Below are positions 1 through 44,747 of a stretch of 44,747 nt of DNA, one piece after another. Source of the DNA: Candidatus Omnitrophota bacterium (GTDB taxonomy: Bacteria; Omnitrophota; Gorgyraeia; 2-01-FULL-45-10). A program made the position numbers and the translations under genes. The stretch is from assembly GCA_003142795.1 (NCBI GenBank), contig PLNN01000037.1:7680-52426 (forward strand), read 5' to 3'. How positions within the stretch are numbered: position 1 is the first letter of the stretch; the number at the start of each line of letters is the position of its first letter. A model generated the notes under the pieces. The model saw only the letters and a list, made by a program, of their open reading frames with translations, was not told the DNA's origin and did no database searches.

Positions 1-201
1 GTCGGATATTTCAGTTTTTCCGGGAATCTTGATTTCTGCATAACGATACGGACCATCCTGATAAAAGGCAAGACCGCATATATCCAGGCGGGCGGAGGAA
101 TAGTAGCCGATTCTATACCAGAGAAAGAATACGAAGAGACGATGAACAAGGCCAGAGCGCTCCTGCGGGCTATTGAAATGACGGAAGGGGGATTAGAATG
201 A
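1..201 (+). CDS. trpE: Anthranilate synthase component I, C-terminal end (partial)
   Basis: The window opens inside a reading frame with no start, ending in TGA at 199-201. The 66 visible residues contain [17 protein letters not shown] and [19 protein letters not shown], the end of the chorismate-binding fold of TrpE. The GAGIVADS-like segment contributes to the active site. TrpE makes anthranilate from chorismate using ammonia passed from TrpG. Its stop overlaps the trpG start (ATGA), the usual translational coupling of the two subunits. PabB or a menaquinone-type synthase would end similarly, but the following trpG-D-C-F-B-A order settles the identity. The promoter and any leader or attenuator lie outside the window. 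Confidence 0.93.
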
Positions 202-761
202 TCCTCATGATAGATAATTACGATTCGTTCACTTACAACCTCGTCCAGTATCTGGGCGAACTTGGCGCCGAACTGGAAGTTTACCGTAATGACGAGATCA
301 CGATCGACAAGATACGTAATATGAAACCGGAAAAGATAGTCATTTCCCCGGGGCCCGGCGAGCCGAAAGACGCCGGCATATCCGAGGATGTCATTCGCGC
401 TTTCGGGAAAACTACGCCCATACTCGGCGTATGCCTCGGCCATCAGGCGATCGGTGAAGTGTTCGGCGGCAAGATAATCCTGGCTAAAAGGCTGATGCAC
501 GGAAAGACCTCGCTTATACATCACGATGGTAAAAAAATATTTAAAGGTTTGACTAATCCCTTCGAGGCGACGCGGTACCATTCTCTTCTCGTAGAAAGAA
601 AAAGTCTGCCGGCTGCGTTAAAGATAACGGCCGAAACTGACGATAAAGAGATAATGGGGCTGGAGCACAAAGTTTATCCCATATATGGCGTTCAGTTCCA
701 TCCGGAATCGATATTGACGCTGGAAGGCAAAAAGATATTAAAGAATTTTTTGGAGTTATAA
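198..761 (+). CDS. trpG: Anthranilate synthase glutamine amidotransferase subunit
   Basis: This is a class I glutamine amidotransferase of 187 aa, the normal length for a stand-alone TrpG. It starts [19 protein letters not shown] and has the oxyanion-loop motif [10 protein letters not shown] near residue 51. The nucleophile is Cys79 in GVCLGHQ, and the His168/Glu170 pair lies in VQFHPES. It hydrolyses glutamine and passes ammonia to TrpE. Related PabA proteins look nearly the same, and one protein may serve both folate and tryptophan synthesis in such genomes. The position between trpE and trpD supports trpG. The start overlaps the trpE stop by 4 nt. Confidence 0.94.
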
Positions 762-765
762 CGGC

Positions 766-1776
766 GTGATAAGGGAAGCGATCGAGAAAACGAAGAAAAG
801 AATTGACCTGACCGGCGCGGAAATGCGTGCGGCTTTCAATGAGATAATGTCGGGTAAGGCGGCGATCGACGATACAAAAGAATTTCTTGATGCCCTGCGC
901 GCGAAGGGCGAAACCGTCGAAGAGATAACGGCGGCGGCAAAAGTAATGAGGGAAAAGGCCATACGTATTCATGGGGATGGCCCGGCATTGATAGATACCT
1001 GCGGCACGGGCGGCACAGGACTTAATACTTTCAATATATCTACGACAGCCGCGTTTGTCGCAGCTGGCTGCGGTATAAAAGTGGCGAAGCACGGCAACAG
1101 ATCTGCGTCATGCCAATGTGGTTCGGCTGATGTCCTGGAGGCGCTCGGCGTAAAAATTGATATACCACCGGAGCGGGTGGCTGGATCTATTGAAAAAGTC
1201 GGGATAGGATTCATGTTTGCGCCTTCATTTCACACTGCGATGAAACATGCGATTTCAGCCCGCAAAGAATTGACAGGGCGGACGATCTTTAATATCCTTG
1301 GGCCGCTTTCGAATCCGGCTAACGCCGCATATCAGGTGATAGGCGTATATGATGCTAAATTGACGGAGACTCTGGCGGGAGTTCTTAAAAATCTGGGCTT
1401 GACACGAGCTTTTGTAGTGCATGGCATGGACGGCCTGGATGAGATAACGATCGCGGACAGAACAAAAGTTACAGAACTTAAAGACGGCAAGCTTGCGACT
1501 TATTTTGTATCTCCTGAAGATTTTGGCGTCAAGAAAGCGCGTCTTGATGATCTATCGGGCGGCAGTGCAAAAGAGAACGCCGGGATCATGACGTCTATTC
1601 TGAAGGGCGAGCAAGGCCCCCGGCGTGATTGCGTATTGATGAACGCAAGCGCTGCTATTGTCTGTGCGGGGCTTTCCAAAGATTTCAGGGCCGGGATGGA
1701 ATTGGCCGCCGAATCTGTAGACTCAGGGAAAGCGTTTGATAAATTATCGGCCCTTATAGAGATGACAAACAGATGA
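766..1776 (+). CDS. trpD: Anthranilate phosphoribosyltransferase
   Basis: TrpD joins anthranilate to PRPP. The protein is 336 aa, the expected size. It shows the PRPP loop DTCGTGGTG near residues 78-85, the KHGNRS motif near 108-113, and GSADVLEALG in the anthranilate/metal region. The segment before the last of these reads SASCQC rather than the common SVSSKS, which is a mild variation. The start is GTG four bases after the trpG stop. The 3' end overlaps the trpC start by 4 nt. Confidence 0.95.
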   Translation: MIREAIEKTKKRIDLTGAEMRAAFNEIMSGKAAIDDTKEFLDALRAKGETVEEITAAAKVMREKAIRIHGDGPALIDTCGTGGTGLNTFNISTTAAFVAAGCGIKVAKHGNRSASCQCGSADVLEALGVKIDIPPERVAGSIEKVGIGFMFAPSFHTAMKHAISARKELTGRTIFNILGPLSNPANAAYQVIGVYDAKLTETLAGVLKNLGLTRAFVVHGMDGLDEITIADRTKVTELKDGKLATYFVSPEDFGVKKARLDDLSGGSAKENAGIMTSILKGEQGPRRDCVLMNASAAIVCAGLSKDFRAGMELAAESVDSGKAFDKLSALIEMTNR

Positions 1777-2549
1777 TACTTTCACGCATAATAGAAGAGA
1801 AAAAACGTAACATAGAGGAAGCGAAGAAGATAAAGCCTCTGGATGACCTTATCCGGGAAGCAAAGAACATTTACGTCAAAAGCTCATTCAGGAAAAACAT
1901 ATCGCGGCCGCATCATATGAACTTGATCGCCGAGATAAAGAAGGCGTCGCCTTCCCGGGGCATATTAAGGGGAGATTTTAATCCCTCAAAGATCGCTGCG
2001 ACATACCAGGCGAACGGTGCGGGCGCCATATCCGTTCTTACCGACGAGCGGTTCTTTGAAGGAAGGCTTGAATATATAAAAAAGGTAAAGGAAAGCGTCT
2101 CCCTGCCGGTACTAAGGAAAGATTTTATTATTGACGAATATCAGGTATATGAATCGGTCGCGGCTGGGGCCGATGCCATTCTTCTGATAGCGGATCTGTT
2201 AGCGGTCAATGAATTGAAGGCCTTCTATGATCTCGCAGCCTCATTAGGCCTCGATGTTTTGATGGAGGCCCATAATGAGGAAGATATCGAGAAGGTGCTT
2301 ACGACCGATGCAGCCATAATAGGTATCAATAACAGGGACCTCCATTCTTTTAAGGTGGATCTTGGCACTACGCAGAAACTGGTCCGTCTGCTGCCGCCGA
2401 ATAAGATCAAAGTTTCGGAGAGCGGCATAAGGAGCTATGAGGAAGTGATGTTCTTGAAGTCACTCGGCGTAAATGCGGTCCTGATAGGCGAGGCGTTCAT
2501 GGAGGCTGACGATATTGCTTCAAAGATGCGCGAGATAATGAGATACTGA
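1773..2549 (+). CDS. trpC: Indole-3-glycerol phosphate synthase
   Basis: TrpC closes the indole ring of CdRP to give indole-3-glycerol phosphate. It is a 258-aa (beta/alpha)8 barrel with IAEIKKASPSRG near residues 52-63, LRKDFIIDEYQ (general-acid Lys116) and INNRDL. The C-terminal ESGIRS and VLIGEAFM loops bind phosphate. It is a stand-alone enzyme, not fused to TrpF as in E. coli. The ATG overlaps the end of trpD by 4 nt. The last base of its stop is the first base of the trpF start. Confidence 0.95.
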   Translation: MILSRIIEEKKRNIEEAKKIKPLDDLIREAKNIYVKSSFRKNISRPHHMNLIAEIKKASPSRGILRGDFNPSKIAATYQANGAGAISVLTDERFFEGRLEYIKKVKESVSLPVLRKDFIIDEYQVYESVAAGADAILLIADLLAVNELKAFYDLAASLGLDVLMEAHNEEDIEKVLTTDAAIIGINNRDLHSFKVDLGTTQKLVRLLPPNKIKVSESGIRSYEEVMFLKSLGVNAVLIGEAFMEADDIASKMREIMRY

Positions 2550-3169
2550 TGACGAAGATAAAAATTTGCGGGATAACGAATAAGATAGACGCTATAGCGG
2601 CGGCGTCACTCGGCGTGGATATGCTGGGATTTGTCTTTTATAAAAATTCCAAAAGATATGTGGACCCGATGACTGTCGAAGACATCGCAAACGAGCTGCC
2701 TCCGTATATTGCAAAGGTCGGCGTATTTGTCGATGAAACAAAAGAGAAGGTCATAGAAATAGTGCAGAATGCAACGCTTGATATTCTGCAATTCCACGGT
2801 AGTGAAACGCCGGATTATTGCGCTTATTTCAGGACAAAATATAAAGTGATGAAAGCGTTCCGGCTCAAAAATAAAAAAGACCTGGAAAAAGTTAACGATT
2901 ACGATACGGACTTTTATCTATTCGATACTCACAAGACCGATTCGATCGGCGGCACGGGCGAGACCTTCGATTGGAAGATATTGAAGGACTTTGAGGTTCT
3001 GAGGCCTGTGATACTCTCCGGCGGGCTTAATCCCGGGAATGTCGGCCGTGCTATACAGGAGATCGTGCCTTACGGCGTAGATGTTTCGACCGGCGTCGAA
3101 AGATCGCCGGGCAAAAAAGACCCGGGGTTGATGAAAAAATTTGTCGAAAATATAAGGAAACTTGACTGA
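2549..3169 (+). CDS. trpF: Phosphoribosylanthranilate isomerase
   Basis: TrpF carries out the Amadori rearrangement of PRA to CdRP. It is 206 aa, the standard monofunctional length. The general base Cys7 lies in KICGIT and the general acid Asp126 in LFDTHKT. The GGTGETFDW and [10 protein letters not shown] loops hold phosphate. The start and stop overlap trpC and trpB by one base each (TGATG type), so translation should be tightly coupled. Confidence 0.95.
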
Positions 3170-4344
3170 TGAAACCCGATAAAAAAGGCTATTTCGACGG
3201 TTTCGGCGGGAAGTTCGTGCCCGAAACGCTGATGGTTGCCCTGGCCGAGCTCGAGAAAGAATATTTCGCGGCCAAAAAAGATAAATTATTCCGTAGAGAG
3301 TTTGCAGCGATCCTGAAAAATTATGCGGGCAGGCCTACTTTATTATATTACGCGAAACGCCTGACCGAAAAACTGGGCGGCGCCAAAATTTATCTGAAGA
3401 GAGAAGATCTTTTACATACGGGGGCGCATAAGATAAATAACACGCTGGGGCAGGGACTTCTGGCGCTCCGGATGAAGAAGCCGCGCCTGATCGCGGAGAC
3501 CGGGGCAGGCCAGCACGGCGTAGCGACAGCGACAGTGGCGGCATTGTTCGGCCTGAAATGCGAAATATTCATGGGCGAAGAAGATATACGCCGCCAGGCA
3601 ATAAACGTATTTAAGATGAAGATACTGGGCGCTAAAGTCACTCCCGTCTCTTCCGGGTCAAAGACCTTAAAAGACGCGATGAACGAAGCCATAAGGGATT
3701 GGGTGACAAATGTCGCCAGCACATATTATGTCATAGGCTCGGTGGCAGGGCCGCATCCGTACCCGATGATGGTGAGGGACTTTCAGTCTGTGATCGGCAG
3801 GGAGGCGAGACGCCAGATGCTTGCGGCTGAAGGCAGGCTACCGGACCATGTCGTTGCGTGCGTAGGCGGCGGATCGAATGCGATGGGCATCTTCTATTCG
3901 TTCCTGAAAGATAAAACAGTAGGCCTTATCGGCGTCGAAGCCGCGGGCCTTGGCTTGAATACGACTAAACACGCCGCGACTTTATGCAAAGGATCTGTCG
4001 GCATACTGCACGGCTCGAAGAGCTATCTTCTGCAGGATCCTGACGGACAGATCGAGATAGCGCATTCCATATCTGCGGGATTGGACTATCCGGGCGTCGG
4101 GCCTGAACATTCATATTTAAAAGAGATGGGACGCGCAAAATATGTTGCGGTCACCGATAAAGAGGCTCTTGAGGGATTCAAGATGCTGACAGAGCTCGAG
4201 GGCATAATACCCGCGCTTGAATCTTCGCACGCATTATATCATGCGGTAAAATTGGCAAAACGCCTGCCTAGGAACAAGATCATTCTCGTCAATCTTTCAG
4301 GCAGAGGCGATAAGGATATGGACATAGTGAGAGGCATTTTTTGA
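3169..4344 (+). CDS. trpB: Tryptophan synthase beta subunit
   Basis: This is the PLP enzyme that condenses indole with serine. The protein is 391 aa, of the TrpB1 type. The PLP lysine is K88 in [22 protein letters not shown] binds the substrate carboxylate, and [11 protein letters not shown] is the PLP phosphate loop. The terminal [10 protein letters not shown] is typical. TrpB1 normally works in a complex with TrpA. Here trpA is not next but two genes downstream, which is unusual. Confidence 0.96.
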
Positions 4345-4372
4345 TGTATAATTTTCGGATAAGGTATGCTTC

Positions 4373-5188
4373 ATGAAAATAAATAGGCTTTTTTTCAGAA
4401 TGATCCCAGAGGGCAATGTCAAGGAAGCGATGAGGAGCCTGTATTACAGGCTTTATTATAATCGTAAGAGATCCAGAGAAAACGGGTTTTATGTTTATTA
4501 TAAAAAAGGCGTATTTGAGTATAGATTTAAAAATGATATTAGTTTTTTATCATGTGTCAAGGTCGAAGGCGAGCTCAAGCGGTCATTAAAGGGGTATGTA
4601 AGGAACCATGAAATAAAAAGCGGCGAAGTTGTGATCGATTGCGGCGCCGATGTGGGAGAGTTCACTTTATATGCCGCCAAAAAAGTAGGCGGGTCAGGAA
4701 GAGTGGTGGCTTTCGAGCCCGATCTATTGATGTACGACAAATTGAAGCTTAACATACAGCTGAACAGGCTTGATAATGTGACGATAGTCAATAAAGGAGT
4801 TTGGAGCAATAAGACGGTATTGAAGTTCATCAACGCGGAAAAAAAATTTATCGAGGCAGAAAGCGACCCGAAGCCGGTTTTAACGGACGATAATGATATG
4901 ACCGGCATATCCGTTGTGAGCCTGGACGAAGAGTTAAAGAGTCTCGGCGTAGATAAAATCGATTTTATAAAGAGGGACGTCGAGGGGTCTGAAATAGAGG
5001 CGGTAACGGGAGCCGAAGATATCTTGAAAAATAATAATCCCGACCTGGCCATCGCCTCATATCATGAAATAGGCGGCGAAAAGACATGCATTAAATTAGA
5101 AGAGATGCTCCGCGGCTTGGGGTATACGGCGGAAACATCGTATCCTCAGCACCTTACGACATACGCGAGCAAAAGGGGACGGGCATGA
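4373..5188 (+). CDS. FkbM-family SAM-dependent methyltransferase
   Basis: The 271-aa protein has a Rossmann-type SAM-binding motif, VIDCGADVGEFTLYAA (about 87-102), then GRVVAFEPD (motif II). FIKRDVEGSEIEAVTGA is the characteristic post-motif segment of FkbM methyltransferases. The first 60 residues are basic and aromatic with no signal peptide. FkbM enzymes usually O-methylate sugars, glycolipids or natural products; the substrate here is unknown. It starts 28 bases after trpB. A TATAAT at 4347-4352 lies just upstream but lacks a convincing -35. Its 3' end overlaps the next gene by 4 nt, so it is built into the trp transcript. It has no known role in tryptophan synthesis. Confidence 0.82.
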   Translation: MKINRLFFRMIPEGNVKEAMRSLYYRLYYNRKRSRENGFYVYYKKGVFEYRFKNDISFLSCVKVEGELKRSLKGYVRNHEIKSGEVVIDCGADVGEFTLYAAKKVGGSGRVVAFEPDLLMYDKLKLNIQLNRLDNVTIVNKGVWSNKTVLKFINAEKKFIEAESDPKPVLTDDNDMTGISVVSLDEELKSLGVDKIDFIKRDVEGSEIEAVTGAEDILKNNNPDLAIASYHEIGGEKTCIKLEEMLRGLGYTAETSYPQHLTTYASKRGRA

Positions 5189-5574
5189 AAATTAAACCGG
5201 ATTTGCAATTCTCGGTGTTGTGCGACGATGTGAGGCGGGAGGAGAACGGGAAGTTCATCCTTATTGGACTATTCGAGGCGATAAACGCGAAAAAATTCCC
5301 CGCGACGCATCAGATGCTTTTTGTAGTGAATAGATGGTGTAAGGGCGAAGGCACATTCACACAAAAGATACGCATCGTCAATACGATAGATAAATCTAAT
5401 GTATTTCAGACGGATGATCAGGCATTTGAACTTCCCGATATAGACAGGCACCATACGCTTATATCGAGATTCAATAACCTGCTCTTCCCAAACCCCGGGA
5501 AATATTGGATCGAGGTCTTCCTGGATAATGAGCTCGTCCTGAATTATCCGATCATATTAAAGGAATTGAAATGA
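5185..5574 (+). CDS. Small conserved protein of unknown function (DUF6941-like)
   Basis: The 129-aa soluble protein begins MKIKPDLQFSVLCDDVRREE and continues with GKFILIGLFEAI. Later parts are rich in beta-prone residues (IRIVNTIDK, YWIEVFLDNELVLNYPI). This layout recalls small proteins grouped as DUF6941, which look like single beta-sandwich domains. That assignment is from memory and tentative. No catalytic motif, signal peptide or membrane segment is visible. It overlaps the methyltransferase by 4 nt and trpA by 4 nt, so it is translated within the trp operon. No function can be stated. Confidence 0.7.
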   Translation: MKIKPDLQFSVLCDDVRREENGKFILIGLFEAINAKKFPATHQMLFVVNRWCKGEGTFTQKIRIVNTIDKSNVFQTDDQAFELPDIDRHHTLISRFNNLLFPNPGKYWIEVFLDNELVLNYPIILKELK

Positions 5575-6362
5575 ATAGAATAGATAAAAAATTTAAGGCA
5601 TTGAAAAAATACGGCGCCAAGGCGTTCATCGCTTATATTACCGCAGGCGATCCTGATCTTTCAACTACGGAGAACATTGTCCTGGCGCTCGAGAGTTCGG
5701 GCGCCGATATAATAGAGCTCGGCATACCGTTCTCGGATCCTATGGCCGATGGACCGACCATACAGGCTGCCTCATACCGGGCGCTCCGGAATAAAGTTAA
5801 TTTAAAAAAGATATTCAAAATGGTCGTTCATCTGAGAAGGATAACCGATATCCCGCTGGTTTTCATGACATACTACAATCCGGTCTTTAAATACGGGCTC
5901 ACATCTTTCTTCAGATCATGTGCCGCTTGCGGTGTGGACGGGGTGATCATCCCGGACCTGCCGTATGAGGAGGCGAAAGAACTGATCGCCCTGGGCAAAA
6001 AACATGAGGTCGCGACGATATTCCTGGCGGCGCCTACTTCCACGCGAGAGCGGATAAAACATATCGCGAAGGTTTCGACAGGTTTTATTTACTACGTTTC
6101 TTTGACGGGCGTGACCGGCGCGCGGTCTAAATTGCCGCCGGAAGTTATTGCGAATGTCAAAGCCATAAAAAAATTGACGGATAAGCCTGTTGCCGTCGGT
6201 TTCGGCATATCGAACCCCGGACAGGCAAAAGATATAGCGAAAGTTTCGGATGGCATTATAGTCGGAAGCGCCATAGTCAGGATAATAGGCGAAAAGAAGA
6301 GGATGATTCCGCGAATCTCGAATTTCGCGAAACAAATGGCCACAGCGATACATGGGATATAA
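5571..6362 (+). CDS. trpA: Tryptophan synthase alpha subunit
   Basis: TrpA cleaves indole-3-glycerol phosphate and channels indole to TrpB. It is a 263-aa TIM barrel. Catalytic Glu49 (IIELGIPFSD) and Asp60 (PMADGP) fall at the same residue numbers as in E. coli. FGISNPGQA and GIIVGSAIV form the phosphate site. The start overlaps the preceding small gene by 4 nt. It ends the tryptophan operon, although an ORF remnant begins in another frame 11 bases before its stop. Confidence 0.95.
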   Translation: MNRIDKKFKALKKYGAKAFIAYITAGDPDLSTTENIVLALESSGADIIELGIPFSDPMADGPTIQAASYRALRNKVNLKKIFKMVVHLRRITDIPLVFMTYYNPVFKYGLTSFFRSCAACGVDGVIIPDLPYEEAKELIALGKKHEVATIFLAAPTSTRERIKHIAKVSTGFIYYVSLTGVTGARSKLPPEVIANVKAIKKLTDKPVAVGFGISNPGQAKDIAKVSDGIIVGSAIVRIIGEKKRMIPRISNFAKQMATAIHGI

Positions 6363-6466
6363 AAGTCACAATGTGTACGCCGTAGTTCTGGTCGGCGGAA
6401 AGGGCAAGGAAATTTGTTCCAAGAGATAATGTTTTAGTTGTGGCAAACAAGGCTACGGAAAGATAA
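6352..6466 (+). pseudogene. Decayed remnant of a sugar-phosphate nucleotidyltransferase (ManC-like)
   Basis: An ATG at 6352, inside the end of trpA in another frame, opens a 25-codon frame that contains VYAVVLVGGKGKE. This matches the N-terminal nucleotide-binding loop (YAVILAGGxGTR type) of mannose-1-phosphate guanylyltransferases and relatives. The frame stops at 6429. From about 6422 a shifted frame reads RDNVLVVANKATER and stops at 6466. In the same family, NIxVVTNK-like sequence follows roughly 60 residues after the first motif. The simplest reading is a gene that has lost the intervening DNA, a frame and everything downstream. The match is by eye over about 25 residues. Confidence 0.5.
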
Positions 6467-6476
6467 TTAAAATTAT

Positions 6477-6905
6477 ATGAAGCTACTAGGGCTTGACGTT
6501 GGAACAAAAAGAATAGGCGCTGCGCTGAGCGATGAACTTATGATCACGGCCCAGGGGATAGATACTATCTATAGGCAGGACCTGCAGCGCGACCTCGATC
6601 TTATAAATGGCCTGGTCAAGGCGAATAACGTCACGGAAGTGGTGGTTGGCCTTCCTCTTAATATGGACGGAAGCTACAGCGCTAAAACCAAAGAAGTGGT
6701 GGAGTTCGCGGGCAACCTTGCCAGGGTCGTCCAGATCCCGGTCAAGACATGGGACGAGCGCCTTACAACGGTTCAGGCCGAAAGGGTGCTTCTCGAAGCC
6801 GATATGAGCAGGGCAAAGCGGAAAAAAGTCACCGATAAGCTCGCGGCCCAGATGATATTGCAGAGCTATATGGACTCGCGAAAGAAAGGTCAGGACAATG
6901 TATAA
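6477..6905 (+). CDS. ruvX: Putative pre-16S rRNA nuclease / Holliday junction resolvase-like (YqgF)
   Basis: The 142-aa RNase H-fold protein has all family motifs: GLDVGTKRIGAALSD (Asp7 of the active site), VVVGLPLNMDGS and VKTWDERLTTVQAE. DKLAAQMILQSYMD is at the C-terminus. Family members act in 5' maturation of 16S rRNA, with resolvase activity proposed. The ribosome-binding site is weak: GGAAAG lies 15 bases upstream. The gene overlaps the following peptidase gene by 8 nt, suggesting a shared transcript. It is separated from trpA only by the remnant, so it may also receive trp readthrough. Confidence 0.92.
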   Translation: MKLLGLDVGTKRIGAALSDELMITAQGIDTIYRQDLQRDLDLINGLVKANNVTEVVVGLPLNMDGSYSAKTKEVVEFAGNLARVVQIPVKTWDERLTTVQAERVLLEADMSRAKRKKVTDKLAAQMILQSYMDSRKKGQDNV

Positions 6906-8163
6906 GATAGATTCGTTGGCCAACGGATTGAAGATAGTGTCGGAACCGATGAACCACATGGAATCCGTTGCCATAGGTATATGGATAAGGGCAGGCGGAA
7001 GATATGAGAGCCCCAAGAATAGCGGCATAAGCCATATCCTGGAGCATCTCCTGTTCAAAGGGACTAAAACGCGGGACATGACGACGATAAAGCAGGAGAT
7101 AGAGGGGCGGGGCGGCAGCTTCAACGGTTTTACCGCAGAAGACCATACCTGTTATCTGGTCAAGCTTTTAGCGAAGGATCTTGAGCTGGGTATAGATATA
7201 TTGAGCGACATGGTCCTCAACCCGCGTCTCGACGAAGAAGAGCTGAAAAAAGAGAAGAGCGTCATCATCGAAGAGATAAACATGTATAAGGATATGCCGT
7301 CTCACCATGTCCACGAAGTGCTTGCGGAGATGATGTGGCCCGGCCAGCCGCTCGGCATGCCGCTTGCTGGCACCGTAGACTCTGTAAATGCCATTACCAG
7401 AGATCAGGTCGCTATGTATAAAGAGGGCCATTACAATCCGCGCAACATGGTTGTTGTATGCGCGGGAAAGGCCAAAGAAGATATCGTTGCAAAATTAGCA
7501 GGCAAATACCTGGCAGGCGTAAAAGGAGAAAGCGCCTCCGGATTCGAAGGCGCAAAAATAGCCAGAAAAGGCCCTTATTTGAAACTCATGACAAAAGAGA
7601 CGGAGCAGACCCACGTTGCCCTAGGTCTTCACACGATAGACAGGTTCCATCCGGATAAATACGCGTTGAGCCTCCTGAACGTGATCATGGGCGCGAATAT
7701 GTCATCCAGGCTATTTCATATAGTAAGAGATGAGATGGCTTTATGTTACGAGATCGCGTCGAGTGTAAGAAAATACGAAGATTGTGGCGCGTTCGTAGTT
7801 TCGGCAGGGGTCGATCATCAAAAATTATCGAAGGCGCTCGAAGTTATATTGCGGGAGATCGGAAGGATGAAAAAAGAACCCGTGTCAAAAGAAGAATTGC
7901 GCCGCGCAAAAGAGTATTATAAGGGCCAGCTGCTCTTTGCGCTCGAGGACACGATGAGCCACATGCTGTGGCTGGGCGAGAAGGTTACGTGCGGAGAAAA
8001 AGATTTCAGCGCCAAATCGATACTTGGCGGTATCGAAGCTGTTACGGTAGAGGATCTGATGAGGATCTCAAAGGAGACGTTCTTGAACGAAAACCTCAAT
8101 CTTGCGGTGATAAGCCCAATTAAAGAGGATAAAACTATTAGGGAGGCATTTCATCTATCATGA
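6898..8163 (+). CDS. M16 family zinc metallopeptidase
   Basis: The 421-aa protein carries the inverted zinc motif HxxEH as His46-Ile-Leu-Glu49-His50 in SHILEHLLFKGT. The distal zinc ligand glutamate lies in EKSVIIEEINMYKD. The C-terminal half (MGANMSSRLFHIVRDE, LCYEIASS) is the second, non-catalytic M16 lobe. The size and the initial YKIDSLANGLKIVSE resemble the bacterial YmxG / mitochondrial processing peptidase-like branch. There is no signal peptide, so it is probably cytoplasmic. It overlaps ruvX by 8 nt and the M50 protease gene by 4 nt. Pairing with a site-2 protease hints at joint protein turnover, but this is inference. Confidence 0.9.
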   Translation: MYKIDSLANGLKIVSEPMNHMESVAIGIWIRAGGRYESPKNSGISHILEHLLFKGTKTRDMTTIKQEIEGRGGSFNGFTAEDHTCYLVKLLAKDLELGIDILSDMVLNPRLDEEELKKEKSVIIEEINMYKDMPSHHVHEVLAEMMWPGQPLGMPLAGTVDSVNAITRDQVAMYKEGHYNPRNMVVVCAGKAKEDIVAKLAGKYLAGVKGESASGFEGAKIARKGPYLKLMTKETEQTHVALGLHTIDRFHPDKYALSLLNVIMGANMSSRLFHIVRDEMALCYEIASSVRKYEDCGAFVVSAGVDHQKLSKALEVILREIGRMKKEPVSKEELRRAKEYYKGQLLFALEDTMSHMLWLGEKVTCGEKDFSAKSILGGIEAVTVEDLMRISKETFLNENLNLAVISPIKEDKTIREAFHLS

Positions 8164-9212
8164 AGGGCTCAATAAAACTCTTTGAGGTATTCGGCATATC
8201 GATCAATATCCATGTCACCTTCTTCCTCCTGCTTCTTTTAGTCCTGTCCGGCGGTATCAAATGGGTATTCCTTGTAATAGCCGTTTTCTTTTTTGTAACG
8301 ATTCATGAACTATGCCACAGCCTGATGGCCAAGCGTTTTGGCATAACGGTGCGTGAGATAACGCTCTTTCCCATAGGCGGCATATCGTCTATGACGAAGA
8401 TGCCTGAAAAGCCGAGCCAGGAGTTTTTCATATCTATTGCCGGGCCTTTATCCAATATTGCCGTCATCGTTATTTTATTTTATCCGATGAAGTATTTGGT
8501 GGGCGACGAGGTTCTCTTCCATCCGCTTTCCACTATGACGTGGAAACTTACGTTCGCATACGTTTATTGGATCAATCTCATGCTGGCCGGCTTTAATCTG
8601 CTGCCGGCTTTTCCCATGGACGGGGGGAGGATCCTGCGCGCGATACTTGCCGTGAAATTAGGATATCAAAAAGCGACAAAGATAGCCGTAACTTTCGGGC
8701 ACCTCTTTGCGCTCGCATTCGCGTATTTCGGTATAGTGAGGTTCAATATCATCCTGATCGTAATAGCTATATTCATATACACTGCCGCGTCGAATGAAGA
8801 AGCGCAGGTCGACGTAAAAGAAGCCTTGAAAAAATTCAGGGTTCGCGATATACTGCCCCGCGATCTCATTACCCTGCCGAGCGACACGACCCTTGCCAAG
8901 GTCCTTGAACTGATATTTCATTCGCACCAGGAGGATTTCCCTGTGATGGACGGAGGAGAGATGGTAGGTTTTCTTACGCGGCAGGATATAATGATAAATA
9001 TCCACAATTTCGGTATGGAGAAGCAGGTCGGGGACGTGATGCGAAAGAGTTTTCCCAAAGTAAAAGAGACGGATCCCCTCACGAAGGCCCAGGCCCTAAT
9101 GCATGAACGCCAGATGGGCGCTTTGCCCGTTATGAAGGATGACAAAGTAGTAGGCGTGATAACTTTAGAGGATATAGGAAGAGTTTACGCTATGGTGTCT
9201 CAAAAAGCATAA
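8160..9212 (+). CDS. Site-2 protease-like M50 membrane metalloprotease with C-terminal CBS pair
   Basis: The 350-aa protein has several membrane segments at its N-terminus (about residues 19-48, 95-110, 130-150, 165-205). The zinc motif HELCH (His49, Glu50, His53) sits in a transmembrane helix. The third ligand, Asp154, is in NLLPAFPMDGGR. Two CBS domains follow at about 225-345 (VRDILPRDLITLPSDTTL; QVGDVMRKSFPKV). This is the SpoIVFB/S2P group III architecture. Such proteases cut transmembrane segments of regulators, and CBS domains usually sense adenine nucleotides. No obvious substrate gene is adjacent. Confidence 0.91.
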   Translation: MKGSIKLFEVFGISINIHVTFFLLLLLVLSGGIKWVFLVIAVFFFVTIHELCHSLMAKRFGITVREITLFPIGGISSMTKMPEKPSQEFFISIAGPLSNIAVIVILFYPMKYLVGDEVLFHPLSTMTWKLTFAYVYWINLMLAGFNLLPAFPMDGGRILRAILAVKLGYQKATKIAVTFGHLFALAFAYFGIVRFNIILIVIAIFIYTAASNEEAQVDVKEALKKFRVRDILPRDLITLPSDTTLAKVLELIFHSHQEDFPVMDGGEMVGFLTRQDIMINIHNFGMEKQVGDVMRKSFPKVKETDPLTKAQALMHERQMGALPVMKDDKVVGVITLEDIGRVYAMVSQKA

Positions 9213-9230
9213 TTAAAATGGAGGCGTTGT

Positions 9231-9872
9231 ATGTCCAAGATCTTGATCGCTCCCAGCATATTATCGGCCGATTTCTCGAAACTGGGCCAGGAGATAAAAG
9301 ATGTCGAAAAATGCGGGGCGGATTGGATCCACATAGATGTTATGGACGGCCATTTCGTGCCGAACATTACCATAGGGCCGGTCGTCGTAAAATCGATACG
9401 ACCTGTTACGAAATTGCCGCTCGATGTCCACTTGATGATAAAAGAGCCCCAGAAATACGTGGAGAGTTTCGTAAAAGCCGGGGCTGACATAATTACATTT
9501 CACATAGAAGCCGACGGAGATCCAAAAGAGACCATACGGCTAATAAAATATTTTAAAAAGAAAGTCGGCGTCTCGGTCAGGCCTAAGACGGACGCCTCGA
9601 AACTTCAGGGCATACTGCCGATGGTAGATATGATCCTTGTAATGACCGTGGAGCCGGGGTTCGGCGGCCAGGCATTCATGGGCGATTGTCTGCCGAAGAT
9701 AGAGGAGATACGGAAGATATTTAAAAAAGATATAGAGGTGGACGGCGGCGTGAATGAGATGACTGCGCAGGAAGTGATAGTCAAGGGGGCGAACGTCATC
9801 GTTGCGGGCACGTCAATATTCGGGACAAAAAATTACGCGGAAGCGATAAAAAAAATACGAGGAGGGATATAG
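9231..9872 (+). CDS. rpe: Ribulose-phosphate 3-epimerase
   Basis: Rpe interconverts ribulose-5-phosphate and xylulose-5-phosphate in the pentose phosphate pathway. The protein is 213 aa. It has APSILSADFSKLG, the metal-binding HIDVMDGHFVPN, LDVHLMI and VEPGFGGQAF, plus the second catalytic Asp in IEVDGGVN. The ribosome-binding site is TGGAGG, 8 bases before the ATG. The next gene begins immediately after its stop, so the two are probably co-transcribed. Confidence 0.95.
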   Translation: MSKILIAPSILSADFSKLGQEIKDVEKCGADWIHIDVMDGHFVPNITIGPVVVKSIRPVTKLPLDVHLMIKEPQKYVESFVKAGADIITFHIEADGDPKETIRLIKYFKKKVGVSVRPKTDASKLQGILPMVDMILVMTVEPGFGGQAFMGDCLPKIEEIRKIFKKDIEVDGGVNEMTAQEVIVKGANVIVAGTSIFGTKNYAEAIKKIRGGI

Positions 9873-11300
9873 ATGGGCGGTGTAAAGTTCGGGACTGACG
9901 GCTGGAGGGCCGTGATAAGCGAAGATTTTACGTTCGACAATGTGAAAATTGTAGCTCAGTCGATGGCGGAATATATTAAAAGTGACCAGGGCCCGGCTTC
10001 CAGGGTCAAGGACAAAAGGATCGTAATAGGCTATGACACGAGGTTTCTCTCCGAGAAATATGCCGAACTTGTTGCCTGTGTCCTGGCCGCTAACGGAATA
10101 AAAGTTATTTTATCCAGTCGTTCTACTCCTACGCCTTCAGTGAGTTTTGCGATAAAAGACAGAGGCCTTTTCGGCGGCGTAATGATCACAGCGAGCCATA
10201 ATCCCGCAAGATACAACGGTATTAAATTCAAAGCTTACTACGGCGGATCCGCAGGCCTGGAGGTCACTAAAGCATTCGAATCTTATTTAGGCAAGACCGA
10301 GATAAGATATATGACGCTCGACGAAGCAAAGTCTAAAGATATGATAGTAATGGAAAATATCGTCCCGGAGCATCTCGATTTTGTGAAGAAATATGCGAAT
10401 ATAAAGCTGCTTAAGAACGCGCGTCTTAAGGTACTGGTCGACTCGATGTACGGGACGGGCAATAATTACATACCCGAGCTTCTCAAAGGCGGGAAATGCA
10501 AGGTAGATATCATCCATAACGAAAATAATCCTGGATTCGGAGGGATCAATCCGGAACCGATAATGCCGAATTTAAAAGAGTTGGCGGAAAAAGTGAAGAA
10601 GGGCAAGTACGACATCGGTATAGCTACGGACGGGGACGCAGACAGGCTCGGCATAGCTTTGCCTAACGGAAAGCTCCTGACCGGCCACAAGATCATGACG
10701 CTGTTACTTCTGCATCTTCTTGAAGACAGGGGGATGAAGGGCGGAGTGGTCCAGACGCTTTGCGGAACGGACCTCATAAACAAGATAGCCAGAAAATATG
10801 GTCTTAAGACATATGAAACGCCGGTTGGTTTTAAATATATCGGCGAGATAATGATCAAAGAGGATATACTGGTCGGCGGAGAAGAGACCGGCGGGGTCGC
10901 GTTCAAGGGATACATACCGGAACGGGACGGCATTCTCTCCGGGCTTCTTATGCTCGAGATGATGGCTATGAGAAAAAAGAAGATGCTTGATATCTTAAAA
11001 AGCATCGATAAAGAATACGGCACGTACGAATACCGCAGGCTCGATGTTAAATATCCGGACGACAAAAAAGCTAAATTGATGGAACTTTTGAAGGCCGACC
11101 CGCCGAAAGAAGTCCTTGGCAGGAAGGTCGTCGATATTAACAAACTCGACGGTTATAAATTCATTTGCGATGATTCCTCGTGGCTCATGCTGAGGCTTTC
11201 GGGCACTGAGCCTATATTGAGGGTCTACGCCGAGGCGTCGAGCGAAAAGAAGGCGCTTGCGATCTTAGAGTTCGGGAAAAAATTAGCATATAGCATATAG
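9873..11300 (+). CDS. Phosphoglucomutase/phosphomannomutase family protein
   Basis: The 475-aa alpha-D-phosphohexomutase has a four-domain layout: FGTDGWRA at the start and the phosphoserine loop [16 protein letters not shown] (Ser108). The metal loop [10 protein letters not shown], the sugar loop GGEETGG and the phosphate-binding [12 protein letters not shown] follow in order. It moves phosphate between C1 and C6 of a hexose. Glucose, mannose and glucosamine cannot be told apart by eye. GEETGG fits PMM/PGM rather than GlmM, which usually has GEQSGH. It starts one base after rpe, with GGAGG upstream in the rpe coding end. Confidence 0.92.
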
Positions 11301-11305
11301 GAAAA

Positions 11306-13099
11306 ATGGACAAACCTTTAATACGTAATTTTTCGATCATAGCTCATATCGACCACGGCAAGTCAACGCTCGCCGATAGAATTCTCCAGTTCACCGGAGC
11401 GATAAGCGAGAGGGAGTTCCATGACCAGCTTCTCGACGACATGGACCTTGAACGCGAGCGCGGCATAACGATAAAAGCGAGCGCCGTCAGGATAAATTTT
11501 AAATCGAAAGACGGCAACACTTACGAATTAAACCTCATCGATACTCCCGGCCACGTCGATTTTACATATGAGGTATCGAAATCGATAGGCGCGTGCGAGG
11601 GGGCTCTCCTCGTAGTAGACGCCGCGCAGGGAGTCGAGGCCCAGACGGTAGCTAACCTGTATCTTGCCATGGAACATAACCTTATAATAATACCCGTTAT
11701 AAACAAGATCGATCTTGCAAACGCCCAGATAGACAGGGTAAGACATGAGATATCCGATATCCTCGGCCTGGATAAGGAGAATATACTTCTGGCCAGCGCG
11801 AAACAGGGCATCGGCACGCAGGAGATACTCGAGGCCGTAGTCGAGAGGATACCGCCGCCTAAAGGCGAGAGGACAAACCCGCTACAGGCGCTCATATTCG
11901 ATTCGAAATTCGATACATATAAAGGCGTGATCATATTGGTCAGGCTCATGAACGGCGTTATACGGAAGAAGATGAAGATAATGGCCATGGCGAATAACCA
12001 GGTATATGAAGTGCTGGAAGTCGGCGTATTCAATCCTAGGGAACACCAGGTCGATGAGCTTTCCTGCGGCGAGGTAGGATATATAGCCTGTAATATGAGG
12101 GATTCGAAAGAGGTCTCCGTAGGAGATACCATAACGGATGCGGAAAATCCCGCGCTTCAGCCTTTGCCCGGTTATAAAAAAGTGCACCCTATGGTCTTCA
12201 GCGGCTTCTATCCCGCGAACAGCGCAGACTTTTCGGTGCTGAAAGAAGCCATCGATAAACTGCGGCTGTCAGACGCGTCGTTTGTATTCGAGCCGGAGAA
12301 ATCGGCATCGCTTGGAATGGGGTTCCGGTGCGGCTTTCTCGGGCTGCTTCATATGGAGATAGTGGAAGAGAGGCTTGAGCGTGAATATGACCTGAATCTT
12401 GTGGTGACAACGCCGAGCGTAATATACAGGATCATGAAGAAAAACGGAGAGATCGTCGAGGTCGATAATCCGATGAAGCTCCCGACCGCAGGTGATGTCG
12501 ATGAAGTCGAAGAGCCTTATGTCAGGGCATATATAATCACACCGAAGGAATCCATAGGCAACATACTGGAGCTTTCAGAATCGAGGCGCGGCTCATATGT
12601 CTCAACCGACTATCTGGACGAGAACAGGGCGCAGATCACTTACGACATTCCTCTGTCGGAAATAATAGTCGATTTTTACGACAGGATAAAGTCCGTAACA
12701 AAAGGCTATGGTTCGCTCGATTACGAATTGCTCGATTACAGGCCGACCACGATAGTGAAGCTCGATATTTTAATAAACGGCGAAGTTTATGACGCGTTCT
12801 CTTCGATAGTGTTCAAGGACAAGGCTTACGCAAAAGGCAAAGCAATAATAGAAAAATTAAAAGATACTATACCGCGCCATCTTTTCCAGATAATCTTGCA
12901 GGCCTCGATAGGCGGACAGGTGATAGCGCGTGAAACGATCAAGTCCGTAGGCAAGAATGTCACGGCTAAATGTTATGGCGGCGACATAACAAGAAAAAGA
13001 AAACTGTGGGAAAAACAGAAGGCCGGTAAAAAACGAATGAAGCAATTCGGCAAGATCGATATCCCCCAGGAAGCGTTCTTCGCCGCGTTGAAAGCTTAA
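11306..13099 (+). CDS. lepA: Elongation factor 4 (ribosome back-translocase GTPase)
   Basis: At 597 aa this is the family's usual length (599 in E. coli). The G1 loop [10 protein letters not shown]2 region [12 protein letters not shown]3 DTPGH and G4 NKIDL are all present. The LepA-specific C-terminal domain ([25 protein letters not shown], positively charged) is also seen. LepA binds ribosomes in an EF-G-like way and helps translation or 30S biogenesis under stress. It sits directly ahead of lepB, as in many bacteria, with a 20-base gap. Confidence 0.97.
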
Positions 13100-13119
13100 A
13101 AAGAAAAGGAAAATAGACG

Positions 13120-13698
13120 ATGGATATCAAACCGAAATCTCAGGTTAGGGAATGGACAGAATCGATCATCATAGCGCTTGTGCTCGCGCTTATCATAAGG
13201 ACGTTCATAGTCCAGGCATTCAAAATACCGTCGGGCTCGATGATACCGACTTTTAAGATAGGCGACAGAATATTCGTTAACAAATTCCTTTACGGCGCCA
13301 AGGTCCCTTTTACCGACTTCAGGTTTCCCTCGGTCAGGGAGCCGAAGCGCGGCGACATAATAGTTTTTATTTCGCCTGAAGACGGCAAGAAAGATTTTGT
13401 AAAAAGGTTGATAGCAGTCGGAGGAGAGACGGTTGAGATCAGGGATAGGCGGATCTATATAAACGGCAAGGTTGTAGATGAACCGGTGTCTGTGCGCGCC
13501 GTTGACTATATTAACGAAGGCCCTTACGGGCAGGAGGGACAGGTCGTCAAAGTCCCGAAGGACTCATATTATGCCCTTGGCGATAATACGTCGAGCTCGC
13601 GCGATTCCCGCTATTGGGGATTTGTGCCGAAAAAAAATGTTTTGGGCAAAGTGATATTTATTTACTGGCCTTTATACAGGATGAAGATAACAAAGTAA
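13120..13698 (+). CDS. lepB: Signal peptidase I
   Basis: The 192-aa protein has one N-terminal membrane anchor (about 14-33). The catalytic Ser40 lies in KIPSGSMIPT and the general base Lys95 in DFVKRLIAVGGE. The box E-like GDNTSSSRDSRYWG is present. It cleaves signal peptides of exported proteins at the periplasmic face. The short length with a single anchor resembles Gram-positive-type and many deep-branching SPases rather than the two-anchor E. coli enzyme. It follows lepA closely. Confidence 0.94.
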   Translation: MDIKPKSQVREWTESIIIALVLALIIRTFIVQAFKIPSGSMIPTFKIGDRIFVNKFLYGAKVPFTDFRFPSVREPKRGDIIVFISPEDGKKDFVKRLIAVGGETVEIRDRRIYINGKVVDEPVSVRAVDYINEGPYGQEGQVVKVPKDSYYALGDNTSSSRDSRYWGFVPKKNVLGKVIFIYWPLYRMKITK

Positions 13699-13709
13699 GG
13701 AGGCTTTGA

Positions 13710-14264
13710 GTGAACCTAGCGAACAGGATATCGGTTGCCAGGATAATACTTATTCCGTTTTTTATAGCCGCGATCGTCTATTCAAGGATGGATATAGCCC
13801 TCGTTCTATTTATACTGGCAATAATTTCCGACGGAGCCGACGGCCTCATAGCCAGGGCGCTGAAACAGAAGACAGAACTTGGGACGATACTCGATCCGAT
13901 GGCGGACAAGCTTCTCCTGATAAGCGCGTATATATGCCTTAGCTTAGCGAATAACATTCCTGCCCATTTAAAGCTTCCTGCATATGTCCCGATAATCGTG
14001 ATCTCGAGGGATGCGTTAATAGTCTTGGGGTCGGTGACGATATATTTCATAAAGGGAAACCTGAAGATCTCACCCAGCGTCAGCGGCAAGATAACGACTT
14101 TTTTTCAAATGATCACTATAGTGTCGATCCTTGTGAAGTTCGAGCAGTCCTTTATAATATGGAATATCACCGTGTTGCTTACTGTGATATCAGGGATCGA
14201 CTATGTATTAAAAGGCAGCAGGCTTTTGAATGAAAACCATTCTGTAGTAAAGAAGGCGGCATAA
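13710..14264 (+). CDS. pgsA: CDP-diacylglycerol--glycerol-3-phosphate 3-phosphatidyltransferase
   Basis: The 184-aa membrane protein has the CDP-alcohol phosphotransferase signature DG-x2-AR-x8-G-x3-D-x3-D, read as SDGADGLIARALKQKTELGT followed by ILDPMADK. Four or more hydrophobic segments surround it. It makes phosphatidylglycerol phosphate. The N-terminal NLANRISVARI is typical of PgsA. The start is GTG with AAGGAGG 7 bases upstream. It precedes plsY, so both enzymes of glycerophospholipid synthesis are co-transcribed. Other phosphotransferases share the signature, so substrate identity rests on overall similarity. Confidence 0.9.
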   Translation: MNLANRISVARIILIPFFIAAIVYSRMDIALVLFILAIISDGADGLIARALKQKTELGTILDPMADKLLLISAYICLSLANNIPAHLKLPAYVPIIVISRDALIVLGSVTIYFIKGNLKISPSVSGKITTFFQMITIVSILVKFEQSFIIWNITVLLTVISGIDYVLKGSRLLNENHSVVKKAA

Positions 14265-14265
14265 A

Positions 14266-14889
14266 GTGGTCCCGTATCTGGCGCTTATACTTTCAGTTGT
14301 GTCGGCATACCTCATCGGTTCTTTCCCGACGAGTTTCATTTTCGCCAAGGTCCTGAAAGGAGTGGATATCCGTCAGGTCGGGAGCGGGAACGCCGGCGCT
14401 ACTAATGTCGTCAGGACCGTAGGCAAGATACCGGGGCTCATTACTCTAATAATAGATATCCTTAAAGGATTCCTGGTCGTAACTCTTGTAGCCGATTTTT
14501 TTTATTCATTCAACATAGATCTCGATTATAATTTTTATCGTGGCCTTATGGCGCTTACCGTGGTCTGCGGCCACATCTGGTCGGTCTTCTTAAAATTTAA
14601 AGGGGGCAAGGGGGTCGCGACCACAATAGGGGTAGGCGCCGCCCTGGCATGGCCGGTACTTTTACCGGTCATCGGCATATGGGTGCTGATCTTTGCCATG
14701 ACAAGTTATGTCTCTCTGGCGTCGATCATTGCTCTCATCTCTTTCCCGATATTTGCGGCCATTTTTAAATATCCTTTCTATACGGTACTTTTCAGCAGTA
14801 TTGTCTGTCTTATCAGCATATACAAACACAAGGACAATATGCGTAGGCTCTTGAAAGGCGAAGAGAGCAAAACTAAAATATTCCGTTAG
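14266..14889 (+). CDS. plsY: Glycerol-3-phosphate acyltransferase
   Basis: PlsY moves an acyl group from acyl phosphate to glycerol-3-phosphate, the first step of phospholipid synthesis. The 207-aa polytopic protein has the three PlsY motifs: GSFPTSFIFAK followed by GSGNAGATNVVRTVG, KFKGGKGVATTIG, and a later segment around SYVSLASI. GTG start one base after the pgsA stop. It is the last gene of the block that runs from rpe; a promoter starts the next unit 27 bases on. Confidence 0.94.
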   Translation: MVPYLALILSVVSAYLIGSFPTSFIFAKVLKGVDIRQVGSGNAGATNVVRTVGKIPGLITLIIDILKGFLVVTLVADFFYSFNIDLDYNFYRGLMALTVVCGHIWSVFLKFKGGKGVATTIGVGAALAWPVLLPVIGIWVLIFAMTSYVSLASIIALISFPIFAAIFKYPFYTVLFSSIVCLISIYKHKDNMRRLLKGEESKTKIFR

Positions 14890-14915
14890 TATTTCAAAAA
14901 GTAAGATTTGCACTA

Positions 14916-14944
14916 TTGACGCTTGCTTGTTAGTCAGGTATACT
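14916..14944 (+). promoter_or_regulatory. Sigma-70-type promoter for the 15027-15568 gene pair
   Basis: TTGACG at 14916-14921 and TATACT at 14939-14944 are separated by exactly 17 bases. This is close to the consensus for the housekeeping sigma factor encoded at 19117. The transcript would start near 14951 and have a leader of about 75 bases. That leader includes an ACTATT/AATAGT inverted pair around a T-run. Confidence 0.78.
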
Positions 14945-15026
14945 TTTTGTATAAGGAGTAAAGGACTATTTTTTTTTCAATAGTAATTAAAAAGTTTTAA
15001 AAAGTATTCCTAAGATAGAGGCGATT

Positions 15027-15398
15027 ATGAGAGAAATAATGTTTAAAGAGCTAACTGCGGGTAATTTAAGGAAGAAAGACACTGTCCTTAGAGAAGTCTT
15101 TGAGAAAGACGGAGTCGTCGCAAAGACAGAGAGGCGGTGCTTTTATTTTATTAAGGATGTTATGCAGGCCCCGGACGTCGAAGGCCTGCAGAAATGGCTG
15201 AATGAGCAAAATAAGGAGGGTACGCAGGAGAAGAGACATTTTCATATTATGAAGGAGCATAACGATTCAGCGGGTGAAGATAAGGTCATATGCAAGATCA
15301 CGGGAACGTTCTATGCCGTATTCAATAATACCGTTTACAGCATAGGGTTCCTGCATGCTTTTAAAGTCTGCTTTATGAGGGCGACTTTAGCACAATAA
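15027..15398 (+). CDS. Hypothetical protein
   Basis: The 123-aa protein is not recognised. It begins MREIMFKELTAGNLRKKDTV. The middle, RRCFYFIKDVMQAPD, is followed by a charged stretch, and the C-terminus KITGTFYAVFNNTVYSIGF is aromatic and beta-prone. There is no signal peptide or clear membrane helix. AGAGG lies about 5-10 bases before the ATG; a second ATG at 15039 would shorten it by four residues. It has its own promoter and is followed 11 bases later by a second small gene and then a terminator, so it forms an independent two-gene transcript. The translation signals support a real gene. Confidence 0.72.
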   Translation: MREIMFKELTAGNLRKKDTVLREVFEKDGVVAKTERRCFYFIKDVMQAPDVEGLQKWLNEQNKEGTQEKRHFHIMKEHNDSAGEDKVICKITGTFYAVFNNTVYSIGFLHAFKVCFMRATLAQ

Positions 15399-15409
15399 GG
15401 AGGCAAGAT

Positions 15410-15568
15410 ATGCCGTATCTATCGACGAGAAGGTCGTATAACATTTTTGGCAGGAAGGTCTCAAGATATTTAAGTTATAAAAAAGCGAAAAAGATGTGTA
15501 ACGAGATAAACCGCGACATGGCCTTTTTCGAGTCAAGATATATAAAATCCAGGTCAAATCACGCCTGA
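15410..15568 (+). CDS. Small basic hypothetical protein (52 aa)
   Basis: This frame is missing from the ORF track because it is short. An AAGGAGG ribosome-binding site lies 6 bases before ATG 15410, and a 52-codon frame ends TGA at 15566-15568. The product begins MPYLSTRRSYNIFGRKVSR and is very rich in Arg and Lys. No domain is recognised. Its basic character would suit nucleic acid or ribosome binding, but that is a guess. It sits between the 123-aa gene and a strong terminator, as the second gene of the transcript. Confidence 0.65.
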   Translation: MPYLSTRRSYNIFGRKVSRYLSYKKAKKMCNEINRDMAFFESRYIKSRSNHA

Positions 15569-15575
15569 GATTTTT

Positions 15576-15629
15576 AAAAGAGGGTTCCTAAATAGGGGGT
15601 TCTAAATAAAAAAGAACCCTCTTTTTTTA
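15576..15629 (+). terminator. Rho-independent terminator
   Basis: AAAGAGGGTTC pairs with GAACCCTCTTT (11 bp) and is followed by a run of T. A second GGGTTCT inside the loop can also pair with the 3' arm, giving an alternative shorter hairpin. It ends the two-gene unit just before the cvpA promoter. Confidence 0.88.
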
Positions 15630-15648
15630 TACCCTTCAGGCCCCCGCC

Positions 15649-15677
15649 TTGACAACCCAGCCTTTCTATGATATACT
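15649..15677 (+). promoter_or_regulatory. Sigma-70-type promoter for cvpA and the dnaG-rpoD block
   Basis: TTGACA (15649-15654) is followed, after 17 bases, by TATACT (15672-15677). The match is near perfect. The start point should lie about 18 bases before the cvpA ATG, giving a very short leader. With no terminator seen until after the AsmA-like gene, it may drive cvpA, the NIF3-family gene, dnaG and rpoD. Confidence 0.85.
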
Positions 15678-15701
15678 TTCAATTCCGCACAAAGGGTACT
15701 T

Positions 15702-16313
15702 ATGGAAATATTAAGCAAGGCAAACTGGGTCGATATTTTAGTCCTAATTATAATGTTTAGAATAAGTTACGTTGCTTTTTATGATGGCTTAAGCCACGAG
15801 ATATTCCCCTTGATAGCCATTATATGTTCTGCCGTGCTTAGCCTGCGGTATTATACCGATCTTGCCGTTTATTTATCGGAAAACCTATTACATCTACCTA
15901 TAGGATTAGCCGAATTTTTGAGCTTTACGGTTTTAATCGTTGGCATAGGTTTTATCTTTAAGCTAATAAGGGCTATGCTGGATAAGATAATAAAGGTGAC
16001 CTGGCACCCGATGGTGGAGAAGTTCGGCGGCCTTGTGGTGGGGATAGCGCGGGCATCTATAACGACGAGTATCGTTCTTATCATGATCGCGCTAGTCCCT
16101 CTGTCGTATCTTACCTGGTCTGTAAAGGAGAGATCGCTGACAGGCATGTATTTTTTGAAGATAGCGCCGGCCATATACGAGAAGGCCGCAGGATTCGTGC
16201 CGTCAATAAAGCCTGACACCAAGGATGGCGTTGTCAAGAACATCGTAAAAGATAAGGCGCCGCCTCAAAAGAAGAAAGAAAAAGTTCCCGAGTGGGAAAA
16301 GGCGCTTCATTAG
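15702..16313 (+). CDS. CvpA-family membrane protein
   Basis: The 203-aa protein has about four hydrophobic helices (near 10-30, 35-50, 70-90, 105-135). Its start, NWVDILVLIIMFRISYVAFYDGL, is the usual opening of CvpA proteins. The conserved HPMVEKFGGLVVGIARA follows the third helix. The C-terminal 45 residues are soluble and lysine/proline-rich. CvpA was named for colicin V production, and later work links it to envelope stress tolerance; the molecular role is unclear. It is the first gene after a strong promoter and lies upstream of dnaG-rpoD. Confidence 0.85.
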   Translation: MEILSKANWVDILVLIIMFRISYVAFYDGLSHEIFPLIAIICSAVLSLRYYTDLAVYLSENLLHLPIGLAEFLSFTVLIVGIGFIFKLIRAMLDKIIKVTWHPMVEKFGGLVVGIARASITTSIVLIMIALVPLSYLTWSVKERSLTGMYFLKIAPAIYEKAAGFVPSIKPDTKDGVVKNIVKDKAPPQKKKEKVPEWEKALH

Positions 16314-16424
16314 TAAGTTTCTTGATCTATCCAGCTAAAGAGCAGGTTAAGAAGTGAAGCAAATGCGCTGATGCAGTGTATTTGTAAGGTAATTTTTTTT
16401 CAAAAAAACCGGAAAGGGCATTAA

Positions 16425-17381
16425 ATGAAACTGGTCGATATCTATAAGACGGCTGTCAGGAAAGGAATGGCAAAAGATCCGCGGCCGCAGTCTGAGATAA
16501 AGAAAGAACTCGCAAAGATAGAAAAAGAATACCGTGCCCTGAAGGGAGCTGATAAGAAAGCCTTCGATAAAGAGAGGCTTACAAATCCTTATGCTGACAC
16601 CAGGATGCTGTACGGCGACCCGGATACCGAAGTAAAGACGATGGCTGTAGGCGTAGATATGGAAGGCCCGGAACTTCTGGTTATAGACAGGCTTAACGAT
16701 CGGGGAATAAATAAAGTGGATCTTGTCATGGCGCACCATCCGGAAGGAGGCGCGTGGGCGAGGTTTTACGATGTTATGGGTCTGCAGGTCTCGATGCTGG
16801 CCAGGCACGGCATACCGCGCGAGATCGGAAATGAGCTGTTAAAAGAGAGGATGGGCGAAGTTGAGAGGGCGATAGCGCCGGCAAATCATTTCAGGAGCGT
16901 TGATATAGCCAGGCTTCTAGACATTCCCTATATGTGTGTTCATACTCCGGCCGATAACCACGTAGCCGATTATTTGCAAAGGATATTTGATCGAAAAAAA
17001 CCGGTCAAGCTGTCGCAGGTTGTGGCCATTCTGAAGAATATACCCGAATACGCGGACGCAATGAAGAAAAATTCCGGTCCGAAAATACTGATAGGGGATC
17101 CGGACAAAAAAGCGGGTAAAATTTTTGTGGATATGACAGGCGGCACCGAAGGGCCCAAAAAAGTCTTCCCGCGCTTATCGCAGGCAGGCGTTGGCACCAT
17201 AGTCGGCATGCATTTGAGCGAAGAGCATTTCAAACTTGCCAAAGGCGAGCATATAAATGTAGTGATAGCGGGGCATATAGCAAGCGATACTCTCGGATTG
17301 AATCTGCTTCTGGATGAGATTGAAAAAACAGAGAAGCTGAAGATAGTCGATTGTTCGGGATTTGTAAGGATAAAAAGGTAA
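16425..17381 (+). CDS. NIF3-family (NGG1-interacting factor 3-like) protein
   Basis: The 318-aa protein contains the metal-binding landmarks of the NIF3 fold: VMAHHPEGGAW, VHTPADNHVADY, and the C-terminal VVIAGHIASDTLGLNLLLDEIE. The first 60 residues are a charged, helical extension (KKELAKIEKEYRALKGADKK). Members bind two metal ions in a toroidal hexamer; hydrolase functions on nucleotides have been proposed but not settled. It lies directly before dnaG, whose GTG follows its TAA without a gap. NIF3/YqfO-like genes next to rpoD are known in Firmicutes, which fits this context. Confidence 0.83.
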   Translation: MKLVDIYKTAVRKGMAKDPRPQSEIKKELAKIEKEYRALKGADKKAFDKERLTNPYADTRMLYGDPDTEVKTMAVGVDMEGPELLVIDRLNDRGINKVDLVMAHHPEGGAWARFYDVMGLQVSMLARHGIPREIGNELLKERMGEVERAIAPANHFRSVDIARLLDIPYMCVHTPADNHVADYLQRIFDRKKPVKLSQVVAILKNIPEYADAMKKNSGPKILIGDPDKKAGKIFVDMTGGTEGPKKVFPRLSQAGVGTIVGMHLSEEHFKLAKGEHINVVIAGHIASDTLGLNLLLDEIEKTEKLKIVDCSGFVRIKR

Positions 17382-19130
17382 GTGGCAATACCAGACAGCA
17401 TAATAGACCAGGTGCGTGACAGGACGGATATAGTCGAAGTGATATCAGGCTACATACCGTTAAAAAAGATAGGGCGCAATTATAAAACGACGTGCCCTTT
17501 TCATAATGAAAAGACCCCGTCGTTCATCGTGAGTCCCGATAAACAGATATATCATTGCTTCGGATGCGGTGCCGGCGGGAACGTATTTTCGTTCCTGATG
17601 AAGCATGAGAACATAGAATTCCCGGAAGCGGTAGAGATGCTCGCTAAAAAGGCGGGCGTAATGTTACCGCATAGCGCAGGACGCAGGGATGAAGATTCTC
17701 TTGCCAGCCAGCTTTATAAAATAAACGAATTGGCTGCCCGGTTCTTCCAGGAGAGCCTGGCCAATAACGGTGCAGCCAGGGAATATCTTGCTTCGCGGGG
17801 AATAGGCGATGAAACGATGCGTAAGTTCAAGATCGGATACGCGCCGGATTCCTGGGAAGCGCTCATAATTTTTTTTAAGACTAAAGGCGTGAACCCTGCT
17901 ATTCTGGAAAAGGCAGGCCTCGTCATAGCCAACGATAAGGGGTCTCACTATGACAGGTTCCGTAAGCGGGCGATATTCCCGATAATCGACCTGAAGGACA
18001 GGATACTCGGTTTCGGAGCGCGTGTTCTTGACGCCAGCCTCCCGAAATACGTTAATTCACCGGAGACGCCGGTATATTCCAAGGGCAAGAACCTGTACGG
18101 CCTGAATTTCAGCAAAGAGAGCATAAAGAAAGAAGGCCATGTTTTAGTCGTCGAGGGTTATCTCGATTTTATTATCCCGTATCAGGCAGGCGTAAACAAT
18201 ATAATCGCGACTCTCGGGACCGCGCTGACGCTTGACCAGTTGAAATTGCTGAAACGTTATTCGAATACGGTCATAATGGTGTATGACCCGGACGAGGCCG
18301 GAGAAGCGGCCAGTTTGAGGAATCTGGACCTTTTTATAAGCGAAGATATGAATGTGTATGTAGCCGAACTGCCTGTCGGGTTCGATCCGGACGGGTACAT
18401 ACGAAAGTTCGGGACAGAAGAATTTTTAAAGCTTATAAAATCGAGCAAGAATATTTTCGATTATAAGATAGATAAATTGACCAAGCGTTTTAACATAAAT
18501 GCCATGAGCGGCAAAGCCAACATCGCTTCGGAGATGCTGCCGACCATATCGAGGATAAATAACGCCGTCTTGAGATCGGAACTGGTAAAGAAGCTGGCCG
18601 AAAAATTATCGGTGGATGAAGATTCGATCAGGCAGGAGCTTAAAAAAGTAAAGCCTGATTACAGCGAGCGCCGCTATGTTATAACTCCTGTTGAGGCGAA
18701 GAAAGACCCTCGCAGTGCGGAAATGGTGATACTCGCCCTTTCTCTTGAAGGATCGATCTTTGTCGAAAAGATAATAGAGGCGTTGAAGCCGGAAGAATTC
18801 AGGGATTCATCGGTAAGGGATGTGATGAGCGCCGTATTCACGCTGCATAAGGAGAATAAGAAGGCAACGCCGGCTCAACTCATAACGCTCATGGGGAATA
18901 ATAGCGATGCCGCTAATCTTATATCGGAGGCATCGGCCATCCTGGAAACCATGCCCGACAGGGAAAGGGCTTTGACAGACTGTGTCTTTCGAATGAAGAA
19001 AGATAATCTAAAAGAGAGGCTTAACGCGCTGCAGGGAGCCATAAAGGCTGCGTACGCGCAGAAAAACGAGGATCGCGTGAGAGAGCTGGTCGTGGAATAT
19101 AATAGCCTAGTTAAAGATGATAAGGTATGA
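17382..19130 (+). CDS. dnaG: DNA primase
   Basis: DnaG makes RNA primers at the replication fork. The 582-aa protein has the N-terminal CHC2 zinc finger (Cys38, His41, Cys59, Cys62 in CPFH and CFGC), the RNA-polymerase-like basic region, and the TOPRIM domain. Within [14 protein letters not shown] supplies the catalytic Glu and MVYDPDEAG supplies the DxD. The last 130 residues form a helical helicase-binding domain. GTG start directly after the NIF3 stop. It overlaps the listed rpoD ORF, giving a dnaG-rpoD macromolecular synthesis operon without rpsU. Confidence 0.96.
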
Positions 19131-20841
19131 ATCCGTGAAGAAAAAAACACGTAATATCAGTGAAAGAAAGACAATGCTTAGACGCAGGAGACGGAATATA
19201 TTTTTCAGGCGCAAATCTCTATTTAAAACTCCGCCTTTGAACATGAAGCCTAAAGAAGCTGAAACGGTCGATGAAAAAGAATTGCCCGGAAAAAAGAAAC
19301 GAAGGAAAGAGCTGACAGAGCTGATAGCCCTCGGGAAGGAAAAGGGCCACCTTACCTTTGAAGAGGTCAATAATATATTGCCGGTCGATATAGTATCTTC
19401 GGAAGAGATAGACGAGATACTGGGAATACTCGGCGAGGAGAATATCAAACTTGTCGACAGCGAAGAAGATCTTCTTAAGGAAGGCGCCGAAGAGGATGCC
19501 GTAGAGGAGAAGAAGGAAGAGCCTGTCGTCAAAGAAGAAGCCGTAAGGGTTACCCAGATAGATGACCCTGTCAAGATGTACTTAAGACAGATGGGCCAGA
19601 TAGCGCTACTTACCAGGAAAGAAGAGATAGAGATAGCCGAGCGTATAAAGGACGCGGAAGGCAAGTTCAGGGAAACCGTGTCCGGATTAAGGCTGTTAAA
19701 ATACAAAGCGCTGGAAGTAGCCGCCAAAATTTTAAATAAAGAGATAAATCCGGAAGAATTCTTAAATACCGATCCCAGGGTAAAGGGTACCAGGCTGAAG
19801 AGAAAGCTCCAGCGCCTGACGGTCAGCCTGAAAAATGCCAAGAGCGGCACCGGCATAGCCAAGGCCGTAACCGAGATGAACCTGGCAATGAGCGTGATCG
19901 ATGAGGCGGTGAAAAAGTGCGAGGAATATCTGGAAGAGGCCTCGAGGATAGACGCCAAGATAGCCAGGCTGCGAAAACAGAAGAACCGCACTGAGGTAAG
20001 CGCGCTTTTAAAAGAGAAGAAACGGATAGCGCGCGAATTCGGCGAGCCCATATCGGATATAAACGAACGTTTCAAGCTCATTAAAGCCGCGGAAGTGAAA
20101 TTCAACAAGGCAAAGAAGGTTCTTGTGGCCGCTAACCTGCGGCTTGTCGTGAGCATCGCGAAGAAATATACGAACAGGGGGCTTTCTTTCCTCGACCTGA
20201 TACAGGAAGGCAACATCGGGTTGATGAAGGCGGTCGATAAATTCGAATATAAACGCGGATATAAGTTTTCGACTTACGCTACATGGTGGATAAGACAGGC
20301 CATTACGCGTTCCATAGCCGACCAGTCGAGGACGATAAGGATCCCGGTCCACATGACCGAGACGATCAATAAGCTTATTAAGGTTTCGAGGGCGCTGGTA
20401 CAGCAGAACGGCAAGGAGCCGACGCCCGAAGAGATCGCTCACAAGATGAGAATGCCGGTCGATAAAGTCCGCGGCATACTAAAGATAGCGCAGGAACCAA
20501 TATCCCTCCAGACACCGATCGGTGATGAAGGAGATACCCATTTCGGGGATTTTATCGAAGATAAGCGCGCCGTGTCCCCGGCGAATGCCACGGCCTATTC
20601 CATGCTGAAGGAACAGATGGACGACGTCCTAAGCACTTTGACGGAACGCGAAAAGAAGGTCTTGCGCCTGCGTTTCGGCATCGGTGACGGCTACCCCAGG
20701 ACTCTAGAAGAGGTCGGCGCTGTTTTTAAAGTGACCAGGGAACGCGTCCGACAGATAGAGGCGAAGGCCCTGCGTAAACTCAGGCATCCTACCAGGTCCA
20801 GGAAACTCAAGAATTTCCTTGCGATAGGTAATGGTGATTAA
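19117..20841 (+). CDS. rpoD: RNA polymerase primary sigma factor (sigma-70/RpoD)
   Basis: All sigma-70 regions are present. Region 1.1 is around [19 protein letters not shown], 1.2 at [12 protein letters not shown], 2.1-2.4 from [20 protein letters not shown] to [20 protein letters not shown]. Region 3 is at [11 protein letters not shown], and 4.2 ends [21 protein letters not shown]. The presence of region 1.1 marks a primary sigma factor. Two starts are possible: ATG 19117, overlapping dnaG by 14 nt, or GTG 19135 with AAGG about 10 bases upstream. Either gives an unusual Arg/Lys-rich N-terminal tail before region 1.1. The promoters seen in this window fit this factor. Confidence 0.96.
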
Positions 20842-23275
20842 TAAGATCCTGATCATTTCGGTCGTTCTCGTCCTTATTATTTCAGGCGGCATTGTCTACC
20901 TCGACCGGGTGGTCCTTCAGAAGAATGTAAGGACCGTTGTAATAGAAGGGTTAGAGAAGGCAACGGGTAAGACTGTTGTCGTCCAGTCCGTCAGGTTCAG
21001 CATCTTCAAAGGTCTGGTGCTGCGCGATATCATAATATCCGAAAATAATATAGCCCTTATCAACTCCAAAGAAGTTTCATGCTCATTCCTGATCCAGCCC
21101 CTTTTTAAAAAACAGATCATTATTCCGTCCATAACAATCAGGTCGCCGGAAATTTTCCTCGAGCGCAAACCCGATAATTCCATAAACCTTATCGAGCTAT
21201 TTACGAAAAATAATATTTCTAAAAACGGCTTTAATCTGGTCGTCCGGAAAATATCCATAAAGAACGCGAGCGTCAATTTTCATGATGCCACGCTCACCCC
21301 GCCATTCACTAAAAAGATCGACAAGTTCAACCTGAATGCGTATTTTGCGCTTCCCGCAAAGGTGCGTTTTGATTTCGGATTCGGCATCCCGGGCGATCCA
21401 TTGGTAAAGATAACCTCCAGCGGCGAATACGATATAATAAAAAAGGAATTTAGGGCTAATATGAACGTAAAAGATCTGCCTCCCGGCGAGCTAAAGCGCT
21501 ATTATGAAAAATTGGATTTTGCCATTCTCGAAGGCAGGTGCGATACGGCTGCAAATCTGATTTTAAAAGGCAATACCCTGATAGCTTACCTGAATAGCCA
21601 GGTTAAAGGGCTGGTCCTTTCAAAAGATAAGATGACGGCAAGGATGGATTCCGACATAAAGGCCGATGTAAAATACGGTTTTGACGATAAACAACTTACT
21701 TATTCCGGTAATGTTAGTACTCACGACTTGACGCTGGCAGGTATCGGGACTATAGATGAGATCAATAAGGTAGAAGGTGATTTTGCGTTTAACAATTCCG
21801 GGATATCGGCAGATAATATTACCGCCGAGATCCTGGATCTGCCGGTGAAGGCGAAGTTCGCGTTGACGGATTTTTCCAGCCCGGCTATCAAAACCGACAT
21901 AAGCGCGAATATAGACCTTGCTGAATTTCAAAATATCCTGAAAGATATGTTCGAAATAACTGTGCCCGCAGACTTGTCCGGCCGGGGGAAACTATACGTT
22001 GTTTTTGAGGACGCGTTCCCCCAGATGGATTCGCCGCATGTAGGCGGTTTTCTCGAAGTATCCGGGGCGAAGATAATATTCGATACCAAGGCCTCTGCGC
22101 TCGAAGAGCTTAAAGGAAAAATTAATTTTACGAACAATCAGGTGACATGGTCCGGCCTGAGCTTAAAATATCGCGGCACTTCTTACAGGACATCCGGGAT
22201 GCTTACAAATTTCAGCAGTCCCGGTGTGCAGCTGAAACTTTCTTCCAAAGACATTGCGCTGGAGTCGGTATTCGGCATAAACGACAAAGTGATCACATTC
22301 TCCAAATTGGCCGGCACTTATTTTGATTCAAAATTTTCACTCGAGGGAGAGGTCGACCTGTCGGACAAAACATCTACCCGGGTAAATCTTGATGGTACCG
22401 CAGATATCGATCTCGCCAGCCTGAAGGAGCCGTTAAAGAATTTTAAGGATAGCCTGGATAAGATAAAACCTTCAGGCGTTGTCCATTCGGAGTTCACTTT
22501 AAGAGGCCCTATAAATGATCTTAGATCCTGTGATATAGAAGCTAAGCTTTCAAGCGCATCGATCTCGCTTTATGATCTTAAGACTTCGGATATTTTTATG
22601 AACTACAGGCAGAAGAAGGGTATTGCCGAGATACCGTTCATGCATGCCAATTTGTACGGCGGTACAATGGACGTTACGGCAAAAATAGATCTGATCCCCA
22701 AAGATACGCCTTATTCCCTTACTACCGATATTAAAGATATGAAGATAGAACAGATGAAGCTTGATACGCCATTTAAAGACAAGAACATCGCGGGAACGAT
22801 ATACCTGAAGTCGAAATTTACCGGTTACTCGAATGATCTGTCAAGGTTATCCGGCTCGGGAATGATATCCGTTTCGAACGGAAAGCTGTGGCAGCTTAAT
22901 CTATTCCAGGGCCTCGGAGTTCTTCTTTTTACCAGCGATTTCTCGAATATAATATTCAAGGAAGGCATGTGCGATTTTGTAGTAGGGAATAAGGAATTCT
23001 ATACGGAAGCGGTGACATTAAAAAGCGATCTCGTTAATTTCTATGGGCCGGTGAAGATAGATTTCCACGATCCCGTCAAAACAATTAAATCCGAACTCAA
23101 GGTGGAGATTAAAGAAGGCGCGTTGGCAGCTGGCGCGAAAAAGAATATTACTACCGCTATAGGGAAGTATAGTTTTATAGAGATAGCAGGAACGCTCAAA
23201 GACCCGAAATATAAGCTCAAGGCGGATATGGATGGTATAATGGAAGACATTGCTGATAAATTCTTTGCGCAGTAA
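20831..23275 (+). CDS. AsmA-like / DUF748-type inner membrane-anchored protein
   Basis: The 814-aa protein has one N-terminal membrane helix (about 5-24, [19 protein letters not shown]) followed by a long, beta-rich periplasmic region. The [21 protein letters not shown] opening and repeated short beta modules fit the AsmA superfamily. The C-terminal AsmA_2-like part includes [20 protein letters not shown] and [20 protein letters not shown]. AsmA/TamB-like proteins form hydrophobic grooves that carry phospholipids toward the outer membrane, so a diderm envelope is implied. The start overlaps the rpoD stop by 11 nt. Substrate not inferable. Confidence 0.85.
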
Positions 23276-23281
23276 TAGCAT

Positions 23282-23356
23282 GCGCCTGTGGCCTAACGGA
23301 TAAGGCAATGGCCTCCGAAGCCATTCATGGCAGTTCGATTCTGCCCAGGCGCGCCA
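23282..23356 (+). tRNA. tRNA-Arg (CCG)
   Basis: The cloverleaf is complete. Acceptor GCGCCTG pairs with CAGGCGC, and the anticodon stem ATGGC/GCCAT encloses loop CTCCGAA, giving anticodon CCG (codon CGG). T-stem GGCAG/CTGCC encloses TTCGATT, and the CCA end is encoded. It begins 6 bases after the AsmA-like stop with no room for a promoter, so it is probably cut from the protein-coding transcript. Confidence 0.95.
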
Positions 23357-23378
23357 GATTAAAAAACAGGAGGGATGC

Positions 23379-23531
23379 ATGAAGCTAAGCAGGAGAAGTG
23401 TAAAAGTATTCAAGATCAGGAACCGGAAAGGGTACGCTGCCGTTTATGCCAATAACCTTACCGAAGGCAAGCACCCTGACCAGGCATTTGCGCGCATGGA
23501 GAAGGCCGTCTGCAGGAAAGGCAAGAAATAA
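23379..23531 (+). CDS. Small basic hypothetical protein (50 aa)
   Basis: This frame is too short for the ORF track. An AGGAGG ribosome-binding site lies 5-7 bases before ATG 23379, and the frame ends TAA at 23529-23531. The product begins MKLSRRSVKVFKIRNRKGYA and ends in KAVCRKGKK. It is strongly basic, with an AVYANNLTEG turn in the middle. No domain is recognised. It lies between tRNA-Arg and the glycosyltransferase gene, whose GTG comes 3 bases after its stop. The Shine-Dalgarno sequence and spacing support translation. Confidence 0.65.
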   Translation: MKLSRRSVKVFKIRNRKGYAAVYANNLTEGKHPDQAFARMEKAVCRKGKK

Positions 23532-23533
23532 TA

Positions 23534-25174
23534 GTGTTCCGGCTGAACGATAAATATAAGTTTTTAGTATTGATCGTTGCGGTGATCATTCTGCTCCTGC
23601 CTTTCGCAAAAAAACCGTTTCACATAGATGACACCGTTTTTTTATATTCCGCCAAACACATACTGACAAACCCTCTTAGACCGTACGGTTTTAATATGTC
23701 ATGGTCAGGCACCGTCAATCATGTCTGGACCGTCAATAAAAATCCGCCGTTGTGGCCGTATATGCTGGCGTTATTGATAAGGCTTTTCTCCGAACAGGAG
23801 ATGGCGTTGCATATGGCCTATATGATCTTTCCCGTCATTTCTATTCTGGCGGTATATTTTCTCGGACGCAGATTTGTAAAGGATCCATTCCTGCCTGCTG
23901 TGTTCCTTCTGGTGAGTCCGGCATTTTTTGTCTCTTCCACCAATCTTATGAGCGACCTTCCTCAGCTAGCATTTTATTTAAGCGCCATTCTGTTTTATAT
24001 GAAAGGGTTTGATGATAATAGATACGGTTATTTTGCCTTAGCCGGCCTTTTGGCAGGCTGCGCGGTTCTGTCGAAATACACGGCTTTTACCATTTTTTTA
24101 ATTTTTGTGTTTTATAATATGATATTTCAAAAAAGCTACAAAAGAGCGTGGCTGTCTTTCCTTATATCCACATTCATGATATTGCTGTGGGGGCTGCACG
24201 GCTTATATTTTTACGGCAGGCCGCATTTCTTGAATTTTTCAAATGCCCCGGTTTTCTGGAGAAATATCGACGTCAGCGGGTCCGTGTTTACGAATTTTAC
24301 GGAGCTGTTGATATTTTTAAGCGGGGTTTCTCTCTTTGGCTTCTTATTCCGGATCGATCTGTCGAAAGAAAATAAGAATATCGTGAGCGCAGTATCTGTC
24401 TTGATATTTACAGCTGCCGCCATCTTAACGGTATACGTGATAAGATCATATGCCGGAAGGATAGGGCTTTTCGATCCTGTATTCGTATTTTTATTTCTTA
24501 CCGGGACATTGTTCTTATTCAGGAATTGCATCATCTACTACCTGAAAAACAGGTACGATAAAATATTTCTTTTCCTTTTCAGCTGGTTTTTTGTAAACGC
24601 ATATATCGTAATATTTTTATTCGCCGTATCTGCCAGGTTCGTATTGATGGCGCTCCCGCCCATGGCGCTTTTGATCGCCTATGCTATGGGGAAGGAAGGG
24701 TTGATAGTAACGCAGAAGAGACGTTTATATACCGGCTGCATATTAATACTTGCCGTGTCTATCCTGGTCGCTCATTCAGACTATTGTCTCGCCGTATCCT
24801 ATAAAAGATTTGCCGATGCAACCAAAGAAAAGATGGGAGACAAGAAGGTCTATTTTACCGGGAACTGGGGGTTCCAGTATTATATGGAAAAGCGCGGTTT
24901 TTCTCCGCTTGATTACGAAAATGCTTCTTTGGAAGAGGGTGATATTATCATATCGCCTGTCTCAAATCCGGGCCTTTATACGGAAAAGATCGATGATGTC
25001 GCAAAGCTTATTGGGGCATACAAGGATGAGAATAAGGGGCTTTTCAGGGTAATGAGCAAGGCAGGCTTCTATTGCAGCGGTTTTGGCCCGCTTCCCTATG
25101 CTCCGGGAGCGCCTTTTGCCGAGGCGTATTTATATTATAATGTGACCAAACCATATAAGGGCAGATTGCTGTAA
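23534..25174 (+). CDS. GT39/ArnT-like polytopic glycosyltransferase
   Basis: The 546-aa membrane protein has many hydrophobic helices through about residue 410 and a short extramembrane C-terminal domain. After the first helix it reads KKPFHIDDTVFLYSAKHIL, the Asp-bearing first loop typical of GT-C enzymes that use lipid-linked sugars. LMSDLPQLAFYLSAILFYMKG and GLLAGCAVLSKYTAFTIF match the dolichyl-phosphate-mannose/ArnT-like fold. The acceptor may be protein, lipid A or another envelope glycan; the sequence does not decide. GTG start 3 bases after the 50-aa ORF. A tRNA promoter follows, so the transcript probably ends in the next 30 bases, though no clear terminator is visible. Confidence 0.8.
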   Translation: MFRLNDKYKFLVLIVAVIILLLPFAKKPFHIDDTVFLYSAKHILTNPLRPYGFNMSWSGTVNHVWTVNKNPPLWPYMLALLIRLFSEQEMALHMAYMIFPVISILAVYFLGRRFVKDPFLPAVFLLVSPAFFVSSTNLMSDLPQLAFYLSAILFYMKGFDDNRYGYFALAGLLAGCAVLSKYTAFTIFLIFVFYNMIFQKSYKRAWLSFLISTFMILLWGLHGLYFYGRPHFLNFSNAPVFWRNIDVSGSVFTNFTELLIFLSGVSLFGFLFRIDLSKENKNIVSAVSVLIFTAAAILTVYVIRSYAGRIGLFDPVFVFLFLTGTLFLFRNCIIYYLKNRYDKIFLFLFSWFFVNAYIVIFLFAVSARFVLMALPPMALLIAYAMGKEGLIVTQKRRLYTGCILILAVSILVAHSDYCLAVSYKRFADATKEKMGDKKVYFTGNWGFQYYMEKRGFSPLDYENASLEEGDIIISPVSNPGLYTEKIDDVAKLIGAYKDENKGLFRVMSKAGFYCSGFGPLPYAPGAPFAEAYLYYNVTKPYKGRLL

Positions 25175-25202
25175 AAATAGGACAGGGCATTCAAAATTCA
25201 TC

Positions 25203-25231
25203 TTTACACCCCCGCTGAAATCAGCTATAAT
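25203..25231 (+). promoter_or_regulatory. Sigma-70-type promoter for the tRNA region
   Basis: TTTACA (25203-25208) and TATAAT (25226-25231) are separated by 17 bases. The expected start lies about 20 bases before tRNA-Met. It may also serve the tRNA-Val gene downstream. Confidence 0.8.
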
Positions 25232-25257
25232 AATTTTCTAATTTTTGCAGTAGCAAC

Positions 25258-25334
25258 GGGCCTATAGCTCAGCCTGGCAGAGCAGGAGACTCATAATCTC
25301 TTGGTCCAAGGTTCAAATCCTTGTGGGCCCACCA
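25258..25334 (+). tRNA. tRNA with anticodon CAT (probably elongator tRNA-Met)
   Basis: Acceptor GGGCCTA pairs with TGGGCCC (one G-U). The anticodon arm GGAGA/TCTCT has loop CTCATAA, giving CAT. T-arm CAAGG/CCTTG encloses TTCAAAT, and CCA is encoded. It lacks the C1-A72 mismatch and the three G-C pairs in the anticodon stem of initiator tRNA, so it is not fMet. Elongator Met is most likely. tRNA-Ile2, whose C34 becomes lysidine, is the alternative and cannot be excluded by eye. Confidence 0.9.
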
Positions 25335-25392
25335 GTTTCAGTCAGTGCATTCAGAAGGATTTTTGGGCTTTGGCACAGGTAGGGCAGCTAGC

Positions 25393-25453
25393 TTCCCGCC
25401 CGGAGTTAGACAGGGGGCGGGACCCCGCCCCGAGTGAGACAAATGGCGGGGCA
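25393..25453 (+). repeat. GC-rich palindromic repeat, copy 1 (61 bp)
   Basis: The 61-bp unit begins TTCCCGCC and ends GGCGGGGCA, so its ends are inverted repeats. Its core GGGGCGGGACCCCGCCCC can fold into a tight hairpin. Copy 2, 102 bases downstream, differs at five positions, all transitions. Copy 1 follows tRNA-Met by 58 bases and abuts a tRNA-Val fragment. Confidence 0.85.
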
Positions 25454-25495
25454 GTCGGTTAGAGCGTTGCGCTCACATCGCAAAGGTCACAGGTT
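25452..25495 (+). pseudogene. tRNA-Val fragment (D-loop to 5' T-arm)
   Basis: These 44 bases match 25595-25638 of the intact tRNA-Val(CAC) downstream with one change (A for G). They span from the end of the D-stem through the anticodon arm to the T-loop start. The acceptor strands and the 3' T-stem are missing. GC-rich repeats directly abut and slightly overlap both ends. It cannot form a tRNA. Confidence 0.85.
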
Positions 25496-25555
25496 TCCCG
25501 CCTGGAGCTGGACAGGGGGCGGGACCCCGCCCCGAGCGGGACAAATGGCGGGGCA
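25495..25555 (+). repeat. GC-rich palindromic repeat, copy 2 (61 bp)
   Basis: This is the second copy of the unit at 25393, with the same inverted ends and central hairpin. The sequence TTCCCGCC joins directly to the T-loop of the tRNA-Val fragment. It ends 27 bases before the intact tRNA-Val. Confidence 0.85.
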
Positions 25556-25582
25556 AGTCTTTTGAATTAGGATGGGATATTC

Positions 25583-25659
25583 GGACGCGTAGCTCAGTCG
25601 GTTGGAGCGTTGCGCTCACATCGCAAAGGTCACAGGTTCGAGTCCTGTCGCGTCCACCA
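25583..25659 (+). tRNA. tRNA-Val (CAC)
   Basis: Acceptor GGACGCG pairs with CGCGTCC. The anticodon arm TTGCG/CGCAA has loop CTCACAT, giving CAC (codon GTG). T-arm ACAGG/CCTGT encloses TTCGAGT, and CCA is encoded. All stems are intact, so this is the functional copy. The bases after its CCA (AGTCTTAGTCAGCATT) resemble those after tRNA-Met (AGTTTCAGTCAGTGCATT), suggesting a shared origin of the two 3' flanks. Confidence 0.95.
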
Positions 25660-25732
25660 GTCTTAGTCAGCATTGAAGCAGAATTTATTCCTACGAAGTT
25701 TCATCAGGGCTTGAGAGGAGTAGCGAATCAGA

Positions 25733-26446
25733 ATGCAAAAACTCGAAGAACAGATAAAATTATTGGTCGAACTTCAGGGGCTGGACGCTCAAATCATAAA
25801 AATAGACAACACACTTGAATCGATACCGCATGTGATAAGAAAGATGGATGAAAATTTTAAGGGTGAGACAGCTGCTTTGAAAGCCCTTGAGGCCGGAGTA
25901 AAGGCGCTTGGGCTAAAACGAAAAGAAAAAGAAGGAGAGCTTGAAGCGAAAGAAGGGAATATAAAAAAATATCAATCGCAGCTTAACCAGGTTAAGACAA
26001 ATAAAGAATACACAGCGCTGCAGGAAGAGATAGGCAGGATCAAAGCGGATAATTCGCTGATAGAAGAAGATATAATAAAAATATTCGACCAGGTAGATGC
26101 CGAGAACAAGAAGATAGAGGCGGAAAAAGAACTGCTGAAACGCAAGGAGGCGGATATCGGCGTTGAGAAGAAGAAGCTGTCCGATGAGGCCGAACGTGCG
26201 AAGAAAGAAATGGAAGGCCTGAAATCTCAACGCTTGGCATTGACGGCCAGGATAGACAAGGATATTTTAAAGAAATATGAGCGCGTGCTTAAGAGCAAAG
26301 ACGGCCTTGCTGTCGTTCCGGTGATCAATGATTCGTGCCAGGGGTGTTTCAGGGTAATGCCGCCGCAGGTCATAAACGAAATAAAGATGAACGAAGGCCT
26401 GGTCTTTTGCGATAACTGCACAAGGATACTGTACGTTGAAGAATAG
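25733..26446 (+). CDS. Coiled-coil protein with C-terminal C4 zinc ribbon (DUF164/CdsZ type)
   Basis: The 237-aa protein is almost entirely a long, charged coiled coil (about residues 1-185). A zinc ribbon follows with two CxxC pairs, CQGCFRVMPP and FCDNCTRILY. This is the architecture of the widespread C4-type zinc ribbon family (PF02591; Chlamydia CdsZ, mycobacterial Rv2229c-like). Proposed roles include chaperone-like or nucleic acid-linked functions, but none is settled for most members. It is next to an RNase HI gene, a common pairing in bacteria, which it overlaps by 11 nt. A GAGGAG lies 12 bases upstream of the ATG. Confidence 0.87.
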   Translation: MQKLEEQIKLLVELQGLDAQIIKIDNTLESIPHVIRKMDENFKGETAALKALEAGVKALGLKRKEKEGELEAKEGNIKKYQSQLNQVKTNKEYTALQEEIGRIKADNSLIEEDIIKIFDQVDAENKKIEAEKELLKRKEADIGVEKKKLSDEAERAKKEMEGLKSQRLALTARIDKDILKKYERVLKSKDGLAVVPVINDSCQGCFRVMPPQVINEIKMNEGLVFCDNCTRILYVEE

Positions 26447-26852
26447 CAAGATGTTCATATATTGCGACGGCGGCAGCCGCGGAAATCCCGGGCCTGCCGG
26501 CATAGGCGTCGTGATCCTGGACGCGAAGAAAAAGAAGCTAAAAGAACTTTGGAAATACATCGGCGAGACGACCAATAACATCGCCGAATATACCGCCCTC
26601 ATCCATGGATTGGAAGAAGCGGCGAATTTAAAAGCTGACGAGATAACGATCCACATGGATAGCGAGCTCGTCGTAAAGCAACTGTGCGGTGAATACAAAG
26701 TGAAGAATGCGAATATAAGGCCGCTTTTTGAAAAAGCGCTTGGTATTCTAAAAAAATTCCAGGCTTTCGAAGTGAAACATATAGGCCGGGAAAAGAATAA
26801 AGAAGCGGATAAGCTAGTAAATAGGGCTTTGAATTTATCGAGTTTGTTTTAA
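26436..26852 (+). CDS. rnhA: Ribonuclease HI family protein
   Basis: The 138-aa RNase H fold has the four acidic residues: Asp in FIYCDGGSRGNPG, Glu in NIAEYTALIHGLEEA, Asp in IHMDSELVVKQL and Asp in KEADKLVNRAL. It lacks the basic protrusion of E. coli RNase HI and resembles the short YpdQ/RnhA-like type. It degrades RNA in RNA-DNA hybrids. The TTG at 26436 overlaps the zinc-ribbon gene, while ATG 26451 in the same frame is an equally likely start. The RNase P RNA begins within 2 bases of its stop. Confidence 0.9.
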   Translation: MKNSKMFIYCDGGSRGNPGPAGIGVVILDAKKKKLKELWKYIGETTNNIAEYTALIHGLEEAANLKADEITIHMDSELVVKQLCGEYKVKNANIRPLFEKALGILKKFQAFEVKHIGREKNKEADKLVNRALNLSSLF

Positions 26853-26853
26853 G

Positions 26854-27283
26854 CGCAGACCGGGTGTTCGCCTGCCGTTTTAAACGTCGGGAGGAAAGTC
26901 CGGGCTCCACAGAGCAGCGTAGCGGTTAACGGCCGCCCGTCGAAAGACGAGGATAAGAGGACAGAGACGAGTCTACTTCGCTGCTACTCTAAAATCGTAA
27001 TGAAGCTACGTAGCACCAAGGTTTCCATGAAAAATGGGGCTTGCCGCTACGAAGCTCCATTAGAGTTTAAGAGTAGTAGCGTAGTAGGGTGAGACGACCA
27101 ATCTCTACGCGGAGCAAGACCAAATAGGTTCTGATCAAGGAGTTGCTCGCTCCTACTGGAAAACACGTCAGTATCAGAACGGGTAAGGTCGCTTGATCGC
27201 CGGAGTGATCCGGCGACCAGATAGATGAACGCCTCGTCCCGATCATATCGGGGCAAGACAGAACCCGGCTTACAGGTCTGCGG
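26854..27283 (+). ncRNA. rnpB: RNase P RNA (bacterial type A) with an enlarged P12
   Basis: This is the catalytic RNA that matures tRNA 5' ends. The universal core GGGAGGAAAGTCCGGGCTCC is at about 26889. CGGAGCAAGACCAAATAGG lies at about 27111-27129, and ACAGAACCCGGCTTACAGG near the end. P1 forms between CGCAGACC (26854) and GGTCTGCG (27275-27282). About 430 nt is longer than usual, because a 117-nt hairpin fills the P12 position in the specificity domain. It directly follows rnhA, so it may be processed from that transcript, and ends at a clear terminator. Confidence 0.95.
26972..27088 (+). repeat. Three-tier hairpin occupying P12 of RNase P RNA
   Basis: The outer arms 26973-26990 and 27070-27087 pair at 16 of 18 positions (one of the others is G-U). 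The inner arms TAATGAAGCTACGTAGC and GCTACGAAGCTCCATTA pair at 15 of 17. At the tip CAAG/CTTG and CCAT/ATGG close on GAAAA. It lies between ACAGAGACGAG and GGTGAGACG, which correspond to J11/12 and J12/11. In B. subtilis P12 is about 20 nt. It may be an inserted repeat or a lineage-specific extension. Confidence 0.75.
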
Positions 27284-27284
27284 T

Positions 27285-27319
27285 GAGGGGTGGTGAAATT
27301 TTACCACCCCTCATTTTTT
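27285..27319 (+). terminator. Rho-independent terminator of rnpB
   Basis: GAGGGGTGGT pairs perfectly with ACCACCCCTC (10 bp) around GAAATTTT and is followed by ATTTTTT. It lies directly after the P1 3' strand. Confidence 0.92.
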
Positions 27320-27385
27320 ATGCGCAGAAATTTTTCGTCCTCAGCCTAAACCTAATCCTCGTTACGGTGAGCACAAGTTCACGCC

Positions 27386-27623
27386 ATCGCAAAAGATTTT
27401 GTTAACGGCCTGAATTTTTTCGCCGTGCGCTACGGTTTACGTTTCGCGAATTTGCAGGAATTCCTTCGGCCGCTGTTTAATTTTCGCTTTTCGCGAAAAT
27501 TATGCTAAACAGCGGCCTCAGTCAGTTCCTGCATTCGCTCAACGTAAATCCTTGCGCACCTACACCCATAACTCAGTAATGCCGAAAAAATTCTAATGGC
27601 CGTTCACAAAATCATTTTGCGAT
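27386..27623. repeat. Long imperfect palindrome A1 (238 nt)
   Basis: The two halves pair over the whole length around a TTTTC loop near 27500. From outside in: ATCGCAAAA/TTTTGCGAT, GATTTTGT/ACAAAATC, CGGCC/GGCCG, AATTTTTTCG/CGAAAAAATT, GTGCG/CGCAC, GTTTACGTT/AACGTAAAT, TGCAGGAA/TTCCTGCA, GGCCGC/GCGGCC, TGTTTA/TAAACA and AATTTTCGC/GCGAAAATT. Internal loops separate the steps. No convincing coding frame runs through it. It could fold as a hairpin RNA from either strand, or be a non-autonomous mobile element. It is part of the 613-base gap between rnpB and the mraZ promoter. Confidence 0.85.
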
Positions 27624-27678
27624 TTCTGTGCAATTCGTCCACATAGTTTTGAATCGGGTTTTATCCTATCCTCCTCAG

Positions 27679-27927
27679 AAAATTTTTTGCTTTCATGTTG
27701 AAGGATCCCCAGAGGCGTTTGTTCGATCAACTTCTCAGGAATGTGATGTGGCGATGTGGTGAGCAGGGCGTTAAAACTTGCGCGGCAGCGTCCGCGCAAG
27801 TTTTACCGAGCGAAAATTTTGGCATGGTCCAAAATTGAGCGTCCCTGCGAACCACTCGACACAGCACATTCTACCACCAGCGCACAACGCCGACAAGGGA
27901 ACCCTCTGGAATAGAAAAATTTTCCCT
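27679..27927. repeat. Long imperfect palindrome A2 (about 249 nt) next to the mraZ promoter
   Basis: Outer pairs are AAAATTTT/AAAATTTT, CCAGAGG/CCTCTGG, GGCGTTTGT/ACAACGCC, GAATGTG/CACATTC and GTGGT..AGGG/CCCT..ACCAC. The centre branches into two hairpins: AAAACTTGCGCGG/CCGCGCAAGTTTT (13 bp) and AATTTTGG/CCAAAATT. Its 3' edge is 5 bases before the -35 box of the mraZ promoter. The left arm and first central hairpin recur at 44658-44747. Confidence 0.8.
27737..27827 (+). repeat. Dispersed 91-bp module, copy A
   Basis: It begins AGGAATGTGATGTG and ends CGAAAATTTTGGCATGG, with a 13-bp hairpin inside. It matches 44658-44747 in the same orientation with six substitutions and one indel. A further similar stretch, CTCAG..AAAATTTTT.GCTTTC, lies upstream in both copies, with about 35-40 extra bases in copy A between it and the module. 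Confidence 0.9.
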
Positions 27928-27932
27928 ACCGC

Positions 27933-27961
27933 TTGACAAGGAGTGGGGAGTAATGTATACT
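27933..27961 (+). promoter_or_regulatory. Promoter of the dcw cluster (PmraZ)
   Basis: TTGACA (27933-27938), 17 bases, TATACT (27956-27961). The hexamers and spacing equal those of the cvpA promoter. The start point would fall near 27968, just before the MraZ boxes, so MraZ would bind the initially transcribed region. It is the only promoter recognised for the 16 kb that follow. Confidence 0.88.
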
Positions 27962-27970
27962 TTATACCAT

Positions 27971-28006
27971 GTCGTGGTGTAAAGTGGTTTAAAGTGGAGG
28001 AGTGTC
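27971..28006 (+). promoter_or_regulatory. MraZ-box operator
   Basis: AAAGTGG occurs at 27981-27987 and 27991-27997, exactly 10 bases apart. Degenerate copies GTCGTGG (27971-27977) and GGAGTGT (27999-28005) flank them. Known MraZ operators are direct repeats containing GTG or TGGG with about one helical turn between units, and in mycoplasmas the unit is AAAGTG[T/G]. The position between promoter and mraZ fits autoregulation. The last box overlaps the ribosome-binding site. Confidence 0.78.
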
Positions 28007-28009
28007 AGG

Positions 28010-28459
28010 ATGTTTTATGGTGAATATGAGCACACTATAGATAATAAGGGAAGGCTGATAATACCTTCCAAATTCCGGGAGTCCTTTAAGGAATACGATA
28101 TAACCAAATTATATATTACCAGAGGGCTCGACAAGTGTCTTTTTGTATTCACCGAGAACGAGTGGAAGACCCAGGAATCCAAATTCAAATCCATATCGTT
28201 CACAAAATCCGAGGCTAGAAAATTTAACAGGTTGTATTTTTCCGGCGCCAGCCAGCTTGAGTTCGACAGGCAGGGCAGGATACTCATCCCGAAATATCTG
28301 AAAGATTTCGCCGGCATAAAGAGGGATTGTATGATGATAGGCGTTTCGAACAGGATAGAAGTATGGTCCAAAGATATCTGGCAGGGATATTACAACAGTT
28401 CCAAAGATTCATTTGAAGAGATCGCAGAGAAGTTAATGACGCGGCAGGACGAAGAATAA
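28010..28459 (+). CDS. mraZ: Transcriptional regulator MraZ
   Basis: The 149-aa protein has two AbrB-like MraZ modules. The first holds DNKGRLIIPSKFRE (about 12-25) and the second FDRQGRILIPKYLKD, each with the DxxxR signature. MraZ forms a ring-shaped oligomer that binds direct repeats upstream of its own gene and controls the dcw operon. Boxes of that kind lie just upstream. The ribosome-binding site GGAGG overlaps the operator. A 62-aa ORF separates it from rsmH, where many genomes have none. Confidence 0.95.
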   Translation: MFYGEYEHTIDNKGRLIIPSKFRESFKEYDITKLYITRGLDKCLFVFTENEWKTQESKFKSISFTKSEARKFNRLYFSGASQLEFDRQGRILIPKYLKDFAGIKRDCMMIGVSNRIEVWSKDIWQGYYNSSKDSFEEIAEKLMTRQDEE

Positions 28460-28470
28460 GGAGGTGTATT

Positions 28471-28659
28471 ATGCCTAACAGTTTACGCAAATCAAATAGG
28501 GTAAGCAGGATCAGCGCGGTAAGTGCAAATACGCTTATCGAGAGGCTAAGGAAGACGCGTGCGCTCAGCTGTAATCCTTCCGATGTCGGGATGGACAGTT
28601 ATTTAGACTGGCTGGCCCGGTGCGGAAAAGCATATTTTTTGACAGGTAAAGTATCCTAA
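28471..28659 (+). CDS. Small hypothetical protein between mraZ and rsmH (62 aa)
   Basis: AAGGAGG lies 7 bases before the ATG. The protein is basic at the start (MPNSLRKSNRVSRI) and contains NTLIERLRKTRALS then SYLDWLARCGKAYFL. No domain is recognised. The position 11 bases after mraZ and 36 bases before rsmH makes it part of the dcw transcript. The strong ribosome-binding site supports a real gene. It is too short and soluble-looking to be FtsL, which is found further on. Confidence 0.65.
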   Translation: MPNSLRKSNRVSRISAVSANTLIERLRKTRALSCNPSDVGMDSYLDWLARCGKAYFLTGKVS

Positions 28660-28695
28660 TATAAAACGTAACAAAATTTGGCAGGCAGGTCTTTT

Positions 28696-29577
28696 GTGCA
28701 TCAACCGGTAATGCTTAAAGAAGTCATAAGTTCTTTGAATTTAAAAGAAGGCGACATTATTTTGGACGCGACAGTAGGCGGCGGAGGTCACGCCAGGGCG
28801 ATACTTGACAAGATAGCGCCAAGTGGTAAACTTATTGGGATAGACGCGGATCCGGCGGCGATCGCCAGAGTCCATGAAAATCTCATGGATCTCGAAGGAT
28901 CTTTTAAGTTAATAAACGCGAATTTCAGGAATATAGATAGAGTTCTTTCGAAGGAAGGGGTCAAAACGATCAATGCAGCCTTGCTGGATGTAGGCATTTC
29001 TTCCTACCAGATAGAAGACGGCTCGCGAGGGTTCAGTATAAAAGAGAACGCGCGGCTGGACATGAGGATGGATCCGAGCATAGAAATAAGCGCTTACGAT
29101 GTCGTTAATAGATACAGAGAAAGCGACCTCTCGGACATAATATTGCGTTACGGCGAAGAGCGTTTTAATAAGAGGATAGCCAGGTTCATAGTTGATGCGC
29201 GGTCGCAAAAGCCTATAGAGACGACACACGAGTTGGCTGAAATAGTGCGCAGGGCTGTCGGGTCATGGGGCAAGAGGAGCAAGATCGATCCGGCAACAAG
29301 AACTTTTCAGGCGATACGCATAGCCGTCAATGATGAGCTGGGAGCGTTGGAGGAAGGATTAAAGAAGACAGTCTCCTGGCTGGATATAGGAAGCAGGATC
29401 GCGGTCATATCATTTCATTCGTTGGAAGACAGGATAGTAAAAAATTTGTTTAAAGGATATGCCGCTTTAGGAGTATTAAAAGTAATAACAAAGAAACCAA
29501 TTCGGCCGCAGGATGACGAGACCATGATGAATCCGCGTTCGCGGAGCGGCCGGTTAAGAGTTGCTGAAAGGATATAG
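28696..29577 (+). CDS. rsmH: 16S rRNA (cytosine1402-N4)-methyltransferase
   Basis: RsmH methylates C1402 in the ribosomal P site. The sequence has VMLKEVISSL, the SAM loop LDATVGGGGHARAIL, LLDVGISSYQIED, the RGFSIKENARLDMRMD segment, TFQAIRIAVNDELG and VISFHSLEDRIVK, all family landmarks. GTG 28696 gives the typical opening M-HQPVMLKEV and has AGGCAGG just upstream. The ORF track uses TTG 28678, 18 bases earlier, with no ribosome-binding site. With the GTG start it is 293 aa, a normal size. It follows mraZ in the canonical order. Confidence 0.95.
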   Translation: MHQPVMLKEVISSLNLKEGDIILDATVGGGGHARAILDKIAPSGKLIGIDADPAAIARVHENLMDLEGSFKLINANFRNIDRVLSKEGVKTINAALLDVGISSYQIEDGSRGFSIKENARLDMRMDPSIEISAYDVVNRYRESDLSDIILRYGEERFNKRIARFIVDARSQKPIETTHELAEIVRRAVGSWGKRSKIDPATRTFQAIRIAVNDELGALEEGLKKTVSWLDIGSRIAVISFHSLEDRIVKNLFKGYAALGVLKVITKKPIRPQDDETMMNPRSRSGRLRVAERI

Positions 29578-29580
29578 ATA

Positions 29581-29967
29581 ATGAGGTTCTTTAGATCGAT
29601 ACTATTTGTAATGTTCATGACGCTGGCAGCATTGATATACGTGCACCAGCAGGTCGAGCTCGTCAAATTGAGCTATTCTATAGAATGTAAAGAGAAGAAG
29701 CTCAAAGATGTTCTTGACCACAGGGAAAGCCTGGGATATAATATCGACAACCTGGAATCTCCCGGCAGGCTGGAGCAGGTTTTGTTATCGCGCAAGATAG
29801 ATGTAGGATTTCCAAGAAGAGGTAATATCGTAGGCGCCACAAAACTTGCATCAGGAATGAGGAATGAAGATCGCATGCGCGCAACGTTCGCGGACAGGAA
29901 GATAAGTTTTCTGGGATTCCTGGACTTCTTCAGCCCAAGGGCAGAGGCACAGGCCAAAGAAAAATGA
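29581..29967 (+). CDS. ftsL: Cell division protein FtsL-like
   Basis: The 128-aa protein has a short N-terminus, one membrane helix (about 5-23, ILFVMFMTLAALIYVHQQ) and a periplasmic coiled coil (about 25-60). A YNIDNLESPGRLEQVL segment follows, like the end of the FtsL leucine-zipper region. Position between rsmH and ftsI identifies it as FtsL, which links FtsQ, FtsB and the FtsWI synthase. The extra 50-residue tail is longer than usual. Sequence conservation in FtsL is low, so the call leans on topology and position. A CCTTCGG/CCGAAGG hairpin lies at 29970-29994, just after its stop. Confidence 0.82.
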   Translation: MRFFRSILFVMFMTLAALIYVHQQVELVKLSYSIECKEKKLKDVLDHRESLGYNIDNLESPGRLEQVLLSRKIDVGFPRRGNIVGATKLASGMRNEDRMRATFADRKISFLGFLDFFSPRAEAQAKEK

Positions 29968-30042
29968 AACCTTCGGATCCGTCTTGGCCGAAGGATAATA
30001 AAGCTTAACACCGAAGTACGTTTTCGAGGGTTTTCGTAATCC

Positions 30043-31725
30043 GTGCATAGCGGAATCTTTAGGGCGCGGCAAATTGCCGTATTCGTCTGTTTTCTTCTCG
30101 CGTTATCTATCCTGATAATACGATTATTCTATCTGCAGGTCTTCCAGCATGAATTTTATTACAAATTAGCCAACGAACAGCATACCGTTTCCGCAGAGGT
30201 ACAATCCAAACGCGGCGCCATATTCGATTCTCATATGCGCGTTCTTGCCGTCAATCTTAACAGCGATTCCGTCTTTGCCAATCCGAGGGTTGTAAAGACC
30301 AAAAGGCTTGTCGCCAGAAAACTTTCTTCCATATTAAAAATAAGCGAGAATGTTATCCTTCAAAAACTTTCGCGCGATAAAGGCTTCCTGTGGATAAAGA
30401 GGAAGATCTCCGGCCAGGAATCATCGCAGATGAAAGACCTGAAGATCGACGGCATAGGGATCGTCAGGGAGTCGAAGAGGTTCTATCCCAACAGATCTTT
30501 AGCGTGTCACGTGCTCGGGACGGCCGACATCGATAATAAAGGTCTTGAAGGCCTGGAATTATATTACAATAAGTACCTGAAAGGCGAGAGCGGCTGGCTG
30601 ATATCGACGCAGGACGCGAAGCGAAAGATACTCGAATCCTATCAATACGAATTTATCCCCCCGAAGAACGGCTTCAACCTTGTGCTTACCATCGACGAAG
30701 TGATCCAGAATATAGCGGAACGCGAATTGTATACTATGTACAAGAAGTACAATGCCAAAGGCGCTTCGATAATAGTTATGGACCCCCGGTCAGGCGACAT
30801 CCTGGCGCTCGCCAATTTCCCTAATTATGACCTGAACGAGCTGACGAAAAGGCCTGTCGATGCCATCAGGGACAGGGCCATAAATGATTTTTTTGAACCG
30901 GGAAGCGTATTTAAGATAGTTACGGCCTCAGCTGCGCTGGATGCGGACGCAGTTAAACTTGATGATAAATTTGACTGTGAGAACGGTGCATGGAAAATAG
31001 GTAGAAGGACATTGCACGATCATAGTCCCTATGGTATCCTGACATTTAAAGAGATCATTGAAAAATCCAGTAATATCGGCACAGTGAAGGCAGCCAGCCG
31101 CCTGGGCCCGGCGAGGATGTATAAGTACATGAAGGCATTCGGTTTTTATGACAGATCCGGCGTCGATCTGCCCGGCGAGGTCGTAGGCATAAACAGGGAC
31201 CCTTCCAAGTGGTCAGGGACCAGCATGTATGCCATCCCGATGGGGCAGGAAGTGACGACGACTGCCATGCAGCTGGCATGCGCGATATCGGCGATCGCGA
31301 ATAACGGTTTTCTGGTGAAGCCGCGGATAGTGAAAGAGATCGTAGACGATAACGGTAAAGAGATAAGAGAACCTCCTCCCAGGGTCTTTAAGAAGGTGAT
31401 GACGCCTTTGACGGCAGTTAAGATGAGGAGCGTGTTGCTGGGCGTTGTCGAGGTCGGAACAGGAAAAAAGGCAAAGCCGGAAGATTATGACGCGGGAGGT
31501 AAGACCGGCACAGCCCAGAAGGTCGATCCGGGTGGCACCTACTCGCATAACAGGTTCGTCGCTTCGTTCATAGGTTTTGCGCCCGTCCAGAGGCCGATCC
31601 TCAGCGTTGTGGTGTGCATTGATGAGCCGCATCCTGTATATTACGGCGGAGATGTCGCCGCCCCTGTATTCAAAAATGTGGTGAATGAATCGATCAAATA
31701 TCTTACTGCGAAAGGCACCGTCTGA
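30043..31725 (+). CDS. ftsI: Septal peptidoglycan transpeptidase (class B penicillin-binding protein, FtsI/PBP3)
   Basis: The 560-aa protein has an N-terminal anchor (about 10-32), a dimerisation/pedestal domain with KRGAIFDSHMRVLAVN, and a transpeptidase domain. Catalytic motifs are Ser288-x-x-Lys291 (EPGSVFKIVT), Ser342-Ser-Asn (KSSNIGTVKA) and KTG at 487-489 (GGKTGTAQK). It crosslinks septal peptidoglycan together with the glycosyltransferase FtsW encoded downstream. There are no PASTA domains, which argues against the Gram-positive PBP2X/SpoVD type. GTG start. It ends one base into the murE start. Confidence 0.95.
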   Translation: MHSGIFRARQIAVFVCFLLALSILIIRLFYLQVFQHEFYYKLANEQHTVSAEVQSKRGAIFDSHMRVLAVNLNSDSVFANPRVVKTKRLVARKLSSILKISENVILQKLSRDKGFLWIKRKISGQESSQMKDLKIDGIGIVRESKRFYPNRSLACHVLGTADIDNKGLEGLELYYNKYLKGESGWLISTQDAKRKILESYQYEFIPPKNGFNLVLTIDEVIQNIAERELYTMYKKYNAKGASIIVMDPRSGDILALANFPNYDLNELTKRPVDAIRDRAINDFFEPGSVFKIVTASAALDADAVKLDDKFDCENGAWKIGRRTLHDHSPYGILTFKEIIEKSSNIGTVKAASRLGPARMYKYMKAFGFYDRSGVDLPGEVVGINRDPSKWSGTSMYAIPMGQEVTTTAMQLACAISAIANNGFLVKPRIVKEIVDDNGKEIREPPPRVFKKVMTPLTAVKMRSVLLGVVEVGTGKKAKPEDYDAGGKTGTAQKVDPGGTYSHNRFVASFIGFAPVQRPILSVVVCIDEPHPVYYGGDVAAPVFKNVVNESIKYLTAKGTV

Positions 31726-33236
31726 TGCAGCTTAAAGATATTTTAAACGGAATAAAATTCAAAGCCAACGACCCCATCGATTGTATTGAAGTGAATAGAG
31801 TTGTGTGCGATTCACGCCTGGTGAAACCGGGAGATATGTTCATCGCGTTCAGGGGGTACGCAATGGACGGTGCGCGGTTCATCAATGACGCAGTCGCCAA
31901 CGGCGCGGCGATAATTTTGGCAGAGAAAGATTTCAGCGCGCCGGCGAATATAAAGAAGATATTGATCGACGATTCCAGGGCCGGGCTTCCCGTAATAGCC
32001 GGTAATTTTTATAGCCATCCTTCGCAAAAATTAAAAGTGATAGGGGTGACCGGCACTAACGGTAAGACTACAATAACTTACATAATTGAGAATATCCTGA
32101 AATGCGCCGGAAAAATATCGGGTGTCATCGGCACCATAAATTACAGGATAAAAGATAAGATCATTCCTGCCAGGAATACTACGCCGGGGCCTTTGGAATT
32201 GCAGGCGATGCTTGCCGAAATGGTCCGTCAGGATATCGGCTTTGCAGTAATGGAGGTGTCGAGCCATTCGCTGGACCAGCACAGGGTCGACGGCGTTCTC
32301 TTCGATGCGGCCATTTTAACCAATATAACGGGCGACCATCTCGATTATCATAAAACGATCGAGAACTATCTCAATGCGAAGGTAAAGATATTCGGCCATC
32401 TTAAGTCTGGCGGGACCGCCATATTGAATAATGATGACGAAAAGGTTGCGGCGATAAAACTGTCCCTTAATAAACAAGTCCTGACTTACGGGATAAAAGA
32501 GAATGCGGATATAACCTGCGAAGACCTGAAACTTTCATTGAACAATTCGAAGTTTACCGTGAAAACTCCGGCAGGCTCTTTTAAAGCGGATACGCGATTG
32601 ATAGGTTCGCACAATGTTTCGAATATGCTCGCGGCTATAGCGACTAGTTTCGCTCTCGGTATAGACCCGAAGGCAATAGAGAAAGGCGTATGCACAGCCG
32701 CGTTCGCGCCCGGAAGGCTCGAGCCGGTCGAAGGACCGCAGCCTTTTAAGGTCTTCGTGGATTACGCGCACACAGAAGATGCGCTTCGCAATGTTTTAGG
32801 TTTATTGAGGGCCGCGGCGGATTCGCGGATAATTACCGTTTTCGGATGCGGCGGCAACAGGGACCGGACAAAAAGACCGCTTATGGGCAAGGCCGCGTGC
32901 GAATTGTCGGATCGCGTCGTCGTAACATCCGATAATCCGCGTTTTGAAGAGCCGCGAGATATTATAAACGAGATAGAAGCCGGCATAAAAGGAAGGTTCT
33001 CGAATTACGATATAGTTATTGACAGGCGCCAGGCAATAGCCAGGGCGCTTGAGCTTGCCTCGGCAGGCGATTGCGTCTTGATCGCTGGTAAAGGCCACGA
33101 GGATTACCAGATCATAAAGGATAACGTGATGCCGTTCGATGACTGCGTAGTAGGGCGTGAAATATTGAGAAAGATGTTTAAGGATGAAAGTAGCGGAAAT
33201 AGTAAAAATAACACAAGGCAAGCTGCTATCAGGTAG
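31725..33236 (+). CDS. murE: UDP-MurNAc-L-Ala-D-Glu ligase (meso-diaminopimelate adding)
   Basis: MurE adds the third residue of the stem peptide. The protein has the Mur N-terminal domain (VVCDSRLVKPGDMFIAF), the ATP loop GVTGTNGKTT at 107-116, MEVSSHSLDQHRV, and a C-terminal Mur ligase domain. DNPR at 403-406 is the signature of enzymes that accept meso-DAP rather than lysine. The last 17 codons overlap the murF start by 53 nt in a different frame, so the end (DESSGNSKNNTRQAAIR) is low-complexity. This long overlap is unusual. Confidence 0.95.
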   Translation: MQLKDILNGIKFKANDPIDCIEVNRVVCDSRLVKPGDMFIAFRGYAMDGARFINDAVANGAAIILAEKDFSAPANIKKILIDDSRAGLPVIAGNFYSHPSQKLKVIGVTGTNGKTTITYIIENILKCAGKISGVIGTINYRIKDKIIPARNTTPGPLELQAMLAEMVRQDIGFAVMEVSSHSLDQHRVDGVLFDAAILTNITGDHLDYHKTIENYLNAKVKIFGHLKSGGTAILNNDDEKVAAIKLSLNKQVLTYGIKENADITCEDLKLSLNNSKFTVKTPAGSFKADTRLIGSHNVSNMLAAIATSFALGIDPKAIEKGVCTAAFAPGRLEPVEGPQPFKVFVDYAHTEDALRNVLGLLRAAADSRIITVFGCGGNRDRTKRPLMGKAACELSDRVVVTSDNPRFEEPRDIINEIEAGIKGRFSNYDIVIDRRQAIARALELASAGDCVLIAGKGHEDYQIIKDNVMPFDDCVVGREILRKMFKDESSGNSKNNTRQAAIR

Positions 33237-34551
33237 CCTTAATGCCGATATCGATACGTCAAAGATATTGACCGACTCGAGGACGGCTGCAAAGGGAAGC
33301 TTCTTCGTCGCGCTTACAGGGCCGAACTTTAACGGTAATAATTTTGTCGAATCGGCTTTCGAAAAAGGCGCTGTCGGTGCAATAATTACGAGGCGCGAAG
33401 CGTGCGGTTTGTGGCTCGGGAAGATAGTCATCCTTGTTAAGGATTCGACAAAGGCATTGCAGCAAATAGCCTCCGCGCATCGCAGAAAATTCAAGATACC
33501 GGTCATAGCCGTTACGGGCTCTAACGGCAAAACGACGGCCAAGGATATGATCGCTGCCTGTTTATCGAAAAAATACCGTGTCCTCAAGAACGAGGGGACG
33601 AAGAATAACCATATAGGCGTTCCTCAGACGCTTTTACAGTTAAAACCGGGCCATCAGGCCTGCGTTCTGGAGCTTGGTACAAATCATAAAGGCGAGATAA
33701 GGGATTTAAGCGCGATCGCCAGGCCGACCGTTGCGATCATTACGAATATAGGGCCGTCCCATCTCGAATCCCTGGGGGATCTCGATGGCGTATATGAGGC
33801 AAAAAAAGAGATATTGGATTTTCTCGATAAAAAAGGGACGATCGTCCTGAACGGCGACGATAAATATCTTTCGAGGATAAAAGGCGGCAGGCGCAAAATA
33901 GTGCGGTATGGATTTAAGGGATCGAACGCTTTTTACGCCGAAGGGTTATTGCCGCCGCGTAAGGGGCGCCTTACGTTTGTCGTGAATAAGAAGATGGTCT
34001 TTGAACTGAACATTGTCGGCCGGCATAATATTTATAACGCGCTTGCCGCGATAGCAGTCGCGGACCATTTCAAGATAAGTCACAAGCTGATAAGAGAAGC
34101 CCTTGTTGGATACAGGCCTGCCTCGAAAAGGCTCGACATCAAAAGAATAAACGGCATCGATATTATAGACGATTCATATAATTCAAATCCCCTGTCGATG
34201 ATGTGCGCGCTCGAAACGATAAAGCATTATCCGGCGAACGCCAGATGGGTCGTAGCCGGCGACATGCTTGAACTTGGCAGGGGAGCGGTTCGTTTTCATA
34301 GATCGATCGGCGAGGCAATAGCGAGATCCAATGTGGACGGCATACTGACATTCGGAGAATTCTCCAGGCATATCTTATCGCGCGCCCTGGAGTGCGGGAT
34401 GAAAAAAGAAAAATTGTGGCATTGCCCCGATCACGAAGCGATAACGGGCATATTGAAAAGGATCGTGAAAAAAGGCGATGTGGTGCTGCTCAAGGGGTCG
34501 CGTGGCATGAAGATGGAAGAAGTGTTGAATAAATTAAAAGGACAAAAATAA
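33184..34551 (+). CDS. murF: UDP-MurNAc-tripeptide--D-alanyl-D-alanine ligase
   Basis: MurF completes the pentapeptide with D-Ala-D-Ala, supplied by the Ddl encoded downstream. The 455-aa protein has LTDSRTAAKGSFFVAL, the ATP loop VTGSNGKTTAKD at 110-121, LGTNHKGEIRDLSAI, and the GDMLELG and LLKGSRGMKMEEVL C-terminal motifs. The ATG at 33184 lies 53 nt inside murE. An in-frame start after the murE stop would delete the N-terminal fold, so the overlap is real. Only three bases separate it from mraY. Confidence 0.95.
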   Translation: MKVAEIVKITQGKLLSGSLNADIDTSKILTDSRTAAKGSFFVALTGPNFNGNNFVESAFEKGAVGAIITRREACGLWLGKIVILVKDSTKALQQIASAHRRKFKIPVIAVTGSNGKTTAKDMIAACLSKKYRVLKNEGTKNNHIGVPQTLLQLKPGHQACVLELGTNHKGEIRDLSAIARPTVAIITNIGPSHLESLGDLDGVYEAKKEILDFLDKKGTIVLNGDDKYLSRIKGGRRKIVRYGFKGSNAFYAEGLLPPRKGRLTFVVNKKMVFELNIVGRHNIYNALAAIAVADHFKISHKLIREALVGYRPASKRLDIKRINGIDIIDDSYNSNPLSMMCALETIKHYPANARWVVAGDMLELGRGAVRFHRSIGEAIARSNVDGILTFGEFSRHILSRALECGMKKEKLWHCPDHEAITGILKRIVKKGDVVLLKGSRGMKMEEVLNKLKGQK

Positions 34552-34554
34552 CAA

Positions 34555-35643
34555 ATGCTATATTATCTATTGTATCCATTACGTGATTTCTGGTTCGGGT
34601 TCAATGTATTTAAATATATAACTTTCCGCGCGGCCATGGCTAGTCTGACCGCATTCCTGATTTCAGTGATATTCGGGCCGGCCATTATAAACTGGCTTAA
34701 AAAGCTGAATTTCGGCCAGAATATAAGGCGGGATCACGTCGAATCGCTTTACGACCTTCATAAACATAAACAGGGGACCCCGACCATGGGCGGGGTGCTG
34801 ATAATACTTGCGATAGGCCTGTCCACACTCCTGTGGGCCGACATCGCAAATGTTTATGTCTTAATGACCTTGGCAGGATTCCTCTGGCTGGGGCTCGTCG
34901 GATTCACGGATGATTATATAAAAGTAGTAAAGAAAAGGAACCTGGGACTCACCCCGAAGATGAAATTGTTGGGCCAGGTCCTGCTGGGCGTGGTGACGGC
35001 GGTATATGTTATAACCTTTACGCCTATCCCGACGGCGCTCTCCATACCATTCGTTAAGAGCCTTGCGTTGAACCTCGGTATTTTTTATGTCCTTTTCGTT
35101 GTCCTGGTGCTGACAAGCTCAAGCAATGCCGTAAATCTTACCGATGGCCTGGACGGCCTTGCCATAGGCTGCACCCTGATCGTCGCTCTTACATTCTCGG
35201 TTTTAAGTTATATAACCGGTAACTTTAAATTTACCGAATATCTCAATATATTTTATTTGCCGGGGGCAGGCGAATTGGCGGTTTTTTGCACGGCAATGGT
35301 AGGTGCGGGACTCGGCTTCTTGTGGTTCAATTCTTACCCGGCCAACGTTTTCATGGGCGACACCGGCTCGCTTGCGTTGGGAGGCGGCATCGGCATGGTC
35401 GCCGTATTCATAAAGAAAGAGCTTCTCCTGTTCGTTGTGGGGGGCATATTCGTAGCAGAAGCGCTTTCTGTGGTGCTGCAGGTCATATGGTTCAAGACGA
35501 CGAAAAAGAGACTGTTCCTTATGTCGCCCATTCACCATCATTTTCAGCTTCTTGGCTGGGCGGAATCTAAGATAACGATAAGGTTCTGGATAATCGCCAT
35601 AGTAATGGCGTTGTTCAGTTTGGCGACCTTGAAATTACAATAG
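34555..35643 (+). CDS. mraY: Phospho-N-acetylmuramoyl-pentapeptide-transferase
   Basis: MraY makes lipid I by moving phospho-MurNAc-pentapeptide to undecaprenyl phosphate. The 362-aa polytopic protein has the GTPTMGG loop, catalytic Asp119-Asp120 in GFTDDYIKVVKKRNLGL, and NAVNLTDGLDGLAIG. MGDTGSLALGG and the MSPIHHHFQLLGW histidine motif follow. All are diagnostic for MraY rather than WecA. It follows murF by 3 bases. Confidence 0.97.
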   Translation: MLYYLLYPLRDFWFGFNVFKYITFRAAMASLTAFLISVIFGPAIINWLKKLNFGQNIRRDHVESLYDLHKHKQGTPTMGGVLIILAIGLSTLLWADIANVYVLMTLAGFLWLGLVGFTDDYIKVVKKRNLGLTPKMKLLGQVLLGVVTAVYVITFTPIPTALSIPFVKSLALNLGIFYVLFVVLVLTSSSNAVNLTDGLDGLAIGCTLIVALTFSVLSYITGNFKFTEYLNIFYLPGAGELAVFCTAMVGAGLGFLWFNSYPANVFMGDTGSLALGGGIGMVAVFIKKELLLFVVGGIFVAEALSVVLQVIWFKTTKKRLFLMSPIHHHFQLLGWAESKITIRFWIIAIVMALFSLATLKLQ

Positions 35644-35650
35644 AGATCGC

Positions 35651-37021
35651 ATGGATGTAAAAGGCAAAAAGATCACGGTTGTGGGACTGGGGAATAGCGG
35701 TGTCAATGCCGCTATCCTGCTCAATAGTGCCGGCGCTCGAGTATGGGCCACGGATTCTTCCGATACGCCTTCTACAAAAAATATGCGTAAGACCCTGGAG
35801 GCTAAAGGCATCAAGGTCGAGACAGGCAGCCATTCCGAAAGTTTCGTTAAAGACAGCTCCCTCGTTGTCTTGAGCCCCGGAGTTGAGGACAGTTCAGAGC
35901 CTGTCAGGTGGGCCAATAGGTTCAAAATACCGATGATCGGTGAGATGGAGCTGGGCTGCAGGTTCTGCAAGGGCAATATAATCGCCATTACCGGCACAAA
36001 TGGTAAGAGCACAGTCACTACTCTCATAGGTGAGCTCTTAAAGAGCGGCGGCAAGGACACTGTCGTATGCGGGAATATCGGCAATTCTTTGTGCGGGGAA
36101 ATAAGCCGTATAAATAAAAATACATGGGTTGTCCTTGAGGTGAGCTCTTTCCAGCTTGAAAGGATAGAGAATTTTAAACCGCGCATAGCGCTCATACTTA
36201 ATATCAGGGACGATCATATGGATAGATACTCAAAATTCAGCGATTATTTTAACGCGAAGCTGAAGATATTCTCCAATCAGGACGGGGATGATACGCTTAT
36301 CCTTAATTACGACGCAAAAGAATTGCGAGGCCTGGAAGGCAAGGCGCGATCAAAAATTCTATTTTACAGCAGGCTTAAAAAAGCGAAGGGCGCGTATCTG
36401 AAAGATCAAAAGGTATATTGCTTATCCGGCGGTGAAGAGAAAGAGATATGCGCTGTGAATGACATACCCCTTAAAGGCCTGCACAATGTCGAGAATGTGC
36501 TTGCATCTGTGCTTGCAGCAGCGGTAGCCGGTGCCGAGCCAGGCCCGATGAAAGATGTAATAAAGAAATTTAAAGGGCTGTCCCACAGGTTTGAGACGGT
36601 AGCCATCATTGACGGCGTCGATTATATCGACGATTCCAAAGGCACGACGGTCGATTCCACTTACAGGGCGCTTGAATCGTGCGCGAAACCGGTAGTGCTG
36701 ATAGCCGGCGGCAAAGATAAGCATAGCGATTACAGCGCGGTGAAAGATATCGTAAAGAGAAAAGTCAAAGAGCTCGTGCTTATAGGCGAAGCTTCCGGCG
36801 CAATAAGAAAAGCGATCGGTGGCGCTGTCGCTACTCATCAGGCAAAAGACATGTTCGATGCCGTAAGGCTTGCCAGGGGCCTGGCCCAAAAAGACGATAT
36901 AGTGCTGCTGTCGCCCATGTGTTCCAGCTTTGACATGTTCAGCTCTTACAAAGAACGCGGCGAAGTGTTTAAAAAAGCTGTCGATTGCATAAAGGGATCC
37001 TGCCAGAAGGTTAAGATATGA
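35651..37021 (+). CDS. murD: UDP-N-acetylmuramoylalanine--D-glutamate ligase
   Basis: MurD adds D-glutamate to UDP-MurNAc-L-Ala. The 456-aa protein has the N-terminal UDP-binding TVVGLGNSGVNAA, the ATP loop AITGTNGKST near 112-121, VLEVSSFQLERI, HNVENVLA, and DDSKGTTVDST at the domain junction. The end PMCSSFDMFSSYKERGEVFK is typical of MurD. It overlaps the ftsW start by 4 nt. Confidence 0.96.
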   Translation: MDVKGKKITVVGLGNSGVNAAILLNSAGARVWATDSSDTPSTKNMRKTLEAKGIKVETGSHSESFVKDSSLVVLSPGVEDSSEPVRWANRFKIPMIGEMELGCRFCKGNIIAITGTNGKSTVTTLIGELLKSGGKDTVVCGNIGNSLCGEISRINKNTWVVLEVSSFQLERIENFKPRIALILNIRDDHMDRYSKFSDYFNAKLKIFSNQDGDDTLILNYDAKELRGLEGKARSKILFYSRLKKAKGAYLKDQKVYCLSGGEEKEICAVNDIPLKGLHNVENVLASVLAAAVAGAEPGPMKDVIKKFKGLSHRFETVAIIDGVDYIDDSKGTTVDSTYRALESCAKPVVLIAGGKDKHSDYSAVKDIVKRKVKELVLIGEASGAIRKAIGGAVATHQAKDMFDAVRLARGLAQKDDIVLLSPMCSSFDMFSSYKERGEVFKKAVDCIKGSCQKVKI

Positions 37022-38121
37022 TAGAGATGCGCGGGGTGAGGAGCTCGTTATTCCTGATCGTCACCATCCTTGTAGCGGTCGGGATAGTGATGATATATTC
37101 CGCGAGCGCGATATATGCCGACTCTTCCATGGGAGACAGCCTATATTATTTAAAAAGGCATCTCATATATCTTGCGGCGGGGGTCATCATGATGTTATTC
37201 GCGATGGCAATGGATATAAACAGGCTGAAGCCGCTCGCGAAGCCGATAGTATTTGCCACGATATTTTTGCTATTGCTCGTGCTCGTTCCGCACATAGGGC
37301 GCGTGACTGCAGGCGCGCGCCGGTGGTTCAAATTCGGGCCGATCAATTTCCAGCCATCTGAATTTGCCAAGATCGCGATCATCATATATATGGCAGATCT
37401 CGCGTCGAGAAAAGGGGCTGCGATGAAAAGTTTTATTCACGGTTACCTGCCGGCGGCCATTATTCTCGGCGCCGTTGTCGGGCTGGTGCTCCTGGAGCCC
37501 GACCTGGGCACGGCCATAACGATCTGTTTTATAGTCTTTATAATGTTGTTTGCCGGAGGCGCGAGGGTAACGTATATATGGGCGTCGCTGTTGGCCAGCA
37601 TCCCGGTATTGTACCTGCTTTTATTCAGGGTTTCTTACAGGCGTAAGCGCATGATGGCTTTCCTGAACCCATGGGCCGATAGGCGCGGGACAGGCTTTCA
37701 GATAATCCAGTCTTTTGTGGCCCTCGGGTCCGGCGGCGTGTTAGGCGTCGGCCTGGGACAATCGCGGCAAAAATTGTTTTACCTGCCGGCGTCTCACACA
37801 GATTTCATATTTTCGATAATCGGCGAAGAGCTGGGTTTTATAGGGACGGCATCCATAGTCATATTGTTCGGATTATTCGTGTGGCAGGGGATGAAGATAG
37901 TTTTCAGGGCCGCGAGCACGTTCGAGAGGCTTGTTAGTCTGGGCATAGTCTCATTGGTAGCGCTTGAGGCGATCATCAATATCGGCGTTACTGCGGGAGC
38001 GCTTCCTACGAAAGGATTGCCGCTTCCGTTCATAAGTTACGGCGGCAGCGGGCTGATATTTCATTTAATGGCGATAGGCTTTTTGCTGAACATCGCCAAG
38101 AATTGCGAGACGTGCCAATGA
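37018..38121 (+). CDS. ftsW: Septal peptidoglycan glycosyltransferase FtsW (SEDS family)
   Basis: The 367-aa polytopic SEDS protein has GPINFQPSEFAKIAI, VLLEPDLGTA (with the catalytic Asp), the periplasmic PWADRRGTGFQIIQSFVALGSGG, and PASHTDFIFSIIGEELGF. GLPLPFISYGGSG is near the end. It polymerises lipid II with FtsI. Context between murD and murG fits FtsW rather than RodA, whose motifs are almost the same. Its stop overlaps the murG ATG by 4 nt. Confidence 0.95.
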   Translation: MIEMRGVRSSLFLIVTILVAVGIVMIYSASAIYADSSMGDSLYYLKRHLIYLAAGVIMMLFAMAMDINRLKPLAKPIVFATIFLLLLVLVPHIGRVTAGARRWFKFGPINFQPSEFAKIAIIIYMADLASRKGAAMKSFIHGYLPAAIILGAVVGLVLLEPDLGTAITICFIVFIMLFAGGARVTYIWASLLASIPVLYLLLFRVSYRRKRMMAFLNPWADRRGTGFQIIQSFVALGSGGVLGVGLGQSRQKLFYLPASHTDFIFSIIGEELGFIGTASIVILFGLFVWQGMKIVFRAASTFERLVSLGIVSLVALEAIINIGVTAGALPTKGLPLPFISYGGSGLIFHLMAIGFLLNIAKNCETCQ

Positions 38122-39233
38122 AAAGCGGAGCGAGAGTATTGATAGCTGCCGGCGGATCGGGTGGGCACATATTCCCGGCCATAGCGCTTGCGAATGCCCT
38201 GAAGTCCGGGAAAGCAGGCGAGGTGAGATTTGTCGGGAGCAATAAAGCGCTCGATAGAAGAATATTCGACAAGGAGAGCTTTCGCTACTACCTCCTGTCC
38301 GCTAATAAATTGCCGTACAAGGCATCATCAGGCCTTATCATATTTTTTGCAAAGCTGTTGCTAGATATCGTAAAGGCATTTTTCATAATAGTTTCTTACA
38401 GGCCCGGCGCGGTAGTGGGTTTCGGAGGCTATGTATCCTTTCCTGTAGTTTTTGTTTCGCACATTTTCAGGATACCGTGTGTGGTGCACGAGCAGAACGT
38501 CGTTCCCGGCAGGGCCAATAAATTTTTATTTAAGTATGCGAAAAGAATAGCGATCACTTTTGAAGAAACGAGAAAATTCCTCGCGCCTGCCGATATAAGC
38601 AAGGCAGTTTTGACCGGGAACCCGATAAGGCGGGAGATGTTCAAGGATGACCGGTCTTCCGGGATAACGAGATTCGGCCTTGATAAAAACAAATTTACGG
38701 TGCTTGTTATCGGCGGAAGCCAGGGCGCTCATTTTCTGAACAAGACTTTTGTGCAGGCAGTATCTTTATTGGACGAGAAACTGCGTTCGACGATGCAGGT
38801 GATACACCTGACGGGGGTAAAAGATTACGAATCGATGATGCGGTCGTATCAGCGGCTGGGGCCGTTCGAGCACAGGGTGCATTCATTCGTGGACAGGATG
38901 GAAGAGGCTTACAGCGCTTCGGACCTCATAGTAACGCGCTCCGGCGCATCTGCCTTATTCGAGATAGCCTTCTTCGGCCGCCCCATGATACTCGTTCCGT
39001 ACCCGTTCGCGGCAAGCCACCAGACAGAGAATGCGCGTGTATTCTCTAGAAAGGGCGCGGCGATAGAGATAGACGAAGGATCCCTGACGCCCGGCCTTTT
39101 CAAAGAGACGCTGACGGGCCTCTTAAATAATAGCAGCCGGCTGAAGAAACTCTCCGAAGAGGTAAGGCTCTTCAGTGCGCCGGAGGCATCGGAAAAGCTG
39201 GCAAGAGAGGTATTGGACCTTGAAGAAATATAA
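38118..39233 (+). CDS. murG: Lipid II synthase (UDP-GlcNAc--lipid I GlcNAc transferase)
   Basis: MurG adds GlcNAc to lipid I on the inner face of the membrane. The GT-B protein has VLIAAGGSGGHIFPAIALA, VVGFGGYVSFPVV, HEQNVVPGRANK, VIGGSQGAHFLN and SDLIVTRSGASALFE, the five MurG landmarks. ATG 38118 (ATGA overlap with ftsW) gives 371 aa; the ORF track begins at TTG 38103, which adds five residues with no better ribosome-binding site. Its end overlaps the probable murC start. Confidence 0.95.
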   Translation: MKSGARVLIAAGGSGGHIFPAIALANALKSGKAGEVRFVGSNKALDRRIFDKESFRYYLLSANKLPYKASSGLIIFFAKLLLDIVKAFFIIVSYRPGAVVGFGGYVSFPVVFVSHIFRIPCVVHEQNVVPGRANKFLFKYAKRIAITFEETRKFLAPADISKAVLTGNPIRREMFKDDRSSGITRFGLDKNKFTVLVIGGSQGAHFLNKTFVQAVSLLDEKLRSTMQVIHLTGVKDYESMMRSYQRLGPFEHRVHSFVDRMEEAYSASDLIVTRSGASALFEIAFFGRPMILVPYPFAASHQTENARVFSRKGAAIEIDEGSLTPGLFKETLTGLLNNSSRLKKLSEEVRLFSAPEASEKLAREVLDLEEI

Positions 39234-41526
39234 TTCTATACTCGATAAAAAAAATATCCATTTTGTGGGCGTCGGCGGCATAGGGATGAGCGCTATAGCG
39301 CGCCTGCTTCTGGAGATGGGATATAATGTATCGGGTTCCGACGTGGAGTCGAACAATCTTACCGAGGCCTTAAGGTCGATGGGAGGCAGTATCTTTGAGG
39401 GGCACCGGTCGACAAATCTCTTGAAAGGCGCGGATGTCCTGGTCTATTCATCGTCGATATCCAAAAATAACCCGGAACTGAAAGAAGCGCGCAGGAGGAA
39501 TATAAGGATAGCTCACAGGGCCGAAGTGCTGGCCGATCTTTTCAATAAAAAGAAAGGGATAGCCGTTACAGGCACTCACGGGAAGACGACGACCACGTCC
39601 CTGATATCAGTGATGCTGAAAAATCTGGGCCTCGATCCCACGGTAGCCATCGGCGGGGAGGTCGATCATTTCCGCGGGAATTCGTCTCTCGGCAAGAGCC
39701 CGTATTTTGTGGCGGAGGCCGACGAGAGCGACAGCTCATTCCTTTATTTTAAACCTTATTATGCGGTAATAACCAATATCGAAGCCGAGCACCTGGACCA
39801 TTATTGCAGTTTGAATGATATAGAGAAGTCGTTCAACGCGTTCATCGGAAATGTTAAAAAAGGCGGCACTGTATTTTACAACGCGGATGATCCGATAACG
39901 CGAAAGATCATGGCAGATTTTCACGGGAAGCGCGCAAGCTTTGGCATGTCCGGGAAAGCGGATATATATCCGCGCGGCATAAAGATGGACGGGTTTAACA
40001 CGTCCTTTAAATGCGTCTATAAGAATAAAATGCTTGGGACCGTTAAGCTCAACATACCGGGCAATCATAATGTCATGAATGCGCTTGCGGCGATCCTCGT
40101 CGGATTGAATATGGAATTGAAGTTCAAAGAGATCAAGGATGCGATAAAAGATTTCACCGGCGCCAAGAGAAGATTCCAGTTAAGGGCTGACGCCGGCGGT
40201 GTCATGCTGATCGACGATTATGCCCATCATCCTACGGAGATAAAGGCTGTCCTCAAAGCATGTCGTAACTGGAAAAATAGGCGCCTTATAGTAGTGTTCC
40301 AGCCGCATCGTTATACCAGGACGAAGTTCCTGGCCGATGATTTCGGGAAGTGTTTTGACCTGGCGGATAAGCTGATATTGACGGATATATATGCGGCAAG
40401 CGAAAAACCGATCAAAGACGTCTCTATCAGGACTATTTATGATAAGGTCATGGCAAGCGGCCTTCGCGATGTCGAAATTATCCATAAAGACGATATCCCT
40501 GACCGGGTAATGGATATTACAAAAAGCGGGGATATGATAGTCGTTATGGGGGCCGGGGATATCAAGAAGGTGTCGGACAAGCTTTGTGAAAAACTTAAAG
40601 GAACGCGATCCGCAAAAAAAGATTATATAGAAGATCTGAAAAAAATGGTAAAGGGGAAGGTAAGGATAAATGAAAAATTATCCGCCCATACCTCTTTCAG
40701 GATAGGCGGTCCGGCCGATGTGTGGGTGGAGCCCGCAAACGCCTCCGATCTAAAAAAAGTCCTCGCATTCGTAAGAGAGCGCAGAATACCTTTTTTTATA
40801 ATAGGCAACGGCTCGAATCTTCTTGTGAACGATTGTGGATACAGGGGGGTCATGATCAGTCTCGCGTCGCCGTTTTTTAAAAAAATGAATTTGAAAGACC
40901 GGACCATAATTGTCGGTGGAGGCTATAGCCTTCCGCGGCTTGTGCGGGAAGCCTGTGAAAGATCTTTAAGCGGTCTCGAGTCGATGGTCGGCATCCCCGG
41001 TACCGTAGGAGGGTCGATCTACATGAATGCCGGCGGATATACAAATCCTATATTTAAGAATATGGACGATCTGGTCACGGCGCTCAAAGTCATGGATTAC
41101 AGCGGCAATATGAAAACGCTTAAAAAAGAGGAGATAGGTTTCGGATACAGGTTCTCCGATCTTGACGGTTATGTCATATTGGAAGCTAGCTTAAAGCTCG
41201 ATAAGGGAGATAGGGAGACTTTATTATCCAGCATCTCGCAGTTTTTAAAGATGAAAAAGGATAAGCAGGTGCTGGATATGCCAAGCGCCGGGTGCCTATT
41301 CAAAAATCCGCCGAATTTTCAGTTCACATGCGGACAGATGATCGACATGCTGGGCCTGAAAGGAAAACGTATCGGCGGCGCAGAGGTTTCGGAAAAACAC
41401 GCCAATTTTATAATAAATAGAGACAACGCGACGTGTAAAGATATCCTTGCGATGATAGATTTTATCAAAAACAAAGTTAAGGAAAATTACGACGTGACGT
41501 TAGGCCTGGAGGTAAAAATAATTTGA
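39220..41526 (+). CDS. murC-murB: Fused MurC-MurB: UDP-MurNAc--L-alanine ligase / UDP-N-acetylenolpyruvoylglucosamine reductase
   Basis: One uninterrupted frame encodes two enzymes. Residues 1 to about 455 are MurC: GVGGIGMSAIARLL, ATP loop AVTGTHGKTTTT, EADESDSSFL, DDYAHHPTEIKA and QPHRYTRT. About 20 linker residues lead to MurB: SFRIGGPADVWVEP, GNGSNLLVNDCGY, GIPGTVGGSIYMNAGGY and GAEVSEKHANFI. The product links UDP-MurNAc formation to the first peptide addition. The reductase motif reads SAGCLFKNP, with Cys where E. coli MurB has the proton-donor Ser229. TTG 39220 has GAGAGG 10 bases upstream and overlaps murG by 14 nt; the ORF track's GTG 39175 adds a 15-residue tail unlike MurC. Confidence 0.95.
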   Translation: MKKYNSILDKKNIHFVGVGGIGMSAIARLLLEMGYNVSGSDVESNNLTEALRSMGGSIFEGHRSTNLLKGADVLVYSSSISKNNPELKEARRRNIRIAHRAEVLADLFNKKKGIAVTGTHGKTTTTSLISVMLKNLGLDPTVAIGGEVDHFRGNSSLGKSPYFVAEADESDSSFLYFKPYYAVITNIEAEHLDHYCSLNDIEKSFNAFIGNVKKGGTVFYNADDPITRKIMADFHGKRASFGMSGKADIYPRGIKMDGFNTSFKCVYKNKMLGTVKLNIPGNHNVMNALAAILVGLNMELKFKEIKDAIKDFTGAKRRFQLRADAGGVMLIDDYAHHPTEIKAVLKACRNWKNRRLIVVFQPHRYTRTKFLADDFGKCFDLADKLILTDIYAASEKPIKDVSIRTIYDKVMASGLRDVEIIHKDDIPDRVMDITKSGDMIVVMGAGDIKKVSDKLCEKLKGTRSAKKDYIEDLKKMVKGKVRINEKLSAHTSFRIGGPADVWVEPANASDLKKVLAFVRERRIPFFIIGNGSNLLVNDCGYRGVMISLASPFFKKMNLKDRTIIVGGGYSLPRLVREACERSLSGLESMVGIPGTVGGSIYMNAGGYTNPIFKNMDDLVTALKVMDYSGNMKTLKKEEIGFGYRFSDLDGYVILEASLKLDKGDRETLLSSISQFLKMKKDKQVLDMPSAGCLFKNPPNFQFTCGQMIDMLGLKGKRIGGAEVSEKHANFIINRDNATCKDILAMIDFIKNKVKENYDVTLGLEVKII

Positions 41527-42440
41527 AAACAGCAAGCTTCGGGAAGGTCGGAGTGCTGGCCGGCGGCCCGTCTAACGAGAGAGATATAAGTCTCAAATCC
41601 GGCAAGGCCGTTTACAACGCACTTATCAGTGAAGGTATTGATGCTATTTTTATCGACGTTTATGACAATATTCATGATATAATCAAAAACAATAAAATAG
41701 ACGTTGCGTTCATTGCGCTGCACGGTCGTTTCGGCGAAGACGGCACCGTTCAAAGGATACTGGAAAGCGCGGGCATACCATATACCGGATCCGGTCCGAA
41801 TGCGTCGAGAATAGCCCTGGATAAGATCGCGTCTAAAGAGATCTTTAAAACGAAGAATATCCCGACGCCCGAGTACGTCGTTCTTGAAAAAACTGATTTT
41901 AGCATAAAGGATACCGCAGGTCTCGGCCTGCCGTTAGTGGTGAAGCCGCAATTCGAAGGCTCATCCATAGGCCTTTCTGTGGTAAAAGAAGAGAAAGACC
42001 TCAAGTGGGCGATCGATAAAGCGTTCGAATTCGGGCCGAAGGCGCTCTTGGAAAAATATATTGAAGGAAGAGAGCTGACGGTGGGGATACTGGACGATAA
42101 AGCGCTCCCGGTTATCGAAATAGTGCCGAAAGGCCGTGTTTACGACTATAAGGCAAAATACATCGACCCCAATACTCAATATCTGGTCCCCGCGCCTATA
42201 AATGAAGACGCTTTTGTCCGGGCGAAAGAACTCGGCCTGAAGGCTCATGCAGGTCTGGGATGCCGGGGTTTTTCGAGGGTCGATATGATGATGGACAAGG
42301 ACGGCAATATCTTTGTCCTGGAAGTGAATACTATTCCCGGCATGACCGAACGAAGCCTTCTTCCGAAGGCGGCCTCAGCAATAGGGTTGAATTTCAGCAA
42401 GCTTTGTATTAAACTTATCGAGAACGCGCTTAAACATTAA
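41523..42440 (+). CDS. ddl: D-alanine--D-alanine ligase
   Basis: Ddl makes the D-Ala-D-Ala used by MurF. The 305-aa ATP-grasp protein opens VGVLAGGPSNERDISLKSG and has ALHGRFGEDGTVQRILE, PYTGSGPNASRIALDK, LVVKPQFEGSSIGLS, and EKYIEGRELTVGIL. VLEVNTIPGMT carries metal ligands. TTG start overlapping the murC-murB stop by 4 nt. The length and the ddlB-like position in the dcw cluster match E. coli DdlB. Confidence 0.96.
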   Translation: MKTASFGKVGVLAGGPSNERDISLKSGKAVYNALISEGIDAIFIDVYDNIHDIIKNNKIDVAFIALHGRFGEDGTVQRILESAGIPYTGSGPNASRIALDKIASKEIFKTKNIPTPEYVVLEKTDFSIKDTAGLGLPLVVKPQFEGSSIGLSVVKEEKDLKWAIDKAFEFGPKALLEKYIEGRELTVGILDDKALPVIEIVPKGRVYDYKAKYIDPNTQYLVPAPINEDAFVRAKELGLKAHAGLGCRGFSRVDMMMDKDGNIFVLEVNTIPGMTERSLLPKAASAIGLNFSKLCIKLIENALKH

Positions 42441-42457
42441 ACAGAAGACGCGGAGTA

Positions 42458-43261
42458 ATGATGGCAAGACAGAAAAAAATAAAAAATATAAAATTCCCGG
42501 CGGCGATCAAAGATATGAAAGAAGCTTTTGTTAAAAGGCTAATCAATCTCATCGTTATTATAATATTTTTGGCCGTCTCTTTTCTCCTGGCGAAAGCCTA
42601 TCTCTACAGTTCCGATTATTTCAGACTGAGAAGCGTGGAGACAAAAGAAGCCTTTCTGGACCATAGATCGATTCTCATGATAAACAGCACTATCCTTAAT
42701 CAATACAAAGGAAAGAACGTATTTACCATAAATCTTAAATATATAGCCGCCGGACTTTGGCGCGCTTATCCTGACGCGAAAGATATCGTTGCAAAGATAG
42801 TCCTGCCGGACAAAATAATCGTGAATATGAAATTCAGGAAACCCGTCGCGCTTGTTAAAGGCGAAAAGCTTTATCCTATAGACGAAGAAGGGTTTGTCCT
42901 GCCAAGCGTTGATCCTGCGGCGCTCTCGAACCTTCCGCTCATAGACGGGGTCAGTATCAAATATGATGAGAGGCGCGGCAAAAAAAGTTCTTCGCGGAAC
43001 TTGCAGCTGGCGCTGGAGCTCCTGCGTGATATAAAAGAGTCCAGGTTCGCTATGGAGCACGCGGTAGGCAGCATAAACGCGCAGGACGGCAGGAATCTGG
43101 TATTCTACCTTAGGAGCGGGACGGAAATCCGCGTCGGATATGAGGATTTTATGGAAAGGCTCGAGACCTTAAGGCGCACATTGAAGGACCCGAGACTTGT
43201 TTTGGACAGAGTGGAATATATAGACCTGCGTTTTGGCGACGCTGTGATAGGTCCTAAATAA
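42458..43261 (+). CDS. ftsQ: Cell division protein FtsQ/DivIB
   Basis: The 267-aa protein has a basic cytoplasmic N-terminus (about 1-30), one membrane helix (about 31-52, INLIVIIIFLAVSFLLAKAY), and a POTRA domain (DYFRLRSVETKEAFLDHRS to KIIVNMKFRKPVALVK). A beta domain ends GTEIRVGYEDFMERLETLR then RVEYIDLRFGDAVIGPK. FtsQ joins FtsL and FtsB to regulate FtsWI. The GGAG ribosome-binding site is 6 bases before the ATG. The position between ddl and ftsA is canonical. Confidence 0.9.
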   Translation: MMARQKKIKNIKFPAAIKDMKEAFVKRLINLIVIIIFLAVSFLLAKAYLYSSDYFRLRSVETKEAFLDHRSILMINSTILNQYKGKNVFTINLKYIAAGLWRAYPDAKDIVAKIVLPDKIIVNMKFRKPVALVKGEKLYPIDEEGFVLPSVDPAALSNLPLIDGVSIKYDERRGKKSSSRNLQLALELLRDIKESRFAMEHAVGSINAQDGRNLVFYLRSGTEIRVGYEDFMERLETLRRTLKDPRLVLDRVEYIDLRFGDAVIGPK

Positions 43262-43271
43262 GAGGTGTGAA

Positions 43272-44327
43272 TTGAAAAGGGCGACCATAATAACGGGTTT
43301 AGACATAGGCTCGTCGAAAGTTTCTGCCGTTGCGGCTGAGATCATGAAAGACGGCGGATTTACTATCCTGTCTCAGATCACTCAAGGTTCAAAAGGGATC
43401 TCTAAAGGATCGATCGTAAGCCTCAATGATGCCGTGGCGTCAGCCTCGGCCGTATTGGCAAAGCTTCATGAAAAAACATCCAGGGGCGCGGGCGATATAT
43501 ACGTCAGTATAAGCGGGGAGACGGTGAAGGGCGCCATATCCACAGGGATGATACCGTTGTCGCTGCGCGGCCGCGAGATAACCAGATCGGACATGGATAG
43601 ATGCGCTAATGTAGCGGGGACCATCCATCTTCCTTTTGACAGGGAGATAATACACAGGATCGTCCAGCGATATTCGGTAGATGACAAACCGTGGATAAAA
43701 ACACCTCTCGGGCTTTACGGTTCCAGGCTGGCGTGCGAAGTATATGTCATAACCGCCGATGCGAACCATATGCAGAATATCTATAAATGTATAAATAACG
43801 CGGGGTACGACCTGAAAGAGATCGTCTTTGCCGGCATGGCGGACGGCGCAGCGCTTTTGGACAAAGATGATAAAGGATCGCGCGTGCTTTTGCTCGATAT
43901 GGGAGCGTCGCTTACGGAAGTGTGCGTATTTTTAGAGGGAATATTGAGCGATCTGGAAATAGTCCCGATCGGCGCCGACAATATAAAAGATAATTTCAGG
44001 GATAGCGAGCAATTCGCCGGGTTGCTTTCGAAGATCAGCGCGAAGCGCCAAGCTTTTAATGTGAGCTCGGTGATCCTGACCGGCGGCGCGGCATTCATAG
44101 ATTCTCTGGTCGAGTTCATAGAAGAGAAGCTGTCCTGCAAAGTAAGCGTAGGTGTCACGAAGGATATAAAGGGCGATATATCGAGCATAGACAGCGTAAG
44201 GGTTACCACAGCCATCGGATTGGTCAAATACGCCTGCGAGAATCGCGCTCAAAAGTCCCGCGAGGCAAAGAACATTCCCCAGCGCATCTCCAGTGCGGTC
44301 GTGGAGCTATTCAATAATTACTTCTAG
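43272..44327 (+). CDS. ftsA: Cell division protein FtsA
   Basis: FtsA is the actin-like protein that anchors FtsZ to the membrane. The 351-aa sequence has phosphate-1 ITGLDIGSSKVSAVAAE, the SHS2/1C region (DIYVSISGETVKG), phosphate-2 LLLDMGASLTEVCVF and adenosine VILTGGAAFID. It ends VVELFNNYF, a short amphipathic helix suited to membrane targeting. It is shorter than the 420-aa E. coli protein, with a reduced second half. TTG start with GAGGTG upstream. The expected ftsZ does not follow within 420 bases; a palindromic repeat region does. Confidence 0.93.
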   Translation: MKRATIITGLDIGSSKVSAVAAEIMKDGGFTILSQITQGSKGISKGSIVSLNDAVASASAVLAKLHEKTSRGAGDIYVSISGETVKGAISTGMIPLSLRGREITRSDMDRCANVAGTIHLPFDREIIHRIVQRYSVDDKPWIKTPLGLYGSRLACEVYVITADANHMQNIYKCINNAGYDLKEIVFAGMADGAALLDKDDKGSRVLLLDMGASLTEVCVFLEGILSDLEIVPIGADNIKDNFRDSEQFAGLLSKISAKRQAFNVSSVILTGGAAFIDSLVEFIEEKLSCKVSVGVTKDIKGDISSIDSVRVTTAIGLVKYACENRAQKSREAKNIPQRISSAVVELFNNYF

Positions 44328-44394
44328 TGAAATTTTTTTGCCTTTCCCATAAACGGCCGCCAGGCCAGGGGCAACGCCAGATTTTGCCCCCCAT

Positions 44395-44624
44395 AAATTT
44401 TTACGGGTCCTGTCTCGGTGTGCCTTTCGGCGCTTATTTGGCCGAAGCGGGTTTACAATCTCGTGGGTAAAGCTAGGCGCGTATCTATGTGCCGCAGGAT
44501 TGCAGGACTTCCAGCGCCTCATAACCCGGTTAGCTTATATCGCAATCCTATGCGTGCGGCACCCCATCCGCTTCGGCCTTGTTTTTGCGCCTCAAGGCAT
44601 CACCTTCGCCACCCGTAAAAATTT
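44395..44624. repeat. Long imperfect palindrome B1 (230 nt)
   Basis: Outer arms AAATTTTTACGGG/CCCGTAAAAATTT are perfect (13 bp). Then come GGTGTGCCTT/AAGGCATCACC, GGCGC/GCGCC and GGCCGAAGCGG/CCGCTTCGGCC (11 bp). Inside, GTGCCGCAGGATTGC pairs with GCAATCCT and TGCGGCAC further on. AAGCTA..GGCGC can instead pair with GCGCC..TAGCTT, crossing the former. A GGGGCAA/TTGCCCC hairpin at 44368-44390 precedes it and may end the ftsA transcript. No convincing gene is seen in 44328-44747. Confidence 0.82.
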
Positions 44625-44657
44625 CCATCTTGCTCAGTAAAATTTTTCGCTTTCTCG

Positions 44658-44747
44658 AGGAATGTGATGTGACGACGTGGTGAGCGGGGCGTGAAAACTT
44701 GCGAGGCAGCGTCCGAGCAAGTTTTCCGAGCGAAAATTTTGGCATGG
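44658..44747 (+). repeat. Dispersed 91-bp module, copy B (cut by window end)
   Basis: The sequence matches 27737-27827 with six substitutions and one indel, in the same orientation. The internal hairpin has AAAACTTGC/GCAAGTTTT with a two-base mismatch near the loop. The window stops at GGCATGG, the centre of the palindrome in copy A, so a right arm probably continues beyond. Confidence 0.88.

Follow-up and report, generated by a model that had tools for sequence, protein, structure and literature searches.

The window, the whole stretch of 44,747 nucleotides analysed here, carries between rnpB and mraZ a long imperfect palindrome, element A. In our view A is probably a mobile DNA repeat of the hairpin type found in Candidatus Omnitrophota, non-autonomous, whose single-stranded fold would be read by a trans-acting protein. 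We take A to be mobile because it is dispersed, intergenic and missing from the orthologous gap of relatives, and because its copies keep to one hairpin plan by matched changes in the two arms.

Structure of element A and its place in the rnpB-mraZ gap

The initial annotation had described a palindrome at 27386-27623 with nested rungs, unequal internal loops and a 5-base loop in the centre. Repeat finding confirmed each of these points. The features of the region are listed below, with the strand given where one applies.

26852-27288, plus strand: rnpB, RNase P RNA class A (Rfam RF00010, 198 bits)
26974-27087: palindromic expansion in rnpB, in the hairpin between GACGAGTC and GGGTGAGACG
27284-27319, plus strand: terminator-like hairpin and T run at the rnpB end, left limit of the inserted DNA (inverted repeat; same arrangement in relatives)
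27321-27632: possible full extent of A (inverted repeat as outer rung; left flank shared by the copies L020, L024 and L046)
27386-27623: element A, long imperfect palindrome of six nested helices with unequal internal loops (folds, rungs, homologous copies with two-sided changes)
27391-27410/27598-27617: rung of A
27412-27422/27583-27593: rung of A
27412-27424: left side of helix 3, GAATTTTTTCGCC, plus the 5' portion of the large internal loop
27425-27451/27533-27559: rung of A
27434-27441: GGTTTACG motif, site of hairpin insertion in relatives' copies; mirror site in the right arm at 27543-27551
27454-27460/27526-27532: rung of A
27468-27479/27506-27517: rung of A
27468-27517: tip hairpin, varying in sequence and length among copies
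27478-27487/27493-27502: rung of A
27560-27583: long side of a conserved asymmetric internal loop, ~23 nt versus 3 (alignment and consensus structure)
27677-27925: element B, a second palindrome with AAATTTT-type ends (fold z -5.4; core 27735-27884 multicopy)
27933-27961, plus strand: mraZ promoter TTGACA-17-TATACT, bounding the inserted DNA on the right (conserved in relatives)
28010-28459, plus strand: mraZ (ORF; homologues 67-85% identical, same place in relatives)

Folding of both strands against shuffled controls, as the initial annotation had proposed, gave a single long hairpin on either strand. The plus strand of 27386-27623 folded at -112.5 kcal/mol, while the mean of dinucleotide shuffles was -52.0 kcal/mol (z -14.0); the corresponding values of the minus strand were -121.7 and -60.7 kcal/mol (z -13.7). 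None of 200 shuffles was as low. A palindrome scan of the whole window yielded three palindromes above threshold, all within 900 bp, i.e. A, 27740-27871 in B and 26974-27087 in rnpB, and three locally shuffled windows yielded none. The palindrome is not explained by a reading frame, in agreement with the earlier reading: the ORF list of the window holds no ORF of at least 60 aa across A, and one minus-strand ORF overlaps its last 31 bases. Element A may be extended by an outer rung, 27321-27331/27622-27632. The left side of the extended form has about 54 unpaired bases including the motif CCTAAACCTAATCCTCGTTACG, which is also present ahead of other copies (L020, L024, L046).

The gene order rnhA-rnpB-mraZ was found in nearly all relatives searched. 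In the window the gap between rnpB and mraZ measures 721 bp, with A and B lying past the rnpB terminator and ahead of the mraZ promoter. Of 19 related loci, 15 had a gap of 123-227 bp that lacked A and consisted mostly of terminator, short spacer and promoter. Thus we concluded that A is an insertion in this gap rather than a conserved inhabitant. The remaining four loci had longer gaps of 321, 374, 390 and 913 bp. Those of G002 and G023 contained other palindromes according to the scan, and inverted arms were seen by eye in that of G016, indicating that the site was invaded more than once. A conserved regulatory RNA of the rnpB-mraZ region would fit the position of A exactly between terminator and promoter, but the relatives examined lack A in this gap, and A occurs at other places in its own and in other genomes. 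This reading is extremely improbable, and an RNA conserved in this locus was rejected because of the empty gaps.

Palindromic DNA was also observed in rnpB itself and in an mraZ leader. The rnpB hairpin between GACGAGTC and GGGTGAGACG comprises 113 nt here versus 15-24 nt in most relatives, and in G005, G006, G007, G008 and G023 this hairpin is filled by other long palindromes. This suggests that a variable helix of an essential ribozyme has been repeatedly invaded by palindromes. In the mraZ leader of G025 (L108) a palindromic insert of ~100 bp with GGAG on either flank occupies the ribosome-binding region just ahead of mraZ; the congener G019 is devoid of it.

Dispersal and empty sites

A second copy of A with 95% identity is located at a contig end of the same genome. 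Matches to A were detected in 21 of 57 relatives, many of them multicopy, with full copies being 71-88% identical to the A of the window, and in 29 of 285 genomes drawn from Omnitrophota, spread over several families of the class. A search of a collection of 84,980 species for exact matches to the A core returned 23, all from Candidatus Omnitrophota. From these matches and from kinship we infer that the window itself belongs to this phylum. A phage or plasmid origin of A was discarded, as there was no match in phage and plasmid records and no exact core match in viral contigs (one pattern).

Simple ORF calling placed none of ~40 A copies inside an ORF; all were intergenic. One site just past a stop codon was found in four states in four congeners. 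G004 has a short gap, i.e. a clean empty site. In G017 A is followed by another palindrome (~640 bp), in G020 A is inverted and lies among other palindromes, and in G023 the site is occupied by a palindrome other than A. A comparison of G025 with G019 revealed an A-containing composite just ahead of a gene start that is intact in both. As a dispersed non-coding insertion with empty sites, A has one of the traits of a MITE. The suggestion of an old hairpin-type mobile element in the initial annotation is therefore well supported by the dispersal, the multiple copies, the gaps without A in relatives and the clean empty site.

Two genera carry A together with different further palindromes at another intergenic site, which separates an rnfC-like gene from an MFS gene (L028 and L034). 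Both A copies have a derived TGCAAAAATTCC/CAGTTTTTGCA stem variant in common, and A at this site is possibly an old shared insertion.

Samples of 196 kb from the own genome and of 100 kb from a relative in which A was not detectable contained 5 and 4 palindromes, respectively, that span at least 90 bp, genome-wide counts resting on searches and samples. Large palindromes in themselves are thus no peculiarity of genomes that carry A. Assembly gaps (NN) were seen at the tips of B and D palindromes in the own genome (L072, L074, L081, L082, L085). These gaps, together with the many contigs that end in such elements, make the copy numbers for this genome lower bounds. If our reading of A is right, hairpins of this type help to account for assembly breaks and gaps in Omnitrophota genomes.

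Matched arms and the question of DNA or RNA

The initial annotation had proposed a test for compensatory changes. We used an alignment of 27 A copies without internal insertions, in which 62 pairs are predicted. Pairing was preserved in 95.9% of cells (shuffled mean 89.6%), 25 of the 62 pairs were changed on both sides (shuffled mean 15.5), and 135 cells were changed on both sides (shuffled mean 48.7). None of 500 shuffles reached these values, the counts being those of related sequences and not of independent events. Sliding the arms by 1-3 columns reduced pairing to 35-47%. Hence the arms do not drift independently. The unequal internal loops and their sequence are kept across genera as well, while the tip hairpin is free; its sequences and lengths differ and are mostly self-complementary. 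In the copies from distant families (24 loci, L196 being an apparent chance match) the outer arms are wholly different between genomes and still complementary. Their common plan is GAAATTTTTCGCC-GTGTGC-TAC-GGTTTACG ... CGTAAA-CCTT-GCACAC ... GCC-GAAAAATTTC-TAAT.

When a pair in an RNA loses one side, G-U is tolerated better than A-C on the transcribed strand. The half-changed pairs of A comprised 36 G-U and 43 A-C, i.e. there was no wobble bias, with two constant G-U positions set aside. In contrast, rnpB of the same genomes, used as a control, had 92 G-U and 33 A-C (Fisher p 1e-4 on cells and 0.03 on types). The lack of a G-U excess in A, unlike in rnpB, points to DNA rather than RNA. From the sequence comparison this argues for selection or repair acting on A as DNA, on either strand, with which transcription of A, and even a function of the transcript, would be compatible. 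Neither A nor B had a match in Rfam 15 at gathering score, and the best matches below threshold were at chance level; a known RNA family was accordingly dropped as an identity for A. The proposal of a structured RNA kept by selection, also made in the initial annotation, thus holds in one part: covariation shows that the structure is maintained. It does not hold for an RNA of this locus, given the empty gaps, nor does A carry the wobble signature that rnpB has. If our reading of A is right, A also serves as a warning that strong covariation is in itself no proof of RNA.

A related view is that A is a dispersed structured RNA, e.g. of gene leaders, whose folded transcript is selected and whose spread is secondary. 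The strong conserved fold and loops would agree with it, and so would a mild orientation bias: in 27 of 40 cases the left neighbour was a minus-strand gene (p 0.04), which often places the minus strand of A just ahead of a gene read in the same direction. Yet G-U is not favoured over A-C on either strand, whereas rnpB has this bias, Rfam gives no match, and A occurs in both orientations with no fixed gene partner. We regard a dispersed RNA as rather improbable.

Matched arms might also arise in an inert, decayed palindrome by hairpin-templated repair copying one arm to the other. L053 shows one such event, with the right arm at the inner loop replaced by a sequence exactly complementary to the left arm. 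Thus templated conversion occurs, and it may supply part of the covariation of A; templated repair would account for the missing wobble bias, too. On the other hand, it would erase internal loops, while the unequal loops of A persist with their sequence across genera, and dispersal and empty sites require movement. Matching of the arms by repair alone in an inert A is therefore quite improbable.

Recognition, relation to known systems and nested palindromes

We return to a mobile A, which is probably recognised by a protein as folded single-stranded DNA, a view prompted by its shape and by analogy. The DNA of A would become single-stranded and one strand would fold. A trans-acting recombinase or transposase would read the stem and the asymmetric internal loops, which would also tell the enzyme which strand is held, and would move A into A+T-rich gaps between genes. 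The tip would be unread and could hence vary and accept other hairpins. In this genome both A and B were inserted into the stretch that separates the rnpB terminator from the mraZ promoter. No mobilising protein for A emerged among the Y1 and integron integrase candidates searched.

TnpAREP recognises single-stranded hairpins in a manner that depends on stem mismatches and GTAG (PMC8266576). REPs are 20-40 bp long and have a terminal GTAG or CGTC tag (PMC3733652). Like REP/REPIN with RAYT, A is intergenic, multicopy, palindromic and non-autonomous, and stem mismatches matter for the single-strand recognition of REPs (PMC8266576). Y1 genes were present in 22 of 26 genomes of the family, and 32 of 38 A copies carry GTAG on their minus strand. 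These data would suit A as a giant REP/REPIN relative moved by a RAYT-type Y1 (HUH) transposase. However, GTAG is positioned at an internal loop, away from the hairpin foot, and is GCAG in other copies, while CGTC (26 of 38 copies) lies within a stem and is replaced in others. A has six helices, conserved internal loops and no terminal tag, and its copies align as one unit of ~240 bp and not as a REP of 20-40 bp or a doublet. Furthermore, no Y1 gene adjoins it. The Y1 genes of the own genome are flanked by their own short palindromes and not by A, none was located within 20 kb of the A copies listed, and none was detectable in the A-bearing G004 and G005, genomes that are 87% and 82% complete. 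These searches did not show Y1/RAYT to be the mover of A, and we consider a REP-type origin unlikely.

Integron attC sites resemble A in their conserved imperfect stem, in unpaired bases that give polarity and in a variable terminal structure. Typical attC sites are shorter than A. In contrast to attC, none of 38 A copies has R'' (RYYYAAC) and R' (GTTRRRY) boxes in the right order, gene cassettes are lacking, and none of 17 genomes encodes an integron integrase by TIGR02249 above the curated cut-off. Thus A as an attC site was rejected.

Bacterial MITE-like palindromic elements such as Correia/NEMIS, RPE and Nezha are short, non-coding, dispersed and hairpin-forming and lie between genes, all of which applies to A. 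They differ from A in that A conserves unequal internal loops rather than the termini alone and is restricted to Omnitrophota in the searches made. Neither a parent transposase nor a target duplication was found for A, whose A+T-rich self-complementary ends and diverged empty sites would hide the latter. Judged by title and abstract, none of the papers found on Omnitrophota deals with such palindromic repeats, and as far as our searches reach A is an undescribed variant of bacterial palindromic mobile repeats.

Some copies of A contain extra hairpins. In the left arm they are inserted at the GGTTTACG motif (L054, L060 and L061, with different inserts), in the right arm at its mirror (L052, L055, L061, L068). 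The L054 insert has GCGGT on either flank and resembles the insert in the mraZ leader of G025. A similar double hairpin in L082 interrupts another palindrome family at GGGTTTA. Some REP dimers have been reported within longer palindromes (PMC3733652), which is a precedent for nested palindromes as such. Nesting may mean that hairpins are targeted, or no more than that one hairpin is tolerated within another.

A bolder reading, which we put forward tentatively and would not bet on, is that A founds a phylum-wide class of ssDNA hairpin transposons read by folded shape and not by simple terminal repeats. The variable tip would be unread, and the stem motif GGTTTACG would be a landing site for other mobile hairpins, giving nested palindromes that still fold. 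If our main reading of A as a mobile hairpin is right, a little-studied phylum harbours undescribed, widespread mobile DNA hairpins in which an RNA-like preservation of shape apparently operates at the DNA level, and the A copies provide a large set of natural variants with which to look for the enzyme recognising them.

Further palindromic families of the own genome have polar ends, AAATTTTT.CGGGTGACGC on one side and GCAGGACCCG.AAAAATTT on the other. Paired polar ends in the 57 genomes were short pairs only, ~80 to 450 bp apart, a spacing too short for a transposase gene, and an autonomous, ORF-bearing version sharing these ends was not found in this set. One polar-end match beside a Y1 gene (C50:55295) lies inside coding sequence and was set aside as chance. 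Only some A copies, e.g. L052 and L047, have polar ends; a shared origin of A and these families is thus a lead and not a result.

Element B is present in more than ten copies in this genome with 83-96% identity. A diverged homologue in G025 (L022, 1800-1990) forms two hairpins on one stem with the conserved loop sequences GGCAGCGT and CATGG, which indicates that B, too, is a conserved multi-arm structure and not a simple palindrome. The window ends with the contig at 44396-44747 in a palindrome with a CGGGTCCTG-type end and a partial B copy (92%).
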